Both the position numbers and the translations under genes were made by a program. A stretch of DNA of 64,000 nucleotides from Bifidobacterium merycicum DSM 6492 (GTDB taxonomy: Bacteria > Actinomycetota > Actinomycetes > Actinomycetales > Bifidobacteriaceae), in assembly GCF_900129045.1 (NCBI RefSeq), contig NZ_FQTX01000002.1:62001-126000 (forward strand). The letters run 5' to 3'. This document shows, in pieces, positions 1 through 64,000 of the stretch. The notes beneath the pieces are model-generated. The model was not told the origin of the DNA, searched no databases, and saw only the letters and a program-made list of their open reading frames with translations. Within the stretch, counting starts at the first letter, position 1. The number at the start of each line of letters is the position of its first letter.

Positions 1-35
1 CAGGTAAGAAGAACCACTGAATCGGAGAATTCAAG

Positions 36-407
36 TTGCCTACTATTGAACAGCTCGTCCGTAAGGGACGCTCGCCGAAGCCGAAGAAGTCCAAGACTTT
101 GGCGCTGAAGGGCAGCCCGCTGCGTCGCGGCGTGTGCACCCGTGTCTACACCACCACCCCGAAGAAGCCGAACTCCGCTCTGCGTAAGGTCGCCCGTGTG
201 CGTCTTTCCTCTGGCATCGAAGTCACTGCTTACATCCCGGGTGAGGGCCACAACCTGCAGGAGCACTCCATCGTGCTCGTGCGCGGCGGCCGTGTGAAGG
301 ATCTGCCGGGTGTGCGTTACCACATCGTGCGTGGTGCCCTCGATACCCAGGGCGTTAAGGACCGCAAGCAGGGTCGTTCCCTGTACGGAGCAAAGAAGGC
401 GAAGTAA
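36..407 (+). CDS. rpsL: 30S ribosomal protein S12
   Basis: Protein of 123 aa, the normal length for S12, a decoding-centre protein of the 30S subunit. Conserved stretches [18 protein letters not shown] and [13 protein letters not shown] are present; the first contains the lysine positions that mutate in streptomycin resistance (wild-type KKPNSA and [12 protein letters not shown] here). The start is TTG at 36, giving MPTIEQL as in other S12 proteins; no ATG is better placed. It is followed after 5 nt by rpsG, so the two are co-transcribed in the usual str operon order. The promoter lies outside the window. Confidence 0.98.
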
Positions 408-412
408 GAGAT

Positions 413-883
413 ATGTCACGTAAAGGACCTTCCAAGAAGCATCAGCTGCTGCCGGATCCGATTTACGGCTCCACCGTTGTGGCACAGCTCATCAACAAGA
501 TCCTCCTCGACGGCAAGAAGTCGATCGCTGAGGACATCGTGTACTCCGCGCTCGATATGGTCAAGGAAAAGACCGAGCAGGAGCCCGTGGCCGTGCTGAA
601 GCGCGCCCTCGACAACATCCGTCCGTCCCTCGAGGTCCGCTCCCGCCGTGTCGGTGGTGCCACCTACCAGGTGCCGGTCGAGGTGAAGCCCGCCCGTGCG
701 AACACTCTGTCCCTGCGCTGGCTGACCGACTTCTCCCGCGCCCGTCGCGAGAAGACCATGGCCGAGCGTCTCGCCAACGAGATTCTCGACGCCTCCAACG
801 GTCTGGGCGCTTCCGTGAAGCGTCGCGAGGACACCCACAAGATGGCCGAGGCCAACAAGGCCTTCGCCCACTACCGCTGGTAA
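413..883 (+). CDS. rpsG: 30S ribosomal protein S7
   Basis: Protein of 156 aa, standard length for S7, which nucleates assembly of the 30S head and contacts the E-site tRNA. The N-terminus [10 protein letters not shown] and the motifs [20 protein letters not shown] and the C-terminal [15 protein letters not shown] are typical of actinobacterial S7. It lies 5 nt downstream of rpsL and 33 nt upstream of fusA in the str operon. In this operon type S7 is classically the autoregulator, but no S7-binding structure was demonstrated here. Confidence 0.98.
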
Positions 884-916
884 TCACTCGGACCTTTAGA
901 AAGTTAAGGATTAAAA

Positions 917-3043
917 ATGGCTGAAGAGGTGCTTTCGGACCTTCATCACGTCCGCAACATCGGCATCATGGCTCACATCGATGCCGGTAAGACCACCACT
1001 ACCGAGCGTATTCTGTTCTACACCGGCAAGAACTACAAGATCGGCGAGACCCACGACGGTGCTTCCACCATGGACTTCATGGAGCAGGAGCAGGAGCGTG
1101 GTATCACCATCCAGTCCGCCGCTACCACCTGCTTCTGGCACCGCCAGTCCCACGACACCAAGGACAAGTTCCAGATCAACATCATCGACACCCCGGGCCA
1201 CGTGGACTTCACCGCCGAGGTGGAGCGCTCCCTGCGCGTGCTCGATGGTGCCGTTGCCGTGTTCGACGGCAAGGAAGGTGTGGAGCCGCAGTCCGAAACC
1301 GTGTGGCGTCAGGCCGATAAGTACGGCGTTCCGCGTATCTGCTTCATCAACAAGATGGATAAGCTGGGCGCGAACTTCTACTACTCCGTCGACACCATCA
1401 AGGACAAGCTGGGCGCGACCCCGCTTGTGATGCAGCTGCCGATCGGCGCCGAGAACGACTTCACCGGCGTCGTCGACCTGGTCGAGATGCAGGCTTACAT
1501 CTGGAACGGCACTGAGGAGCTCGGCGCCAAGTACGACACCACCGAGATCCCGGACGATCTGAAGGACAAGGCCGAGGAATACCACAACGCCCTCGTCGAG
1601 GCCGTTGCCGAAACCGATGACGCCCTGATGGAGAAGTTCTTCGGTGGCGAGGAAATCACTAAGGAAGAAATCCGCGCCGCTGTTCGCAAGCTGACCATCA
1701 ACAAGGAAGCCTTCCCGGTCTTCTGCGGTTCCGCGTTCAAGGATAAGGGCGTTCAGCCGATGCTCGACGGTGTGGTTGACTACCTGCCGAGCCCGGAGGA
1801 CGTGCCGGCCATCCAGGGTTACGACCCGCAGGATGAATCCATCGAAATCGACCGCAAGCCGCTGAAGTCCGATCCGTTCTCGGCTCTGGTCTTCAAGATC
1901 TCCACCCACCCGTTCTACGGCAAGCTCGTGTTCGTGCGTGTCTACTCCGGTGCCGTCAAGCAGGGCGATTCCGTGCTCGACTCCACCCGTGGCAAGAAGG
2001 AACGCGTCGGCAAGATCTTCCAGATGCACGCCGACAAGGAGAACCCGGTGGATGAGGCTTCGGCCGGTAACATCTACACCTTCGTGGGTCTGAAGAACGT
2101 CACCACCGGCGACACCCTGTGCGCCCTCGACGCTCCGATCTCCCTGAACTCCATGACCTTCCCGGATCCGGTGATCCAGGTCGCCGTGGAGCCGAAGACC
2201 AAGGCCGATCAGGAGAAGATGGGCATCGCTCTGGCGAAGCTCTCCGAAGAGGATCCGACCTTCCAGGTCACCACCGACGAAGAATCCGGCCAGACCCTGA
2301 TCGCAGGCATGGGCGAGCTCCAGCTCGACATCATCGTCGACCGTATGCGTCGTGAGTTCAAGGTGGAATGCAACCAGGGCAAGCCGCAGGTTGCCTACCG
2401 CGAGACCATCCGCAAGGCCGTCATGGACCAGGGCTACACCCACAAGAAGCAGACCGGTGGTTCCGGCCAGTTCGCAAAGGTCCTGATGAACTTCGAGCCG
2501 CTCGAGACCACCGAAGGCAAGACCTTCGAGTTCGAGAACGCCGTCACCGGTGGCCACATCTCCCAGGAATTCATCCCGTCCATCGAGGCTGGCGTCAAGG
2601 AAGCCATGGAATCCGGTATTCTCGCCGGCTTCCCGGTTGTGGGCGTCAAGGCCACCGTCACCGACGGCCAGATGCACCCGGTCGATTCCTCCGAAATGGC
2701 CTTCAAGCTCGCTGGCTCCATGTGCTTCAAGGAAGCCGCTCCGAAGGCCAAGCCGGTCATCCTCGAGCCGATCATGGCCGTCGAAGTCCGTACTCCGGAA
2801 GAGTACATGGGCGAAGTCATTGGCGATCTGAACCAGCGTCGTGGCAGCATCTCCCAGATGTCCGATGCCACCGGCGTCAAGGTCATCGACGCCAAGGTCC
2901 CGCTGTCCGAGATGTTCGGCTACATCGGCGACCTGCGTTCCAAGACCCAGGGCCGCGCTATGTTCACCATGCAGATGGACTCCTACGCTGAGGTGCCGAA
3001 GAGCGTCTCCGAAGAGATTATCAAGGCTCAGCGCGGCGAGTGA
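917..3043 (+). CDS. fusA: elongation factor G
   Basis: Protein of 708 aa, the GTPase that drives translocation and, with RRF, ribosome recycling. G1 motif [15 protein letters not shown] (about residues 19-33), G2/switch I with [12 protein letters not shown]3 DTPGHVDF and G4 NKMDKLG are intact, followed by domains II-V. ATG at 917 follows an AAGGA sequence. It ends 137 nt before tuf; a perfect 10-bp hairpin separates the two genes, so tuf may be partly independent of the rpsL-rpsG-fusA message. Confidence 0.98.
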
Positions 3044-3076
3044 CACACGTTGCCACGCGTGAGGTGGCGTCAGTCT

Positions 3077-3110
3077 CCAGTCAGCGGTAGTATCGTGTAT
3101 CGCTGACTGG
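3077..3110 (+). other. hairpin in the fusA-tuf intergenic region
   Basis: CCAGTCAGCG (3077-3086) is perfectly complementary to CGCTGACTGG (3101-3110), with a 14-nt loop. It is not followed by a T-run, so it is not a clear intrinsic terminator. It could be an RNA processing site or a regulatory structure in the tuf leader. Only the inverted repeat is seen; the role is inferred. Confidence 0.45.
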
Positions 3111-3180
3111 GTTCTGGCTCATCAATGTGGCACAACCCAGAAACCCAGTAAACCTACGAAACGTCCAGGAGGACAAAGTA

Positions 3181-4380
<1,200 letters not shown>

Positions 4381-4423
4381 TAATTGCTTCAGCGATGATC
4401 GACACGCTGTGAACTAGCGTTCC

Positions 4424-4459
4424 GAAGAACCCCCTTGGAATATTCCGAGGGGGTTCTTC
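4424..4459 (+). terminator. terminator of the str operon
   Basis: GAAGAACCCCC at 4424 pairs with GGGGGTTCTTC ending at 4459, around a short AT-rich loop, and is followed by CGTTTT. This is a strong intrinsic terminator just behind tuf. Confidence 0.88.
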
Positions 4460-4569
4460 CGTTTTCCGGAGGCGTGAGCCTATTGTTCGGCCGTGCCCGA
4501 CCGGAGGGCGGTTTGAGTGCACAATGGGTGCGTAATGGGCGCATAATGGAAGAGGAAGAAGGAATCTGC

Positions 4570-4956
4570 ATGATGGATAGGGACGAGGCGGTGTGGATCG
4601 AGGATACGATGCGCCGGCTGTCGTATTCGAGGTTCCGGTCCAAATTCGTGCTTTCGGACAAGGACCGTGCGTATGCGCGGGCCAAGGGCAAGGCGACCAT
4701 CGACCGGCACGCCTGCGAATTGCTTCGGTCGAGGGTGGGGGATGCCCACCCGTTGAAGGACGGCAAGCAGACACCATGGCGTGGGCATCCGGTGTTCACC
4801 GCGCAGCATGCCACCGCGACCTGCTGCCGTGGGTGCATCGAGAAATGGCATCATATCCCGCAAGGCCGGGAACTGACCGATGAGGAGATCCGCCGGCTCG
4901 CCGATCTGGTCATGGCGTGGATCGAACGAGACTTGACATGGCATCCCGCGGCGTAG
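4570..4956 (+). CDS. DUF4186 family protein
   Basis: Small soluble protein of about 128 aa. It matches the DUF4186 family over almost its whole length: RLSYSRFRSKFVLSDKDRAYA, HACELLRSRV and especially DGKQTPWRGHPVFTAQHATATCCRGCIEKWH, followed by LTDEEI and a C-terminal MAWIERDL. The Cys-Cys-x-x-Cys plus His pattern (ATCCRGCIEKWH) suggests a metal site; the biochemical role of the family is unknown to me. The start is uncertain: the frame opens at 4435, ATG 4546 is possible, but AAGGA at 4559-4563 is best spaced for ATG 4570 or 4573. It stands alone between two terminated units. Confidence 0.8.
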   Translation: MMDRDEAVWIEDTMRRLSYSRFRSKFVLSDKDRAYARAKGKATIDRHACELLRSRVGDAHPLKDGKQTPWRGHPVFTAQHATATCCRGCIEKWHHIPQGRELTDEEIRRLADLVMAWIERDLTWHPAA

Positions 4957-5203
4957 ACGTTCCGCTCAACATATGCCATGCCTTGTCATAGGATGCCCAA
5001 GGCACTTGGATGGGCGATCCACCTGAAGTATCCGAACCATCCGGAATATGCGGAACGGGCACGATGACGTTTCTGAACAATGGTACGGAGAGACGGAACA
5101 TACGATCTGCGGGCAGCTTGCTTCCGCGGCGTTCCAACGGGCGAACCGATGGATGCGGCGGGGGAGGGGCTTCTGTCTCACGATTTGGGTTTTGGCGGAA
5201 TTA

Positions 5204-5218
5204 TGACGTTTTCCGTCA
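5204..5218. promoter_or_regulatory. palindrome upstream of hisD, candidate operator
   Basis: TGACG (5204-5208) and CGTCA (5214-5218) form an inverted repeat with a 5-nt spacer. It lies 11 bp upstream of a TACACT -10-like box (5230-5235), i.e. across the -35 region of the presumed his promoter. A repressor or activator site is an inference from position and symmetry alone. Confidence 0.35.
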
Positions 5219-5229
5219 CGAAGAGAACT

Positions 5230-5243
5230 TACACTGGGAAGCT
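5230..5243 (+). promoter_or_regulatory. hisD promoter -10 box, probable leaderless start
   Basis: TACACT at 5230-5235 fits the actinobacterial -10 pattern TANNNT and lies 8 nt before ATG 5244. Transcription would begin at or within a few bases of the start codon, giving a leaderless or nearly leaderless mRNA. The only SD-like sequence (GGGAA at 5236-5240) is too close to the ATG to be convincing, which agrees with this reading. Confidence 0.45.
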
Positions 5244-6641
5244 ATGAGCGAAAACATTATGCGAATCATTGATCTCAGGGGCAAGAACCTCTCCCGTGCC
5301 GAGCTGCTGGCCGCCATGCCGCGTGCCGAGATGGGCACTTCCGAAGCCACCGATCTGGTGCGTCCGATTCTCGAGGACGTGAAGGCGCGCGGAGCCGCTG
5401 CGCTGCGTGATTTCGGCGAGAAGTTCGACGGCGTGCGTCCGACCAATCTGCGTGTTCCCGTCGAGGCGATGAAGAACGCGCTCGAAACCCTTGATCCTGA
5501 AGTGCGTGCGGCCATCGAGGAATCCGTGCATCGCGCCCGCGCCGTGGCGAAGAGCCAGGTGCCGCATGACTTCCACACCGATCTGGCCGATGGCGCCCGC
5601 GTCGCCGAGCGTTGGATTCCGATTCAGCGTGTCGGCCTGTACGTGCCTGGCGGTAAGGCCGTGTACCCGTCCTCCGTGATCATGAACACCGTTCCCGCCC
5701 AGGCCGCCGGCGTCGAATCGCTCGCCATCGCGACCCCGCCGAGCAAGGGGGATCCGGACGGTCTGCCGAACAAGACCATCCTCGCCACCTGCGCGATCCT
5801 TGGCGTCGAAGAGGTGTACGCCGTGGGCGGCGCCCAGGCCATCGCCATGTTCGCCTACGGTGCCAAGGGCAGCGAACCGCAGGACGGCGAGATCCTGTGC
5901 GATCCGGTCGACAAGATCACCGGCCCGGGCAACATCTTCGTGGCCACCGCCAAGTCCCTCGTCTCCGGCTTCGTCGGCATCGACGCCGTCGCCGGACCGA
6001 CCGAAATCGGCATCATCGCCGACAAGACCGCCAACCCGAGCCTGCTGGCCGCCGATCTCATCGGTCAGGCCGAGCACGACGAGCTCGCCGGTTCCGTGCT
6101 GTTCACCGACTCCACCGACATCGCCGAGAAGGTTCAGGAGAACCTGAACTACCGCGTGCCCCGCACCGAGCATGCGGAACGCGTGCACACCAGCCTGTCC
6201 GGCACCCAGTCCGCCATTGTGCTGACCGACGACCTTGACCAGTCCATCGACGCGGCCAACGCCTACGCCGCCGAGCATCTGGAAATCCAGACCGCCGACG
6301 CCGACGCCGTGGTGCCGCGCATCAAGAACGCGGGCGCCATCTTCCGCGGCCCGTACTCCCCGGTCCCGCTGGGCGATTACATGTCCGGCTCGAACCATGT
6401 GCTGCCCACCGGCGGCACCGCACGTTTCGCCGCAGGCCTTGGCGTGCACACCTTCATGAAGCCCGTCGAGGTCATCGAATACGACGAACAGGGTCTGAAG
6501 GCCATCGCCGCACGCATCAACGCTTTCGCCGTCTCCGAGGATCTGCCCGCACACGGCGAATGCGTGCTCAGCCGTTTCATCGACGATCCGTACGATAAGG
6601 CGACCATCGTCGAGCAGGAGAAGAAGGCCGGTCTGCGATGA
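5244..6641 (+). CDS. hisD: histidinol dehydrogenase
   Basis: Zn-dependent enzyme of 465 aa that oxidises L-histidinol to L-histidine in two NAD+ steps. Family hallmarks: GPGNIFVATAKSLVSG, DAVAGPTEIGIIAD, LIGQAEHDELA, the AAEHLEIQT block, SGSNHVLPTGGTARF and SEDLPAHGE with the catalytic Glu/His region. The frame is open back to 5010, but homologues begin near MRIIDLRGKNL, so ATG 5244 (or ATG 5259) is the start. It is the first gene of a tight his cluster; its stop overlaps the start of hisC by 4 nt. Confidence 0.96.
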   Translation: MSENIMRIIDLRGKNLSRAELLAAMPRAEMGTSEATDLVRPILEDVKARGAAALRDFGEKFDGVRPTNLRVPVEAMKNALETLDPEVRAAIEESVHRARAVAKSQVPHDFHTDLADGARVAERWIPIQRVGLYVPGGKAVYPSSVIMNTVPAQAAGVESLAIATPPSKGDPDGLPNKTILATCAILGVEEVYAVGGAQAIAMFAYGAKGSEPQDGEILCDPVDKITGPGNIFVATAKSLVSGFVGIDAVAGPTEIGIIADKTANPSLLAADLIGQAEHDELAGSVLFTDSTDIAEKVQENLNYRVPRTEHAERVHTSLSGTQSAIVLTDDLDQSIDAANAYAAEHLEIQTADADAVVPRIKNAGAIFRGPYSPVPLGDYMSGSNHVLPTGGTARFAAGLGVHTFMKPVEVIEYDEQGLKAIAARINAFAVSEDLPAHGECVLSRFIDDPYDKATIVEQEKKAGLR

Positions 6642-7798
6642 GCTCCATTCCCGCGAATCTGCCGCTGCGCAATGATCTGATCGGCGAGGAGCCGTACGGC
6701 GCCCCGCAACTTGACGTGCCGGTGTGCCTCAATGTGAACGAGAACCCGTATGCGCCCGATCAGGCCGTATGTGAGGCCATCGCCAAGCGCGTGCTGGACA
6801 TCGCGCCCACGCTGAACCGTTACCCGGATCGTGAGCATGTCGAACTGCGTCAGGCGTTCAGCGACTATCTGGATCGTGAATCCGGCGTGCGTCTGAGCGT
6901 CAACGAACTGTGGGGTGCGAACGGTTCCAACGAGATCATGCTGCAGCTGTTCCAGGCGTTCGGTGGCCCGGGCCGCGTGGCGCTCGGCGCCGATCCGACG
7001 TACTCCATGTACCCGGAGTACGCCCGCGACACGTTCACCGGTTGGAAGCTGGCGCATCGCAACGCCGACTTCACGCTGGACGTCGACGCGCTGATCGAGC
7101 AGATCAAGACGGTCAAGCCGTCCATGGTGCTGCTCACCAGCCCGAACAACCCCACGGGCACCCCGCTGCCGCTGGCCGATGTGGAACGTGTGCTTGACGT
7201 GTGCGAATCCGCCGAAGTGGCGGGCGCCGCCGAAGGTGTGCATCCCATCGTCGTCATCGACGAAGCCTACGTGGAGTTCCGTAACCCCGGCACCCCCAGC
7301 GCGGTCACCCTGATCGCCGATCACGCGAATCTGGCGGTGTCGCGCACCATGAGCAAGGCCTTCGCCTTCGCCGGTGCACGCGTCGGATATCTCGCGGCCT
7401 CCAAGGGCATCATCGACTGCATGCGCATCGTTCGCATGCCCTACCATCTGAGCGCCGTCACCCAGGCTGCCGCACTGGCGGCCTTCGAACACACCGACGA
7501 GCAGCTGAGCCGTGTGGAGCATCTGCGTCTGACCCGCGAGGCCACCGCGCAGTGGCTGAAAACCCAAACCTACAAGGGCAGGCCGCTCGATGTGGCCGAA
7601 TCCGAGTCGAACTTCCTGCTGTTCGGCGGTTCCTTCGACAAGCGCGACGAGATCTTCGACGAGCTGCTCAAGAGGGGCGTGCTGATCCGCGTGGTTGGCC
7701 CCGACGGCTGGCTTCGCGTGTGCATGGGCACCGACGAGGAGATGGAACGGTTCCGTACGGCACTCACCGAAGTGCTGCGTATAGTGGAAGCGGAGTAG
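6638..7798 (+). CDS. hisC: histidinol-phosphate aminotransferase
   Basis: Fold-type I PLP aminotransferase of 386 aa converting imidazole-acetol phosphate plus glutamate to histidinol phosphate. Seen: VNENPYAP near the N-terminus, GANGSNEIM, the SPNNPTG motif, the VIDEAYVEF loop, and the PLP-lysine motif SRTMSKAFAFAGARVGYL. Its ATG overlaps the hisD stop (ATGA), implying translational coupling. The next gene, hisB, starts 163 nt further on with its own SD. Confidence 0.96.
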   Translation: MSSIPANLPLRNDLIGEEPYGAPQLDVPVCLNVNENPYAPDQAVCEAIAKRVLDIAPTLNRYPDREHVELRQAFSDYLDRESGVRLSVNELWGANGSNEIMLQLFQAFGGPGRVALGADPTYSMYPEYARDTFTGWKLAHRNADFTLDVDALIEQIKTVKPSMVLLTSPNNPTGTPLPLADVERVLDVCESAEVAGAAEGVHPIVVIDEAYVEFRNPGTPSAVTLIADHANLAVSRTMSKAFAFAGARVGYLAASKGIIDCMRIVRMPYHLSAVTQAAALAAFEHTDEQLSRVEHLRLTREATAQWLKTQTYKGRPLDVAESESNFLLFGGSFDKRDEIFDELLKRGVLIRVVGPDGWLRVCMGTDEEMERFRTALTEVLRIVEAE

Positions 7799-7961
7799 AT
7801 GACCAGTGCGGGGCGTGGGGGGAGACTTCCTGCGCCCCGCGCCGGCGGATATGTGCACCTTACAATCGTGCGCATATCCAGGCGAACAGAATCGAGGCAT
7901 GCGCGTGTGGCACATGGACGCATGCGAACAGACAGAGACACAATGCCGTAAGGAGCGCAAC

Positions 7962-8561
7962 ATGGCAAGAACCGCGCGCATCGTTCGCGAAACCAGCGAA
8001 TCACATATCGAACTTGAACTCAATCTCGACGGCACCGGTAAGACCGACATCGATACTTCCGTGCCGTTCTACAACCATATGATGACCGCCTTGGGCAAGC
8101 ATTCGCTCATCGACCTGACCATCCATGCCCACGGCGACACCGATATCGACGTGCATCACACCGTGGAGGACACGGCGATCGTGTTCGGCGAGGCGTTAAG
8201 GCAGGCGCTGGGCGACAAGCGTGGCATCCGTCGTTTCGCCGACGCCACCGTGCCGCTGGACGAGGCGCTCGCCAAGGCTGTGGTCGATATCTCCGGGCGC
8301 CCGTACTGCGTGTGCTCCGGCGAGCCGGAAGGTTTCGAGTACTGCATGATCGGCGGGCATTTCACCGGTTCGCTGGTACGTCATGTGATGGAATCCATTG
8401 CGATGCATGCGGGCATCTGCCTGCATATGCAGGTGCTGTCCGGCCGTGATCCGCATCATATCGCCGAAGCGGAGTTCAAGGCGTTGGCGCGTGCGCTGCG
8501 TTTCGCCATCGAGCCCGATCCTCGCGTGGACGGTGTTCCCAGCACCAAGGGCGCACTGTGA
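7962..8561 (+). CDS. hisB: imidazoleglycerol-phosphate dehydratase
   Basis: Monofunctional HisB of 199 aa, the Mn-dependent dehydratase that makes imidazole-acetol phosphate. The metal-binding His/Glu motifs HHTVEDTAI and [16 protein letters not shown] are present, as is [14 protein letters not shown]. There is no fused histidinol phosphatase domain, so that step needs a separate enzyme. The frame is open from 7806, but AAGGAG at 7950-7955 and the conserved [14 protein letters not shown] start select ATG 7962. The stop overlaps the next start (TGATG). Confidence 0.96.
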
Positions 8562-9373
8562 TGGCCGATAATCCGAACGATAACGGGAAGGACTTCGACC
8601 CGGACGACTCCTTGTTCTCCGACGAGGAACTCGATGCGGCCATGTCCGATTTCGAATGGGAATTCGCGCAATCCGCGGATGAGCTGACCGGATCGGGTGA
8701 ATCCGACGGCAGGGCCTCCGGAACCTCCGATGTTTCCGGTTCCGGGGATTCCTCCGGTTCCGCCGCCGCCAGCAACGGCGTGAACGGGGCCGATGATGGC
8801 ATCGAAGGCTTTGATGACATCGATTCCATCACCATTCCCGACGATGCTTCCGAAATCGACCCGTCCGTGGGATTCGAGGATGAACTGGCCGGACTGCTCG
8901 GCAACAAGGCAAAGCGTGCCGCGCTAATCACCGGTATCGCCTCGGCGGAACTGCTGGCCGCATTCTGCCAGCTGTCCGACATTTCGGCCGACTGCATAGG
9001 GTCGAATCAGGGTGCCGTCGCCGTGCTGCGCAACCTCGATGGGGACTCCCCGGAAGCCGCAGCCAAGGACATCACCACCGTGGTCGCAGGCATGTCGGTG
9101 GTGCTGGGCGTGAACCGCGCCGACAAACTCGAAATCACCATGTACGCCGGCGGCAAGGCCGGTCCGACGATGGCTCCACCCATTCTGTTCAATTCCACGC
9201 CGCGTTTCGTGGAGGATCTGATGCTGGGCATCACCACCGTGGGCCAGCTCAAGGAACAAGGATTCGAGGTCATCGATTCGGGAAGCTTCGACCATGCTTC
9301 GGCCATGCAGGTGATCGCCAAGCACACGCGTCCGGGCCGGGGCGGATCCGTTCCCGGTGCGAGCATCGAATAG
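8561..9373 (+). CDS. uncharacterised protein inside the his operon
   Basis: Soluble protein of 270 aa with no function I recognise. Residues about 1-100 are a low-complexity acidic region rich in Asp, Ser and Gly (runs such as DPDDSLFSDEELDAAMSDF and SDVSGSGDSSGSAA). The remainder is a compact globular domain with GIASAELLAAFCQL, NQGAVAVLRNLDGDSP and a C-terminal ITTVGQLKEQGFEVIDSGSF. It has no signal peptide or membrane segment. The start codon ATG 8561 overlaps the hisB stop, and hisH follows 27 nt after, so it is co-expressed with the his genes; a role linked to histidine synthesis or its regulation is inferred only from that. Confidence 0.75.
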   Translation: MADNPNDNGKDFDPDDSLFSDEELDAAMSDFEWEFAQSADELTGSGESDGRASGTSDVSGSGDSSGSAAASNGVNGADDGIEGFDDIDSITIPDDASEIDPSVGFEDELAGLLGNKAKRAALITGIASAELLAAFCQLSDISADCIGSNQGAVAVLRNLDGDSPEAAAKDITTVVAGMSVVLGVNRADKLEITMYAGGKAGPTMAPPILFNSTPRFVEDLMLGITTVGQLKEQGFEVIDSGSFDHASAMQVIAKHTRPGRGGSVPGASIE

Positions 9374-9400
9374 CGAGACAGCAAGAGACAGGGAAAGACA

Positions 9401-10045
9401 ATGACCACGGCAGTTGTATTCGATTACGGTTTCGGCAATGTACGTTCCATGGTCCGTGCCATGGCGCGTCTGGGCGTCGACACCACGCTGACCTCCGACT
9501 ACCGTCAGGCCCTTGAGGCGGACGGTCTGGTCGTGCCCGGCGTCGGCGCGTTCGCCGCATGCATGGAAGGCCTGAAGACGGTTGACGGCGACAGGGTGAT
9601 TCTGGACCGTCTGCGCGCCGGGCGACCGGTGCTCGGTGTGTGCGTCGGCGAGCAGGTGATGTTCGAGCTTGGCCGCGAACACGGCGCTGACGCTCCCGGC
9701 ATCGGCCTGATCGGCGGCAGCGTCGATCCGCTGGACGCCGACGTGGTGCCGCATATGGGTTGGGATACCGTCGAAGCCCCCGAGGGGTCGCAGCTGCTCA
9801 AGGGCATCGAGGATGAGCGTTTCTATTTCGTGCACTCCTGCGCCGCCCATGAGGCCCGCGAACTCGACCTGAGCAAGTCTGGCATCGACATCAGCGCCCA
9901 TCAGCAGGTGACCTGGTGCGAGTACGGTCGCAGCCGTTTCGTCGCCGCGTATGAGCGCGGCCCCCTGTTCGCCACCCAGTTCCACCCCGAGAAGTCCGGC
10001 GACGCCGGCGCCCAGCTGTTGGAGAACTGGATCGCGACGTTCTGA
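9401..10045 (+). CDS. hisH: imidazole glycerol phosphate synthase glutaminase subunit
   Basis: Class I glutamine amidotransferase of 214 aa that supplies ammonia to HisF. The nucleophile Cys lies in GVCVGEQ (about residue 84; the usual form is GxCLGxQ), and the His-Glu pair is in TQFHPEKSG near the C-terminus. The N-terminus FDYGFGNVRSM is typical. HisF is not in this window, so its partner is encoded elsewhere. It lies between the uncharacterised gene and hisA, 54 nt before the latter. Confidence 0.94.
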   Translation: MTTAVVFDYGFGNVRSMVRAMARLGVDTTLTSDYRQALEADGLVVPGVGAFAACMEGLKTVDGDRVILDRLRAGRPVLGVCVGEQVMFELGREHGADAPGIGLIGGSVDPLDADVVPHMGWDTVEAPEGSQLLKGIEDERFYFVHSCAAHEARELDLSKSGIDISAHQQVTWCEYGRSRFVAAYERGPLFATQFHPEKSGDAGAQLLENWIATF

Positions 10046-10099
10046 ACCGGACGGCATCGAAACACGTAAAGCCACGAATCGCAATATAAGGAGAGAACC

Positions 10100-10825
10100 A
10101 TGCCACTTACCCTTCTGCCCGCAGTGGATGTGCGCGACGGCAAGGCCGTGCGTCTGCGTCAGGGTGAATCCGGATCCGAAACCGATTACGGTTCGCCGTT
10201 GGAAGCGGCCCGCACATGGGTTGAATCCGGTGCGCAGTGGATCCATCTGGTCGACCTCGACGCCGCGTTCGGCACCGGTGACAACCGTGCCCAGCTGCGC
10301 GCCATCGTCCAGGAACTGGGCGACAAGGTGAACATCGAGATGTCCGGCGGCGTGCGTGACGACGCTTCGCTTGAATCCGCGCTGGAGGCTGGCGCCGCCC
10401 GCGTGAACATCGGCACCGCGGCCTTGGAGAACCCGGATTGGACCGCATCCGTGATCGAGAAGTACGGCGACCGCGTGGCTGTCGGCCTTGACGTGCGTGG
10501 CCATACGCTCGCCGCACGCGGTTGGGTGAAGGAAGGCGGCGACTTGTTCGAAACCATGGCGTTCCTCGACTCCGTCGGCTGCTCCCGTTACGTGGTCACC
10601 GACGTCGCCCGCGACGGCATGATGAGCGGGCCGAACATCGACCTGCTGCGTGAGGTCGTCGAACGCACCAACGCCAAGGTCACCGCATCCGGTGGTATTT
10701 CGAAGCTCGACGACCTGCGCAATATCAAGCGGCTAGCCGAACTCGGCGTCGACTCCGCCATCCTCGGCAAGTCGCTGTACGCCCGTGCGTTCACCCTTGA
10801 GGAGGCGTTGGAGGTCTCCCGCTGA
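10100..10825 (+). CDS. hisA: HisA-family (PriA-type) phosphoribosyl isomerase
   Basis: TIM-barrel isomerase of 241 aa that converts ProFAR to PRFAR in histidine synthesis. Catalytic Asp10 (PAVDVRDG), the second acid in [14 protein letters not shown] and phosphate-binding [10 protein letters not shown] are present. Actinobacterial PriA enzymes also perform the TrpF reaction; the Arg of VRLRQG (Arg18) and the Trp of AARGW, both tied to dual specificity in PriA, are retained, so bifunctionality is plausible but not shown. SD AAGGAG precedes ATG 10100. A 13-bp-stem terminator follows directly. Confidence 0.93.
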
Positions 10826-10855
10826 GCGCGGCGCATATCATATCGGATATCGGAC

Positions 10856-10900
10856 AAGGCGCGTTCCCGAACCATGACTCATGGCTTGGGAACGCGCCTT
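10856..10900 (+). terminator. terminator after hisA
   Basis: Perfect 13-bp arms AAGGCGCGTTCCC (10856-10868) and GGGAACGCGCCTT (10888-10900) end the his transcription unit before glnA. Confidence 0.85.
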
Positions 10901-11067
10901 TCCATATGCTGATTCGAGGGATGTCTCTGATATTCTCCGGTGTTTTCCGGCATGGTGGGTCGCCGTCTGCGTTTTCCCGATACGGTGCCGTCACAATCCG
11001 AACCGGGTACGGATGCACGACTTGTGTTAACGATGTTCGTAACACGCGCATGGAACGATGGGATGTT

Positions 11068-12405
11068 ATGGATAAGCAGCAGGAGTTTGCTCTGCGCACG
11101 GTCGAAGAACGCGACGTGCGCTTCATTCGTCTATGGTTCACCGACGTGTTGGGTACATTGAAATCGGTGGCCATCGCCCCCGCGGAACTTGAAGCGGCCT
11201 TCGAGGAGGGACTTGGATTCGACGGATCGGCCATCGAAGGCATGACTCGTGTCTCCGAGGACGACATGATCGTCAAGCCCGACCCCTCAACGTTCCAGAT
11301 TCTGCCGTGGCGAGGAGGCCCCCAAGGCACCGCACGCATGTTCTGCGATGTGCTGACCCCCGACGGTGAGCCGAGTCTCGGCGACCCGCGCCATGTGCTC
11401 AAGCGGGCGCTCGCGAAGGCGAAGGAGAAGGGTTTCACCTTCTACGTGCACCCGGAGATCGAATTCTACCTGTTCGAAAGCCAGGACGACTGGTCCCAGA
11501 CCCCCAAGCCCATCGACGAAGGCGGCTACTTCGACCATGTGCCGCGCAGCCCCGGCATGGACTTCCGCCGTGCCACCGTGAACATGCTCGAACAGATGGG
11601 CATTTCGGTGGAATACTCCCATCACGAGGGAGGTCCAGGCCAGAATGAGATCGATCTGCGCTATGCGGACGCGCTCACCACGGCCGACAACATCATGACG
11701 TTCCGCACCGTCGTCAAGGAGATTTCGCTGGAGCGCGGCATCCACGCCAGCTTCATGCCCAAGCCTCTCGCCGACGCGCCCGGCTCCGGCATGCACACGC
11801 ATCTGAGCCTGTTCGAAGGTGATTCCAACGCCTTCTACGAGGCCGGTCAGGAATTCAACATGTCGCTCACCGCACGCCAGTTCGCCGCGGGCATTCTCGC
11901 CCATGCGGCCGAGATCTGCGCGGTGACCGACCAGTACGTGAACTCGTACAAGCGCCTGTGGGGCGGCAACGAGGCTCCGAGCTACATCTGCTGGGGTCAT
12001 AACAATCGTTCCGCGTTGTTGCGCATCCCGCAGTACAAGCCAGGCAAGGGCAATTCCGCCCGCATGGAGTTCCGTGCGCTCGACCCGGTCGCCAACCCGT
12101 ACCTCGCGTATTCGGGGCTGCTGGCAGCCGGCCTTGACGGCATCGACAAGCAGATGACCTTGGGTGAGCCCACCAGTGATGATGTGTGGGAGTTCACCGA
12201 CGCCGAACGTCAGGCCATGGGCATCGAACCGCTGCCCACATCGCTTGGCGAGGCGTTGGAGATCATGGAGAAGTCCGACTTCGTGGCCGACGTGCTGGGT
12301 GAGCATGCATTCGAGTACTTCCTGGCCAACAAGCGTCAGGAATGGCACGAATACAACCGTCAGGTCACGCCGTTCGAGCTGAAGAAATATCTGCCGAAGC
12401 TCTGA
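11068..12405 (+). CDS. glnA: type I glutamine synthetase, GlnA2-like
   Basis: Enzyme of 445 aa that ligates ammonia to glutamate using ATP. The signature regions RLWFTDVLGTLKSVAIAP, EFYLFESQDDW, ISVEYSHHEGGPGQNEIDLRYADAL and MHTHLSLFEG match GSI, closest to the short actinobacterial GlnA2 class (about 446 aa). The adenylylation-site motif of GSI-beta (Leu-Tyr-Asp-Leu-Pro type) is absent; the equivalent stretch reads DDVWEFTDAE, so adenylylation is not expected. ATG 11068 gives the conserved MDKQQEFALRTVEERDVRF start; an upstream ATG at 11050 has no SD. It is separated from the his genes by a terminator, so it probably has its own promoter. Confidence 0.94.
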   Translation: MDKQQEFALRTVEERDVRFIRLWFTDVLGTLKSVAIAPAELEAAFEEGLGFDGSAIEGMTRVSEDDMIVKPDPSTFQILPWRGGPQGTARMFCDVLTPDGEPSLGDPRHVLKRALAKAKEKGFTFYVHPEIEFYLFESQDDWSQTPKPIDEGGYFDHVPRSPGMDFRRATVNMLEQMGISVEYSHHEGGPGQNEIDLRYADALTTADNIMTFRTVVKEISLERGIHASFMPKPLADAPGSGMHTHLSLFEGDSNAFYEAGQEFNMSLTARQFAAGILAHAAEICAVTDQYVNSYKRLWGGNEAPSYICWGHNNRSALLRIPQYKPGKGNSARMEFRALDPVANPYLAYSGLLAAGLDGIDKQMTLGEPTSDDVWEFTDAERQAMGIEPLPTSLGEALEIMEKSDFVADVLGEHAFEYFLANKRQEWHEYNRQVTPFELKKYLPKL

Positions 12406-12480
12406 AACCCCAAGGTCCGTGCCGTTCGGTCCGGCGGAAGGCCGGTATCCGTTCGGAACGGTTCTCTTGGAAACACCGTT

Positions 12481-12514
12481 ACGGGAAACCTCGTTCAGGG
12501 GTTTCCCGTTTTGT
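12481..12514 (+). terminator. terminator after glnA
   Basis: ACGGGAAACC (12481-12490) pairs with GGTTTCCCGT (12500-12509), followed by TTTG. Typical intrinsic terminator. Confidence 0.8.
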
Positions 12515-12579
12515 GATTATTCGGTTCCGAATCGACCAAGTGCCTTGCGAATCGACCGACCTGTGCGAAGGTGGAGTGG

Positions 12580-13521
12580 ATGTCAGATACACGTAGGAAG
12601 AAAAGCGGCGATGCGCCGGTCCACAAGCCGGCATCCAACCGCAATCCCGTGTCCAACGCCCGTAAACGCAGGAAGAAAGTCACGTTGTCGCAACGTTGGC
12701 GACGTGCCAGCTTCGCCACACGGTTCAAGATCATCTCCATCGGCACGATCACCACGATCTGCGTGATCGCGCTGGTGACGGGACTGGTGTACTTCCTGCG
12801 TTGGTACAACGATCTGCAGGCGGCCGAGGCGCGGCAGCTGGAACTGTCGCAACAGTACAATTTCGATCCGGGCAACATCATCTCCGACGGTCAGTTCTTC
12901 AATGGCAATGCCATGAGCGAGGCCGAAATCCAATCGTTCCTCGATTCCAAGGGCGGTGCCATAGCCACGATGCGATTTGATACGACAACCCAGAAAGCCG
13001 ACGAGCTGTGCGGCGAATACAAGGGAGCGAAGCAGGAGCGCGCCGCCGCGATCATTGAGAAATCCGGTCGGGCATGCAAGGTGAGCCAGAAGGTGTTGCT
13101 CACCGTGCTGCAGAAGGAGCAGCATCTTGTCACGGCGACGGAGCCGAACGACTTCCAGCTCAAATCGGCCATGGGATTGAGCTGCCCTGACGATGACAGC
13201 TGCGATCCGCAGTATGCCGGATTCTTCAGGCAGATGTTCGGCGCGGCGAAACGATACCAGTACTACGTGAGGCATGAAGGCGACTATGCGTACCAGTCGG
13301 GCAAACTGACGCCGATCCTGTACAATCCGGACAAGAATTGCGGTTCCGCGGACGTCTATATCCGCAACAAGGCGACCGCGCTGCTGTACATCTACACGCC
13401 GTACCAGCCCAATAAGGCGGCGCTCGAAGCCGGGGACGGGGAGGGCGATGCCTGTTCCACCTACGGCAATCGCAACTTCTCGAACATCTACAATTACTGG
13501 TTCGGCAATCCGCGCAACTGA
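12580..13521 (+). CDS. membrane-anchored extracellular protein, hemagglutinin-like conserved domain
   Basis: Protein of 313 aa. A basic, Lys/Arg-rich N-terminus (about 45 residues) is followed by one membrane segment (ISIGTITTICVIALVTGLVY) and an extracellular domain. That domain begins FDPGNIISDGQFFNGNAMSEAEIQSFLDSKG and carries VLLTVLQKEQHLVT, a CPDDDSCDPQYAGFF Cys pair and a C-terminal FSNIYNYWFGNPRN, a pattern I know from actinobacterial secreted proteins annotated loosely as hemagglutinin or amidase-associated. The enzymatic role, if any, is not established. ATG 12580 with upstream AGGTGGAG is chosen over ATG 12571. It converges with serA, sharing a bidirectional terminator. Confidence 0.75.
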   Translation: MSDTRRKKSGDAPVHKPASNRNPVSNARKRRKKVTLSQRWRRASFATRFKIISIGTITTICVIALVTGLVYFLRWYNDLQAAEARQLELSQQYNFDPGNIISDGQFFNGNAMSEAEIQSFLDSKGGAIATMRFDTTTQKADELCGEYKGAKQERAAAIIEKSGRACKVSQKVLLTVLQKEQHLVTATEPNDFQLKSAMGLSCPDDDSCDPQYAGFFRQMFGAAKRYQYYVRHEGDYAYQSGKLTPILYNPDKNCGSADVYIRNKATALLYIYTPYQPNKAALEAGDGEGDACSTYGNRNFSNIYNYWFGNPRN

Positions 13522-13569
13522 TCGTCTGCCGACTGACTGTTGGCCATCCGTGACGGGCCGAATACCAGA

Positions 13570-13610
13570 AAGGGCCGTTCCCGCTTGCAAGTGCAGCGGG
13601 AACGGCCCTT
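13570..13610. terminator. bidirectional terminator between convergent genes
   Basis: AAGGGCCGTTCCCGC (13570-13584) and GCGGGAACGGCCCTT (13596-13610) are perfect 15-bp arms with an 11-nt loop. It can end both the rightward surface-protein gene and the leftward serA unit. Confidence 0.88.
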
Positions 13611-13632
13611 CCTTGAAGGCGGATGCGGTGCG

Positions 13633-14832
13633 TCAGCTGATCACGCGCATACGAATGGTGCCTTCGATGGAACGAAGTGCCTCCAGCGTTTCACGGCTCG
13701 GACGCTGGGCCACGTCGGTGACCACATAGCCGAGTTCGCCCTCGGTGCTGAGCGCCTGCGCGGCGATGTTGATGTTCTCCTCGCCAAGCACATGGTTCAC
13801 GCGGGCCAGCACGCCGGGCAGATTCGAATGCAGGTGCGCGATGCGGGCCACGCCGCGGTTGTCGCCCAGATTGATCTGCGGCATGTTCACCGAAAGGGAC
13901 GTGGAGCCCTTCTCCCAGTAATCCTCAAGACGCTGCGAGACGAAATGGCCGATGGACTCCTGTGCCTCCAGCGTGGAACCGCCGATATGCGGGGTCAGGA
14001 TCATGTTGTCCTCGTTGGCCAGCGCGGTTTCGAACGGGTCGCCGCTCTTCTTCGGTTCGATCGGGAACACGTCCACCGCGGCGCCGGCGATATGGCCGGA
14101 ATCCAGATGCTGCTTCAACGCGCCCAGATCGGCCACGAAACCACGCGACAGGTTCAGGAAGATGGAATCCTGCTTCATATGGGCGAACTGATCCTCGCCG
14201 AAGAAGCCGGTGTTGGACTTGCGGCCGTCCACATGGAGAGTCACGATGTCGGACTGTTCGAGCAGTTCATTCAGGGTCTCGCAACGATGCGCGTTGCCCA
14301 AGGCGAGCTTCTCCTCCAGATCATAGAACACCACGCGCATGCCGAGCGCCTCGGCCAGTACGGACAGCTGCGAGCCGATGTTGCCATAGCCGATGATGCC
14401 CAAGGTCTTACCGCGGACCTCGTGGGAGCCGGTGGCGGACTTATCCCACATGCCGTGCTTCATATGATGCGTGTGCGCGGGGATGCGACGCAGCAGGCAG
14501 ATGATGTCGCCGATGACGAGCTCCACCACGGAACGGGTGTTGGAATACGGGGCATTGAACACGGCGATGCCATGTGCGCCCGCATACTCGAGATCGACCT
14601 GATTGGTGCCGATGCAGAAGCATCCGACGGCGCTGAGGTTCGGACGCGCGTCGATCACTTTGCGGGTGACGGTCGTCTTGGATCTCACGCCGAGCAGGTC
14701 GACGCCGTCGAGCGCTTCGATGAGCTCGTCCTCGCTCAAGGCGCCCTTCATGGTGGTGACGGTGAAACCGTGATCACGCAGCGACTTGGCCGCGTCGGGA
14801 TGGATGTTTTCCAGTAACAGTGCTTGAGGCAT
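13633..14832 (-). CDS. serA: D-3-phosphoglycerate dehydrogenase
   Basis: Enzyme of 399 aa, first step of serine synthesis (3-phosphoglycerate to 3-phosphohydroxypyruvate, NAD-linked). Seen: Rossmann motif GYGNIGSQLS, LNLSRGFV with the substrate Arg region, the catalytic His in LTPHIGGSTLEAQ, and a C-terminal ACT-type domain (HLHSNLPGVLARVNHVLGEENINI) for serine feedback. The length fits the E. coli-like form rather than the 520-530 aa form with an intervening domain. Start ATG 14832 follows AAGGTGG; the frame is open further upstream but the conserved start is MPQALLLENI. It lies 10 nt behind the helicase gene, so they are co-transcribed. Confidence 0.95.
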   Translation of the reverse strand: MPQALLLENIHPDAAKSLRDHGFTVTTMKGALSEDELIEALDGVDLLGVRSKTTVTRKVIDARPNLSAVGCFCIGTNQVDLEYAGAHGIAVFNAPYSNTRSVVELVIGDIICLLRRIPAHTHHMKHGMWDKSATGSHEVRGKTLGIIGYGNIGSQLSVLAEALGMRVVFYDLEEKLALGNAHRCETLNELLEQSDIVTLHVDGRKSNTGFFGEDQFAHMKQDSIFLNLSRGFVADLGALKQHLDSGHIAGAAVDVFPIEPKKSGDPFETALANEDNMILTPHIGGSTLEAQESIGHFVSQRLEDYWEKGSTSLSVNMPQINLGDNRGVARIAHLHSNLPGVLARVNHVLGEENINIAAQALSTEGELGYVVTDVAQRPSRETLEALRSIEGTIRMRVIS

Positions 14833-14842
14833 GATACCCACC

Positions 14843-17122
14843 TTAGAGTTCGAGTTCGTGTTCGTCCAGCAATGTCCGAACAATGGCCAGACGCTGGGTC
14901 GGTCGCGTCATCGCCACATACAGGTCGGCGGCGGAGACCAGACGGCTCGGAGCCTCCTGATCGATCAGCGCCGGTTCGACCACTACGACCGCATCATATT
15001 CGAGCCCCTTCACCGTTTCGGTGTCGCTCACCATGATCTGGCGGTCCCAGGAATCCTGCGAGCGCAGACGGTGTGCTTCCTCGGCGCCGAATTCGCGTTC
15101 CACCTCGGCATACACACTGGACTCCAACTGGTCGAGCAGCTGGTTCGGGCCGATTACGGCGACACGGCCGGTGCCGTCCTGCGCGACGAATTCGCGGGCC
15201 AGTTTCACGGTTTCGCGGGCGACGGCGCCGAACAGCGCATCGCGATCCTCCACGGTGACGCGTTCGACCGAATCCGGAATGCCGCGCACGGCGTGCACGG
15301 TGGAGATGTACAGGCCTTGCTTGGCAGCGAAATTGGAGGCGAGACGGGAGACTTCCTGCGGGTTGCGGTAGTCGATGGTCAGTTCGTTCACGTCCCAGTG
15401 GCCGTGGCCGAACAGGCGGTCCATGGTCTTCGCCCAGGATCGGGTGCCGCCCAGGGCCGAGGTTTGCGCCACGTCGCCCACGATGGTGAACGAGCGCGAC
15501 GGGCAACGGCGCATGAGCATGCGCCAGTCCATGGCGGTGAGTTCCTGCGCCTCATCCACCACGATATGGCCGTACGTCCATTCGCGGTCGTTGGCCGCAC
15601 GCTGGGCTGTGTCTTCGGGGGAGGAGCCGTTGATGTTGTCCAGCAGCATCTGGGAGGTGACGATGCCGTTGCCGATGCCGTTCTGCGCGAGCGTATCCTT
15701 GGCGAACTGGATTTCCTCGTCATGCTTCGCCTTCAGGCGTTCGCGCTTCGCGGCCAGCTTCGGGTCCTCGCCCAGCAGTTCCATGGCCTCGTCCAACAGC
15801 GCGATGTCGGAACGGGTGAGCGGGGAGCCTTTCGGGCGGGTCAGCGCCTTCACCTGCTCGTCGCTCAGCCACGGGGCGTAGCGGCGCAGCTTGTGCGGCT
15901 TGGAGAACATGTCGTCGAGCAGCCATTGGCCGGTCATCGGCAGCCAGGCCAGATTCAACGTCACGCGTACCTTATCGTTCATGCGCAGCAGCGACACGGT
16001 GCGGTAGAGCTCGTCCTGATCGGGCGTGTAATCCAGCTGCTCCTCGTAGCGCATGCGCATGGCCGACAGCATGGACTTGACGAACGTCTCACGGGCCTTG
16101 TTATGCGGCTGATGCGTGCGACGTGCGTCGCCCAGCGCCTGTTCGATGTCGGCGGGCAGCATGGGCACGTCAATGCCGTTGATATGCACGACCGGCAGGT
16201 TCGAGGGGATGCGCTCGCGGTCGGCGACGGCATTGCGGATCGCGTTGGCCATACGGCGCTCGCCCTTGAGATAGGCAACCTGCGGCGTATCGACGGCGGT
16301 TGCCATCACGCCGGGGATGAGGTCGGCGATGGTGCGGCTCACCACACCGGTTTCACCAAGCGACGGCAGCACCTGGTCGATGTAGTGCAGGAACGCGGGG
16401 CTCGGGCCGACGACGAGCACGCCCGATCTGGACAGCGTGCGGCGATGCGTGTACAGCAGGTAGGCGGCGCGGTGCAGCGCGACGGCGGTCTTGCCTGTGC
16501 CGGGGCCGCCCTGCACCACCACGGCGCGGCCGATGTCGGAACGGATGATCTTGTCCTGTTCGCCCTGGATAGTGGCGACGATATCGGTCATCTTGCCAGT
16601 ACGACGGGAGCTCAGGGACGCGAGCAGCGCACCTTCGCCGGTGAGCGTGCCGGAGGTCGAAGCCTCGTCCACGGATTTCGAATGGACATCCAGGACCTCA
16701 TCCTCCAACGCCACCACGTCGCGGAAATGCAGGGTGATGTGGCGTCGCATCACGATGTCGCCGTGATGCGACGGCGTGGCCTCATAGAACGGGCGTGCGG
16801 CTTCGGCACGCCAGTCGATGAGCATGGGGTTGTGACGTTCGTCGGTCAGGCCGATACGCCCGATGTACAGGCGGTCGCCCTTCGAATCGTCGAGACGTCC
16901 GAAGACCAGCCGATCCTCCACGCCGCGCAGCTGTATGAGACGATCCTCATACATGGTGGCGAAGGAGTCGCGTTCGGTGCGCTGCGTGGGCGAGCCATGC
17001 GAGCCGGCGGCCCTGACCGCGTCAAGACGGTGCTTCGTCTCCTCGCGCAGTGCGTCCAGTCGGTTGTAGGCGCGGCTGACCGCGCGCTGTTCTTCCTCAA
17101 GTTGCGAGGCATAGGTCGACAT
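14843..17122 (-). CDS. HelD/HelR-like superfamily 1 helicase, RNA polymerase-associated
   Basis: Protein of 759 aa related to HelD/HelR, SF1-type motor ATPases that bind RNA polymerase and recycle stalled complexes; the actinobacterial HelR branch is linked to rifampicin tolerance. Motifs in order: N-terminal coiled-coil-like segment (EEEQRAVSRAYNRLDALREETKHRL), Walker A QGGPGTGKTAVALHRAAYLL (near residue 225), VLVVGPSPAFLHYIDQVLP, Walker B HIVVDEAQELTAMDW, VGDVAQ, TVKGLEYDAVVVVEP and YVAMTRPTQRL at the C-terminus. Assignment to HelR rather than a generic UvrD/HelD protein is inference. It transcribes with serA and diverges from mraZ. Confidence 0.85.
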   Translation of the reverse strand: MSTYASQLEEEQRAVSRAYNRLDALREETKHRLDAVRAAGSHGSPTQRTERDSFATMYEDRLIQLRGVEDRLVFGRLDDSKGDRLYIGRIGLTDERHNPMLIDWRAEAARPFYEATPSHHGDIVMRRHITLHFRDVVALEDEVLDVHSKSVDEASTSGTLTGEGALLASLSSRRTGKMTDIVATIQGEQDKIIRSDIGRAVVVQGGPGTGKTAVALHRAAYLLYTHRRTLSRSGVLVVGPSPAFLHYIDQVLPSLGETGVVSRTIADLIPGVMATAVDTPQVAYLKGERRMANAIRNAVADRERIPSNLPVVHINGIDVPMLPADIEQALGDARRTHQPHNKARETFVKSMLSAMRMRYEEQLDYTPDQDELYRTVSLLRMNDKVRVTLNLAWLPMTGQWLLDDMFSKPHKLRRYAPWLSDEQVKALTRPKGSPLTRSDIALLDEAMELLGEDPKLAAKRERLKAKHDEEIQFAKDTLAQNGIGNGIVTSQMLLDNINGSSPEDTAQRAANDREWTYGHIVVDEAQELTAMDWRMLMRRCPSRSFTIVGDVAQTSALGGTRSWAKTMDRLFGHGHWDVNELTIDYRNPQEVSRLASNFAAKQGLYISTVHAVRGIPDSVERVTVEDRDALFGAVARETVKLAREFVAQDGTGRVAVIGPNQLLDQLESSVYAEVEREFGAEEAHRLRSQDSWDRQIMVSDTETVKGLEYDAVVVVEPALIDQEAPSRLVSAADLYVAMTRPTQRLAIVRTLLDEHELEL

Positions 17123-17409
17123 CAGTTAGTATCCGTCCCCTCACGATGCGTGAAAACTCAGACGTTCCAATGTACTCCGTCCCAAGGTCATTTCGGCCGC
17201 CGGCGCAGAGCCGCGATGTCGGTTCAATGCGCCGGGACACGGCCATGATGCGGCAGCGGCGCATGACCATATGCAACCCCTATGCGCCGTTTACGCACCA
17301 TATATAGGTGGCGCAGTGGTGCATGCGGCCCGCAGGCACCATCCGATGCGAAGGAATCATGGCCAAGTGTGTCTTTTATGCACTGAAATGCCCTCAAGTG
17401 GCGACGCCG

Positions 17410-17444
17410 TGGGGAGAAATGGGGATAGGTGGGGTAAAGTGGGG
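17410..17444 (+). promoter_or_regulatory. MraZ operator: four TGGGG boxes at 10-bp spacing
   Basis: TGGGG occurs at 17410, 17420, 17430 and 17440, exactly one box per 10 bp. MraZ of other bacteria binds TGGGN direct repeats with 5-nt spacers upstream of its own operon, so this is the expected autoregulatory site. The last box coincides with the -35 position for a TATACC -10-like box near 17464. Confidence 0.8.
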
Positions 17445-17495
17445 CACAGTGTGTGAGTGAAGTATACCCAAAATCGTCTGGAAGGAGGTGGGGCA

Positions 17496-18011
17496 GTGGC
17501 CGAAGAACCAGCGAACGAAGCCGCGCCCGCCACCATGATGGACGATATGGCCGGCGGCATGATGGGATTGCCGCCACTGTTGTTGGGAACCTACACTCCG
17601 AAAATCGACGCCAAAGGGCGTATGGCTTTGCCTGCGAAAATGCGCTCGCAGCTTGGAAACGGGTTGGTCATGGCCAGAGGGCAGGAGCGCTGCATCTACC
17701 TGCTGCCGGTCATGGAATTCCGCCGCATCGCCATGCAGATCCAACGGACCTCGATGAGCGACAAGGCCGCACGTGAATACCTGCGCGTCTTCCTGTCCGG
17801 GGCGAGTGATCAGACCCCGGATAAGCAGGGGCGTGTGCTCGTACCGCAGATGCTGCGGGATTACGCCGACCTTGGGGACGACATCGTGGTGATTGGCGTG
17901 GGAACCCGCGCCGAGATCTGGAACCGAACGACTTGGGAAGAATACTTGGCCGACAAAGAACAGAACTACGCCGATATCGCCGATGATGTGCTGCCGGAGG
18001 TGGGATTCTGA
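17496..18011 (+). CDS. mraZ: transcriptional regulator MraZ
   Basis: DNA-binding protein of 171 aa that controls the division and cell-wall cluster it heads. It has two SpoVT-AbrB-type repeats: GTYTPKIDAKGRMALPAKMR (about residues 31-50) and TPDKQGRVLVPQMLRDYADLG (about 108-128). The start is GTG 17496, set by an ideal SD AAGGAGGTG at 17482-17490; the open frame from 17457 lacks any SD. An extra N-terminal stretch of about 28 residues (AEEPANEAAPATMMDDMAGG) precedes the first repeat. Its stop overlaps the rsmH start. Confidence 0.94.
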   Translation: MAEEPANEAAPATMMDDMAGGMMGLPPLLLGTYTPKIDAKGRMALPAKMRSQLGNGLVMARGQERCIYLLPVMEFRRIAMQIQRTSMSDKAAREYLRVFLSGASDQTPDKQGRVLVPQMLRDYADLGDDIVVIGVGTRAEIWNRTTWEEYLADKEQNYADIADDVLPEVGF

Positions 18012-19069
18012 TGACGACGGATGACCGTTCCATTTCCACGATCCACCAGCCGGTATTGCTGGAGGATTGCGTGCGCCTCGTCACCGGCGGACTGTCCCGT
18101 CGGCATGCCCCGACCATCGTCGACTGCACGCTCGGCCTCGCCGGTCACGCTACCGCGTTCCTGAAAGCGGCCCCGGAAGCCCGGCTGATCGGCATCGACC
18201 GTGATGCCGAGGCGCTGGGACTGGCGACCGAACGCATGCGCGATGAGGGACTCGCCGACAGGTTCACCCCGGTGCACGCGCCCTTCGATGAATTCGCGCA
18301 CGCCCTGGAGGACAACGATATCCGCCATGTCGATGCGGTGTTCATGGACCTTGGACTGTCCAGCCTGCAGATCGACGAAACCGAACGCGGCTTCTCGTAC
18401 TCCCACGACGCGCCTCTGGACATGCGCATGGATGTCAGCCAATCGCTGACCGCCGAACGGGTGCTCGCGGAATACAGTGAACGCGAGCTGGCCCGCATCT
18501 TCAAGGTGTACGGCGAGGAACGCTTCGCGCGTCCCATCGCGCGTCACATCGTGGCATGGCGTACCCAGGAGGGGCCGCTCACCACTTCCGCCGAACTCAA
18601 CGAGCTGGTGGACGAGGTGATCCCGAAAGCGCACCGGCCGGCCGGCAATCCCGCCAAGCGCGTATTCCAGGCGCTGCGCATCGAGGTGAACGGTGAACTC
18701 GACAAGCTCGCCCGTACACTCCCGCAGATCGCGCTGAAGCTCAACAAAGGTGGTCGCATCGTGGTCGAGTCCTACCATTCGCTGGAGGACAAGACCGTCA
18801 AATCCTTCATGGCCCAGGGACTCACGGCCCGCGTGCCCGCGAACATGCCGATCGTGCCGCCCGAGGCGATGCCGTTCTTCAAGGAACTGACGAGAGGCGC
18901 GATCAAAGCCGACGAGCAGGAGATCGCGCAGAACCCGCGTTCCGCCTCAGTGCGCCTGCGCGCGGTGGAACTCACCAGGCCACTACCGGATGATATCCGC
19001 CACCAATTCGCAGACAAGGCCGAGGCATCGACGACACGCGACCGACATTCCACCGGGGAGGGCATCTGA
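18011..19069 (+). CDS. rsmH: 16S rRNA m4C1402 methyltransferase
   Basis: SAM-dependent enzyme of 352 aa that N4-methylates C1402 of 16S rRNA. Typical MraW features: HQPVLLEDCVRLV at the start, SAM site VDCTLGLAGHATAFL, VFMDLGLSSLQIDETERGFSY, LDMRMD, NPAKRVFQALRIEVNGEL and VESYHSLEDKTVK. ATG 18011 overlaps the mraZ stop (TGATG). Next in the cluster is ftsL, 2 nt after its stop. Confidence 0.96.
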   Translation: MTTDDRSISTIHQPVLLEDCVRLVTGGLSRRHAPTIVDCTLGLAGHATAFLKAAPEARLIGIDRDAEALGLATERMRDEGLADRFTPVHAPFDEFAHALEDNDIRHVDAVFMDLGLSSLQIDETERGFSYSHDAPLDMRMDVSQSLTAERVLAEYSERELARIFKVYGEERFARPIARHIVAWRTQEGPLTTSAELNELVDEVIPKAHRPAGNPAKRVFQALRIEVNGELDKLARTLPQIALKLNKGGRIVVESYHSLEDKTVKSFMAQGLTARVPANMPIVPPEAMPFFKELTRGAIKADEQEIAQNPRSASVRLRAVELTRPLPDDIRHQFADKAEASTTRDRHSTGEGI

Positions 19070-19071
19070 GT

Positions 19072-19527
19072 ATGGCCACAGCACGTACGATCCGTTCCTC
19101 GGAACCCTCATCGAGGAAGGCATCGCCCGACATCCGTCCCTCGGCGCGACCGGAACTGCATGTCATGTCCGGCGGCAAGGATACGGACCGCGACGGTTCC
19201 GGAGCGAGCCGCTTCACCCGTTTCATCGCATGGGCCAGCAGCCGCAGGGCTCCGGCGATACGCGTGGTCATCGCCGTCGTGATCCTCGTGTCCACGCTGT
19301 TGTGCGCACTGGTGCTGCGCACCCAGATGATCCAGAATTCCTTCGACTCCTCGCGCCTGGAGGCTTCCATCAGCAGCCTGACGCAGGATGTGCAGGATGA
19401 TCAGGCCAAACTCAACCAACTGCAGGCATCCCTGCCGCAGAAGGCAACCGATATGGGCATGATTCCACAGCAAGGGTCGGTATCCATCGACCTGAAGGGT
19501 TACAAGAGCAACGGGGAGCGGAAATGA
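19072..19527 (+). CDS. ftsL: FtsL-like cell division protein
   Basis: Bitopic membrane protein of 151 aa. A 65-residue hydrophilic, basic cytoplasmic region is followed by one membrane helix (IRVVIAVVILVSTLLCALVL) and a short periplasmic/extracellular coiled coil with leucine heptads (LEASISSLTQDVQDDQAKLNQLQASLPQKA). This architecture, and its position between rsmH and the ftsI penicillin-binding protein, identify it as FtsL, partner of FtsB-like and FtsQ proteins in the divisome. Sequence conservation in this family is low, so the call rests on topology and context. Confidence 0.85.
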   Translation: MATARTIRSSEPSSRKASPDIRPSARPELHVMSGGKDTDRDGSGASRFTRFIAWASSRRAPAIRVVIAVVILVSTLLCALVLRTQMIQNSFDSSRLEASISSLTQDVQDDQAKLNQLQASLPQKATDMGMIPQQGSVSIDLKGYKSNGERK

Positions 19528-21335
19528 AGCGGTTTCGCGACTGGAAGCGGGTGCATGGCATCGATGCCTTCGCGACCCGTTGCATCGCGGTCGGCGTCGT
19601 GCTGGCGCTCGTAGCCAGCATCTGCCTGTGGAAGCTGGTCTGCGTGCAGCTGCTTGACGGTCAGGCCACCGCCGAGGCCGCTACCAGCTCCCGTACCTCC
19701 AAGGTGACTATCAGCGCCAAACGCGGGCGCATCCTCGCCTCCAACGGCACGGTGCTCGCCCAAAGCGTGGAACGCTACAACATCATCGGCGTGCCGGACG
19801 CGGCCACCTCCTTCACTCCAATCGACTGCGGGACCAAACAGGCCAAAGCGTTGAAATACTGCCATTCCATCGATGGCAAACCGGTCGGAGCCACCGGCGC
19901 GGCCGCGGTTGCCCGACTCCTCGCCCCGGTACTGGGAATGGACGCGATGGAACTCGGCGCCGAACTCAACGGCACGAACCAGTACGTGATCCTTAAAAAG
20001 GACGTCACCCCGCAGGTGAAACGAGCCATCGACAAGCTCAATCTCTCCGGCATCGTGTACGGCGAGCTGAGCAGCCAGCGCGTGTACGCGGAGAACACGC
20101 TGCTGGGACCGCTGCTCGGCGGCATGAACGATGACGGCACCGCGGCATCCGGCCTGGAACTCACCTTGGACAAGCAGCTCAGCGGCACCGACGGATACAT
20201 CGTGTACCAGCGCGGCAACAATGGCCAGGTGATCCCCGGAACGGTCAGCGAAACCAAGAACGCTCAGGACGGCAGCGACGTGATGCTCACCATCGACTCC
20301 GACGTCGACTGGTACGTCAAGAAGGTTCTGAGCGAAGGCGCGGCATCAAGCCACGCCAAGTGGGGCATCGCGGTGGTCGAGGACGCCCGTACCGGCGAGA
20401 TCCTCGCGCTGGAGGACAGCGACAGCATCCAGGCCGGCTCCAGCGAAGCCAAGGCCAATGCGTCACGCGCCGTGACGCAGACCTTCGAACCAGGTTCGAT
20501 CGGCAAGGTGCCGGGCCTGGCCGCGATCCTGCAGAACGGCGTGCATAAGATCGACGACCATTTCACCGTGCCTTACGAATACACGTCGGACGGGCAGACG
20601 TTCCATGATGCCGTATACCACCCCGACAAGCATTGGACGCTGGCCGGCATCCTGCAGAACTCCTCGAATTCCGGCATGGTCATGGCCGCGGAGAAGCTCA
20701 GCAACCAGCAACGGTACGAGATGCTCACCAAATTCGGCATCGGCCAGGCCACCGGGCTGAACCTTCCCGGTGAATCACGTGGCATGCTGAGCAGCCCGAG
20801 CGCATGGGACGGCCGTACCAAGAACACCGTGCTGTTCGGCCAAGGCTACACGGTGAACGCCCTCCAGCTGAGCCGACTCGTCTCGGTCATCGCGAACAAG
20901 GGTGTGAACCGCCAGCAATCGCTGATCAAATCCGTGACCGACAAGAACGGCAAGGTCGTCAGCAAGCTCAATACGTCCGCCACCCGCGTGCTTGACGAAA
21001 AGATCGCCGACCAGATCAAGAACGCCATGGAATCGGCGTTGGAGGAGTACAAGGACGTGGCCGGCGTGAGCGGGTACCGTGTCGCGGTCAAATCCGGTAC
21101 CGCTGAAGTGGTGGGTGACGACGGCAAGCTGAGTTCCATCGTCGCCGATTTCGCGGGCATCATCCCCGCGGACAATCCACGGTTCATCGTCACCGTGGTG
21201 ATGCAGGATCCGGACGGCCTGTACGGCGGCACCACGTCGGGTAAGCTGTTTGCGAAGATAGGTGAATTCCTCATGCAGAAGTACGACATACCGAATTCGG
21301 CGGCACGCACCGATGCCATACCGGTCGAATGGTGA
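19524..21335 (+). CDS. ftsI: division-specific penicillin-binding protein 3 (FtsI/PbpB)
   Basis: Class B PBP of 603 aa, the septal peptidoglycan transpeptidase. One N-terminal membrane anchor (IAVGVVLALVASICLWKLVCVQLL), then a non-catalytic domain including KRGRILASNGTVLAQSV, then a transpeptidase domain with SxxK in FEPGSIGKVPG (about residue 325), SxN in NSSNSGM and KSGTAEV as the KTG box. The start overlaps the ftsL stop by 4 nt. It forms the synthase pair with the SEDS protein FtsW in this cluster. Confidence 0.95.
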   Translation: MKRFRDWKRVHGIDAFATRCIAVGVVLALVASICLWKLVCVQLLDGQATAEAATSSRTSKVTISAKRGRILASNGTVLAQSVERYNIIGVPDAATSFTPIDCGTKQAKALKYCHSIDGKPVGATGAAAVARLLAPVLGMDAMELGAELNGTNQYVILKKDVTPQVKRAIDKLNLSGIVYGELSSQRVYAENTLLGPLLGGMNDDGTAASGLELTLDKQLSGTDGYIVYQRGNNGQVIPGTVSETKNAQDGSDVMLTIDSDVDWYVKKVLSEGAASSHAKWGIAVVEDARTGEILALEDSDSIQAGSSEAKANASRAVTQTFEPGSIGKVPGLAAILQNGVHKIDDHFTVPYEYTSDGQTFHDAVYHPDKHWTLAGILQNSSNSGMVMAAEKLSNQQRYEMLTKFGIGQATGLNLPGESRGMLSSPSAWDGRTKNTVLFGQGYTVNALQLSRLVSVIANKGVNRQQSLIKSVTDKNGKVVSKLNTSATRVLDEKIADQIKNAMESALEEYKDVAGVSGYRVAVKSGTAEVVGDDGKLSSIVADFAGIIPADNPRFIVTVVMQDPDGLYGGTTSGKLFAKIGEFLMQKYDIPNSAARTDAIPVEW

Positions 21336-21365
21336 CAAGTGTGATGCGAAGCGGAAGGCCATAAT

Positions 21366-22256
21366 ATGAGTGCGGTAAATGAATCCATCATGCAGCGGAT
21401 GACGCTGGGACAGCTGGCAGAACATTACGGATGGGACCTCGTCCCGTCCTTCGCCACCAGCGTCACCATCACCTCGCTGGCGAACGATGTGGAATCAGTG
21501 GCTCCCGGCGCCCTGGTGATCATGGGCGACGATGCGGACGTGGACAAACTCCACCATGCGCGAGCCCGCGGAGCCTACGCCGCGCTCGTATCACCCGCGG
21601 TGCGTGAGACGCTGGTCGAGGAATCCGATCTGCCGCTGCTGTTCGCGAACCCCACATCGCAGCAGCTGGGCCAGCTCGCCTCCCACATGGCGGGCAACCC
21701 CTCCAGCATGCTCGCCGTATTCGCGGTATGCGGCAGCACGGCACGCCAGAACGCCGCAGTGGTCACGCAGCTCACCCGCTTCCTGCACATGCTCGGCAAC
21801 CCTGTGGGCATGCTGAGCGTCGCCGGCTCATACTCCCTGGAACGCAACCTGAACCTCAGCTACCCGCTGAACATGCTCGACATGCAGCGCTCGCTGGCGG
21901 TGTGCGGCGAGGATGGCGTCGCCGCGGTCGCGGTTTCGCTCGACGATCTTACCGTGGCATCGCACGGCATGCAGGGCGTGAACGTGGACGTGCTCGGATC
22001 CATGCAACCCGTGCCGGTGAACGCCGATCAGGCATTCATCGAACGTCTGCAGGCGGAATACGGTTTCAAGACGGAGAACCCCATCAAGGTGACGGTGCGT
22101 ACCCTCGAATCGGATGCGCTCGCACGGCAGGCGTCGGGAGCCTTGTCCCAAGAGGATGAGCAGCGTTTGTCGTTGGCCATCGCCATGGTCCTGGCGGCCG
22201 GGGTGCATCGCACGAACATCCGCAGCGCCCTGCGCATGGCGAAGGAAATGAAATAA
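21366..22256 (+). CDS. MurE-like protein with degenerate ATP site
   Basis: Protein of 296 aa standing where murE normally lies. Residues about 35-100 resemble the MurE N-terminal domain (NDVESVAPGALVIMGDDADVDKL, RARGAYAALVSP) and 118-160 line up with the start of the central Mur-ligase domain (LAVFAVCGSTARQNAAVV followed by MLGNPVGMLSVAGSYS). The P-loop GTNGKT/S is replaced by CGSTARQN, and the C-terminal domain with the amino-acid-binding motif is missing; normal MurE has about 480-500 aa. It cannot be a working ligase by this reading. A scaffolding or regulatory role is possible; genuine MurE must be elsewhere. Confidence 0.7.
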   Translation: MSAVNESIMQRMTLGQLAEHYGWDLVPSFATSVTITSLANDVESVAPGALVIMGDDADVDKLHHARARGAYAALVSPAVRETLVEESDLPLLFANPTSQQLGQLASHMAGNPSSMLAVFAVCGSTARQNAAVVTQLTRFLHMLGNPVGMLSVAGSYSLERNLNLSYPLNMLDMQRSLAVCGEDGVAAVAVSLDDLTVASHGMQGVNVDVLGSMQPVPVNADQAFIERLQAEYGFKTENPIKVTVRTLESDALARQASGALSQEDEQRLSLAIAMVLAAGVHRTNIRSALRMAKEMK

Positions 22257-22349
22257 GGAACGGAAACGGAAGACATTACGGGACGGGATGGGCCGCATCG
22301 GCGGCGTACGGACCGGAACGGACGAATACGGAAAGATGAGGAACTGAAA

Positions 22350-23828
22350 GTGACAAGCATGATGATGCCGATGACCATTGATGAGGTCGCCGAAGCCGTC
22401 GCCGGGCGGATCGTGGCCGGACCGCAGGGCATCCCCGACGGTGCCGTGGCGTTGCATGCCGTCAGCGATTCGCGCCAGGTGGAGGACGGCAGCGTGTTCA
22501 TCGCAATCAAGGGTGAACGCGTCGACGGCCACGATTATGTGGCGACAGTCGGTGCCAAGGGCGCAATCGTGGCGATCGTGGACCATGAGGTTCCGGACGC
22601 CGACGTGACGCAGATCGTGGTGGACGATACCGTCGAGGCTTTGGGCGATCTCGCCAAAGCCAACCTCGTGCGCCGTCGCGCCAGCGGCGAGCCGTTCACC
22701 ATCATCGGCATCACCGGTTCGGTCGGCAAAACCACCACGAAGGATCTGACGAAGGCGCTGCTGTCCACCATGGCACCCACGGTCGCGCCGGTCGGCTCCT
22801 TCAACAACGAGATCGGCCTGCCGCTCACCGCGTTGACCGTGGGGGAGCACACGCGCTATTTCGTGGCCGAAATGGGCGCGAACCATCTCGGCGAGATCGC
22901 GCATCTGACCACCATCGCTCCGCCGGACATCGCCGTGGTGCTCAAGGTCGGCGTGGCGCATCTGGGTGAATTCGGCTCGGTGGAGCATATCGCGCAGGCC
23001 AAAACGGAAATCGTGCGCGGCCTGATGCCCGACGGCATCACCATGCTGAACACCGATGACGCCCATGTGGAAGCCATGTCCGCAGTGGCGCCTGGCACGG
23101 TGCTGCGCTTCGGTGTCGACGAGGCCAACGCCGGACGTGACACGCTGCACGCCCGCGACATCACCGTCGACGGATTCGACAGGGCATCCTTCACCATGGT
23201 CACGGATGACGGCGAAACCGTTCCGGTCAGCCTGTCCATCCCCGGCGCCCACAACGTGATGAACGCGTTGGCGGCATCCATGGTGGCGCACGAGCTGGGC
23301 ATGCCGTTGAACGACATCGCCCGCGTGCTCGGCGAACAACGCCGCATCAGCCCCCACCGTATGGCGGTCTCCACCGTTGAACGAGACGGCGCGAGCTTCA
23401 CCCTGATCGACGACTCGTTCAACGCGAACCCCGACTCGATGCACGCCGGACTGGATGGTCTCGCATGCTGGTCCGAAGGCGCGCAATACCGCGTGGCGGT
23501 GCTCGGCGCGATGCTCGAACTCGGCGGCGACGAACAGCGGCTGCACCGTTCCATCGGCGCGTATGCCGCGGAGCACGGCATCGACGCGGTGATCGCGGTC
23601 GGCAGCGCGAAGGACGCGGACCTGGACGCCTTGGCCGGGGAACTGGCCGAAGGCGCGAAGGAAGCGGGAACCGCCGCAACCGTGGCATGGGCTCACAGCG
23701 CCGACGAGGCCGACGGCATCATCACGCGCATCGCCCGTGACCATGCGGGTACGGTGGTGCTGTTGAAAGGCTCGCATGCCTCCGGTCTGAGCGCGCTCGC
23801 CGAACGTTGGTCGGCGGACGAGCGATAG
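22350..23828 (+). CDS. murF: UDP-MurNAc-tripeptide--D-Ala-D-Ala ligase
   Basis: Mur ligase of 492 aa that adds D-Ala-D-Ala to UDP-MurNAc-tripeptide. N-terminal SDSRQVEDGSVFIAIKGERVDGHDY, ATP P-loop GITGSVGKTTTKD, the FNNEIGLPLT motif specific to MurF, EMGANHLGEIAHL and the C-terminal DDSFNANPDSM are present. The start is GTG 22350 (MTSMMMPMT), with GAGGA upstream; internal ATGs at 22359-22368 are alternatives. The 93-nt gap before it holds only short GGAACGGA-type repeats. Confidence 0.95.
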   Translation: MTSMMMPMTIDEVAEAVAGRIVAGPQGIPDGAVALHAVSDSRQVEDGSVFIAIKGERVDGHDYVATVGAKGAIVAIVDHEVPDADVTQIVVDDTVEALGDLAKANLVRRRASGEPFTIIGITGSVGKTTTKDLTKALLSTMAPTVAPVGSFNNEIGLPLTALTVGEHTRYFVAEMGANHLGEIAHLTTIAPPDIAVVLKVGVAHLGEFGSVEHIAQAKTEIVRGLMPDGITMLNTDDAHVEAMSAVAPGTVLRFGVDEANAGRDTLHARDITVDGFDRASFTMVTDDGETVPVSLSIPGAHNVMNALAASMVAHELGMPLNDIARVLGEQRRISPHRMAVSTVERDGASFTLIDDSFNANPDSMHAGLDGLACWSEGAQYRVAVLGAMLELGGDEQRLHRSIGAYAAEHGIDAVIAVGSAKDADLDALAGELAEGAKEAGTAATVAWAHSADEADGIITRIARDHAGTVVLLKGSHASGLSALAERWSADER

Positions 23829-23888
23829 TCGGAAACCATCGAAGACAATCGGAAAATACAGGAACACAGAGGGAAAAGAGACGTTTAA

Positions 23889-24995
23889 GTGATTGCGCTC
23901 ATCATTGGAATCCTGGTGTCGTTCATCGTCACGATCGTGGGCACACCGCTGCTTATCCGGCTGGTGCACCGTCTGCACTACGGTCAGTACATCCGTCAGG
24001 ACGGTCCGCAGTCGCATCTGGTCAAGCGCGGCACCCCCACGCTGGGCGGTGTCGTCATCAACCTGGCTATCCTGCTTGGCTGGCTCTCCAGCGCGATCTA
24101 CCGGTACTGCCGTAGCGGCGACGTGCCGTCACCCTCCGCATTGCTTGTGCTGTTCGCCATGCTGTCCATGGGTATGCTCGGCTTCATCGACGATTTCGCC
24201 AAGGTACGCAAAAAGCAGAGCGAAGGCCTTACCGTCCGCGGCAAGTTCATCGGCCAGTTCGTTCTTGCCACCATCTACGCGGTGCTGTCGCTGATGATCC
24301 CCACCAAGTCCGGTTTCGCCAGCGCCCAGGCAGGCATCAGCTTCGTCGAGAAGCCGTTCATCAGCTTTGAATTCGCGGGCAGAGTGGCGGCCATCATCCT
24401 GTTCGTCATTTGGGTGAACTTCCTTATGGCGGCATGGAGCAACGCCGTGAACCTGACCGACGGCCTGGACGGTCTGGCCGCAGGTTCCTCGATGATCGCT
24501 TTCGTCGGCTACGCGGTCATCGCGTTCTGGGAAAGCTACCATCTCAAGGGTGATAACAGGGGCGGCTTCGCCTACGCGGTCTCCGACCCGCTTGACCTGA
24601 CCATTATCGCGGTATGCGCCGCGGTCGCCTGCCTCGGCTTCCTGTGGTATAACACGAATCCCGCATCCATCTTCATGGGCGACACCGGTTCCCTGGCGCT
24701 GGGCGGCCTGTTCGCCGCGCTGTCCATCGCCACGCACACTGAAGTCCTCGCCGTCATCCTGGGCGGCCTGTTCGTCATCGAAGCGATGAGCGACGTGATC
24801 CAGGTCGGCTACTTCAAGATGACGCACAAGCGCGTGTTCAAGATGGCGCCGATCCATCATCATTTCGAACTGCTCGGCTGGCAGGAGTCGAAGGTCGTGG
24901 TGCGTTTCTGGATGATCGAACTCATGTTCGTGATGCTCGGCCTTGTCCTGTTCTACGGCGACTGGGCTTCCAGGTCCGGACTGCTGTTCGGCTGA
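23889..24995 (+). CDS. mraY: phospho-MurNAc-pentapeptide transferase
   Basis: Integral membrane enzyme of 368 aa with about ten transmembrane segments; it moves phospho-MurNAc-pentapeptide to undecaprenyl phosphate, making lipid I. Catalytic and conserved motifs: LGFIDDFAKVRKKQ, NAVNLTDGLDGLAAGSS, NPASIFMGDTGSLALGG and the triple-His MAPIHHHFELLGW. Start codon GTG 23889 gives MIALIIGILVSF. It sits in the canonical murF-mraY-murD order. Confidence 0.97.
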   Translation: MIALIIGILVSFIVTIVGTPLLIRLVHRLHYGQYIRQDGPQSHLVKRGTPTLGGVVINLAILLGWLSSAIYRYCRSGDVPSPSALLVLFAMLSMGMLGFIDDFAKVRKKQSEGLTVRGKFIGQFVLATIYAVLSLMIPTKSGFASAQAGISFVEKPFISFEFAGRVAAIILFVIWVNFLMAAWSNAVNLTDGLDGLAAGSSMIAFVGYAVIAFWESYHLKGDNRGGFAYAVSDPLDLTIIAVCAAVACLGFLWYNTNPASIFMGDTGSLALGGLFAALSIATHTEVLAVILGGLFVIEAMSDVIQVGYFKMTHKRVFKMAPIHHHFELLGWQESKVVVRFWMIELMFVMLGLVLFYGDWASRSGLLFG

Positions 24996-25058
24996 GCCGG
25001 TCCAGCGAACACGGGTAGGCGCATAAGGGTATGTACAGGGGTTATTGAAGGAGCAACA

Positions 25059-26513
25059 ATGGATTTCACCAATACAACAGTGCTGATCGCAGGACTCGGG
25101 GTCTCCGGGGTCTCGCTGGCCGAAGTGCTCACGGAGCGCGGGGCCCGCGTCATCGGCGTGGATGAAAGGAAACCGGAAGCGGACCTGCACTCCTTCGACG
25201 AGGTGAACTGGGATGAGATCGACTATGTGATGGCATCCCCGGTCTTCAACCCCCGCACGCCCTTTATCCTCGAAGCGAACAGGCGCGGCATCCCCGTGAT
25301 GAGCGAAGTGGAATTCGCATGGCAACTGCGCGTCGACAACGCCCGCACCGGCAAGCCCGCGCCGTGGATCGGCATCACCGGCACCAACGGCAAAACCTCC
25401 ACCACGGAAATGACCTCGGCCATGCTGACCGCCTGCGGCATGGACGCGCCCACCGCAGGCAATATCGCCTCCGGCAACATGGCCATGAGCCTGTCCCGAT
25501 GCGCCACCAACCCGGAACACGACGCGCTGTGCGTGGAGCTCAGCTCCTTCCAGATGCATTTCACCGATTCCATGGAACTCGATTGCGCGGCGATCACCAA
25601 TATCGCCGACGACCATCTCGACTGGCATGGCGGGCGTGAGAACTATGCCGCCGACAAGGCCAAGGTGTTCCACAACGTCAAGCGCGCACTGGTCTACAAT
25701 GCGGACGATCCCGTGGTCACGGCCAAAGCCGACGAGGCACAGACCGCGGAAGGCTGCCGCAGGATCGGTTTCACGCTGGGCGAGCCCACGGACGGGCAGA
25801 TCGGCGTCGTCGACGGTTGGATCGTGGACATGAGCGGTGTCGCATCCGGTGAGGCAGGAAAACCGAACCGTTTGGCACCCGTCAACGAATTCACCCATCT
25901 GACTGAACCGGATGGCACTGTCTACCCGCATCTGCTCGCCGACGCGCTGACCGCGCTTGCACTGGCCCTCGGTCTCGGTGCGGATACTGACAAGGCTTTG
26001 GAAGCGTTGAAGGCTTTCGCCCCCGGCGGCCATCGCATCGCCACCGTCGCCGCGACCGAGCCCGGCGCGGACGGCAACGCCATCCGTTTCGTGGACGATT
26101 CCAAGGCGACCAACGCTCACGCAGTGAAGGCATCCATCTCCAGTTTCGCTCGTGGCAGCGTGGTGTGGATCGCCGGCGGTCTGGCCAAGGGCAGTCGTTT
26201 CGAGGATCTCGTGGCATCCCAGGCCGACGCGCTGAGAGGTGCGGTGATCATCGGCACTGATCAGGCACCCATGCTCGAGGCCTTCGCCTCACAGGCTCCG
26301 AACATCCCGCTGGCGGTTATCGACCCAGCCACCCCGAGGGAACAGGTGATGGAACGCGCCGTCGAGGAGGCAGGACGTATGGCCCAGCCCGGCGATGTGG
26401 TACTCATGGCCCCTGCCTGCGCGTCCTTCGACCAGTTCAAGTCGTATGCGGATCGCGGGGACAAATTCGCTCAGGCCGCCAAGCAATGGGTGGTGGCTCG
26501 TGGCGCGCATTGA
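25059..26513 (+). CDS. murD: UDP-MurNAc-L-alanine--D-glutamate ligase
   Basis: Mur ligase of 484 aa that adds D-Glu to UDP-MurNAc-L-Ala. N-terminal nucleotide-binding [21 protein letters not shown]-loop [29 protein letters not shown] and the C-terminal [22 protein letters not shown] segments are typical. ATG 25059 is preceded by GAAGGAGC. The 3' end overlaps the ftsW start by 14 nt. Confidence 0.96.
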
Positions 26514-27816
26514 ATCGCCGAAACCCAAGCCGAAGGAGTCGCGTAGGGCGGTATCGTCCGGCAAAGTGGCATCCGGCAAGACACAGACCGGCAAGACGGT
26601 ATCGCGCTCCACGTCGAAGGCAGCGCATTCCGTGAACACGGGGGAGGCCGGCTCCGATCAGAATCGCAGCCATTTCGGCATGAGTAGCCTGTTCAACCCG
26701 CTGTGGTGCTATCACGGGTTCATCATGTCGGTGGTCGGGCTGAGCGTGTTCGGTGTCATCATGGTGTTCTCCAGCTCGGCGGTATCCGCGGCGGCGGCAG
26801 GCAGATCGCCGTTTGTCTCATCCCTGAGCCAGCTCGTGTTCTTTCTGATCGGCCTGGTCATGGGCACGGTCTGTTCAAGAATGCCCATCGCCCTGTACCA
26901 GCGTTTCGGATTCGTGGCCGTGGTGATCGCCGGGTTCCTGCAGGCACTTACCTTCACCTCACTCGGCGTGGGTCAGTACGGCAATGATGGTTGGATCTCC
27001 GTGGCGGGCATCACCATCCAGCCCGCAGAATTCGTGAAATTCGCGTTGTGCCTCTGGTTGCCGTCCGCGCTGATGGTAGCGAAGAAACGCTACGAAACGA
27101 GAGGAATCAGAGCATATGGCATGGCCGGCGTGGTGTATGGTCTGCTGTTGCTCATGATTCTCGGTGGCAAGGATCTGGGCACCGCCATGATTGTCGTGTT
27201 CATTGGCGTGGTCGCGTTCATGGTCTCCGGATTCCCACTCAAATGGATGGCGGGTCTGGTCGGGGCTTTGGGCTCGGTCGTGCTGATTATGATCATGACG
27301 AGCCAGAACCGACGCGACCGCATTCTCGCCGCCTACTCGGCGTGCACCGCCGCCGACATGCAGAACATCTGCTACCAGTCCATGCACGCCAAATACGCCA
27401 TTGCATCCGGCGGCCTGTTCGGCGTGGGATTGGGCAATTCCCGTGAAAAATGGAATTACCTGCCCGCGGCGCATAACGATTTCATCTTCGCCATCATCGG
27501 CGAGGAAACCGGTTTCATCGGCGCGGCCATGGTGATCCTGATTTTCGTGATACTCGGCTGGTGTCTGGTGTTCAGCGCGGTCCAGATCAAGCAAAGCTAC
27601 AGTTCGATCTCCCTGATGTGCATCGCCACATGGCTGGTCGGTCAGGCCGTGGTGAACATCGGCGTCGTGGTCGGTGTATTCCCGGTGTTCGGCGTGCCCA
27701 TGCCGTTCGTTTCGGCAGGTGGTTCATCCATGATCATGTGCCTGATGATATCAGGCGTAGCGATGGGCCTGATGCGTCAGCAACCGCAGATCAAGGCCGC
27801 ATCGCAACGCGTTTAG
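26500..27816 (+). CDS. ftsW: SEDS-family peptidoglycan polymerase FtsW
   Basis: Polytopic protein of 438 aa, the septal glycosyltransferase partner of FtsI. A basic cytoplasmic N-terminus of about 65 residues is followed by around ten membrane segments. The SEDS motif region [21 protein letters not shown] and the late loop [14 protein letters not shown] are conserved. The frame is open back to 26395 inside murD, but no conserved sequence lies there; GTG 26500 with GGTGG upstream, overlapping the murD stop, is the most plausible start. Confidence 0.92.
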
Positions 27817-27839
27817 TTCACGGACTATGCTCGGAGATT

Positions 27840-29009
27840 ATGAAAAAGATTGTTCTTGCAGGCGGAGGCACCGCCGGACATGTCAACCCGCTGCTTTCCG
27901 TCGCCGACGCCATCATCAGGCTTGACCCGGATGCCAAGGTGAGCGTGCTTGGCACCGCGGTCGGATTGGAGAAGGACCTGGTTCCGGCGGCCGGGTACGA
28001 ACTCGATACCGTGGAGAAGGTGCCCTTCCCAAGACGACCCAACAAGGCCGCGCTCCAATTCCCCATGAAATGGAAGAGGGAATGCGCCAAAACCCGCGAG
28101 ATCCTCGAAAGGCGCGAAGCCGACGTGGTGGCTGGATTCGGCGGCTACGCCTCGGCTCCCGCATACTCCGTGGCGCACAAGATGGGCATTCCCGTGGTGA
28201 TCCACGAGCAGAACGCGCGCGCGGGCATGGCCAACAAGCTGGGTGCGCGCTGGGCTGATTTTATCGGCGTGGTGTACGAGGGTACCGGTCTGAACGTCAA
28301 AGGCGATGGTGTGATTGAACGCGTCGGCCTGCCGCTGCGTCCCGTCATCGCGCAGTTGGCATCGAAGCTGGAAATCGATCGTGCGGCGGCCCGTAAGGAA
28401 GCCGCGAAGGAACTCGGCGTCGACCCGGATCGCCCGCTTGTGCTCGTCACCGGCGGATCGCTGGGTGCGGTGAGTCTGAACCGTGCGATTGCGGCCGCAT
28501 CCAAGGATGTGCTCGCCGTCGCCCAGATCGTGCACCTGACCGGCAAAGGCAAGGCCGATGAGGTTCACAAACTGGTCGAGGTGAACGCCGGCGAAGGGCA
28601 TGTCACCGGTCTTGGCGCACAATACGCGGGTAACGGCGACTACCATGTGGCCGAATATCTCGAACGCATCGATCTCGCGTTCGCCTGCGCCGACCTGATT
28701 GTATGCCGTTCCGGCGCGGGAACCGTCGCGGAACTTACCGCGCTGGGCCTGCCCGCCGTCTACGTGCCGCTGCCCATCGGCAATGGCGAACAGCGTTTCA
28801 ACGCGCAGCCTGTCGTGGAGACCGGTGGCGGTGTCATGGTCAATGATGCCGACCTGACCCCGGCATGGGTGCGCGACCATGTGCCCGCGATGCTGGCCGA
28901 TGAGGCGGCACTGCGGGCGATGGGCAGCAAGGCTTGGGAATACGGCATCCGCGATGCCGCCGACACCATGGCACGCCGCATCCTCGATCTGGCCGGACAC
29001 GCCGACTGA
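27840..29009 (+). CDS. murG: MurG GlcNAc transferase (lipid II synthesis)
   Basis: GT-B glycosyltransferase of 389 aa that transfers GlcNAc to lipid I. Family motifs: [19 protein letters not shown] at the N-terminus, [43 protein letters not shown] and the UDP-GlcNAc site [18 protein letters not shown] 27840 has GGAGA directly upstream. The final codons and the following gap contain a short GGCTGAACCGACCGAACC-type repeat. It is 24 nt after ftsW. Confidence 0.96.
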
Positions 29010-29125
29010 ACCGGCTGAACCGACCGAACCGGCTGAACCACGGAATGCGGTGCCCGCGCAACCGGGTGCCGCGCCATAATCGTCGTAACGAAACAAGAGC
29101 AGAAAACCATATAAGGAGCGTTTTC

Positions 29126-30643
29126 GTGACTGCAACCATCACCCTTACCCCCGCCAATGCGGCGTTCGATGCTGAGGAAGGTATCGAGGTACTGGGACAC
29201 ACGCATTTTATCGGCATCGGCGGAGCCGGCATGAGCGTGCTCGCCGAGATGCTCCACCAGCGAGGCGTCGCGGTAGGCGGATCCGACCGTGAACGCAGCG
29301 CCAAAACCGACCGTCTGGAAGCGCTGGGCATCCATGTCGAATTCGGCCAGCGTGCCGAAAACGTGGCCGACGCGGACACGGTCGTGTACTCCAGCGCCAT
29401 CAAGCCCGATAATCCGGAAATCGTGGCCGCGGCGGAACGCGGTGCCCGCATCGTGCACCGCAGCGACATCCTCGCCCTGCTCATGCACGGTCGCCGCGCG
29501 GTCACCGTCGCGGGTGCGCATGGCAAAACCACCACCAGTTCGATGCTCGCGCACGTGCTCGTACGCACGGGCAACGATCCGAGCTACGCGATCGGCGGTT
29601 CCATCCAAGGCGCGGACGGTTCCACGCTCGACGGCGGCCATGTGGGTGCGGGTGACGCGCTCGTGGCCGAAGCCGACGAATCCGACGGCAGCTTCGACAA
29701 ATACCGTCCGCTGATCGCGATCATCACCAACTGTGAAGCCGACCATCTCGACCATTACGGCGATGAGGCGCATTACCGCGCCGCGTTTGTGCGTCACGCG
29801 GGGCATGCGACCGGGCATGTGATCCTGTGCGCGGATGACGCCGACGCACTGGCCGTGCTCAATGCCATGCCGTCCGAAACCGCAGCCAAGGCGGTCGCCT
29901 ACGGCACGAGCGATCCGGCGGAACTGGAACTGAACGGCGCCGCATATGTGCGCATCGTCGCCGAAAGCGAAAGCGCGGGAAGCGGCGTGGAACGCTTCAC
30001 CCTGAATGTACCGGCGGACGTGGCGGGGGAGAGCGCGTTCGATCTGGCTGTGGAACTCGCCGTCCCCGGCGTGCACAATGCGCGCAATGCCGCCGCGGCG
30101 CTCACTGCGGCCATGCTGTTAGGCGTCGAACCCGAAGCCGCCGCCAAGGCGGTCGCCGACTTCCGTGGCGCCGCACGTCGATTCCAGGTTCGCGGAACCG
30201 TCAAGCAGGTCACCGTGGTGGACGATTACGCGCACCATCCCACCGAAATCGCCGCGCTGCTGGACGCCGCCCGCCGTCGTTACCCCGAGAACACCATCCA
30301 CGTACTGTTCCAGCCGCACCTGTTCTCCCGTACGAAGTTCTTCGCGCACGAATTCGCGGAAGCACTCGGCAAGGCCGATGACGTGATCGTCACCGGCGTG
30401 TTCCCTGCCCGCGAGAAGCAGGAGGATTTCCCCGGTGTCGGACCGCTCACCATCGTGCGCGAAGCCAAAGGCATGAGCGGCGTGGAATTCACCGCGCAGG
30501 AGGATATGCGCGTGGCGGCGCAGATGATGGTGATGCGCGCGCATCACGGCGACGTGATCTTCACCGTCGGCGCCGGCGACATCACCGACATGGGACCGGT
30601 GATGCTGCACGCGTTGGAAGCGCATCGCGAAGGATGTGAGTGA
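29126..30643 (+). CDS. murC: UDP-N-acetylmuramate--L-alanine ligase
   Basis: Mur ligase of 505 aa, the first amino-acid addition to UDP-MurNAc. FIGIGGAGMSVLAEMLHQRG, P-loop GAHGKTTTSSMLAHVL, ADESDGSF and VVDDYAHHPTEIAALL are hallmarks. The frame is open from 28934, but GTG 29126 is set by AAGGAG at 29113-29118 and the conserved start. The stop overlaps ftsQ (TGATG). Confidence 0.96.
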   Translation: MTATITLTPANAAFDAEEGIEVLGHTHFIGIGGAGMSVLAEMLHQRGVAVGGSDRERSAKTDRLEALGIHVEFGQRAENVADADTVVYSSAIKPDNPEIVAAAERGARIVHRSDILALLMHGRRAVTVAGAHGKTTTSSMLAHVLVRTGNDPSYAIGGSIQGADGSTLDGGHVGAGDALVAEADESDGSFDKYRPLIAIITNCEADHLDHYGDEAHYRAAFVRHAGHATGHVILCADDADALAVLNAMPSETAAKAVAYGTSDPAELELNGAAYVRIVAESESAGSGVERFTLNVPADVAGESAFDLAVELAVPGVHNARNAAAALTAAMLLGVEPEAAAKAVADFRGAARRFQVRGTVKQVTVVDDYAHHPTEIAALLDAARRRYPENTIHVLFQPHLFSRTKFFAHEFAEALGKADDVIVTGVFPAREKQEDFPGVGPLTIVREAKGMSGVEFTAQEDMRVAAQMMVMRAHHGDVIFTVGAGDITDMGPVMLHALEAHREGCE

Positions 30644-32094
30644 TGGCGGGAAGGGTGGTTCGCTCGGGCCCCGACCATCAGGGACGCAAGCCACGCACCC
30701 TTTCGGGCAAGTCCGATCCCGTGCGAGGTTCCGGTTCCGGAGGCGGGGCTGGCAGGAATGCGGCTGGCACTGGTAACGCCGGTCGTACCAGCGTCGGTAG
30801 CGCAGGTAAGGCAGGCAGGAAAACCGGAAACGGCTCCGACATCGCCGGGCGCCGGAAGCCGGAATCCAAGCATCCCATCAAGCCCAGCACCCGCACGCAG
30901 CTTCGCAGAACCAGCGCGAGCGGCGCTAGGCAGCATACGAACGCCGCATCGCGCAATGTCTCGTCGAGGAACGTGTCATCGCGCAACAGTGCAGCACGTA
31001 ACGCATCCGGCGTCAACACCCCGTCCAAGGCGGTGAACAAGCCCAGGAAACACACCCCGTATAAGTCGACCCCGAATTCCACTCCGACGAGGAACGGCAG
31101 GTCGAACGTCTCCGCGCAGGCGGGGCAGCGACGGAACGTGACATCCGGCGGTGGTGCGGTCCGTGGTGTTGCTGGCGGGGGGCGTCGCGCGGCAAGCTCT
31201 GCGTATGGCATGGTGGCGGCGACCCCCAGCACGAGCGCTCCGGGATCTTTCGTGGATGCCAGGAAACTTGCCAGCGAAGATCTGGTCGCCAAAACACTGC
31301 GGGAAAGCGCCGGCACATTCGGTATGGCCGCGCGCCCGAAGATCGTGGATTTCACCGCCAGGGCCAAGGAACGCAAGCGCGTGAGCGCGCATATCATCAT
31401 CGTGCGTGTCGCCATCGTGACATTGACCGTGCTGCTCGTGATCGGACTCGGATGGCTGCTGTTGTTCTCGCCACTGTTGAGGCTTGACAGTGGGCAGATC
31501 GGCATCCGCGGATTGAACAGCTGGGTTTCAGAGACGGAGGTGCGCGATCTTGTGAACGAACAGGCCGGGCGTTCGTTGCTATTGGTCGACACGGCGAAGA
31601 TCGCATCTCAGTCCAAGAACATCCCCGGTGTATCCGATGCTGAAATCACCAAGGATTTCCCGCACGGACTTGTCTTGTCGCTGACCACGCAACGGCCGGC
31701 CGCGATACTGAAGACATCGAAGGGCGGGATTGCGGCGGTCGACTCCGACTACCGTGTCATGCACGTCATCTCAAAGGACGGCGCCGCAGAGATCCCGACC
31801 GTCGAAGTAGGTGATATCGAGACCAGCGTGAAGAACCGCTCCGTCAAGGAAGCGGTGAAAATACTGGATGCGCTGCCCGAATCGTTGCGCAAACAAATCA
31901 CCAAGGTGACAGCGAAAACCCAGGATTCGGTGACCACGGAGCTTAACAATGGTGAGCATTCCGTGGTGTGGGGCGACTCCTCGGATATCGAACTCAAGAA
32001 GGCCGACGTCGACAAGATTCTTTCCGATCCGAATGTCATCGGGGATAAGACACAGGTTGATGTGTCGTCGCCGTACCATCCGGTGTTGCGCTGA
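30643..32094 (+). CDS. ftsQ: cell division protein FtsQ/DivIB-like
   Basis: Bitopic protein of 483 aa. Residues 1-240 are a long hydrophilic region of biased composition (Arg, Ser, Asn, Gly, Lys), unusually long for FtsQ. A single membrane helix follows (HIIIVRVAIVTLTVLLVIGL), then a POTRA-like domain (LDSGQIGIRGLNSWVSETEVRDLV, IPGVSDAEITKDFPHGLVLSLTTQRPAAIL) and the FtsQ beta domain. It ends the dcw cluster: ftsZ does not follow, unlike most actinobacteria. Confidence 0.9.
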   Translation: MAGRVVRSGPDHQGRKPRTLSGKSDPVRGSGSGGGAGRNAAGTGNAGRTSVGSAGKAGRKTGNGSDIAGRRKPESKHPIKPSTRTQLRRTSASGARQHTNAASRNVSSRNVSSRNSAARNASGVNTPSKAVNKPRKHTPYKSTPNSTPTRNGRSNVSAQAGQRRNVTSGGGAVRGVAGGGRRAASSAYGMVAATPSTSAPGSFVDARKLASEDLVAKTLRESAGTFGMAARPKIVDFTARAKERKRVSAHIIIVRVAIVTLTVLLVIGLGWLLLFSPLLRLDSGQIGIRGLNSWVSETEVRDLVNEQAGRSLLLVDTAKIASQSKNIPGVSDAEITKDFPHGLVLSLTTQRPAAILKTSKGGIAAVDSDYRVMHVISKDGAAEIPTVEVGDIETSVKNRSVKEAVKILDALPESLRKQITKVTAKTQDSVTTELNNGEHSVVWGDSSDIELKKADVDKILSDPNVIGDKTQVDVSSPYHPVLR

Positions 32095-32285
32095 GGGCTG
32101 GCTGCACGTTGGCGCAGCCGGGTGTGGCCCGGTTGCGGCCGTGCGGCTGTGGCTTGCTTGGTTGTGCGGTCGTGAGGCCGTGAGGCCGTGAGGCTGCGTC
32201 ACTCGGCCGCGCAACCTCACAAACCACGTCTTGGTACATCACAAACGGGCGCAAACCGGTGGTTTGGGCTGCGTCGGATTACTAA

Positions 32286-32474
32286 CTCGCCTATATATGG
32301 CAGATTTCGTGGTTTGGAAAATACGAGGTGGCTTATATATGGCACTTGGAACGCGATATGCCGAGTACGAACTGCGGAATTGCAACGCTCATACTTGCGA
32401 TATGTGGGTTTGCGTGCCATATATAAGCCACCTAGCGCAATCGTGACCTCTGAATCTGCCATATATAAGCCGAG
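32286..32474. repeat. 189-bp nested inverted-repeat element, copy A
   Basis: Outer arms: CTCGCCTATATATGGCAGATT (32286-32306, first 20 nt quoted plus T) pair with the reverse complement of 32453-32474. Inner arms AGGTGGCTTATATATGGCAC (32326-32345) and 32414-32433 are perfect 20-bp complements. A second copy of identical length lies at 35554-35742 in the same orientation. No protein-coding potential. It lies in the 658-nt gap between ftsQ and ssrA; the rest of that gap is low-complexity GC-rich sequence and the ssrA promoter. Confidence 0.85.
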
Positions 32475-32654
32475 TGGGCACCACGAGGGGAGCCTGAGCT
32501 TCCATGGGAAACGGCGGGGAGGATTCGAAAGGCCCTGAAAGGCCTGAAGCCGGTAAAAACCGCTCTGCGCCATGTCGTTAGGAACGAATCAAGCGCGCGG
32601 TGAGGCCTCGGTCCGAACGCTGGCACCGTACCGGCATCAGCGGTTTCATCATCG

Positions 32655-32685
32655 GCAATCCGCCGGTTCACTCACGGCGGATTGC
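32655..32685. promoter_or_regulatory. inverted repeat over the ssrA -35 region
   Basis: GCAATCCGCC (32655-32664) and GGCGGATTGC (32676-32685) are perfect 10-bp arms with an 11-nt spacer; the right arm overlaps the TTGCGT -35 hexamer. It could be an operator or an upstream terminator; no T-run follows. Confidence 0.4.
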
Positions 32686-32710
32686 GTGTATCGCCGTCGC
32701 GGTGTATTCT
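32682..32710 (+). promoter_or_regulatory. ssrA promoter
   Basis: TTGCGT (32682-32687) and TATTCT (32705-32710) are separated by exactly 17 bp. Transcription would begin near 32717, leaving a leader of about 36 nt to be removed from the tmRNA precursor. Confidence 0.6.
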
Positions 32711-32752
32711 GAAAAGTCCGGTCGAAATGCCGGGGCTTGATAATTCAAGATT

Positions 32753-33147
32753 GGGGCTGATCGGTTTCGACGGTGACCTGTTCGTCGCAGGGAAGCGTGC
32801 CGAGAACGCAGGGTCCGCTCGCGGATGCCCCCTGCAAAAGAATAAGTGCTAAATCTAACCGCACTGAGTTCGCTCTCGCTGCCTGAGCTTCGCGCCAGGA
32901 TTAACCAGTGAGCAGCTGCTCCGTCCACTCCTCTTCGTCTTCGGGAGGGTGTTGGGCGTCGTTAAGAAGACTTGCCTTACCAGTTGAGCCGCAGGGCCGG
33001 TAGGGGACTTTAACTGTGGATATGCTCGCCAACGGTTGTCTGCGACAAAGTTGGGGGCAGAAAAATCGCCGTCTTGGCCAGCAGACTACGCACGTAGAAG
33101 ACTGAGGGTACGGTCATCGGACCGGGGTTCAATTCCCCGCAGCTCCA
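32753..33147 (+). ncRNA. ssrA: transfer-messenger RNA
   Basis: One-piece tmRNA of about 395 nt that rescues stalled ribosomes. The 5' end GGGGCTGATCGGTTTCGAC and the 3' end with GGTTCAATTCCCCGCAGCTCCA form the tRNA-like domain; GGGGCTG pairs with CAGCTCC. The tag reading frame at 32848-32886 encodes AKSNRTEFALAA then TGA, a bifidobacterial tag. The 3' CCA is not encoded (CAC TGG follows). SmpB is not in the window. Confidence 0.95.
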
Positions 33148-33153
33148 CTGGTT

Positions 33154-33184
33154 AAAAGCCGCCAGAAATGGCGGCTTTTCCTTT
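33154..33184 (+). terminator. terminator of ssrA
   Basis: AAAAGCCGCCA (33154-33164) pairs with TGGCGGCTTTT (33169-33179), 4-nt loop, followed by CCTTTATTT. Confidence 0.9.
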
Positions 33185-33311
33185 ATTTCCAACGGTTTTC
33201 TACAGCTTTCGGCATTGTCTCGACTTACCTGAATCAGACATTATTTTCGAAAAACGTTGTCTATATGTTGTCATATGCCTCCGGGCAGAGCGGTCGATGG
33301 CTCCATGGCTT

Positions 33312-33356
33312 GAATGTTGGGAGGGCGGCAATACGCTTTCCTCCCTCCCAACATTC
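33312..33356. other. long hairpin between ssrA and the sulfotransferase gene
   Basis: GAATGTTGGGAGGG (33312-33325) is perfectly complementary to CCCTCCCAACATTC (33343-33356), loop 17 nt. It lies downstream of the leftward gene ending at 33442 and could act as its terminator, although neither strand has a following T-run. Nothing else is recognised between 33185 and 33441. Confidence 0.5.
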
Positions 33357-33441
33357 GTTGGCGTTGGGGACTAGATATCCGGAGCCAACGCGCCCGGTCC
33401 GGCCTGCTCGCCCCATCCGGCTCAGTTTGGCCCGGTTCAGC

Positions 33442-35130
33442 TCATGCGAAGTAGAATCCTTGGAAATCGTACAGATACACACGGTAGATGTACGTCGTGG
33501 CCAACTTCATCGCATACTGCGCCTGCAGTGTGCCATCGGCATCGTACACGCCGAACAGACCCTGCATGCCGGAATCCACCAGATTCAGTTCGTCGTCGAT
33601 CTCCTGAACGGAGCTGACATAAGGGGAGTAGGGCACGTCGAAGGAGTTCACTTCGGTGTAAGTGCCGGTCTCCTCATCCACCAGGTACTTGCGCAGTTGT
33701 GAGCGTGAATCTGCGTCCTTGGCATTTTGCGCGGTGCTCAGGCCGATCTTGCTCCAGTCGTAATCCGGGCGGGTTATGGCGTAGCCGAAGCTGTTGTCGA
33801 ACAGCGTGAGGTAGTAGCTGCCGTTCTCCAGTGAATCGTCCGTGCTGTACGTCACGGAATGCTGGCCGCCGGTGTCGCGGAAATCGGCGGCCTTGGTGAG
33901 GAACGACGACTGGTATTGCGTGCCGTCCCATACGCTCGGTTCGCCGATCATGTACTCAAGCGTCGGCGTACCTTCGATGTCGGCGATCTTGATGATCGTG
34001 GAGGTTTCGCGCGCCGAAAGGATGGTCGAACCGTCATCCAACAGCTGGATGGTGTTGCAGTGGATCCAATCCCAGCGGTCCGAAGCGGACGTGTCGGATT
34101 CGTCGATGCCCGAATGCGTGGTCGTCTTCTTGTAGTCGGCGAACATCGTGCCTAAATCGAGCAGATGCGTGGTTTTACCCGTGGTGGTGTTGAGTTTGGC
34201 CACCTGATCCTGCACCGCATGATCGGAACGTTTCAGATTGGTGGTGAGCAGCACGAGATTGCCGTCCGAGTCGAGCGCGTAATCATGGTGGAGGATGAAC
34301 CGTTCGTCCAGGTCGAAGATCTTCTCTAGCTTGTCGAGCCGGTTCATGCCGACCATCGTGTGCGTGGACGCGGAGAACCACATCAGCTCGTCATCGCCGA
34401 ACACCAGACGGTGCGAACGGTAGTATTTCACCGGTATCTCGCCACGCAGCACGCCGTTCACGTCGTAGTAGTACATGAAATCCTGATTGCCGGAATCGTT
34501 GCCGAGAATCGCATACAGTCCGTTGTCCACGCTTTGTTTGGCGGCCGCTGTGGGCTGCGTTTTCTGCTCGAGCTGAACCTCCTCTTCGCCGAGCAGCGTC
34601 GGGCCTTTCTGCTTGATTTGCTTGGTCACCACGGTGTTGCCGCCGGAATCGGTGAGTGTGAATGTGATGGTATTGGTTTTCTTCGGAATGAGGCCGAGCA
34701 CTGTGAATTCATGCTCGGTGGAGTAGCGTTCGTCCTGGTTGGCGGTGGCGGAGAAGTCCGGATAGCCTTCCACATGGATGGTGTAGGAGACGCTGGTGGC
34801 TTGGTCGGTGGTGAAATACACGTACAGCGAAGTGGTGTTTGTGCCGTAGGGGTTAACCGTGGTGAACGGTTCGTCAAGCGTGGTGGATGACTTCTCGCGT
34901 TGCTCGGCGAGTTTGGTGTCGGCGGTCTGTTGGTAGTCGCTGGTGTAGATGCTGGTGATTTTGGCGCTGAGCCGTTCGAGGCGGTTACGTTCGATCGCGG
35001 AGCTGATCTTGCTGCCGGCGAGGGGAGTCAGCGCGATTACGATGGCGGCGGCGATGACGATGGCCGCTGGTTTGACGATGTTCTTTCTGGCGATGATGCC
35101 TTGTGGGATGTGCGGTTTCAGGGCTCTCAT
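33442..35130 (-). CDS. arylsulfotransferase (AssT)-like protein
   Basis: Protein of 562 aa. Membrane anchor or uncleaved signal at residues 17-42 (NIVKPAAIVIAAAIVIALTP), then an N-terminal beta domain (about 90-190), then a beta-propeller-like catalytic domain. Residues that in E. coli AssT act in sulfuryl transfer have counterparts: HHDYALDSDGNLVLL, DWIHCNTIQLLDDG, SARETSTIIKI and GGQHSVTYS. The E. coli enzyme moves sulfate between phenols without PAPS; the substrate here is unknown and an extracellular location is inferred from the anchor. No dsb-type partner lies beside it. It is isolated, between ssrA and efp, in a repeat-rich region. Confidence 0.8.
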   Translation of the reverse strand: MRALKPHIPQGIIARKNIVKPAAIVIAAAIVIALTPLAGSKISSAIERNRLERLSAKITSIYTSDYQQTADTKLAEQREKSSTTLDEPFTTVNPYGTNTTSLYVYFTTDQATSVSYTIHVEGYPDFSATANQDERYSTEHEFTVLGLIPKKTNTITFTLTDSGGNTVVTKQIKQKGPTLLGEEEVQLEQKTQPTAAAKQSVDNGLYAILGNDSGNQDFMYYYDVNGVLRGEIPVKYYRSHRLVFGDDELMWFSASTHTMVGMNRLDKLEKIFDLDERFILHHDYALDSDGNLVLLTTNLKRSDHAVQDQVAKLNTTTGKTTHLLDLGTMFADYKKTTTHSGIDESDTSASDRWDWIHCNTIQLLDDGSTILSARETSTIIKIADIEGTPTLEYMIGEPSVWDGTQYQSSFLTKAADFRDTGGQHSVTYSTDDSLENGSYYLTLFDNSFGYAITRPDYDWSKIGLSTAQNAKDADSRSQLRKYLVDEETGTYTEVNSFDVPYSPYVSSVQEIDDELNLVDSGMQGLFGVYDADGTLQAQYAMKLATTYIYRVYLYDFQGFYFA

Positions 35131-35553
35131 GGTTTGGCTTTCACATGGGGTGGGGTTCGGCGTGGTCCGGGTGTTGGCGTTGTTGGCGCCGCCGGTTGCT
35201 TGGCGTTGTACTGATTATTTTGTTGTTTTGGGTTGCTGGGTTGTGTCGGCTTGTGGCCTGCGGGCGATGACTGCTGGCTGAGGCACCTGCGATGGTAGGG
35301 GCATCGGTTGTCGGCGCTGCGGGTTGCCGGCGATGGCCATCAGTTGTCGCTTCCGGTAATAGGGCGGTACGCGACCCCACGGGTTTCGTGGAATGGGGCT
35401 TAAAAAGCGGCGGCATTTTTCTGAATGTTTTCTGGGAATGTGGGTGATGGTGGTGTGGTATGGGGCGCTTGTTGGGCGAGTATGGTGCGATTGTCGAATA
35501 TTGGGGTTGCGGTTGTGCGGGGCAGAGCGGAGAAGGGGTTGGCGGGACGTTAT

Positions 35554-35742
35554 CTCGCCTATGTATGGCAGATTCATGGGGCGTGGAAATGCTAAGTGGC
35601 TTATATGTGGCACCTGAAACGTGATATGCCGAGTACGGGGCGCGGAATTACAACGTCCATACCTGGGATATCGGGGTGCGCGTGCCATGTATAAGCCACT
35701 TAGGAAAAAACAAAGTGCGGAATCCGCCATACATAAGCCGAG
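35554..35742. repeat. 189-bp nested inverted-repeat element, copy B
   Basis: Same length and arrangement as the copy at 32286-32474, without indels. Inner arms 35594-35613 and 35682-35701; outer arms begin CTCGCCTATGTATGGC and end GCCATACATAAGCCGAG. Relative to copy A both outer arms changed together (TATATATGG to TATGTATGG), which preserves pairing. The element lies in the 1047-nt gap between the sulfotransferase gene and efp. Confidence 0.85.
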
Positions 35743-35766
35743 TAGGCGTTTGAGTGCTCGCTTCAT

Positions 35767-35995
35767 CCCGTTTTCGGACATGATGGGGCTGATTCTGTCT
35801 GATTCTGAGGAACGGGGGTTTCTCTCTTGGGCGGGGCTTGACTGTGTTTTCGGAAGTGTCCCCATTTTCGGACAGGATGGGGCTGATTCTGTCCGATTTT
35901 GGGGAAGCATGGGCGGCTGTGTTTCCGCTCCGGGTGTGAGTTTCCCATTTTCGGACAGGATGGGGTTGATTCTGTCTGATTATGAGGAAGTGGGG
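35767..35995. repeat. three direct repeats of about 50 bp
   Basis: Copies start at 35767, 35861 and 35944. Each runs CCC(A/G)TTTTCGGACA(G/T)GATGGG and continues with GATTCTGT(C)TGATT and GAGGAA-like sequence; spacing is 94 and 83 bp. Within each, TCGGACAG and CTGTCCGA form a hairpin, perfect in the middle copy. No credible ORF is carried. Confidence 0.75.
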
Positions 35996-36177
35996 GCTGC
36001 GAGAATGTGCCGAATTCCTCTGGGGACACTTTAAACACCTTTGAAAACGCCCCCGAAAAGGCCCCCGTACGCACCCTGCAAACGCCGCGTCACACGGTGT
36101 TCTAGGGGTGGTGGCATAATAGCCAAGGCAATTTTTAGGGTTTTGCCCTTGAGGACCAACAGTATAGGTGAGTAAAC

Positions 36178-36735
36178 GTGGCACAGACTACCAATGACAT
36201 CAAGAACGGTTCCGTTCTGAACCTTGACGGCCAGCTGTGGACCGTCCTGAAGTTCCAGCACGTCAAGCCGGGCAAGGGCCCCGCCTTCGTGCGCACCACC
36301 ATCAAGAACGTGCTGAGCGGCAAGATCGTCGACAAGACCTTCAACGCCGGCATGAAGATGGAATTCGAAACCGTTGACAACCGCACCCTCCAGTACTCCT
36401 ACGAGGACGGTGACAACTACGTCTTCATGGACATGACCACCTACGATCAGATCATGGTCCCGAAGACCCTCGTCGAGAGCAAGTTCCTGCTCGAAGGCAC
36501 CGACTGCATCGTGTCCTTCCACGACGGCACCCCGCTGTCCGTCGAACTGCCGGCTTCCGTCGTGCTGACCGTCACCCACACCGAGCCGGGCCTGCAGGGC
36601 AACCGCTCCAACGCCGGCACCAAGCCCGCCACCGTCGAGACCGGCGCCGAGATTCAGGTCCCGCTGTTCATCAACGAGGGTGAGCGCGTCAAGGTCAACA
36701 CCACCGACGGTTCCTACCTCGGCCGCGAGAACTGA
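36178..36735 (+). CDS. efp: translation elongation factor P
   Basis: EF-P of 185 aa, which relieves ribosome stalling at polyproline. Three beta domains: KOW-like N-terminal domain with the loop [13 protein letters not shown], central and C-terminal OB domains ending [11 protein letters not shown]. The loop tip is Lys33 in a PGKGP context, the form used unmodified in Corynebacterium; an EpmA/EpmB-type modification is therefore not needed, by analogy. GTG 36178 is the start; a CATAAT box at 36115-36120 is a possible -10. nusB follows after 20 nt. Confidence 0.95.
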
Positions 36736-36755
36736 GTCGAAGGGCTGACGGCTGT

Positions 36756-37169
36756 ATGGCACGTTCCACTGCTCGCAAGAGAGCTCTGAATACGTTGTAT
36801 GAGGCGGACGAGAAGGGGCAGGACATCCTGTCCCTCCTTGAGGAGCGCATCGCCGTTCCCGGCGCTCAGACGCCGTTGCCCGATTACGCCATCGACATCG
36901 TGCGTGGCGTCGCCGAGCATCGTCGTGACATCGACGCGAAGCTGAACGAATGCTCCACCGGTTGGAAGACCAGCCGTATGGGCGTCGTCGACCGCAATAT
37001 TCTTCGTATCGCCGCATGGGAGATCATGTACAACGATGATGTTCCCGACAAGGTGGCCATTGACGAGGCACTCGGCCTGGCGAAGACGTTGTGCGATGAC
37101 GAATCGCCTGCTTTTATTCACGGACTGTTGTCCGCCGTATGCGCGGCTCATGAGAAGCCGTTGGATTGA
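36756..37169 (+). CDS. nusB: transcription antitermination factor NusB
   Basis: All-helical protein of 137 aa that with NusE binds boxA RNA for rRNA antitermination. ARSTARKRALNTLYEAD at the N-terminus, WKTSRMGVVDRNILRIAAWEI and KVAIDEALGLAKTLCDDESPAFIHGLLSAV match the family. It is co-transcribed with efp, a common actinobacterial pairing, and is followed by a terminator. Confidence 0.95.
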   Translation: MARSTARKRALNTLYEADEKGQDILSLLEERIAVPGAQTPLPDYAIDIVRGVAEHRRDIDAKLNECSTGWKTSRMGVVDRNILRIAAWEIMYNDDVPDKVAIDEALGLAKTLCDDESPAFIHGLLSAVCAAHEKPLD

Positions 37170-37177
37170 TATTTGTT

Positions 37178-37213
37178 GAACGCCTCCCGTATTTCCGCGG
37201 GGGGCGTTCTTTT
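37178..37213 (+). terminator. terminator after nusB
   Basis: GAACGCC (37178-37184) pairs with GGCGTTC (37203-37209), the stem continuing with CCC/GGG, followed by TTTT. Confidence 0.85.
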
Positions 37214-37374
37214 GAGATGTGTTATACAGGGTTCCGTTCCATGGCCGCACAGTACATGGAACGATGCGAAGGCGTGGCGCGGGCTTCGGTACGATGCCGT
37301 CGGTCGGCGTGTGAGTCTGCGCTGAACGTTACGCTTGGCATGAATAACCCGGATGAGAATAAGGGGGTTGCGCG

Positions 37375-38571
37375 GTGAGCGACAAACCAATCTGTGACCA
37401 GAATGAGGCCATTCTCGTTCTGGAAGATGGTCAGGTATATGTAGGTGAGCCTTACGGGGCCGAAGGTAGGACGACCGGCGAAATCGTGTTCGCCACCGGT
37501 ATGACCGGCTATCAGGAGACTCTTACCGATCCGAGTTACGACCGTCAGATTGTGGTGCAGACCTTCCCGCATATCGGCGATACCGGTGTCAACGGTGAGG
37601 ACCCGGAATCCGCGCGTATTTGGGTTGCCGGCTACGTGGTGCGCGATCCCAGTCCGAACGTGAGCAACTGGCGTGCCGAAGGCAGCCTCGACGATGACCT
37701 GAAGCAGCAGAACATCGTGGGCATCAGTGGCATCGACACCCGTAAGCTCGTGCGTCACCTGCGTTCCGCCGGTGTGATGCGTGCCGGCGTGTTCTCCGGC
37801 GCGGCGCTGCTGGACGACAAGGGCGATGTGCGCGATCTGGACGAGTTCCTCGCCGAAGTGAAGGCCACCGCGCAGATGCAGGGCCTGAGCCTGTACGAGG
37901 AGGTCAGCACCAAGCAGGCCTACACCATCGAACCGTGCGGCGAATTCGAAGGCAAGGAGCCGCTGTACACCGTGGCCGCCGTCGATCTGGGCATCAAGGC
38001 CATGACCCCGCACCGTATGGCGGAACGCGGCTGCCGCGTGCACGTCGTGCCCTCCAGCATCACGTTCGAACAGTTGCAGGAGCTCAACCCGGACGGCGTG
38101 TTCTTCTCCAACGGCCCGGGCGATCCGGAACAGGCCGGCCCCGAAGTCGAACTGCTGCGCAAGGTGCTCGACGCGGGCTACCCGTTCTTCGGCATCTGCT
38201 TCGGCAATCAGCTGCTCGGCCGTGCACTCGGCTTCGGCACCTACAAGCTGAAGTTCGGCCACCGCGGCATCAACCAGCCGGTGAAGGACATGACCACCGG
38301 CAAGATCGAGATCACCGCGCACAACCATGGTTTCGCGGTCGACGCCCCGATCGGCGAAACCGTCGACGCCCCGTTCGAGAACGGCAAGTACGGCAAGGTG
38401 TTCGTCTCCCACATCGACCTGAATGATGATGTGGTCGAAGGCCTGCAGTGCGTGGACATCCCCGCGTTCTCCGTGCAGTACCATCCCGAGGCCGCCGCCG
38501 GTCCGCACGATGCGGCGTACCTGTTTGATCGTTTCGTTGAACTGATGAAGAATTCCAAGGAAGGTAAGTGA
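37375..38571 (+). CDS. carA: carbamoyl-phosphate synthase small subunit
   Basis: Glutaminase subunit of 398 aa. The N-terminal CarA domain ([39 protein letters not shown]) is followed by a class I amidotransferase domain with nucleophile Cys in [15 protein letters not shown] and the His/Glu pair in [16 protein letters not shown] 37375 is the start. It pairs with CarB, 1 nt downstream, to make carbamoyl phosphate for arginine and pyrimidines. Confidence 0.97.
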
Positions 38572-38572
38572 C

Positions 38573-41956
<3,384 letters not shown>

Positions 41957-41957
41957 G

Positions 41958-42908
41958 GTGACCGAGGTTATTGCCAGCAGCCACGAGGATCAATTGTGCG
42001 CACAGCGTTCCAATTTCGGTCTGCGCCTGCACAATTCCATGAGCAAATACGGTCCGCTGTGCGTTGGCATCGACCCTCACCGAAAACTCCTGACGGACTG
42101 GGGCTACAACGTTGACGCGAACGGCGCGGAGATGTTCTCGATGCGCATGTTGCAGGCCGCGAACGGCCGCGCCGCCGCCGTCAAATTCCAGATGCCCATG
42201 TTCGGACGCTACGGTTCCAAAGGATTCGCCGTGCTCGAACGAGTGCTGTACGCGGCCCGGCAGATGGGCGTGATCACCATCGTGGACTGTCTGCACGGCG
42301 GCCTGTCCACCACGATCTCCGCCATCGCCGACGCGTACTTCAAGCCGGGCGCACCGTTGAAAGCTGACGCGATCACGCTGCTGCCATACTACGGCGAGCG
42401 TTCGCTGCGCGGCCTGATCGACGATGCGCTCGACAATGGCGGTGGCGTGTTCATCGCTTCGCTGACATCCAACGAGGAGGGGCGCAGCGTGCAGAGCGCC
42501 ATCCGCCAAGGCGGCTCCTTCAAAGGGCAGACCGTGGCCTATGGCATCGCGGCGGCGGCGCAGAAGCATAACGCCGAGCATGAGGGCATGGGTTCCGTGG
42601 GCCTGATTGTGGGAGCCACCGTAGGGCAGTGGATCGAGCAGACGGGTGTCGACCCGGCGCATTTCACCGGTCCGATTCTCTCGCCCGGCTACGGCTGGCA
42701 GGGTGCGGAAGCCAAGGATCTGAAGACCTTGTTCAAAGGCACGCACGGCAACGTGCTGGTCACGGTGTCCCGTTCCATCGCCACCAAAGGGCCGGCGATC
42801 GCCGATCTTGCGGCGGCCACCGAATCCATCGCGTTGGACGTGCGGCAGGCCATTATGGAAGCCGAGGACGAAACCGACGAGGATGGCAGATCGGAGGTAA
42901 CGGCCTGA
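41958..42908 (+). CDS. PyrF-like (type 2 OMP decarboxylase fold) protein lacking catalytic residues
   Basis: Protein of 316 aa aligning along its length with type 2 orotidine-5'-phosphate decarboxylases: GPLCVGIDPHRKLL, AAVKFQMPMFGRYGSKGFAVLER, ADAITLLPYYGERSLRGL and TSNEEG. In active enzymes the core is (A)DAKRGDIGST; here it is VDCLHGGLSTT, so the essential Lys and the second Asp of DxKxxD are Leu and Gly. The first Asp and the VK lysine remain. The gene is intact, at the canonical place after carB (1-nt gap), so it may have another function; a functional pyrF is expected elsewhere. It also could retain a different decarboxylase or a regulatory role. Confidence 0.75.
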   Translation: MTEVIASSHEDQLCAQRSNFGLRLHNSMSKYGPLCVGIDPHRKLLTDWGYNVDANGAEMFSMRMLQAANGRAAAVKFQMPMFGRYGSKGFAVLERVLYAARQMGVITIVDCLHGGLSTTISAIADAYFKPGAPLKADAITLLPYYGERSLRGLIDDALDNGGGVFIASLTSNEEGRSVQSAIRQGGSFKGQTVAYGIAAAAQKHNAEHEGMGSVGLIVGATVGQWIEQTGVDPAHFTGPILSPGYGWQGAEAKDLKTLFKGTHGNVLVTVSRSIATKGPAIADLAAATESIALDVRQAIMEAEDETDEDGRSEVTA

Positions 42909-43098
42909 TATTCTGCGGTTTGTGCGGTTTCTGCAATTTGTACGGTTTTCGAGGTTTTTGAAGTTTTCGCGGTTTTCGCGTTGGCTGAGGTTCTGCGGTT
43001 CTGCGGGGTTTCGGGGCTTCGCGGTTCTGATGTTTGCGTTCCGCGGTTCCGCAGTTTGCGGTTCCGATACCTGCGGCGAAGACTCAGGTGAAATCTCA

Positions 43099-43148
43099 GA
43101 TGAAGCCTCATTGGGCCTGAACGCGAATAGGCGTGATGAGGCTTCATC
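43099..43148 (+). other. 13-bp hairpin just before gmk
   Basis: GATGAAGCCTCAT (43099-43111) and ATGAGGCTTCATC (43136-43148) are perfect arms with a 24-nt loop, 17 nt upstream of the gmk SD. It may terminate or attenuate read-through from carAB. The preceding 42909-43090 is a degenerate GCGGTTTTC-like low-complexity repeat. Confidence 0.5.
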
Positions 43149-43176
43149 CGTAAAACGAATCATGGAGGTATAGCAA

Positions 43177-43755
43177 GTGACGAATGGACGTCTCATCGTT
43201 CTGAGCGGACCGACCGCCGTTGGCAAGGGCACGGTGGAGCAGAAGCTGCTCGCCGATCACCCGGAGATCTGGGTGTCGGTGTCGGCCACCACGCGCGACC
43301 CGCGGCCCGGCGAGAAGAACGGCGTGAACTATTGGTTCATGAGCGAGGACGAGTTCGTCGCCGGCGAACGGGACGGGAAGTTCCTGGAAACCGCCGTGGT
43401 GCACGGCATGGCGCATTACGGTACGCCGCTTGAGCCCGTGAAGGAGCATTTGGAGCGGAACGTGCCCACGCTGCTGGAGATCGATCTGCAAGGCGCCAGA
43501 CGTGTGCGCGAACGTGCCGCCGAACTGGGGCTTGAAGTGGTGTACGTGTTCATCGCGCCGCCGAGCTTCGAGGAACTGAAGCGCCGACTGATCGGGCGTG
43601 GCACCGAAACCGCGGAACAGCAGGCCAAACGGCTGGAAACGGCGAAGGTCGAGCTCGCCGCGGAGAACGAGTTCGATGTGGTCATCGTCAACGACACCGT
43701 GGAGCGCGCGGCCGAAGAGCTGTGGAAGGTGATCGCCGAGGAATACGGCCTGTGA
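43177..43755 (+). CDS. gmk: guanylate kinase
   Basis: GMP kinase of 192 aa. P-loop LSGPTAVGKGTVEQKLL, VSATTRDPRPGEKNGVNYWF and LLEIDLQGARRVRE are diagnostic, with the LID ERLIGRGTETAEQ-like region (RRLIGRGTETAEQQAKRL). GTG 43177 follows GGAGGT at about 43163-43168. In mycobacteria mihF lies between pyrF and gmk; no mihF-like ORF is seen here. A 15-bp-stem terminator follows. Confidence 0.96.
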   Translation: MTNGRLIVLSGPTAVGKGTVEQKLLADHPEIWVSVSATTRDPRPGEKNGVNYWFMSEDEFVAGERDGKFLETAVVHGMAHYGTPLEPVKEHLERNVPTLLEIDLQGARRVRERAAELGLEVVYVFIAPPSFEELKRRLIGRGTETAEQQAKRLETAKVELAAENEFDVVIVNDTVERAAEELWKVIAEEYGL

Positions 43756-43775
43756 TTGCCGGGCGCTTGCCCAAG

Positions 43776-43817
43776 GAAGCCCATCCCATGATTTTGCATG
43801 GGATGGGCTTCTCTATA
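43776..43817 (+). terminator. terminator after gmk
   Basis: GAAGCCCATCCCATG (43776-43790) and CATGGGATGGGCTTC (43797-43811), perfect 15-bp arms with a 6-nt loop, followed by TCTCTAT. Confidence 0.9.
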
Positions 43818-43919
43818 TCTCATGTGAACCGCACCTCCGATTATCGAATCCGAATTTCTTCAGTCCAACGATCGGGGTGCGGCTCAATGGGAGGGCTTCT
43901 TATATTCGTCCTCTTTTTC

Positions 43920-44343
43920 TTCGCCGCTCTTCTCCCAGCGTATCCATTTGGCGAAGCCATCCCCGTCTGTTTACGCTGAGGGGTTCTCAGCGTAGCTGTT
44001 CGGGTGTGGTTTCTCCATTCGCCTACGCTGAGCGCTTGTCAGTGTAGCCAAACGGTGGTGCCGTCTCTGTTTAGTTACGCTGAGCGGCTCTGAGTGTAGT
44101 GGCTCGGTGATGGCTTCTCCGTTTGACTACGCTGGGTGATTGTCAGCGTAGCCAAACGGGAATGGTTTCTTCGTTTGGCTACACTGGTGGATTCTGGGCG
44201 TAGTTATTTGGTGATGGCTTCTCCATCTGGCTACAGTGAGGGGCCTGAGCGTAGCCAGACGGAGATGGCGTCTCCATCTGGGTACAGTGAGATGCCGTCA
44301 GCGTAGCCAAACGGTGGTGCTGGTTCCGTTTAGCCACGCCGAG
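43920..44343. repeat. 52-bp tandem repeat array of paired hairpins
   Basis: Eight units plus a partial ninth begin at 43920 (most diverged), 43972, 44024, 44076, 44128, 44180, 44232, 44283 and 44335, i.e. a period of 52 bp (51 once). Each unit has one inverted repeat TACGCTGAG / TCAGCGTA and a second GCCAAACGG / CCGTTTGGC separated by GTGATGGCTTCT-like sequence. Units differ by scattered point changes over their whole length, so there are no unique spacers. The period is not a multiple of three and no ORF runs through it. It fills the gap between gmk and the leftward ECF gene. Confidence 0.9.
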
Positions 44344-44348
44344 GGTGA

Positions 44349-46952
44349 CTAGGGGAGGAACGCGAACGCGATGATGCCGGCGAGAGTCAGGGCGATCGCC
44401 ATCATGAATACGATATCGCGCGATTCGATGCGCAGTACACGCCAATGCGTGCGATGAATGCCCTCCTCATAGCAGCGGGCATCAAGCGCAAGCCCCAAGT
44501 CATCCGCATGCCGCAACGCCCCGGCGAACACGGGTACGATGATCGCGGCCATCGCACGCAGCCGTCGCGTCGGCGTCCCGGTTTCGATGGAGCCACCACG
44601 GGCGGACTGCGCATCCATGATTGCACGGGTTTCCGTCGCCAGCGTCGGCATGAATCGCAACGCCAGACTGAACACTAACGCCACTTCCTGGGTGTGCACG
44701 CCGAATCGTCGCAGGGGTGAGAAAAGCGCATCGACCGCATCGGTGATCGCGGTCGGCGTAGTGGTGGCGAGGAAAACCGCTCCCATTACGATGACCATGG
44801 TGAATCGGCAGATGTAAAGCGCCGATATGGCCAGTCCGTCATCTGTGATGGGGATGGATCCGATGGTGGCGAGCGTGGTGCCGGCGCGCACGAAGAACAC
44901 GTTCGCCAGTCCCATGAACACAAAGAGCACGAGGAACACACGAATCGAACGCCAGAGACGCCCCGCGCCGATGCGCGACGCGATCAGTACGCCGATCACC
45001 GTGCATGCGCCGACCGCAAGCTGCCGGACGTTCGTGATGGCGAACGCGCACATCATGACCAGCAGAAATGCGGGCAGTTTCACGCGGGGGTCGAGTCGAC
45101 CGATCAGCGATGCGGCGGTCCGATCCGGCGCTCTGCGGTGTGTGTCATCGATTCGCGTATCGCGTTGGGCGGCGGCTTCGGATTTCTTGGAATCCCCGGA
45201 ATCAGCAGAACCGACAGAATCCCCGGAACCGACAGAACCGACAGAATCAACGCCCGCGCCACCCGCCGGAATCCGCACGATGCGATCGGCGAGCATACGC
45301 GCCTCATCGCTGTCGTGCGTGATGAGCATGACGGCGACGCCTTGCCCGCGCAGATGCCGGATCAGCGCATGCAGCCGATGCCGGGCGTTCGCATCCAGTC
45401 CAGCCGCGGGCTCATCCATAATGACGAGCTTCGGCTGGCAGGCCAATACGCCCGCTATGGCGACGAGACGCTGCTGGCCACCGGATAGGGCGAACGGCGA
45501 ACGGCCGGCCAGATGACTGATGTGCAGCAGCCGCATGACATCCTCGGTCCGCTGCGTGACCTCATGATCGTCAAGGCCTTGGTTGCGCGGCCCGTATGCG
45601 ATGTCTTCGGCAACGGTTTGGGCGAAGAGCTGTCGTTCGGGGTGCTGCATGATGTAACCGACCGTGGCGTGCACGAGGGAGCGTTGCCTGCGGTTGGCGT
45701 ATCGGATGCGCGTGCCGTGGTTGCGCGGGCGGGCCACGGGGATGCCGTCTACCGTGACCGTGCCGGCGTCGGGCACGGCGAGGGCGCAGAGGATGCGTGC
45801 GAGCGTGGATTTGCCGGCGCCGTTGGGACCCATGATGGCAACGATTTCACCCGGATCGATGGTGAGCGACAGGTCGTTGAGCGCGGGGGAGGAGGCGCCG
45901 GGGTAGGTGTAGGAGAGATGTTCGACCGAAACCAACGGTGCGGATGAGGGAAGCGGAGCGGACGAGGGGGACGGGACTGATGCCCCATCATCCGACGAAC
46001 CGATGGCGGTTGCGCTCGCAGCCGGTTCAGCCGCAACCGACTCAGCCACAACCGACTCAGCCGCAACGTCAGCCGCAACCGACTCGGCCGCTACATCAGT
46101 CGTAGCCGACTCGGCTTCAACATCCTCCGTCCAAACATCGGCAGTAGCGGCATCAGCCCCACTTCCGGCATCATCCCCGCTTCCCGCCTCAACACGGGCG
46201 CTCATCCCATCGACCTGCGTGAGCACGCTGTTCTCCAGCTTGAGGATGCGCGTCGCATGGGCGGTTTCCTCGGGGCGGTGCGTCACATGGACGATGGTGG
46301 TCCCGTGCCGCTGCAGGTCGTCGAGCACGCTCATCACGTCGGCGCGTGCCATCTCGTCCAGCATTGCGGTCGGTTCGTCGAGAACCAGCAGTCGGGGCTG
46401 CATCGCCAGCATGCCGGCGATGGCGGTGCGTTGCTGTTGCCCGCCGCTCATACGGGTCGGATCGGCTTGACGTAGGCCATCCAATCCGACCGCATGCAGG
46501 GCGTGCGCGATACGCGTGCCGATGTCATCATGCGCGACCGCGAGGTTTTCGGGACCGAACGCCACATCGTCCTCCAGCACGGTGGTGACGATCTGGTCCT
46601 CGGGTTTCTGGAACACCGCGCCGATGCTGCGCCGTGCGGTACGGTAGGCCTCGGCATCGGCGCCATTGTCGGCGCCGAACACCTGCTGGCCCAATAGACG
46701 GATGCTTCCCGAATCAGGTGCCGTGAGTCCGGCGATGAGCCGGGAGAGCGTGGATTTGCCCGAGCCGTTCGCGCCGATCAGGCAGATGCGTTCGCCGGGC
46801 ATGATTGTAAGGTCGATGCCGTTGAGCGTCCAGTGCGCCCCGCCGTCGTAGCTGAAGTGCACGTTGCGCAGTTCGGCCACCGCCTCGCCGTTCGTCATAT
46901 CCGGCGTTGTTCCTGGCATCATGTCCGGCATGGCCTCCGTCTTAGGCGGCAT
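44349..46952 (-). CDS. ECF transporter fused ATPase-ATPase-transmembrane (A-A-T) protein
   Basis: Single polypeptide of 867 aa. ATPase 1 at about 28-240: Walker A LIGANGSGKSTLSRL, signature MSGGQQQRTAIAG, Walker B LLVLDEPTAMLD. A low-complexity acidic Ala/Ser/Val/Glu linker (250-345). ATPase 2 at about 350-590: IMGPNGAGKSTLARI, LSGGQQRLVAIAG, LVIMDEPAAGLD. A Gly/Ser/Asp linker, then an EcfT-type membrane domain (about 640-867) with LDPRVKL and the AxxARGG-like coupling motif MDAQSARGGSIETG. This supplies energy to S components. Start ATG 46952 overlaps the S-component gene by 11 nt. EcfA1, EcfA2 and EcfT are usually separate proteins. Confidence 0.88.
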   Translation of the reverse strand: MPPKTEAMPDMMPGTTPDMTNGEAVAELRNVHFSYDGGAHWTLNGIDLTIMPGERICLIGANGSGKSTLSRLIAGLTAPDSGSIRLLGQQVFGADNGADAEAYRTARRSIGAVFQKPEDQIVTTVLEDDVAFGPENLAVAHDDIGTRIAHALHAVGLDGLRQADPTRMSGGQQQRTAIAGMLAMQPRLLVLDEPTAMLDEMARADVMSVLDDLQRHGTTIVHVTHRPEETAHATRILKLENSVLTQVDGMSARVEAGSGDDAGSGADAATADVWTEDVEAESATTDVAAESVAADVAAESVVAESVAAEPAASATAIGSSDDGASVPSPSSAPLPSSAPLVSVEHLSYTYPGASSPALNDLSLTIDPGEIVAIMGPNGAGKSTLARILCALAVPDAGTVTVDGIPVARPRNHGTRIRYANRRQRSLVHATVGYIMQHPERQLFAQTVAEDIAYGPRNQGLDDHEVTQRTEDVMRLLHISHLAGRSPFALSGGQQRLVAIAGVLACQPKLVIMDEPAAGLDANARHRLHALIRHLRGQGVAVMLITHDSDEARMLADRIVRIPAGGAGVDSVGSVGSGDSVGSADSGDSKKSEAAAQRDTRIDDTHRRAPDRTAASLIGRLDPRVKLPAFLLVMMCAFAITNVRQLAVGACTVIGVLIASRIGAGRLWRSIRVFLVLFVFMGLANVFFVRAGTTLATIGSIPITDDGLAISALYICRFTMVIVMGAVFLATTTPTAITDAVDALFSPLRRFGVHTQEVALVFSLALRFMPTLATETRAIMDAQSARGGSIETGTPTRRLRAMAAIIVPVFAGALRHADDLGLALDARCYEEGIHRTHWRVLRIESRDIVFMMAIALTLAGIIAFAFLP

Positions 46953-47607
46953 GGTCGAGCAGCGTGGTGATCGGCTTGTAGATCAGGAACGTCACCACGG
47001 CGTGGATCGCGAACTTCAGCAGGTTGAACGGCAGCAGGATCGGCACGATCATCGCGGCCACCTGTGCTACGGTCATGTGGGCGTACAGCGGGGTGACCAG
47101 CAGGTTCGAGATCAGCGCGACCACCAGCGCGATCACCATGCCCAACGCCATGCCGGTCATCGCGCCGCGGCGGGTGCGCTTGCGGCGGTAGACGAGCGAT
47201 GCGGGTACGGAAATGGCGAGCGCCACCAGCATGCCCATGAGCGCACCCCACGGGCTGGTGAACACATGCGGCAGGAAGCCGAGAATGGAAACGATTGCAG
47301 CGGCGTAGGGGCCGAAGGCGAATCCGGCCACTAGGCAGACGATGCCGGACGGATCGTATTTGAGCCACGGCGCGGCCGGGAAGATGGGCAGTTCGATGAG
47401 GCTCGCCGCCATGGCGAGTGCGACGAACAGCGCGTACATGGCGATGCGGCGTGTGGACCAGCGTCCGTGGTCGGCGACTCCGGTGGAGTGTGCGCCGACG
47501 GCGTGGTCCGTTGGCCTGTTGGCGGTGTGCGCCGTTGGGGTTTCGGTCGCCGCAGCGGTGCTGCGATCGGAATCGGTATGGGATTGCATAGCAGAAGACT
47601 GGCTCAT
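46942..47607 (-). CDS. ribU: ECF transporter S component, riboflavin-type (RibU-like)
   Basis: Membrane protein of 221 aa with about six segments after a 50-residue polar N-terminus (IAMYALFVALAMAASLIELPIFPAAPWLKYDPSGIVCLVAGFAFGP is the start of the S domain). AAPWLKYDPSG resembles the RibU flavin-site region. The ATG at 47607 has GAGGAG at 47612-47617; the frame is open to 47748 but that part is inside the FMN riboswitch. The riboswitch upstream is the main evidence for riboflavin as substrate. Confidence 0.9.
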   Translation of the reverse strand: MSQSSAMQSHTDSDRSTAAATETPTAHTANRPTDHAVGAHSTGVADHGRWSTRRIAMYALFVALAMAASLIELPIFPAAPWLKYDPSGIVCLVAGFAFGPYAAAIVSILGFLPHVFTSPWGALMGMLVALAISVPASLVYRRKRTRRGAMTGMALGMVIALVVALISNLLVTPLYAHMTVAQVAAMIVPILLPFNLLKFAIHAVVTFLIYKPITTLLDHAA

Positions 47608-47618
47608 GGGAGCTCCTC

Positions 47619-47760
47619 GTTTCTTCCATCCGGACTGTACCGTTGGCTTCGGATTCGCACCGAATCGGCCGCTTGCGCGGGTCGCGGGCTTGCCGGTCGC
47701 ACCGTTATGAATGCCGGGCGCCGATTTACCGCCAGTAAGGAATTTCACCTTCCCTGAAAC
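47619..47760 (-). promoter_or_regulatory. FMN riboswitch (RFN element) of ribU
   Basis: On the minus strand, conserved RFN blocks appear in order: AGGGAAGGTGAAATTCC, ACTGGCGGTAA, AGCCCGCGA, GATTCGGTG, AATCCGAAGCCAACGGT and AGTCCGGATGGAAGAA. The P1 helix closes GTTTC (47760-47756) with GAAAC (47623-47619). The ribU SD starts 1 nt after P1, with no room for a terminator, which points to translational control by SD occlusion when FMN is bound. GGAGCTCC around the SD is itself palindromic. Confidence 0.93.
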
Positions 47761-47844
47761 TTACGGGATTCGTTCTACAGGAGACGTGGGACTATGGGGG
47801 CTTCGCAGGGGTGTGCTGTCCACAGTGCGAGACGATGCATGGTA

Positions 47845-47891
47845 ACGTTTGCACCACGCCGAGGGGGTCGAAATTATCGCACACGTTTGCA
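47845..47891 (+). promoter_or_regulatory. ACGTTTGCA direct repeats upstream of ppgK
   Basis: ACGTTTGCA occurs at 47845-47853 and 47883-47891, 38 bp apart, in the region between ribU and ppgK. They could be regulator sites; a TAAGAT -10-like box lies just after the second at 47891-47896. Weak evidence. Confidence 0.3.
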
Positions 47892-47993
47892 TAAGATGCG
47901 GTGGTGTTATGGGATTTCCCGCGTGGCACGAGGCATTCGGGGATACCATGATAATACCGGTTCACTAACTATTCACCTTCCGAAGAGAGGTCA

Positions 47994-48767
47994 ATGATGA
48001 TTGAAACAGCCCAGGCATTTGGCGTCGATATCGGCGGATCCGGAATTAAGGCCGCCCCCGTCAATCTTGAGAAGGGCGAGTTTGCTGAACCCCGTCTGAA
48101 GATTCTTACCCCTGAGGTCTCCACCCCGGAAGCGGTGGCCGCCATCGTCAAGCAGCAGCTTGAGCACTTCGAAGTGCCGGATGACGTTCCGGTCGGCGTC
48201 GCGTTCCCGGCTCCGATCAAGCCCGGCCAGCCGCTGGACTTCATGGCCAACCTCGACCAGTCCTGGATCGGCACCGATGTCACCAAGGTGTTCTCCGATG
48301 CGTGCGGTCGTCCGATCACCGTCGTGAACGACGCCGATGCCGCCGGTCTCGCCGAGCAGCAGTTCGGCGCCGCCAAGGGCCAGAAGGGCCTGGTCATCGC
48401 CACCACGCTGGGTACTGGCATCGGCACCGCCCTGATCATGGACGGCGTGCTGGTCCCGAACACCGAGCTCGGCCACATCATCCTCAACTCCAAGCATCTG
48501 GATGCCGAGAAGTACGCCGCGTCCTCCATCAAGGACATCGAGGGCATCACCTACAAGAAGTGGGCGAAGCGCCTCACCAAGTACTACGGTCTGCTGGAGA
48601 AGTACTTCAACCCGGATCTGATCGTGATCGGCGGCGGCGTCTCCCGTCAGGCCGACAAGTTCATCCCGCGCATCGACATCAAGACGAAGGTCGTGCCGGC
48701 GACGCTGCGCAACGAGGCCGGCATCATCGGCGCCGCCTACTACGCGAGCGTCAAGCAGCAGCACTGA
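47994..48767 (+). CDS. ppgK: polyphosphate glucokinase
   Basis: ROK-family kinase of 257 aa that phosphorylates glucose with polyphosphate (and often ATP). Phosphate-1 motif GVDIGGSGIKAAPV, catalytic region VVNDADAAGLAEQQFG, ATTLGTGIGTALIMDG, and DLIVIGGGVSRQADKF match actinobacterial PpgK. There are adjacent ATGs at 47994 and 47997; AGAGG at 47986-47990 is better spaced for the second. It is monocistronic, ending at a terminator. Confidence 0.92.
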   Translation: MMIETAQAFGVDIGGSGIKAAPVNLEKGEFAEPRLKILTPEVSTPEAVAAIVKQQLEHFEVPDDVPVGVAFPAPIKPGQPLDFMANLDQSWIGTDVTKVFSDACGRPITVVNDADAAGLAEQQFGAAKGQKGLVIATTLGTGIGTALIMDGVLVPNTELGHIILNSKHLDAEKYAASSIKDIEGITYKKWAKRLTKYYGLLEKYFNPDLIVIGGGVSRQADKFIPRIDIKTKVVPATLRNEAGIIGAAYYASVKQQH

Positions 48768-48803
48768 TTCGCGCCATCGGCGCCATCGTGCGGCACACGT
48801 GCA

Positions 48804-48844
48804 GGGGGAGACGGTTCGACTTCGGTCGGGCCGTCTCCCTTTTT
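48804..48844 (+). terminator. terminator after ppgK
   Basis: GGGAGACGG (48806-48814) pairs with CCGTCTCCC (48831-48839), followed by TTTTT. Confidence 0.88.
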
Positions 48845-48920
48845 CGTATCGTTCAAGTCCTCCCGCCCCGTCTTGCGTTCCCCTCGCGGCGTCGCGGGCA
48901 CCGGTATGCGTGGGCGCGAG

Positions 48921-48933
48921 TAGTCTGGGACGC
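48921..48933 (+). promoter_or_regulatory. -10 box for a leaderless transcript
   Basis: TAGTCT (48921-48926) fits TANNNT and is 7 nt before ATG 48934; there is no SD before this start. Confidence 0.4.
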
Positions 48934-50106
48934 ATGACTGTGCATTTCTCGTTCCGTGTGGACATCAGCGCCCCGAACCCGATCGCGGCGGCCCAGGCCA
49001 AGGCCAAGGAACAAGGCATTGAGCTCGGAAAGCTCAACGATTCCAACCCCACTCGTCACGGGCTTGCGCCGGACCTGATCCCCAACGTGTACGAGGCAAA
49101 CCCGCGCGGCCCCAAAGCGGCCAGGGAGGCGCTGGCCGGGTTCCTCGGCGCCCAGGATGGCACGGCGGTCGACCCGGAACGCCTCTACCTGCTGTCCTCC
49201 ACATCCGAGGCGTACTCGTGGCTCATCAAACTGCTGTGCGACGCCGGTGACGCGGTGCTCGCGCCCAAGCCGGGTTATCCGCTCATCGAATCAATCGCCG
49301 GACTCGAATGCGTGCACGCGGTCGAATACCAGCTGCGCTACGATGGTTCCTGGTATGTGGAGGCCGCCGACATCGCGGCGATCCTCGATTCACCCGAAGG
49401 CGAGCGCATCCGGGCGCTCGTGCTCATCAACCCCAACAATCCCACCGGCTCCTACATCAAACACGACGAACGTGAGGCGCTGGTCGCATTGTGCCGTGAG
49501 CGCGGCATCGCCATCATCGCCGATGAGGTGTTCTTCGATTACGATTTGGAACCCATCGCCGCGAACCGTCGACTGGCGGGGGAGGAGGGTGTGCTCACCT
49601 TCGCGTTGGACGGGTTCTCGAAGATGCTGGCCGCGCCGCATGCGAAGGTCGGTTGGATCCGCGTGTCAGGACCGGAGCATGATGTCGCCGAAGCGCAACG
49701 CAGGTTGGATGTGATCGCCGACGACTATTTGCCGATGAGTGACATCATCGCCGACCGTATCCCCGAACTGCTGGATGCCGCCGCGTTGCAGACCGCCAAG
49801 GTGCGTGGCAGGGTGCGTGGCAATTTCGCCGTGCTGCGGGGGATGCTCGACGCTGACGAACTCGGCGTGGTGGACGTGCTGCGCCCCGAAGGCGGTTGGA
49901 ACGTGCTGTTGCGTGTGCCGTCGGTGCTGGACGAGAACGAGCTGGTGCTCACACTGATCGAGGACCATCGCCTCACCGGCCAGCCTGGGTATTTCTTCGA
50001 CATGACCTCGAACGGGTATCTGGCGGTGTCACTGCTGCCTGAACCGGAGGAGTTCAGGCATGGCATCGCCGCGGTGCTCGACACGGTACGGGCCATGCTC
50101 GGCTGA
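48934..50106 (+). CDS. class I/II pyridoxal-phosphate aminotransferase
   Basis: Fold-type I PLP enzyme of 390 aa. NDSNPTRHGL near the N-terminus, STSEAYSWLIKLL, PKPGYPLIE, LVLINPNNPTGSYI, ADEVFFDYDL and the PLP lysine in LDGFSKMLAAPHAKVGWIRV identify the family. The substrate cannot be told from sequence; alanine or aromatic/aspartate-like transamination are possible. The frame is open from 48799, but ATG 48934 follows a TANNNT box and begins the homologous region. It converges with an ABC ATPase gene. Confidence 0.82.
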   Translation: MTVHFSFRVDISAPNPIAAAQAKAKEQGIELGKLNDSNPTRHGLAPDLIPNVYEANPRGPKAAREALAGFLGAQDGTAVDPERLYLLSSTSEAYSWLIKLLCDAGDAVLAPKPGYPLIESIAGLECVHAVEYQLRYDGSWYVEAADIAAILDSPEGERIRALVLINPNNPTGSYIKHDEREALVALCRERGIAIIADEVFFDYDLEPIAANRRLAGEEGVLTFALDGFSKMLAAPHAKVGWIRVSGPEHDVAEAQRRLDVIADDYLPMSDIIADRIPELLDAAALQTAKVRGRVRGNFAVLRGMLDADELGVVDVLRPEGGWNVLLRVPSVLDENELVLTLIEDHRLTGQPGYFFDMTSNGYLAVSLLPEPEEFRHGIAAVLDTVRAMLG

Positions 50107-50127
50107 GATCGCAGCCGAGCATGGCCC
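50090..50127. terminator. 16-bp hairpin overlapping the aminotransferase stop codon
   Basis: GGGCCATGCTCGGCTG (50090-50105) and CAGCCGAGCATGGCCC (50112-50127) are perfect arms with a 6-nt loop that includes the last base of the stop codon (50104-50106). Lies between convergent genes, so it may serve both, though no T-run follows. Confidence 0.6.
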
Positions 50128-50161
50128 TGCAACCGTATCTGCAACCGCGGCTGGATCGGCT

Positions 50162-50971
50162 TCAGCGAAGCAACTCGTAGCGTCGCCGGACGAGATCGGT
50201 GTAGAACGTGACCGCATCGGCGGGCGTGCCGTCGAACGCGACCGCGCCGTCATCCAACACCAGCGTGCGTTCGATCGCGTACTCCGGGCGCACGATCATA
50301 TCCGTGTCATGCGTGGCGAAAACCACCTGGGTGTCATACGAGAACAGCGCCTTCGCCACATGCGCGGTGCCGATCTCGTCCAATCCCTTCGACGGTTCGT
50401 CCGCCACGACGCAGCTCGGCCTGAGACTCAACGCCGCGGCGATCGCCAGCAGATGCCGCTGCTCGCCGTTGAGCGCGGACGCAGGTTCCTTCGCCGCGCT
50501 CGCCAAACCGAAATGCGCGAACAGGTCGCCGATAATCGCCTGACGTTCGGATTCCGGCACGCGATGCTTCTTGAGCAGAACATCGACCGCGTCGGCGATG
50601 TTCTCCGACCGGTTGAACGATTCGGGAATCTCCTCGCGACGCACGCGGCCGATCAGCTCGTCGATGCGCCTCATATCACGCTTCGACGCGGGATCGAGGG
50701 ATTCACGCTCGCCGCCGTCCGCGGATCCGTCAGCCGATCCGGCGATGGTCACCGAGCCGCAGGTGGCCTTCAACGTGCCGTCCAGCAAGCCCAGCAGCGT
50801 GGACTTGCCGGTGCCGTTCAAACCGATGACGGCGACACGGCGCTCGCTGATGGTCAATGATGTGGGTGCAAGGCCCGTGACGCCGTCATCGTAGGTGTGC
50901 CCGGCTTCGGCGAGGGCGAAGGTGAGACGGCGGGGTTTCGGACGTGCGGTGCGCTTGGAGAAAATCGACAT
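50162..50971 (-). CDS. stand-alone ABC/ECF-type ATPase
   Basis: Soluble ATPase of 269 aa with Walker A VIGLNGTGKSTLLGLL (about residue 53), a degenerate signature ALNGEQRHLLAIAAAL (instead of LSGGQ), Walker B PSCVVADEPSKGLDE and switch His in FATHDTDM. The pattern recalls BioM/CbiO-like ECF ATPases of actinobacteria, but no BioN, BioY or other membrane partner is adjacent, so the substrate is unknown. An insertion rich in Gly/Ser/Asp (SADGSADGGERES) follows the Walker A region. It diverges from the large membrane-protein gene. Confidence 0.75.
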   Translation of the reverse strand: MSIFSKRTARPKPRRLTFALAEAGHTYDDGVTGLAPTSLTISERRVAVIGLNGTGKSTLLGLLDGTLKATCGSVTIAGSADGSADGGERESLDPASKRDMRRIDELIGRVRREEIPESFNRSENIADAVDVLLKKHRVPESERQAIIGDLFAHFGLASAAKEPASALNGEQRHLLAIAAALSLRPSCVVADEPSKGLDEIGTAHVAKALFSYDTQVVFATHDTDMIVRPEYAIERTLVLDDGAVAFDGTPADAVTFYTDLVRRRYELLR

Positions 50972-51070
50972 ACCCGTATCTTAAGGCGCACCCGGGGCGC
51001 ATACGATGCGAGCGTGGCATCGGCGCCCGGCCGATTCGCCGGCTCCGCGTGGAACATGGCACACGCTATA

Positions 51071-51082
51071 TAGAATGGGGGT
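51071..51082 (+). promoter_or_regulatory. -10 box, probable leaderless start
   Basis: TAGAAT (51071-51076), preceded by TATA, lies 6 nt before GTG 51083; no SD is present. Confidence 0.4.
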
Positions 51083-53371
51083 GTGCCTCACCTCCTCCAC
51101 CCCATGCCATCCGCGCGAGCCGCGCAATCAACGCGATCCGCGAACCCAGCGGACCCCGCGCAGCCCTGGCCGCGCCGAGCCACCCACTGTCCGCACACCG
51201 CACGCCGTACACGCCGACGCACGATCCGCGTGATCCTGGCCGCGCTGCTGGCCATCCTGCTCATCGAATGCGTGGGATTCAACATGCCGTTCTGGCGCAC
51301 CCGCGGCGCGAGCACCGACACCGCCGCATACGCCAACACCATGGGATCGGGTCTCGAACGCACCAAGGAGGGGATGCTGCGCATCACCGACCCCACCGAA
51401 GCATGGCTCGAAGTGCAAGCCGACGGCACCTCCGACTACGCGCGCATCGACCCGTCATTCGTCACAGGCAAAGCGCTCGCCGTCGTGCACATCAGGGCAT
51501 CGGTGAACCACGCCACCGCCGGCGCGACCTCGTTCAGTCCGCAATCGGCGCGATCAAGCTACATCCGCGCACCGGGCAAAGGCGTGCTGCGCGTAAGCAT
51601 CGAAGAACCCAAAGGCTCCCTCATCCCCATCCAAGCCGTCCGCGCGAACGTGAGCGTCCCCTTCGACTTCAACCCGATACGCGTGGGCCTGATGCTCGCC
51701 ATACTGCTGATCGTGGCATGCTGGAGGCCCGGATCGCGATTGTGGCGCATACCGCTCGACACGGCAAGCAACACCCAACGCGTGCTCGGCCTGTGCTTCG
51801 TCATCCCCCTCGCGGCCCTCATGCTGTACGGTGCCGGCAGCCAGTTGACCGGCGACCCGCTCGTATTCCACGAGGCGGGCGGCTACACCTACGATTTCGA
51901 CCAGTACGGGCATATCGCCGACGCGCTGCTGAACGGGCACGCCTCACTCGACCTCGACGTGCCGAAGGCGCTCGCCGACACACCGGACCCGTACGATATC
52001 GCCACCCGCTCGAAACTGCTCGCCGAGGGCGTGAACCCGATCTACTGGGATTACGTCTACTATGACGGGCACTGGTATTCGTATTTCGGCGTTCTGCCTG
52101 CGGTACTGCTGTTCATGCCGTTCCGCGCCATCACCGGGCACATGCTCTCCAGCGGCGCGGCCGTACTGCTGTTCATGCTCGTCGCCCTGGTGTTCCTGGC
52201 GCTGCTGGTCGTGCGTCTCATCTCGCGTCTCGCGCCGAAAACCTCACTGGCCGCGACATCCATGGCGCTCGCCCTCATGCTGATCGGATCGAACGCGGGC
52301 TACCTGCTGTTCCGCCGCAACTTCTACTCGGTGCCGTTCGCCGCATCGCTCGCGTTCAGCGTACTCGGACTTTGGCTGTGGCTGGGCGCCACGGAACCGG
52401 ATGGGAACGGACCGCAAGGGGACGCGGCGAAACCGAAGACGAGCGGGAACGGTGAACCCTCCCGTCACGCATTCGGCCGCTGGAAGGTGGGGGACTCCCC
52501 GGCGCTTTCACTGCTCAAAGTCGGGTTCGGCGCATTGTGCATCGCCGCGAACTTCGGATGCCGGCCGACCTTCTGCCTGACCGCGCTGCTCGGCATCGCA
52601 CTGTTCTGGCCGCAGATCCGCGCAATCGGCACGGTATTGCGCGGCAGGACCGTCGCCCCCGGCAAGGCGCTGCTGGCACCCGCCGTGGTCGTCGTCGCGG
52701 CGCTTATCCCGGTACTGCCGCTCATGGCTTACAACGCAGTCCGATTCGGCTCGCCGCTGGACTTCGGCAACGACTACCAGTTCACGGTCACCGACTTGAC
52801 GAAATACCGCGTCGCGCCGGCGAACATCCTGCCGATCGTCGCCGACTACCTGCTGCTGCCGTTGCGATTCGTCGGCCAATTCCCTTGGGTCGCGCTATCC
52901 AAAGCGTCACTGCCCGAATGGTCGTATATGGAGCCGATGATCGGCGGACTGTTCGCCATGTGCCCGCTGCTGGCGCTTTCAATCGCCCTGCCATTGCTGC
53001 GCCGCGTCGCGGGCAGGCCCGGACGCACCCCGTTCACGCTCGCCGTCTTGGCGCTGGGACTCGGTTTGACGATGTTCGACGCGGTGCTCGCCGGACTGGG
53101 ATGGCGGTACATGACTGATTGCGGATGGCTGTTCACGCTGGCCGCGCTGCCGGTGATGCTACGGCTGTTGGGGGAGCCCGGCACGCCGGACCTGCACGGC
53201 GGGAACGGCATGACCCTGCGAATCCGCGTGGGCCGTCTGGCGGTCATGATCGCCATGCTGTTCACCATCACGGTCGCGCTGCTCTCGATGTTCACCATCG
53301 GACGCCATGATGCGTTGATCTCCTCGGCGCCGAGCCTGTTCTACAATGTATTCGCTTGGTTCCTGCAGTGA
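51083..53371 (+). CDS. large polytopic membrane protein, possible GT-C glycosyltransferase
   Basis: Protein of 762 aa. Basic N-terminus, first membrane helix at about 52-70 (VILAALLAILLIECVGFNMPF), an extracellular region to about 195, then some ten hydrophobic segments. Notable motif block between segments: YDFDQYGHIADALLNGHASLDLDVPKAL, DPYDIATR and YWDYVYYDGHWYSYFGVLPAVLLFMP, typical of a family of actinobacterial and firmicute membrane proteins resembling GT-C glycosyltransferases (acidic residues in the first loop, YGH). Function is inferred only. A hydrophilic insert (about 445-470) interrupts the membrane part. GTG 51083 is chosen from the adjacent -10 box. Confidence 0.6.
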   Translation: MPHLLHPMPSARAAQSTRSANPADPAQPWPRRATHCPHTARRTRRRTIRVILAALLAILLIECVGFNMPFWRTRGASTDTAAYANTMGSGLERTKEGMLRITDPTEAWLEVQADGTSDYARIDPSFVTGKALAVVHIRASVNHATAGATSFSPQSARSSYIRAPGKGVLRVSIEEPKGSLIPIQAVRANVSVPFDFNPIRVGLMLAILLIVACWRPGSRLWRIPLDTASNTQRVLGLCFVIPLAALMLYGAGSQLTGDPLVFHEAGGYTYDFDQYGHIADALLNGHASLDLDVPKALADTPDPYDIATRSKLLAEGVNPIYWDYVYYDGHWYSYFGVLPAVLLFMPFRAITGHMLSSGAAVLLFMLVALVFLALLVVRLISRLAPKTSLAATSMALALMLIGSNAGYLLFRRNFYSVPFAASLAFSVLGLWLWLGATEPDGNGPQGDAAKPKTSGNGEPSRHAFGRWKVGDSPALSLLKVGFGALCIAANFGCRPTFCLTALLGIALFWPQIRAIGTVLRGRTVAPGKALLAPAVVVVAALIPVLPLMAYNAVRFGSPLDFGNDYQFTVTDLTKYRVAPANILPIVADYLLLPLRFVGQFPWVALSKASLPEWSYMEPMIGGLFAMCPLLALSIALPLLRRVAGRPGRTPFTLAVLALGLGLTMFDAVLAGLGWRYMTDCGWLFTLAALPVMLRLLGEPGTPDLHGGNGMTLRIRVGRLAVMIAMLFTITVALLSMFTIGRHDALISSAPSLFYNVFAWFLQ

Positions 53372-53515
53372 ACCGGCGAACGGATGCGACAGGGCCCGTG
53401 CCCGCGCATCCGCGGCACGACGGATGGAGACGGCCCGATCGCGGCTTTCACGCCCGGATTCTTCCGAGGGTGATATCGCGAGGGCATGTCTGAGTGAATT
53501 GAAAGAATGTGGGAT

Positions 53516-56500
53516 ATGTCAGCACGCAAGTCACAGCCCGACTCCTTTGGAGATGCCCTGAGGCAAGCGCGTCAATGGATGTCTCGACTGTCTCATAGGG
53601 GAAAAACAGCCATGCGCACCGTCGGCCCGTTCGGCGTGACGCTCGAATCGCACGCCCCCGAAGCCGGCGAGGTCCACGCGCATACGCACGGTGGAAGCAA
53701 GGCAGGCAACCCCGTTCCCGGCGAGCAGGCCATCATCGCGCAATTCGCCGACCATGCCGTCCGTCTCGGACCGCTGGTCAAACGACGCATGTTCGACTTT
53801 GCCGAAGTGCCGGGCAAACTGACCCTCGGCTGGGCGCAGCTGCCCAGCGCGAACTATCAGGGCAACGTGTTCTCCCTCGGCCTGTTCGCCGACCGCGATC
53901 ATTTCGCGCAGATCGCCGTGGCCGACAGCAAGGGCCGCGTGTTCGTCGGCAACGAGATCGGCATGGACATGCAAGGCCTCGAACCGCGATTCATCTTCTC
54001 CAAGGAACGCCCGGACTACGGCGGCATCGTGGGACGTGACGTCACCGGACGCATGACCTGGCTGGCCGCATGGTCGCGCAGCGCCGGCCGATACAAGCTC
54101 GAACAGATGCGCCGCAAACTGCCCGACTCCATGCGCGAAGGGCTCGAATACCGCGACGCCATCGCCATCGCGTTCTTCGCCGCCTACATGCTGCCGCAGA
54201 TGAGTAACATCCTGATCGGCTTCGGCGCAGGCAACATCTTCCGCCGACTCAACCGCGAAGCGCCGATCGGCGCGATCCGCCGTTCCGTACGCGACATGCT
54301 GGAAGCCCGCGCCCACGACATGCGCGTCTCCGGGCTGGAAGACCATTTCGCCGAACTCATGCGCGAAGCCGGTGCGCTCGACGAAGTGCCGGGGCTCGAA
54401 GCCACGCACGGCGCCGAACCGCTGCACCTGTACACGTCCAGCTACTCGGGCGCCTACTTCTTCAACTGGGATTCCTCGCTCGCCCTCGCCCCGGCGCTGC
54501 GCGCGCTCGACATCGAAGGCAACCTCAACCGTTTCGCCATGGTCAGCTCGTGGCTGGAACACAACTCCCGCCTCGGCCTGGAACCCACCGAGGAGACGGT
54601 GACGCGCGAACAGGCCGCCGCCATCGACATGAACCTGCTGAAGAACCCGGCGCTGCTCGCGTTGGGCGTCGATCATGCGCCGGAACCGGGCCGCAGCTCC
54701 ATGCGGAGCCTGTTCGACGCCGCCCGCGAAGCCGCGAAGAACACCGGCGAACCCGCGAACTCCGAATGGGTGTACCGCCAGACCATGTCACTGCTGGTGC
54801 GCAGCATCAGACTGCCGTACCGTTTCGACGTGGCATTGCGATCCAACCTCGAGGAGGGCCGCGTCGCCGTCGGCTTCACCACGGCCGGCGTATCGATGAT
54901 GCCCGCCACCCGCTACGACGAGCGGGCCGGGCGATGGGTCACCCTGAGCGACGACGAACGCGCGGCGTTGAGCGCCGACTACAATCTGCGCGTCGGCCTG
55001 ATGCTCGCCATGCTGAGCTTCGGCGCATGCGACGATGTACGCGAAGTCTCGCTGCATGTCGATTCGCTGGGGCTTGAGGAGGCGCTCGCCGAACAGGACA
55101 CCGCCATCGAGGCAATGATGAGCGAAGCGTTGAGCGCGTTCGAACGCATGCACACCGGCGACATGGGGCCCGCGGGCAGCAAGGCCGAACCTAAGGACGG
55201 CGACCTGCACGGCGATCCCACACGCACCGCCGCCCGAACCATCACCGAAATGGACGCCGACATCTTCATGCCGGACGCGCATCACGATGATGACGGCGCA
55301 AGCGACGCCGGTGACGCCGGAGCGTCCATCGAACAGCAGTTCGAGAACCTGGTGCGCGACATCGACATCGACGAAACCACATTCTTCGACCCCGGCACGC
55401 AACCCACGGGCTTCACGAACGACGATGACGAGGACGGCAAGCGGGACGATCCGATGAACGTGCTCAGGCGCAATCCCACGGTCCGCACGCTGGCGACCGT
55501 CCGGTTCACCCGCGACGAATTCCTCGCGCGCGTCATGCAGGACGGGCTCGAACACCCGCAGGAAACCTACCGCATGTTCAACGCGACGCTCGACGTCGAC
55601 GAAAACGGCGGATTGAAGCAGATCGTCCCCGACTTCGATTTGCGCGACCGTGCCTTCGCGCCCGCCGGATCCCAGGAGGAACCGGAGATGGCCGATCACG
55701 AGTTCGCGCCGGAAGCCGCCCGCGTGCTGGGCGCACGCAACGCGTTCGGCCTGTCCATCCAGCGTGTGGACGTGATGCAGCGTGCCGACAGCGAATTCCA
55801 CCGCCTCGCATCGGACACCACGACGCCGTCCGTCGTCAAGGCGCAGCAGGTCGTGCAGCTCATCAACGAGATCTCCGATCCGGAGCTCAGCGAGCAATCC
55901 TCGGCCATCGCCGGTGCGCTGATCGACGAACGCGACACCCCGGCCATCACGCTCAACCTCGCCACCGAAATCGACAAGGCACGCTCCCACGTGCATGACC
56001 TGCTGTTCTCCGGCCAGGTCGATCAGGCGTGCGAATTCGCCGAAGACACGCTCAAACACATGGATGCCCTGTACGCAAAGGGCGACGGCGTGCCGAGATA
56101 CTTCAACTCCTACGCGGAGCGCGTGGTCTACAACCGGCTGTTCGCCACGCCGGGGGAGCGCACCGTGCTCATCCCGGACAACCTGTTCTACATGCACATG
56201 GAAATGGCCGACATGTACGCGCAGATCAAGGGCAGTGAGGAGGCGCGGCCGCATCTGAACGCGATGGTGGCGTACGCGCCGTCCTACCCGCTGGCCCACC
56301 TCAAGCTCGCGGTGCAATTGGCGCGCGACGAGGACTGGGATTCGGCGCGAGCCGCATGCCTGAACGCGCTGCTGGTGGCGCTCGACCGCGACGATGCCGC
56401 GTTCGCCTACTACCGCTTGGCCTACGCCGAATGGATGCAGGACCGGTTCGACACGGCCGCCGCCGCGTACATCATGAGCAACCACATCGCCCCCGGCCGG

Positions 56501-56794
56501 GTCATGACCCTCGAGGACGAGCTGCGCGAACTCGTGTCGCGTGCCGACTCGCAGTGCATTCCGGTGCCGGAGAACGTCCAGGAGGCCGCCATGGTGCTCA
56601 ACCGCCGTGGACTGCCCGTCTGGCCGAACACCGAAGCCGCGGACATCGTGCGCCGGGCTGCGCGCATCACCGTGGACGAGGGGCTGTTCGTGCCCGCCCG
56701 CACGCTGTCCGTCGCGGCGGCGCGCATGAACGACACGGATTCGAACGGCATCGACGTGGTGCAGGCGCAGTTCATCCGTTCGCTCAGCGAATAG
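53516..56794 (+). CDS. large uncharacterised protein with C-terminal TPR-like repeats
   Basis: Protein of 1092 aa, not recognised by name. The N-terminal 460 residues are a mixed alpha/beta region (GPFGVTLESHAPEAGEVHAHTHG, TLGWAQLPSANYQGNVFSLGLFADRDHF, LYTSSYSGAYFFNWDSSLALAPALRALD) with one hydrophobic stretch (AIAIAFFAAYMLPQMSNILIGFG). An acidic linker lies around 560-650. Residues about 880-1010 form TPR-like helices (ARPHLNAMVAYAPSYPLAHLKLAVQLARDEDWDSARAACLNALL, YYRLAYAEWMQDRFDTAAAAYIMSNHI). No signal peptide. ATG 53516 is preferred over ATG 53507 because of GGGA spacing. It lies between the membrane protein and ligA. Confidence 0.65.
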   Translation: MSARKSQPDSFGDALRQARQWMSRLSHRGKTAMRTVGPFGVTLESHAPEAGEVHAHTHGGSKAGNPVPGEQAIIAQFADHAVRLGPLVKRRMFDFAEVPGKLTLGWAQLPSANYQGNVFSLGLFADRDHFAQIAVADSKGRVFVGNEIGMDMQGLEPRFIFSKERPDYGGIVGRDVTGRMTWLAAWSRSAGRYKLEQMRRKLPDSMREGLEYRDAIAIAFFAAYMLPQMSNILIGFGAGNIFRRLNREAPIGAIRRSVRDMLEARAHDMRVSGLEDHFAELMREAGALDEVPGLEATHGAEPLHLYTSSYSGAYFFNWDSSLALAPALRALDIEGNLNRFAMVSSWLEHNSRLGLEPTEETVTREQAAAIDMNLLKNPALLALGVDHAPEPGRSSMRSLFDAAREAAKNTGEPANSEWVYRQTMSLLVRSIRLPYRFDVALRSNLEEGRVAVGFTTAGVSMMPATRYDERAGRWVTLSDDERAALSADYNLRVGLMLAMLSFGACDDVREVSLHVDSLGLEEALAEQDTAIEAMMSEALSAFERMHTGDMGPAGSKAEPKDGDLHGDPTRTAARTITEMDADIFMPDAHHDDDGASDAGDAGASIEQQFENLVRDIDIDETTFFDPGTQPTGFTNDDDEDGKRDDPMNVLRRNPTVRTLATVRFTRDEFLARVMQDGLEHPQETYRMFNATLDVDENGGLKQIVPDFDLRDRAFAPAGSQEEPEMADHEFAPEAARVLGARNAFGLSIQRVDVMQRADSEFHRLASDTTTPSVVKAQQVVQLINEISDPELSEQSSAIAGALIDERDTPAITLNLATEIDKARSHVHDLLFSGQVDQACEFAEDTLKHMDALYAKGDGVPRYFNSYAERVVYNRLFATPGERTVLIPDNLFYMHMEMADMYAQIKGSEEARPHLNAMVAYAPSYPLAHLKLAVQLARDEDWDSARAACLNALLVALDRDDAAFAYYRLAYAEWMQDRFDTAAAAYIMSNHIAPGRVMTLEDELRELVSRADSQCIPVPENVQEAAMVLNRRGLPVWPNTEAADIVRRAARITVDEGLFVPARTLSVAAARMNDTDSNGIDVVQAQFIRSLSE

Positions 56795-56941
56795 CTGTCG
56801 CAGCCGCGCGGCGGGACGCAACGCTTGAGCCTGTTGTCCGTCGGTCAGTCGGTTCGTCGGGTCCGCTCGTCCTTGTCGGCCTGTCGATTCGCTCGGGAGC
56901 CGCGTCACCGCGACAATATGACGCCGCCGCGGCGCGGCTAG

Positions 56942-59770
<2,829 letters not shown>

Positions 59771-59794
59771 TTCGAGCGAAAACCGGCAGATGAA

Positions 59795-59838
59795 TGTTGA
59801 TTCGGTCGTTTTCAGCCCCGGAAACGACCGAATCAACA
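59795..59838. other. 17-bp inverted repeat after ligA
   Basis: TGTTGATTCGGTCGTTT (59795-59811) and AAACGACCGAATCAACA (59822-59838) are perfect arms with a 10-nt loop. No T-run follows. It marks the junction with the AT-rich lanthipeptide-like region and may act as a terminator. Confidence 0.6.
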
Positions 59839-59924
59839 GGCGATTAGCGGGAAGCGTCCGAATCGGCACCCAACTGCTGGTGGATTCCTGCTCAGCCTTT
59901 GGGAGTGCGGCTATTCTATGGAAT

Positions 59925-60710
59925 ATGAACGATCGTCAAGATTTCCGCATCCGCGTGGCACTGGTGGACAACGATGCCTTTACCTTGGACATGCTGAAGA
60001 TGGCCATCCCTCGCAGGAACCCACGGTTCGACGTGTGCTGGTCCGCGCGTAAAGGCACTGATGCCATTGATTGGGCTTTGGAACCTGTTACTATGCCGGA
60101 TATCTTATTGACTGACATGAGCCTTGAAGATATTAGCGGCGTAAGTGTGTGCAGGGAAATACGTCGAAGAACCGAGCAGGTTCCGTTGCTTGCTATCACG
60201 GCATTCTCGATTGACCGCTATGCAAACCGTGCCGCTGAAGCTGGTGCTCAGGGCATTATTCCTAAAGTCAATCTCAATGAACTTGTTGACTCGATTGATG
60301 TGATAGTCAAGCACGGCACATTGGGTATGTGCGGGAACATCGATTTTGTGGATGCGAAGACCGCGCATCAACGACTTGCGGAATCCGATATGTGCCCGAT
60401 TCAACGCCTATCGCCCACGGAGCAGCAGATTCTGACGCTTTTGGCGCAAGGCATGGAACCTCGTGATATTGCCGATATGCTGTCCATTGGTATCGGCACC
60501 GTGAAGACGCATATTATCCGGTTGCGCAAGAAACTGAATGCGCGTAGTACCAAGGAAGCAATGGCGATGTGGTGGAACAATGAACGATGGAATTCGAGAG
60601 GTTCTCACGGGGCTGAGGCAATGGTGCAGTGCGCGAATCCCATATATCCTCATAGCCGCTGCGCTCTATGCTTTGACTTTTTCGAATATCGCACTTGTGC
60701 TTCCGCTTGA
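59925..60710 (+). CDS. LuxR/NarL-family response regulator
   Basis: DNA-binding regulator of 261 aa. Receiver domain residues 8-130: acidic pair in VALVDNDAF (Asp15, Asp17), phosphoacceptor Asp64 in ILLTDMSLEDISG, Thr/Ala in LLAITAFS and Lys in GIIPKVN. HTH domain about 165-220: LSPTEQQILTLLAQGMEPRDIADMLSIGIGTVKTHIIRLRKKLNARSTKEAM. ATG 59925 is 7 nt after TATTCT (59912-59917), so it may be leaderless. The C-terminal 45 residues (after AMWWNN) run on past the normal HTH end and overlap the next gene by 131 nt, so the natural stop may have been lost. It pairs with the kinase behind it. Confidence 0.85.
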   Translation: MNDRQDFRIRVALVDNDAFTLDMLKMAIPRRNPRFDVCWSARKGTDAIDWALEPVTMPDILLTDMSLEDISGVSVCREIRRRTEQVPLLAITAFSIDRYANRAAEAGAQGIIPKVNLNELVDSIDVIVKHGTLGMCGNIDFVDAKTAHQRLAESDMCPIQRLSPTEQQILTLLAQGMEPRDIADMLSIGIGTVKTHIIRLRKKLNARSTKEAMAMWWNNERWNSRGSHGAEAMVQCANPIYPHSRCALCFDFFEYRTCASA

Positions 60711-61728
60711 TATGGTCCAGATTATCTATGCGGCAATTGCCATAGTATGTATTGCCGGAATAATCGTCATGCCCTTACCAGCATCGTTCGGTTTAGGAAT
60801 TGTCTCTATCATAGGTACGTTGCTGCCTATGACAGTGACGGTGCCGAACCCTTTGCTGACTTTATTCGCGGTACTTGGAATATTGGGGTATTCGTCCCGC
60901 CTGTGGATATGCCTGTTGATGCTCGCAGTTGAATCGGTGGGAGTCGTCATTATTCAGGTTGCATGGCATTATGACACGGGCATGGATATGTATGGTGTGA
61001 TCAATTCTCTGGCTATGCTCGGCTGTGCTTTTTGTTGGATATGCCCTGCGTTGGAGGAAGCAGGTTGATCTGAATCGCATCGATAAGATGAGGCTGGAGC
61101 ATCTGCAAATGAGGAATAGGATCGCCGCTGACATTCATGACTCCACAACAGCGAATCTGACTAAAATATCGCAGATTGCACAGCATAATATTCATACTGG
61201 TGGTTGTGAAAACCATGCTTGGTCTGATGTCAATCGTCTCGCTGTCTCAACCTTGCGGGATATATATAAGGTCATAGGTCTGCTCAGCAATGAGGATTCC
61301 AAGCAGATTATGCCATCGCATGGCACATTCATGGAGCACTTGGAAGATGTTACGGATACGGAAGATGCATTGCTGCAGAACTTAGGCTTTAGAGGGAAAA
61401 CGGAAATATCCGGAGTTGCCGAAGGCATATTGGTGCAGCAGGAAGATGTTCTGCTGTCGTTGATGAGGGAGATATATCGCAATATTCAACGGCACGGTAA
61501 TCCAAACGGAACATACAAGGTCGTTATCACGATAGGCAACGGTAGATTGCTTATCGCGCAATCCAATGAGATTCATCCAGTGAACGATTGGCATATTCCT
61601 CATGGCAGGGGATCCGACTGCACAACAAACAAATAGAGCTGCTGGGTGGGAAGATGCAATGCTGGAAGAAGAGCAGACAATGGCATCTGACGGTATGCGT
61701 TCCGCTGGTTAGCGAGTCGGAATCCTAA
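60580..61728 (+). pseudogene. sensor histidine kinase disrupted by two frame changes
   Basis: Three frame segments together make one NarX/LiaS-type kinase. Segment 1 (60580-61068) has about four to five membrane helices (IPYILIAAALYALTFSNIALVLPL and onwards). Segment 2 (about 61025-61636) continues in another frame with GYALRWRKQVDLNRIDKMRLEHLQ, the HisKA_3 box NRIAADIHDSTTANLTKIS (His in DIHDS) and N-box LLSLMREIYRNIQRHGN. Segment 3 (from 61606, -1 frame, to the stop at 61726-61728) supplies the G-box and end: QGIRLHNKQIELLGG and WHLTVCVPLVSES. The second break lies at CATGGCAGGGG (61601-61611). Either it is decaying or the assembly has indel errors. Confidence 0.75.
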
Positions 61729-61740
61729 GCTCGTGAGATG

Positions 61741-61893
61741 CTAATGATGGCACAGCCATGGCATGAATGAACAGGCCACATTGAGTCCGATATTCCCGGA
61801 ATCGGCGGATAGCGGTTGCTCGATTGTTGCGCAAACCAGGCAAATGGATAGCGTGACTGCAAGTACGGTATTGATTGTATGTTGTAGAGGCAT
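61741..61893 (-). CDS. small putative secreted/membrane peptide
   Basis: ORF of 50 aa opposite to its neighbours, in the 346-nt gap before the precursor gene. It starts at ATG 61893 with GGAG 7 nt upstream, and reads MPLQHTINTVLAVTLSICLV followed by CATIEQPLSADSG, i.e. a short hydrophobic signal-like segment, then a polar tail with MPWLCHH at the C-terminus. Small membrane peptides next to lantibiotic precursors often give self-immunity, but this identity is speculative and the ORF may be fortuitous. Confidence 0.35.
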   Translation of the reverse strand: MPLQHTINTVLAVTLSICLVCATIEQPLSADSGNIGLNVACSFMPWLCHH

Positions 61894-62010
61894 GGCACAG
61901 CTCCGTTCTTGATATTGACGACAGCAACAATGATATAAAGACCAGTCACGATACATAGTTCGTGTATTCCTCTGGAATACATGGGCGGGCGGTTTCTGTT
62001 GTGGGGAGCT

Positions 62011-62066
62011 TATACTGGCGGCGCTTCCGCTCCGGAAGCCACCTAATGGTGTGTTCGTCGGAGGAG
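62011..62066 (+). promoter_or_regulatory. promoter -10, leader hairpin and SD of the precursor gene
   Basis: TATACT at 62011-62016 is a near-consensus -10. A hairpin GCTTCCG-CTC-CGGAAGC occupies 62023-62039 in the leader, and GGAGGAG at 62060-62066 is a strong SD 8 nt before ATG 62075. A -35 element is not clear. Confidence 0.5.
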
Positions 62067-62074
62067 ACTCTGCT

Positions 62075-62284
62075 ATGAGCAATAAGGGTATTGATGTCGA
62101 TTCCATTGTGGGGGATGATTTTTCGGATCTCTCGCCTGAGGATATGGCCTTGCTGACCGGGCGTGGCAGCAACGATGCGGCCCCGCAGTCACTGTCCATT
62201 GCGGTTTCTGTTGACGTCACTGTTTCCGTTGCGATGTCTGTTGCATCGTATTTCCATGTTTCCGGAACGTGCAAGAAGCATTAA
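62075..62284 (+). CDS. lantibiotic-like (class II lanthipeptide) precursor
   Basis: Peptide of 69 aa. The N-terminal half is an acidic leader (DVDSIVGDDFSDLSPEDMALLTGRG), with the DLSxEDM-LTG pattern of class II LanA leaders and a Gly-type cleavage zone TGRGS followed by NDAAPQ, reminiscent of the NDVNPE hexapeptide of two-step processed leaders. The last 31 residues are rich in Ser/Val/Ala (SLSIAVSVDVTVSVAM to SGTCKKH) with seven Ser, two Thr and only one Cys near the C-terminus, resembling lactocin S. A modified core with one thioether ring and several dehydro- or D-amino acids is inferred. The context (regulators before, ABC-2 permeases after) agrees. Confidence 0.72.
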   Translation: MSNKGIDVDSIVGDDFSDLSPEDMALLTGRGSNDAAPQSLSIAVSVDVTVSVAMSVASYFHVSGTCKKH

Positions 62285-62303
62285 CCGACGACTGGTGAGA
62301 CTT

Positions 62304-62340
62304 GGGTGTCGCGGCATTGATATGCCGCAACACCCTTTCT
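62304..62340 (+). terminator. attenuator-like terminator after the precursor gene
   Basis: GGGTGTCGCGGCAT (62304-62317) pairs with ATGCCGCAACACCC (62322-62335), one mismatch, 4-nt loop, followed by TTTCT. A partial terminator directly behind a LanA gene is the usual way to keep precursor mRNA above downstream genes. Confidence 0.8.
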
Positions 62341-62352
62341 ATGGGGGTGTGC

Positions 62353-63033
62353 ATGAAAGCGCTGCTGTACAGGGATTTGCAGTTGTATAAGAAACCGAAG
62401 TATGCGAGTGTCTGGCCAATAGTTGCTCTTACGGCGATAATCATGGAAATCTGGCTTGGGGGGATGTATGAGGCCGGAGGGGACGACGTGATGACTATAA
62501 CCGCGAAGCAAGCGATGGTTGGGAGTGTACTGTGTGCAATGTTTTTCGAGTCAATATATGTAAATGCCAATCTTTTAGTTGAAGATAAGCATGTCGGTAT
62601 CATCAAGATCCTGCATCAATCGGGGCGTGGCATGAATTATTATTTACTGGAGAAAATAATGCTCGCCCTGCCTCCCAATCTGTTGTTCGCGTTCGTATAC
62701 ATTGCTGTCGGAATATATATGAAGCTTTTTTATCTGTCTGAGGTAATGTACCTATTGCCTACAATAGGCATAGCCTTTATGACATCGCTCACGGAATTAT
62801 CGGTTGCCAATATGCTGGTCTTTCGATTAAAGGATGGGACTGATCGAAATGTGGTATTTTTGGGACTAATCATTTGCGGATTGATTTGTATAGGTGTGGC
62901 ATTTGTTCCCCTATTTGGGTTTCCGGTGTGGCTGAGTGCTGCCATATTGATTGGCGTTGGTTTTGTGGCTTATCTATATACGTTTGTCACATATAAAACC
63001 GAATATGTGAAGACGATATCTGTTTTTGCCTAG
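62353..63033 (+). CDS. ABC-2-type permease subunit, lantibiotic immunity-like
   Basis: Membrane protein of 226 aa with about six segments (WPIVALTAIIMEIWLGGMY, MLALPPNLLFAFVYIAVGIYM, VVFLGLIICGLICIGVAFVPL and others). The N-terminus MKALLYRDLQLYKKPKY is the short cytoplasmic start typical of LanE/LanG or bacitracin-type ABC-2 permeases. No ATPase is seen in the window; it may lie beyond the right edge. The open frame begins at 62302, but ATG 62353 matches the start of the second permease (MIALLYRD). AT-rich codon use distinguishes it from genes left of 59.8 kb. Confidence 0.7.
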   Translation: MKALLYRDLQLYKKPKYASVWPIVALTAIIMEIWLGGMYEAGGDDVMTITAKQAMVGSVLCAMFFESIYVNANLLVEDKHVGIIKILHQSGRGMNYYLLEKIMLALPPNLLFAFVYIAVGIYMKLFYLSEVMYLLPTIGIAFMTSLTELSVANMLVFRLKDGTDRNVVFLGLIICGLICIGVAFVPLFGFPVWLSAAILIGVGFVAYLYTFVTYKTEYVKTISVFA

Positions 63034-63056
63034 TGCTGTATGGTGTTGGTGATTGT

Positions 63057-63717
63057 ATGATTGCGTTGCTGTATCGTGATTGCTTGAAGGCAAGAAAGTT
63101 TGGATTTGTCGCACTCGAGATATTGGGAATTTGCGTGACACTGGCAGTGGAAAGCACAATGTATGGTACATTGCAGCCAGTAATGGACGTGTTTCTCTCT
63201 TTCGTTTTGCCTGGGTTGTTGGTGACGATTTCTGTTTTTAAGTTGTCGTCTTTGGTTTATGGAGATCATATTTGCGATATAATAAGTTCGATTCATAGAG
63301 CGGGATATGGTATTTATGGATATCTTGTTGAGCGGTATGTGTTTTCTTTTTTTGGTTGTAGTGCCAATATATGCCGCTGATTTTATTTTTGGAGTATTGA
63401 AACATTGTTTTCATGATTATTCCATGGCAATGGCTGATGTGGTTTCTTTTGTTGTTGTTTCTTTCTTGGCTTTATCTGTGATCATGGTATGTGCCATCAA
63501 TTGTTCTGTCGAAGCAGATTCCCAGACATTGTTGCAACTTCTGATACTTCTGGTATCGAGTGGCGCAATGGCCTTGCTGATGCTTTTGCAATATGCTCTC
63601 ATACCGTTTTATGTATTCTGCATAGCTGCTGTTTTGGTGACACTATGCGTAAATATGATTATCGCGAGAAGAGAAAAAACAATATACTGCAAGACGCTTC
63701 TCATGCTGAGTAAATAA
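63057..63717 (+). pseudogene. second ABC-2-type permease, frame broken at a T7 tract
   Basis: A paralogue of the preceding permease: MIALLYRDCLKARKFGF, then GYGIYGYLVERYVF, then the frame ends at 63380. The other frame picks up immediately (FLVVVPIYAADFIFGVL) and runs through four membrane segments to the stop at 63715-63717 (IIARREKTIYCKTLLMLSK). The switch point is a run of seven T at 63347-63353; with six T the ORF would be continuous, about 219 aa. This is either slippage-based phase variation, decay, or a sequencing error. Confidence 0.7.
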
Positions 63718-63742
63718 TGTAATTCATTGAAGGGGATATGCT

Positions 63743-63931
63743 GTGGATATTGTAAAAAGTATGTATGCGGATACCATCGAAGAACGTTATTCGTTGATTG
63801 ATGACGATGGCGCTTCCGGTGATGATTCGTTTGTCGATTCTGTTATCAGTCAATGGATGTCGCGAAATTGCGCGTTGCGCCCCTATGATTTTGCCAGCAT
63901 GCTTGAGCTTCGTGGTTATGATAAGAAATAA
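63743..63931 (+). CDS. short ORF, possible start of a lanthionine synthetase
   Basis: ORF of 62 aa with a good SD (AAGGGG at 63730-63735) before GTG 63743. It reads MDIVKSMYADTIEERYSLID and then DDSFVDSVISQWMSRNCALRPYDFASMLELRGYDKK. The ERY...W...DF..ML pattern recalls the extreme N-terminus of LanM enzymes. The TAA at 63929-63931 ends it, but the same frame is open from there to the window end (YAKCIDGESFLKG and onward). A broken lanM would fit the locus; the resemblance is weak and the window stops too early to decide. Confidence 0.4.
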   Translation: MDIVKSMYADTIEERYSLIDDDGASGDDSFVDSVISQWMSRNCALRPYDFASMLELRGYDKK

Positions 63932-64000
63932 TATGCGAAATGCATTGATGGAGAGTCGTTTTTAAAGGGAAACAAGGACAATCTTTCTTCATGGTATTCT

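Follow-up and report, generated by a model that had tools for sequence, protein, structure and literature searches.

The right end of the window (the whole 64,000-nucleotide stretch analysed here) very probably holds the decayed remains of a class II lanthipeptide cluster that has spread horizontally, located at the ligA-mrp site of a Bifidobacterium. The first-pass annotation had placed a horizontally acquired class II lanthipeptide locus behind ligA, and this is supported by extension of the window to the right and by an intact orthologous cluster in another Bifidobacterium species (genome G006). It had also called the locus partly decayed; we mapped deletions in lanM and lanT, a nonsense codon and frameshifts, and the decay is decisive, with nearly all of lanM deleted. 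Because lanM is almost wholly gone and there is no LANC_like match genome-wide, the locus is lanthipeptide by ancestry, not by function, in the window's genome. Positions given below are those of the window (window position = L001 + 58000), and all genes described, as well as the hairpin, lie on the + strand.

The precursor gene lanA (62075-62284) is open and encodes 69 aa, with a leader ending in DLSPEDMALLTGRG and then a Ser-rich core with one Cys; the 38 residues past LTGRG include 8 Ser, 2 Thr and 1 Cys. We found that its product matches TIGR03893 (lichenicidin A2/SP_1948 family) with 65.2 bits (E = 5e-18; cut-off 32.95) and shares 94% identity with the precursor of G006, whose intact lanM cluster occupies the same site. 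Hence, the ORF is not a chance reading frame and, judged from its sequence, is a class II lanthipeptide precursor whose leader has class II LanA ancestry. The Ser-rich peptide with a leader and one core Cys that had been annotated is therefore confirmed, and the comparison with known LanA families that had been proposed gave a clear relationship. TIGR03893 has one match each in G000 and G006 and two in G004, where the relatives of the precursor also lie near lanM. A second precursor in the intact cluster was rejected, given the single match in G006. Alignment of LanA to 297 genomes of the order returned the window's own copy only, from a sample evidently without G006 or G004.

Behind lanA lies a hairpin (62304-62335; arms 62304-62317 and 62322-62335) that is likely an attenuator or terminator, with a fold z of -3.2 and 1 of 200 shuffles equally stable. 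Hence, the terminator claimed directly behind lanA stands as a stable hairpin, but it is followed by a weak T tail and was not among the terminators listed by a scan.

Upstream of lanA, the predicted response regulator was recovered by Pfam (Response_reg and GerE) as an open NarL/LuxR-type, lanR-like gene (59925-60710) with 97% aa identity to that of G006 across 221 residues. Its stop codon is lost: the gene lies in the frame 59673-60710 and runs 40 residues beyond its orthologue, which ends at about 60587. The membrane kinase pieces seen earlier are a pseudogene (60580-61728) of a putative lanK-like membrane histidine kinase, found as three tblastn pieces against an open 383-aa orthologue and broken by two small frameshifting deletions. 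The kinase assignment is based on a sub-threshold HisKA_3 match (16.2 bits; cut-off 24), predicted TM segments and adjacency to the regulator; the full 383-aa orthologue matched no family in Pfam.

Downstream of lanA, the two ABC-2-type permeases that had been annotated are present as two membrane proteins, one open and one frameshifted. Putative immunity permease 1 (lanE-like; 62353-63033) is open, has 86% aa identity to G006 and is weakly ABC-2-like; its predicted structure (pLDDT 37.6) was too poor for a fold search. Putative immunity permease 2 (lanG-like; 63057-63717) is a pseudogene, frameshifted once within a run of T, and has a weak ABC2_membrane_4 match. The ABC-2 label for both is tentative and draws on sub-threshold Pfam matches, predicted TM segments and the presence of an ABC ATPase gene in the same cluster.

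At the edge of the window, open reading frames and the G006 comparison revealed a lanM remnant (63743-64000, on to about 64032) that keeps about 97 of the first codons and has a premature stop after codon 62. Near 64032, a deletion of about 2.96 kb fuses this remnant to a 5'-truncated FMN reductase gene of the LanJB type (about 64030-64617). Comparison with G006 also placed, beyond the window, this truncated lanJB, a frameshifted ABC ATPase gene (64629-65371) and lanT, encoding a C39 exporter, with an internal deletion of 1.03 kb (65390-66648). The extension to the right that had been proposed for finding lanM, lanT and lanFEG therefore did reach lanM and lanT, but as remnants, with the ATPase frameshifted, and the window's genome has neither a complete LanM nor a complete C39 LanT. 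As worded, neither of the annotation's own refuting outcomes came about, since remnants of lanM and lanT lie to the right and the 69-aa ORF is related to a LanA family. A LANC_like domain search of this genome (rated 100% complete) found none, and on this result an intact lanM elsewhere in it was rejected. Only lanA and one permease gene are still intact. With lanM, lanJB, lanT, the ATPase, the kinase and one of the permeases all disrupted, and the stop codon of the regulator gone, the organism is predicted to be unable to make the modified peptide, and we infer loss of function in vivo.

At the same site, G006 has an intact regulator, kinase, lanA, two permeases, lanM, lanJB, ATPase and lanT. 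Its lanM is the third gene downstream of lanA and encodes 1036 aa with DUF4135 and LANC_like domains (TIGR03897, 807.8 bits), which gives it class II ancestry; among proteins of solved structure, CylM and LicM2 are its relatives. A contig scan for relatives of the cluster gave four loci, of which B. pongonis 64T4 was the only relevant one. In B. pongonis, deletions unlike those of the window have removed most of lanA and lanM, and lanT carries an insertion, but the regulator, kinase and three putative immunity genes remain open. A single cluster appears to exist in three states: complete (G006), putatively immune without production (B. pongonis) and dead (the window). LanM had no match at E up to 1e-60 among 396 genomes of the phylum, a draw without a positive control and so uninformative on origin, and on plasmids none of its 186 records reached 60% identity, with 27% for the one ranked best.

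The FMN reductase of G006 matches PF03358 (51.7 bits) and its gene directly follows lanM, so both domain and adjacency are those of LanJB. Of the proteins with solved structure, only SP1951 of S. pneumoniae is related to it at E <= 0.01. In L. sakei, a homologue immediately follows lanM of the lactocin S cluster, and in a cluster of Priestia one immediately precedes lanM. Relatives were found in 2 of 112 genus genomes, one being the window's truncated copy (a 15-residue stub in G059 was not picked up), and at E up to 1e-8 in 1 of 396 phylum genomes, the window's own, with G006 evidently outside the draw. From the intact cluster one would probably obtain a lanthipeptide resembling lactocin S, with no more than one ring and with D-Ala derived from Ser. 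In G006, Ser/Thr residues of LanA would be dehydrated by LanM, which could close no more than one thioether ring, since the core has one Cys; several of the dehydroalanines left over would be converted to D-Ala by the LanJB-type reductase. LanT would then cleave behind the leader, at a site predicted to be LTGRG or close to it, and export the product, with LanFEG expected to protect the producer and LanRK to regulate. This chemistry, the immunity and an antibacterial activity are all predictions for the intact cluster.

Lactocin S of Latilactobacillus sakei (L094), which the core had been said to resemble, likewise has a Ser-rich core with few Cys and a flavodoxin-family reductase gene directly after lanM. 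The core similarity is weak and at most suggestive (16/39 identities, BLASTP E = 0.053); by shuffling, the global score was reached in 15 of 5000 and the local score in 83 of 5000. The likeness gains weight because the cluster here has a LanJB-type FMN reductase. Lactocin S has three D-Ala encoded as Ser (PMC5808125). In contrast, the lactocin S leader differs, and its precursor has two Cys rather than one and no NCBIfam match at E <= 0.1 (TIGR03893 included). The genes around it encode an S8/S53 peptidase and a different ABC exporter, whereas LanT here is C39-type. Although the order of lanM and reductase is common to both, lanA and lanM are separated here by two permease genes, unlike in lactocin S.

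S. pneumoniae shares the precursor family (SP_1948 in TIGR03893) as well as the solved relative of the reductase (SP1951), and the gene numbers suggest that both lie in one locus. That locus lists two precursors, sp_1948 and sp_1949 (PMC7595303). In comparison, one precursor was found here. In bicereucin (BsjJB) and carnolysin (CrnJ, which is of the LanJB type), the FMN reductase adjoins lanM, as here; the single precursor found in G006 is a difference from both, and D-Ala formation here is predicted. Conversion of Dha to D-Ala is expected for LanJB systems (PMC7268733, PMC11519912, PMC5808125). Bifidobacterial pseudocin 196 shares with this cluster its class II type, a two-component regulator, ABC immunity genes and a GC content below that of its genome, with horizontal acquisition presumed (PMC11305057). 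It differs in its lacticin-481/variacin-like core with three predicted rings and in its ten listed genes, two of unknown function and none named a reductase, compared with at most one ring and a reductase here.

Corroborating the expected drop in GC, we found 46.1% in 59925-64000 versus 62.5% in the rest, and the lowest-GC 4-kb stretch (500-base steps) starts at 60001. The 17-bp inverted repeat thought to mark the locus is perfect (59795-59838; arms 59795-59811 and 59822-59838, 10-nt loop), but four related palindromic copies, this one included, occur within 9 kb, one per modular island junction (the others at L001 8709, 9728 and 10773), and as a lan-specific mark it was rejected. Other genus loci show the empty site: mrp lies at most 1.5 kb behind ligA in 26 of 29, and tblastn for the regulator and nitrilase found them in none of these 29. 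Between G006 and G000, dS was 0.09 (RR), 0.08 (LanA) and 0.10 (LanE) for the cluster, compared with 0.51 for ligA and 0.35 for mrp. Hence, most of the compared cluster genes diverge less between species than the flanking ligA and mrp, which fits horizontal spread, although one right-flank gene, of 541 aa, is equally similar (dS 0.046). Since this gene is also low and LanE of G059 is more diverged from the other two genomes (0.19 and 0.23), the recombination tracts neither end at the cluster nor cover it evenly.

It is very unlikely that errors of assembly or sequencing produced the deletions and that the strain has a working cluster. The genome is a draft of 15 contigs, and three small indels of the locus lie in homopolymer runs and so may be sequencing errors; however, neither the two large deletions, which are separate and each of kilobase scale, nor the nonsense codon in lanM depends on these, the locus lies inside a 601-kb contig and not at its end, and the genome rated 100% complete has no LANC_like match. 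The flanking genes are also open: of seven G006 flanking ORFs compared with the window's genome, five align unbroken (ligA over 450 of 467 residues) and two are split close to their 5' end, where the ORFs as called in G006 seem too long. Hence, frameshifts general in the assembly were rejected by this control of seven ORFs.

C39 exporters and GG-type leaders are common to unmodified bacteriocins too, and the cluster has a C39 exporter, so the peptide could be a plain double-glycine bacteriocin merely adjoining lan genes. We consider this exceedingly improbable, as the precursor matches a LanA family, G006 has an intact lanM three genes downstream of its orthologue, and the precursor relatives in G004 are near lanM as well. 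There is also little chance that LanA and the LuxR-type regulator were kept for signalling as a peptide pheromone, with modification lost. Both frames are still open, and the S. pneumoniae pneumolancidins are autoinducers through a cluster-encoded kinase (PMC7595303), but here the kinase and exporter are broken, the regulator's stop is lost, and short genes stay open longer by chance.

In a genus of gut commensals, the intact cluster is a candidate source of a D-amino-acid lanthipeptide. In open-licence literature joining Bifidobacterium with lanthipeptide or lantibiotic terms, we recognised no paper on this cluster, which falls short of proving it unpublished. As one cluster is traceable as one intact and two differently broken copies in three species, gain, cheating and loss become testable. 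Tentatively, a D-alanine lanthipeptide with at most one ring may move between bifidobacterial species as an island module behind ligA, with palindromic repeats at the junctions, and its producer, immune non-producer and dead states may be those of rock-paper-scissors bacteriocin dynamics. These results suggest that bifidobacteria gain such antibacterial-peptide clusters and then lose them; recurrent loss, if true, would help explain why activity is rarely seen in bifidobacteria that carry clusters. Bacteriocin production in bifidobacteria is called rare, for unknown reasons, in PMC11305057, where a survey reports bacteriocin genes in 64 of 501 genomes and activity in 1 of 55 tested strains. 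Bacteriocin loci are likewise few in two surveys of B. adolescentis, with 6 of 148 genomes in one and 9 operons in 543 strains in the other.

We examined window positions 58.5-64 kb (the window being C5:62001-126000) and 14 kb past the right edge (L001, whose coordinates equal window coordinates minus 58000) in this 2.27-Mb, 15-contig genome, identifying genes by Pfam and NCBIfam profile searches. The lan locus is of an ordinary kind, rightly recognised by the first-pass annotation, and it is dead in this genome; an intact orthologue and a differently broken one make its history readable.

The 69-aa ORF at 62075-62284 matches TIGR03893 (lichenicidin A2 family type 2 lantibiotic, NCBIfam) at 65.2 bits and E = 5e-18, which upholds its earlier assignment as a class II LanA; the Pfam Mersacidin model matched it below threshold. 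The 38 residues past its predicted leader end (LTGRG) contain 8 Ser, 2 Thr and one Cys. By protein search, relatives occur in 4 of 112 genus genomes: the window's own, G006 (another Bifidobacterium, 94% identity), G004 (a genome with a related cluster; two copies, 38 and 45%) and B. pongonis 64T4 (G059), where the match is a 19-residue stub. The TIGR03893 model was positive in three of the 112.

We found an intact orthologous cluster at the same ligA-mrp site in G006, with the order response regulator (221 aa), putative kinase (383 aa, for which no Pfam family was found), lanA, two membrane proteins (226 and 219 aa), LanM (1036 aa), FMN reductase (241 aa), ABC ATPase (247 aa) and C39 peptidase-ABC exporter (761 aa). 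Its LanM scores 807.8 bits against TIGR03897, contains DUF4135 and LANC_like domains (Pfam), has CylM and LicM2 as solved-structure relatives and carries WCRG and LCHG, which we take to be the zinc-site motifs of LanC domains. LANC_like matches were found in 18 of the 112 genus genomes and nowhere in the window's genome.

Damage in the window's genome was scored against G006 as the reference. About 97 codons of lanM are left, with a premature stop inside, and a deletion of ~2.96 kb fuses this remnant to a reductase gene whose first 46 codons are gone. In addition, 1.03 kb of lanT is missing, two small deletions disrupt the kinase gene, and the second permease and the ATPase have one frameshift each. 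The response regulator frame remains open, but without its stop codon it runs on for 40 residues, hence further decay; this leaves lanA and the first permease as the only genes that look whole. Five of seven flanking G006 ORFs align unbroken, ligA over 450 of 467 residues, and the two split close to the 5' end were judged over-extended ORF calls. Hence, the damage is concentrated in the lan cluster. The proposal of a partly decayed lanthipeptide locus was borne out as to locus and decay, but lanM and lanT lie right of the edge only as remnants.

The G059 cluster decayed differently, with deletion breakpoints that differ from those in the window's genome. Its lanA has lost 184 bp including the first ~50 codons, about 3.4 kb is deleted from lanM codon ~142 into the end of the reductase gene, and lanT is split by a 1975-bp insertion with serine-recombinase-like and TnpB-like ORFs, from which we read it as IS607-like. 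Five genes of this copy (regulator, kinase, two permeases and ATPase) keep full-length open frames, as a putative immune non-producer would look; the listed contamination of this genome is 8%.

The drop in GC proposed for the locus is real (46.1% in 59925-64000 vs 62.5% in the remaining window). A genus search for the ligA site in 41 genomes, including the window's own, gave 30 loci, the 29 others being readable behind ligA. Neither the regulator nor the nitrilase was found by tblastn in any of them, and mrp lay within 1.5 kb behind ligA in 26. An insertion between ligA and mrp is thus the simplest reading of the segment that begins with the regulator and ends with the HepT gene. The mrp gene of this genome (L001 10835-12109) is opposite in strand to ligA; the two share a strand in 24 of the 26 other loci and are opposed in 2 (L072, L088), so the insertion may have come with an inversion.

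Between G006 and the window's genome, dS is 0.51 for ligA and 0.35 for mrp in the flank, vs 0.09 (response regulator), 0.08 (LanA) and 0.10 (LanE, the first permease) in the cluster. For G006 and G059, values are 0.075 (regulator), 0.015 (kinase), 0.07 (LanG, the second permease), 0.04 (LanF, the ATPase), 0.01 (LanT) and 0.19 (LanE), and for the window's genome and G059, 0.03 (regulator) and 0.23 (LanE). These G059 values cover cluster genes; the flank was compared by DNA identity instead, with G006 and G059 sharing 84-90% in three flank pieces and 94-99% in cluster-covering pieces, which also include some flank. Cluster divergence below that of the flank points to exchange between species after they split and, with mrp close behind ligA in 26 of the 29 other loci, agrees with the suggested horizontal acquisition after ligA. 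Counting against a cluster-only event are a 541-aa gene farther right (dS 0.046, G006 vs the window's genome) and the patchy divergence of LanE among the three species. The divergence patches of the first permease (window 62353-63033 and orthologues) look like recombination or diversifying immunity; its dN is 0.08-0.14 among the three species, and that of the second permease (G006 vs G059) is far lower, 0.006.

The 17-bp inverted repeat said to mark the locus is real, but it marks several modules of an island. With a pattern built from the copies themselves and ≤2 mismatches, beyond which more drifted copies would escape, we found four places genome-wide, all in C5:121801-130805 and one matched on the other strand too, with no fifth elsewhere in the genome. 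These copies (window 59795-59838; L001 8703-8784, 9722-9764 and 10738-10815) lie within 9 kb at the ligA/cluster, cluster/nitrilase, nitrilase/MNT-HepT and HepT/mrp junctions. Hence, the repeats bound modules, the lan cluster being one of them. Copies three and four enclose an HTH-nucleotidyltransferase gene with a HepT-like gene (L001 9822-10708), by domain an MNT/HepT type toxin-antitoxin pair, which is missing from the aligned G006 locus. G006 and G059 also have repeat copies behind ligA.

The G006 reductase belongs to PF03358 (Pfam); at E ≤ 0.01, SP1951 of S. pneumoniae is the one relative of solved structure. On plasmids, tblastn with the reductase gave 20 records, L. sakei and P. megaterium among them; in the two of these 20 regions that were inspected, the gene adjoins lanM, with one or more precursors nearby. 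The first is the lactocin S cluster of L. sakei, whose precursor, unlike the window's LanA, is not matched by TIGR03893; both Priestia precursors are (43.0 and 40.3 bits). The LanA and lactocin S cores match weakly (16/39 identities, E = 0.053); their global alignment score was reached by 15 of 5000 shuffled cores and their local score by 83 of 5000. Ser 7, 11 and 19 of lactocin S, those turned into D-Ala, align opposite Ser of the LanA core. The related G004 cluster differs in that no FMN reductase was found there, and Ser numbers 4 and 2 in its two cores vs 8 in that of the window's LanA. We therefore predict a peptide with at most one ring and several D-Ala. The G004 precursors (L009 2598-2792 and 5902-6090) have a leader in common, the LanM of that cluster shows 38% identity, and we read the ORF between the precursors as transposase-like.
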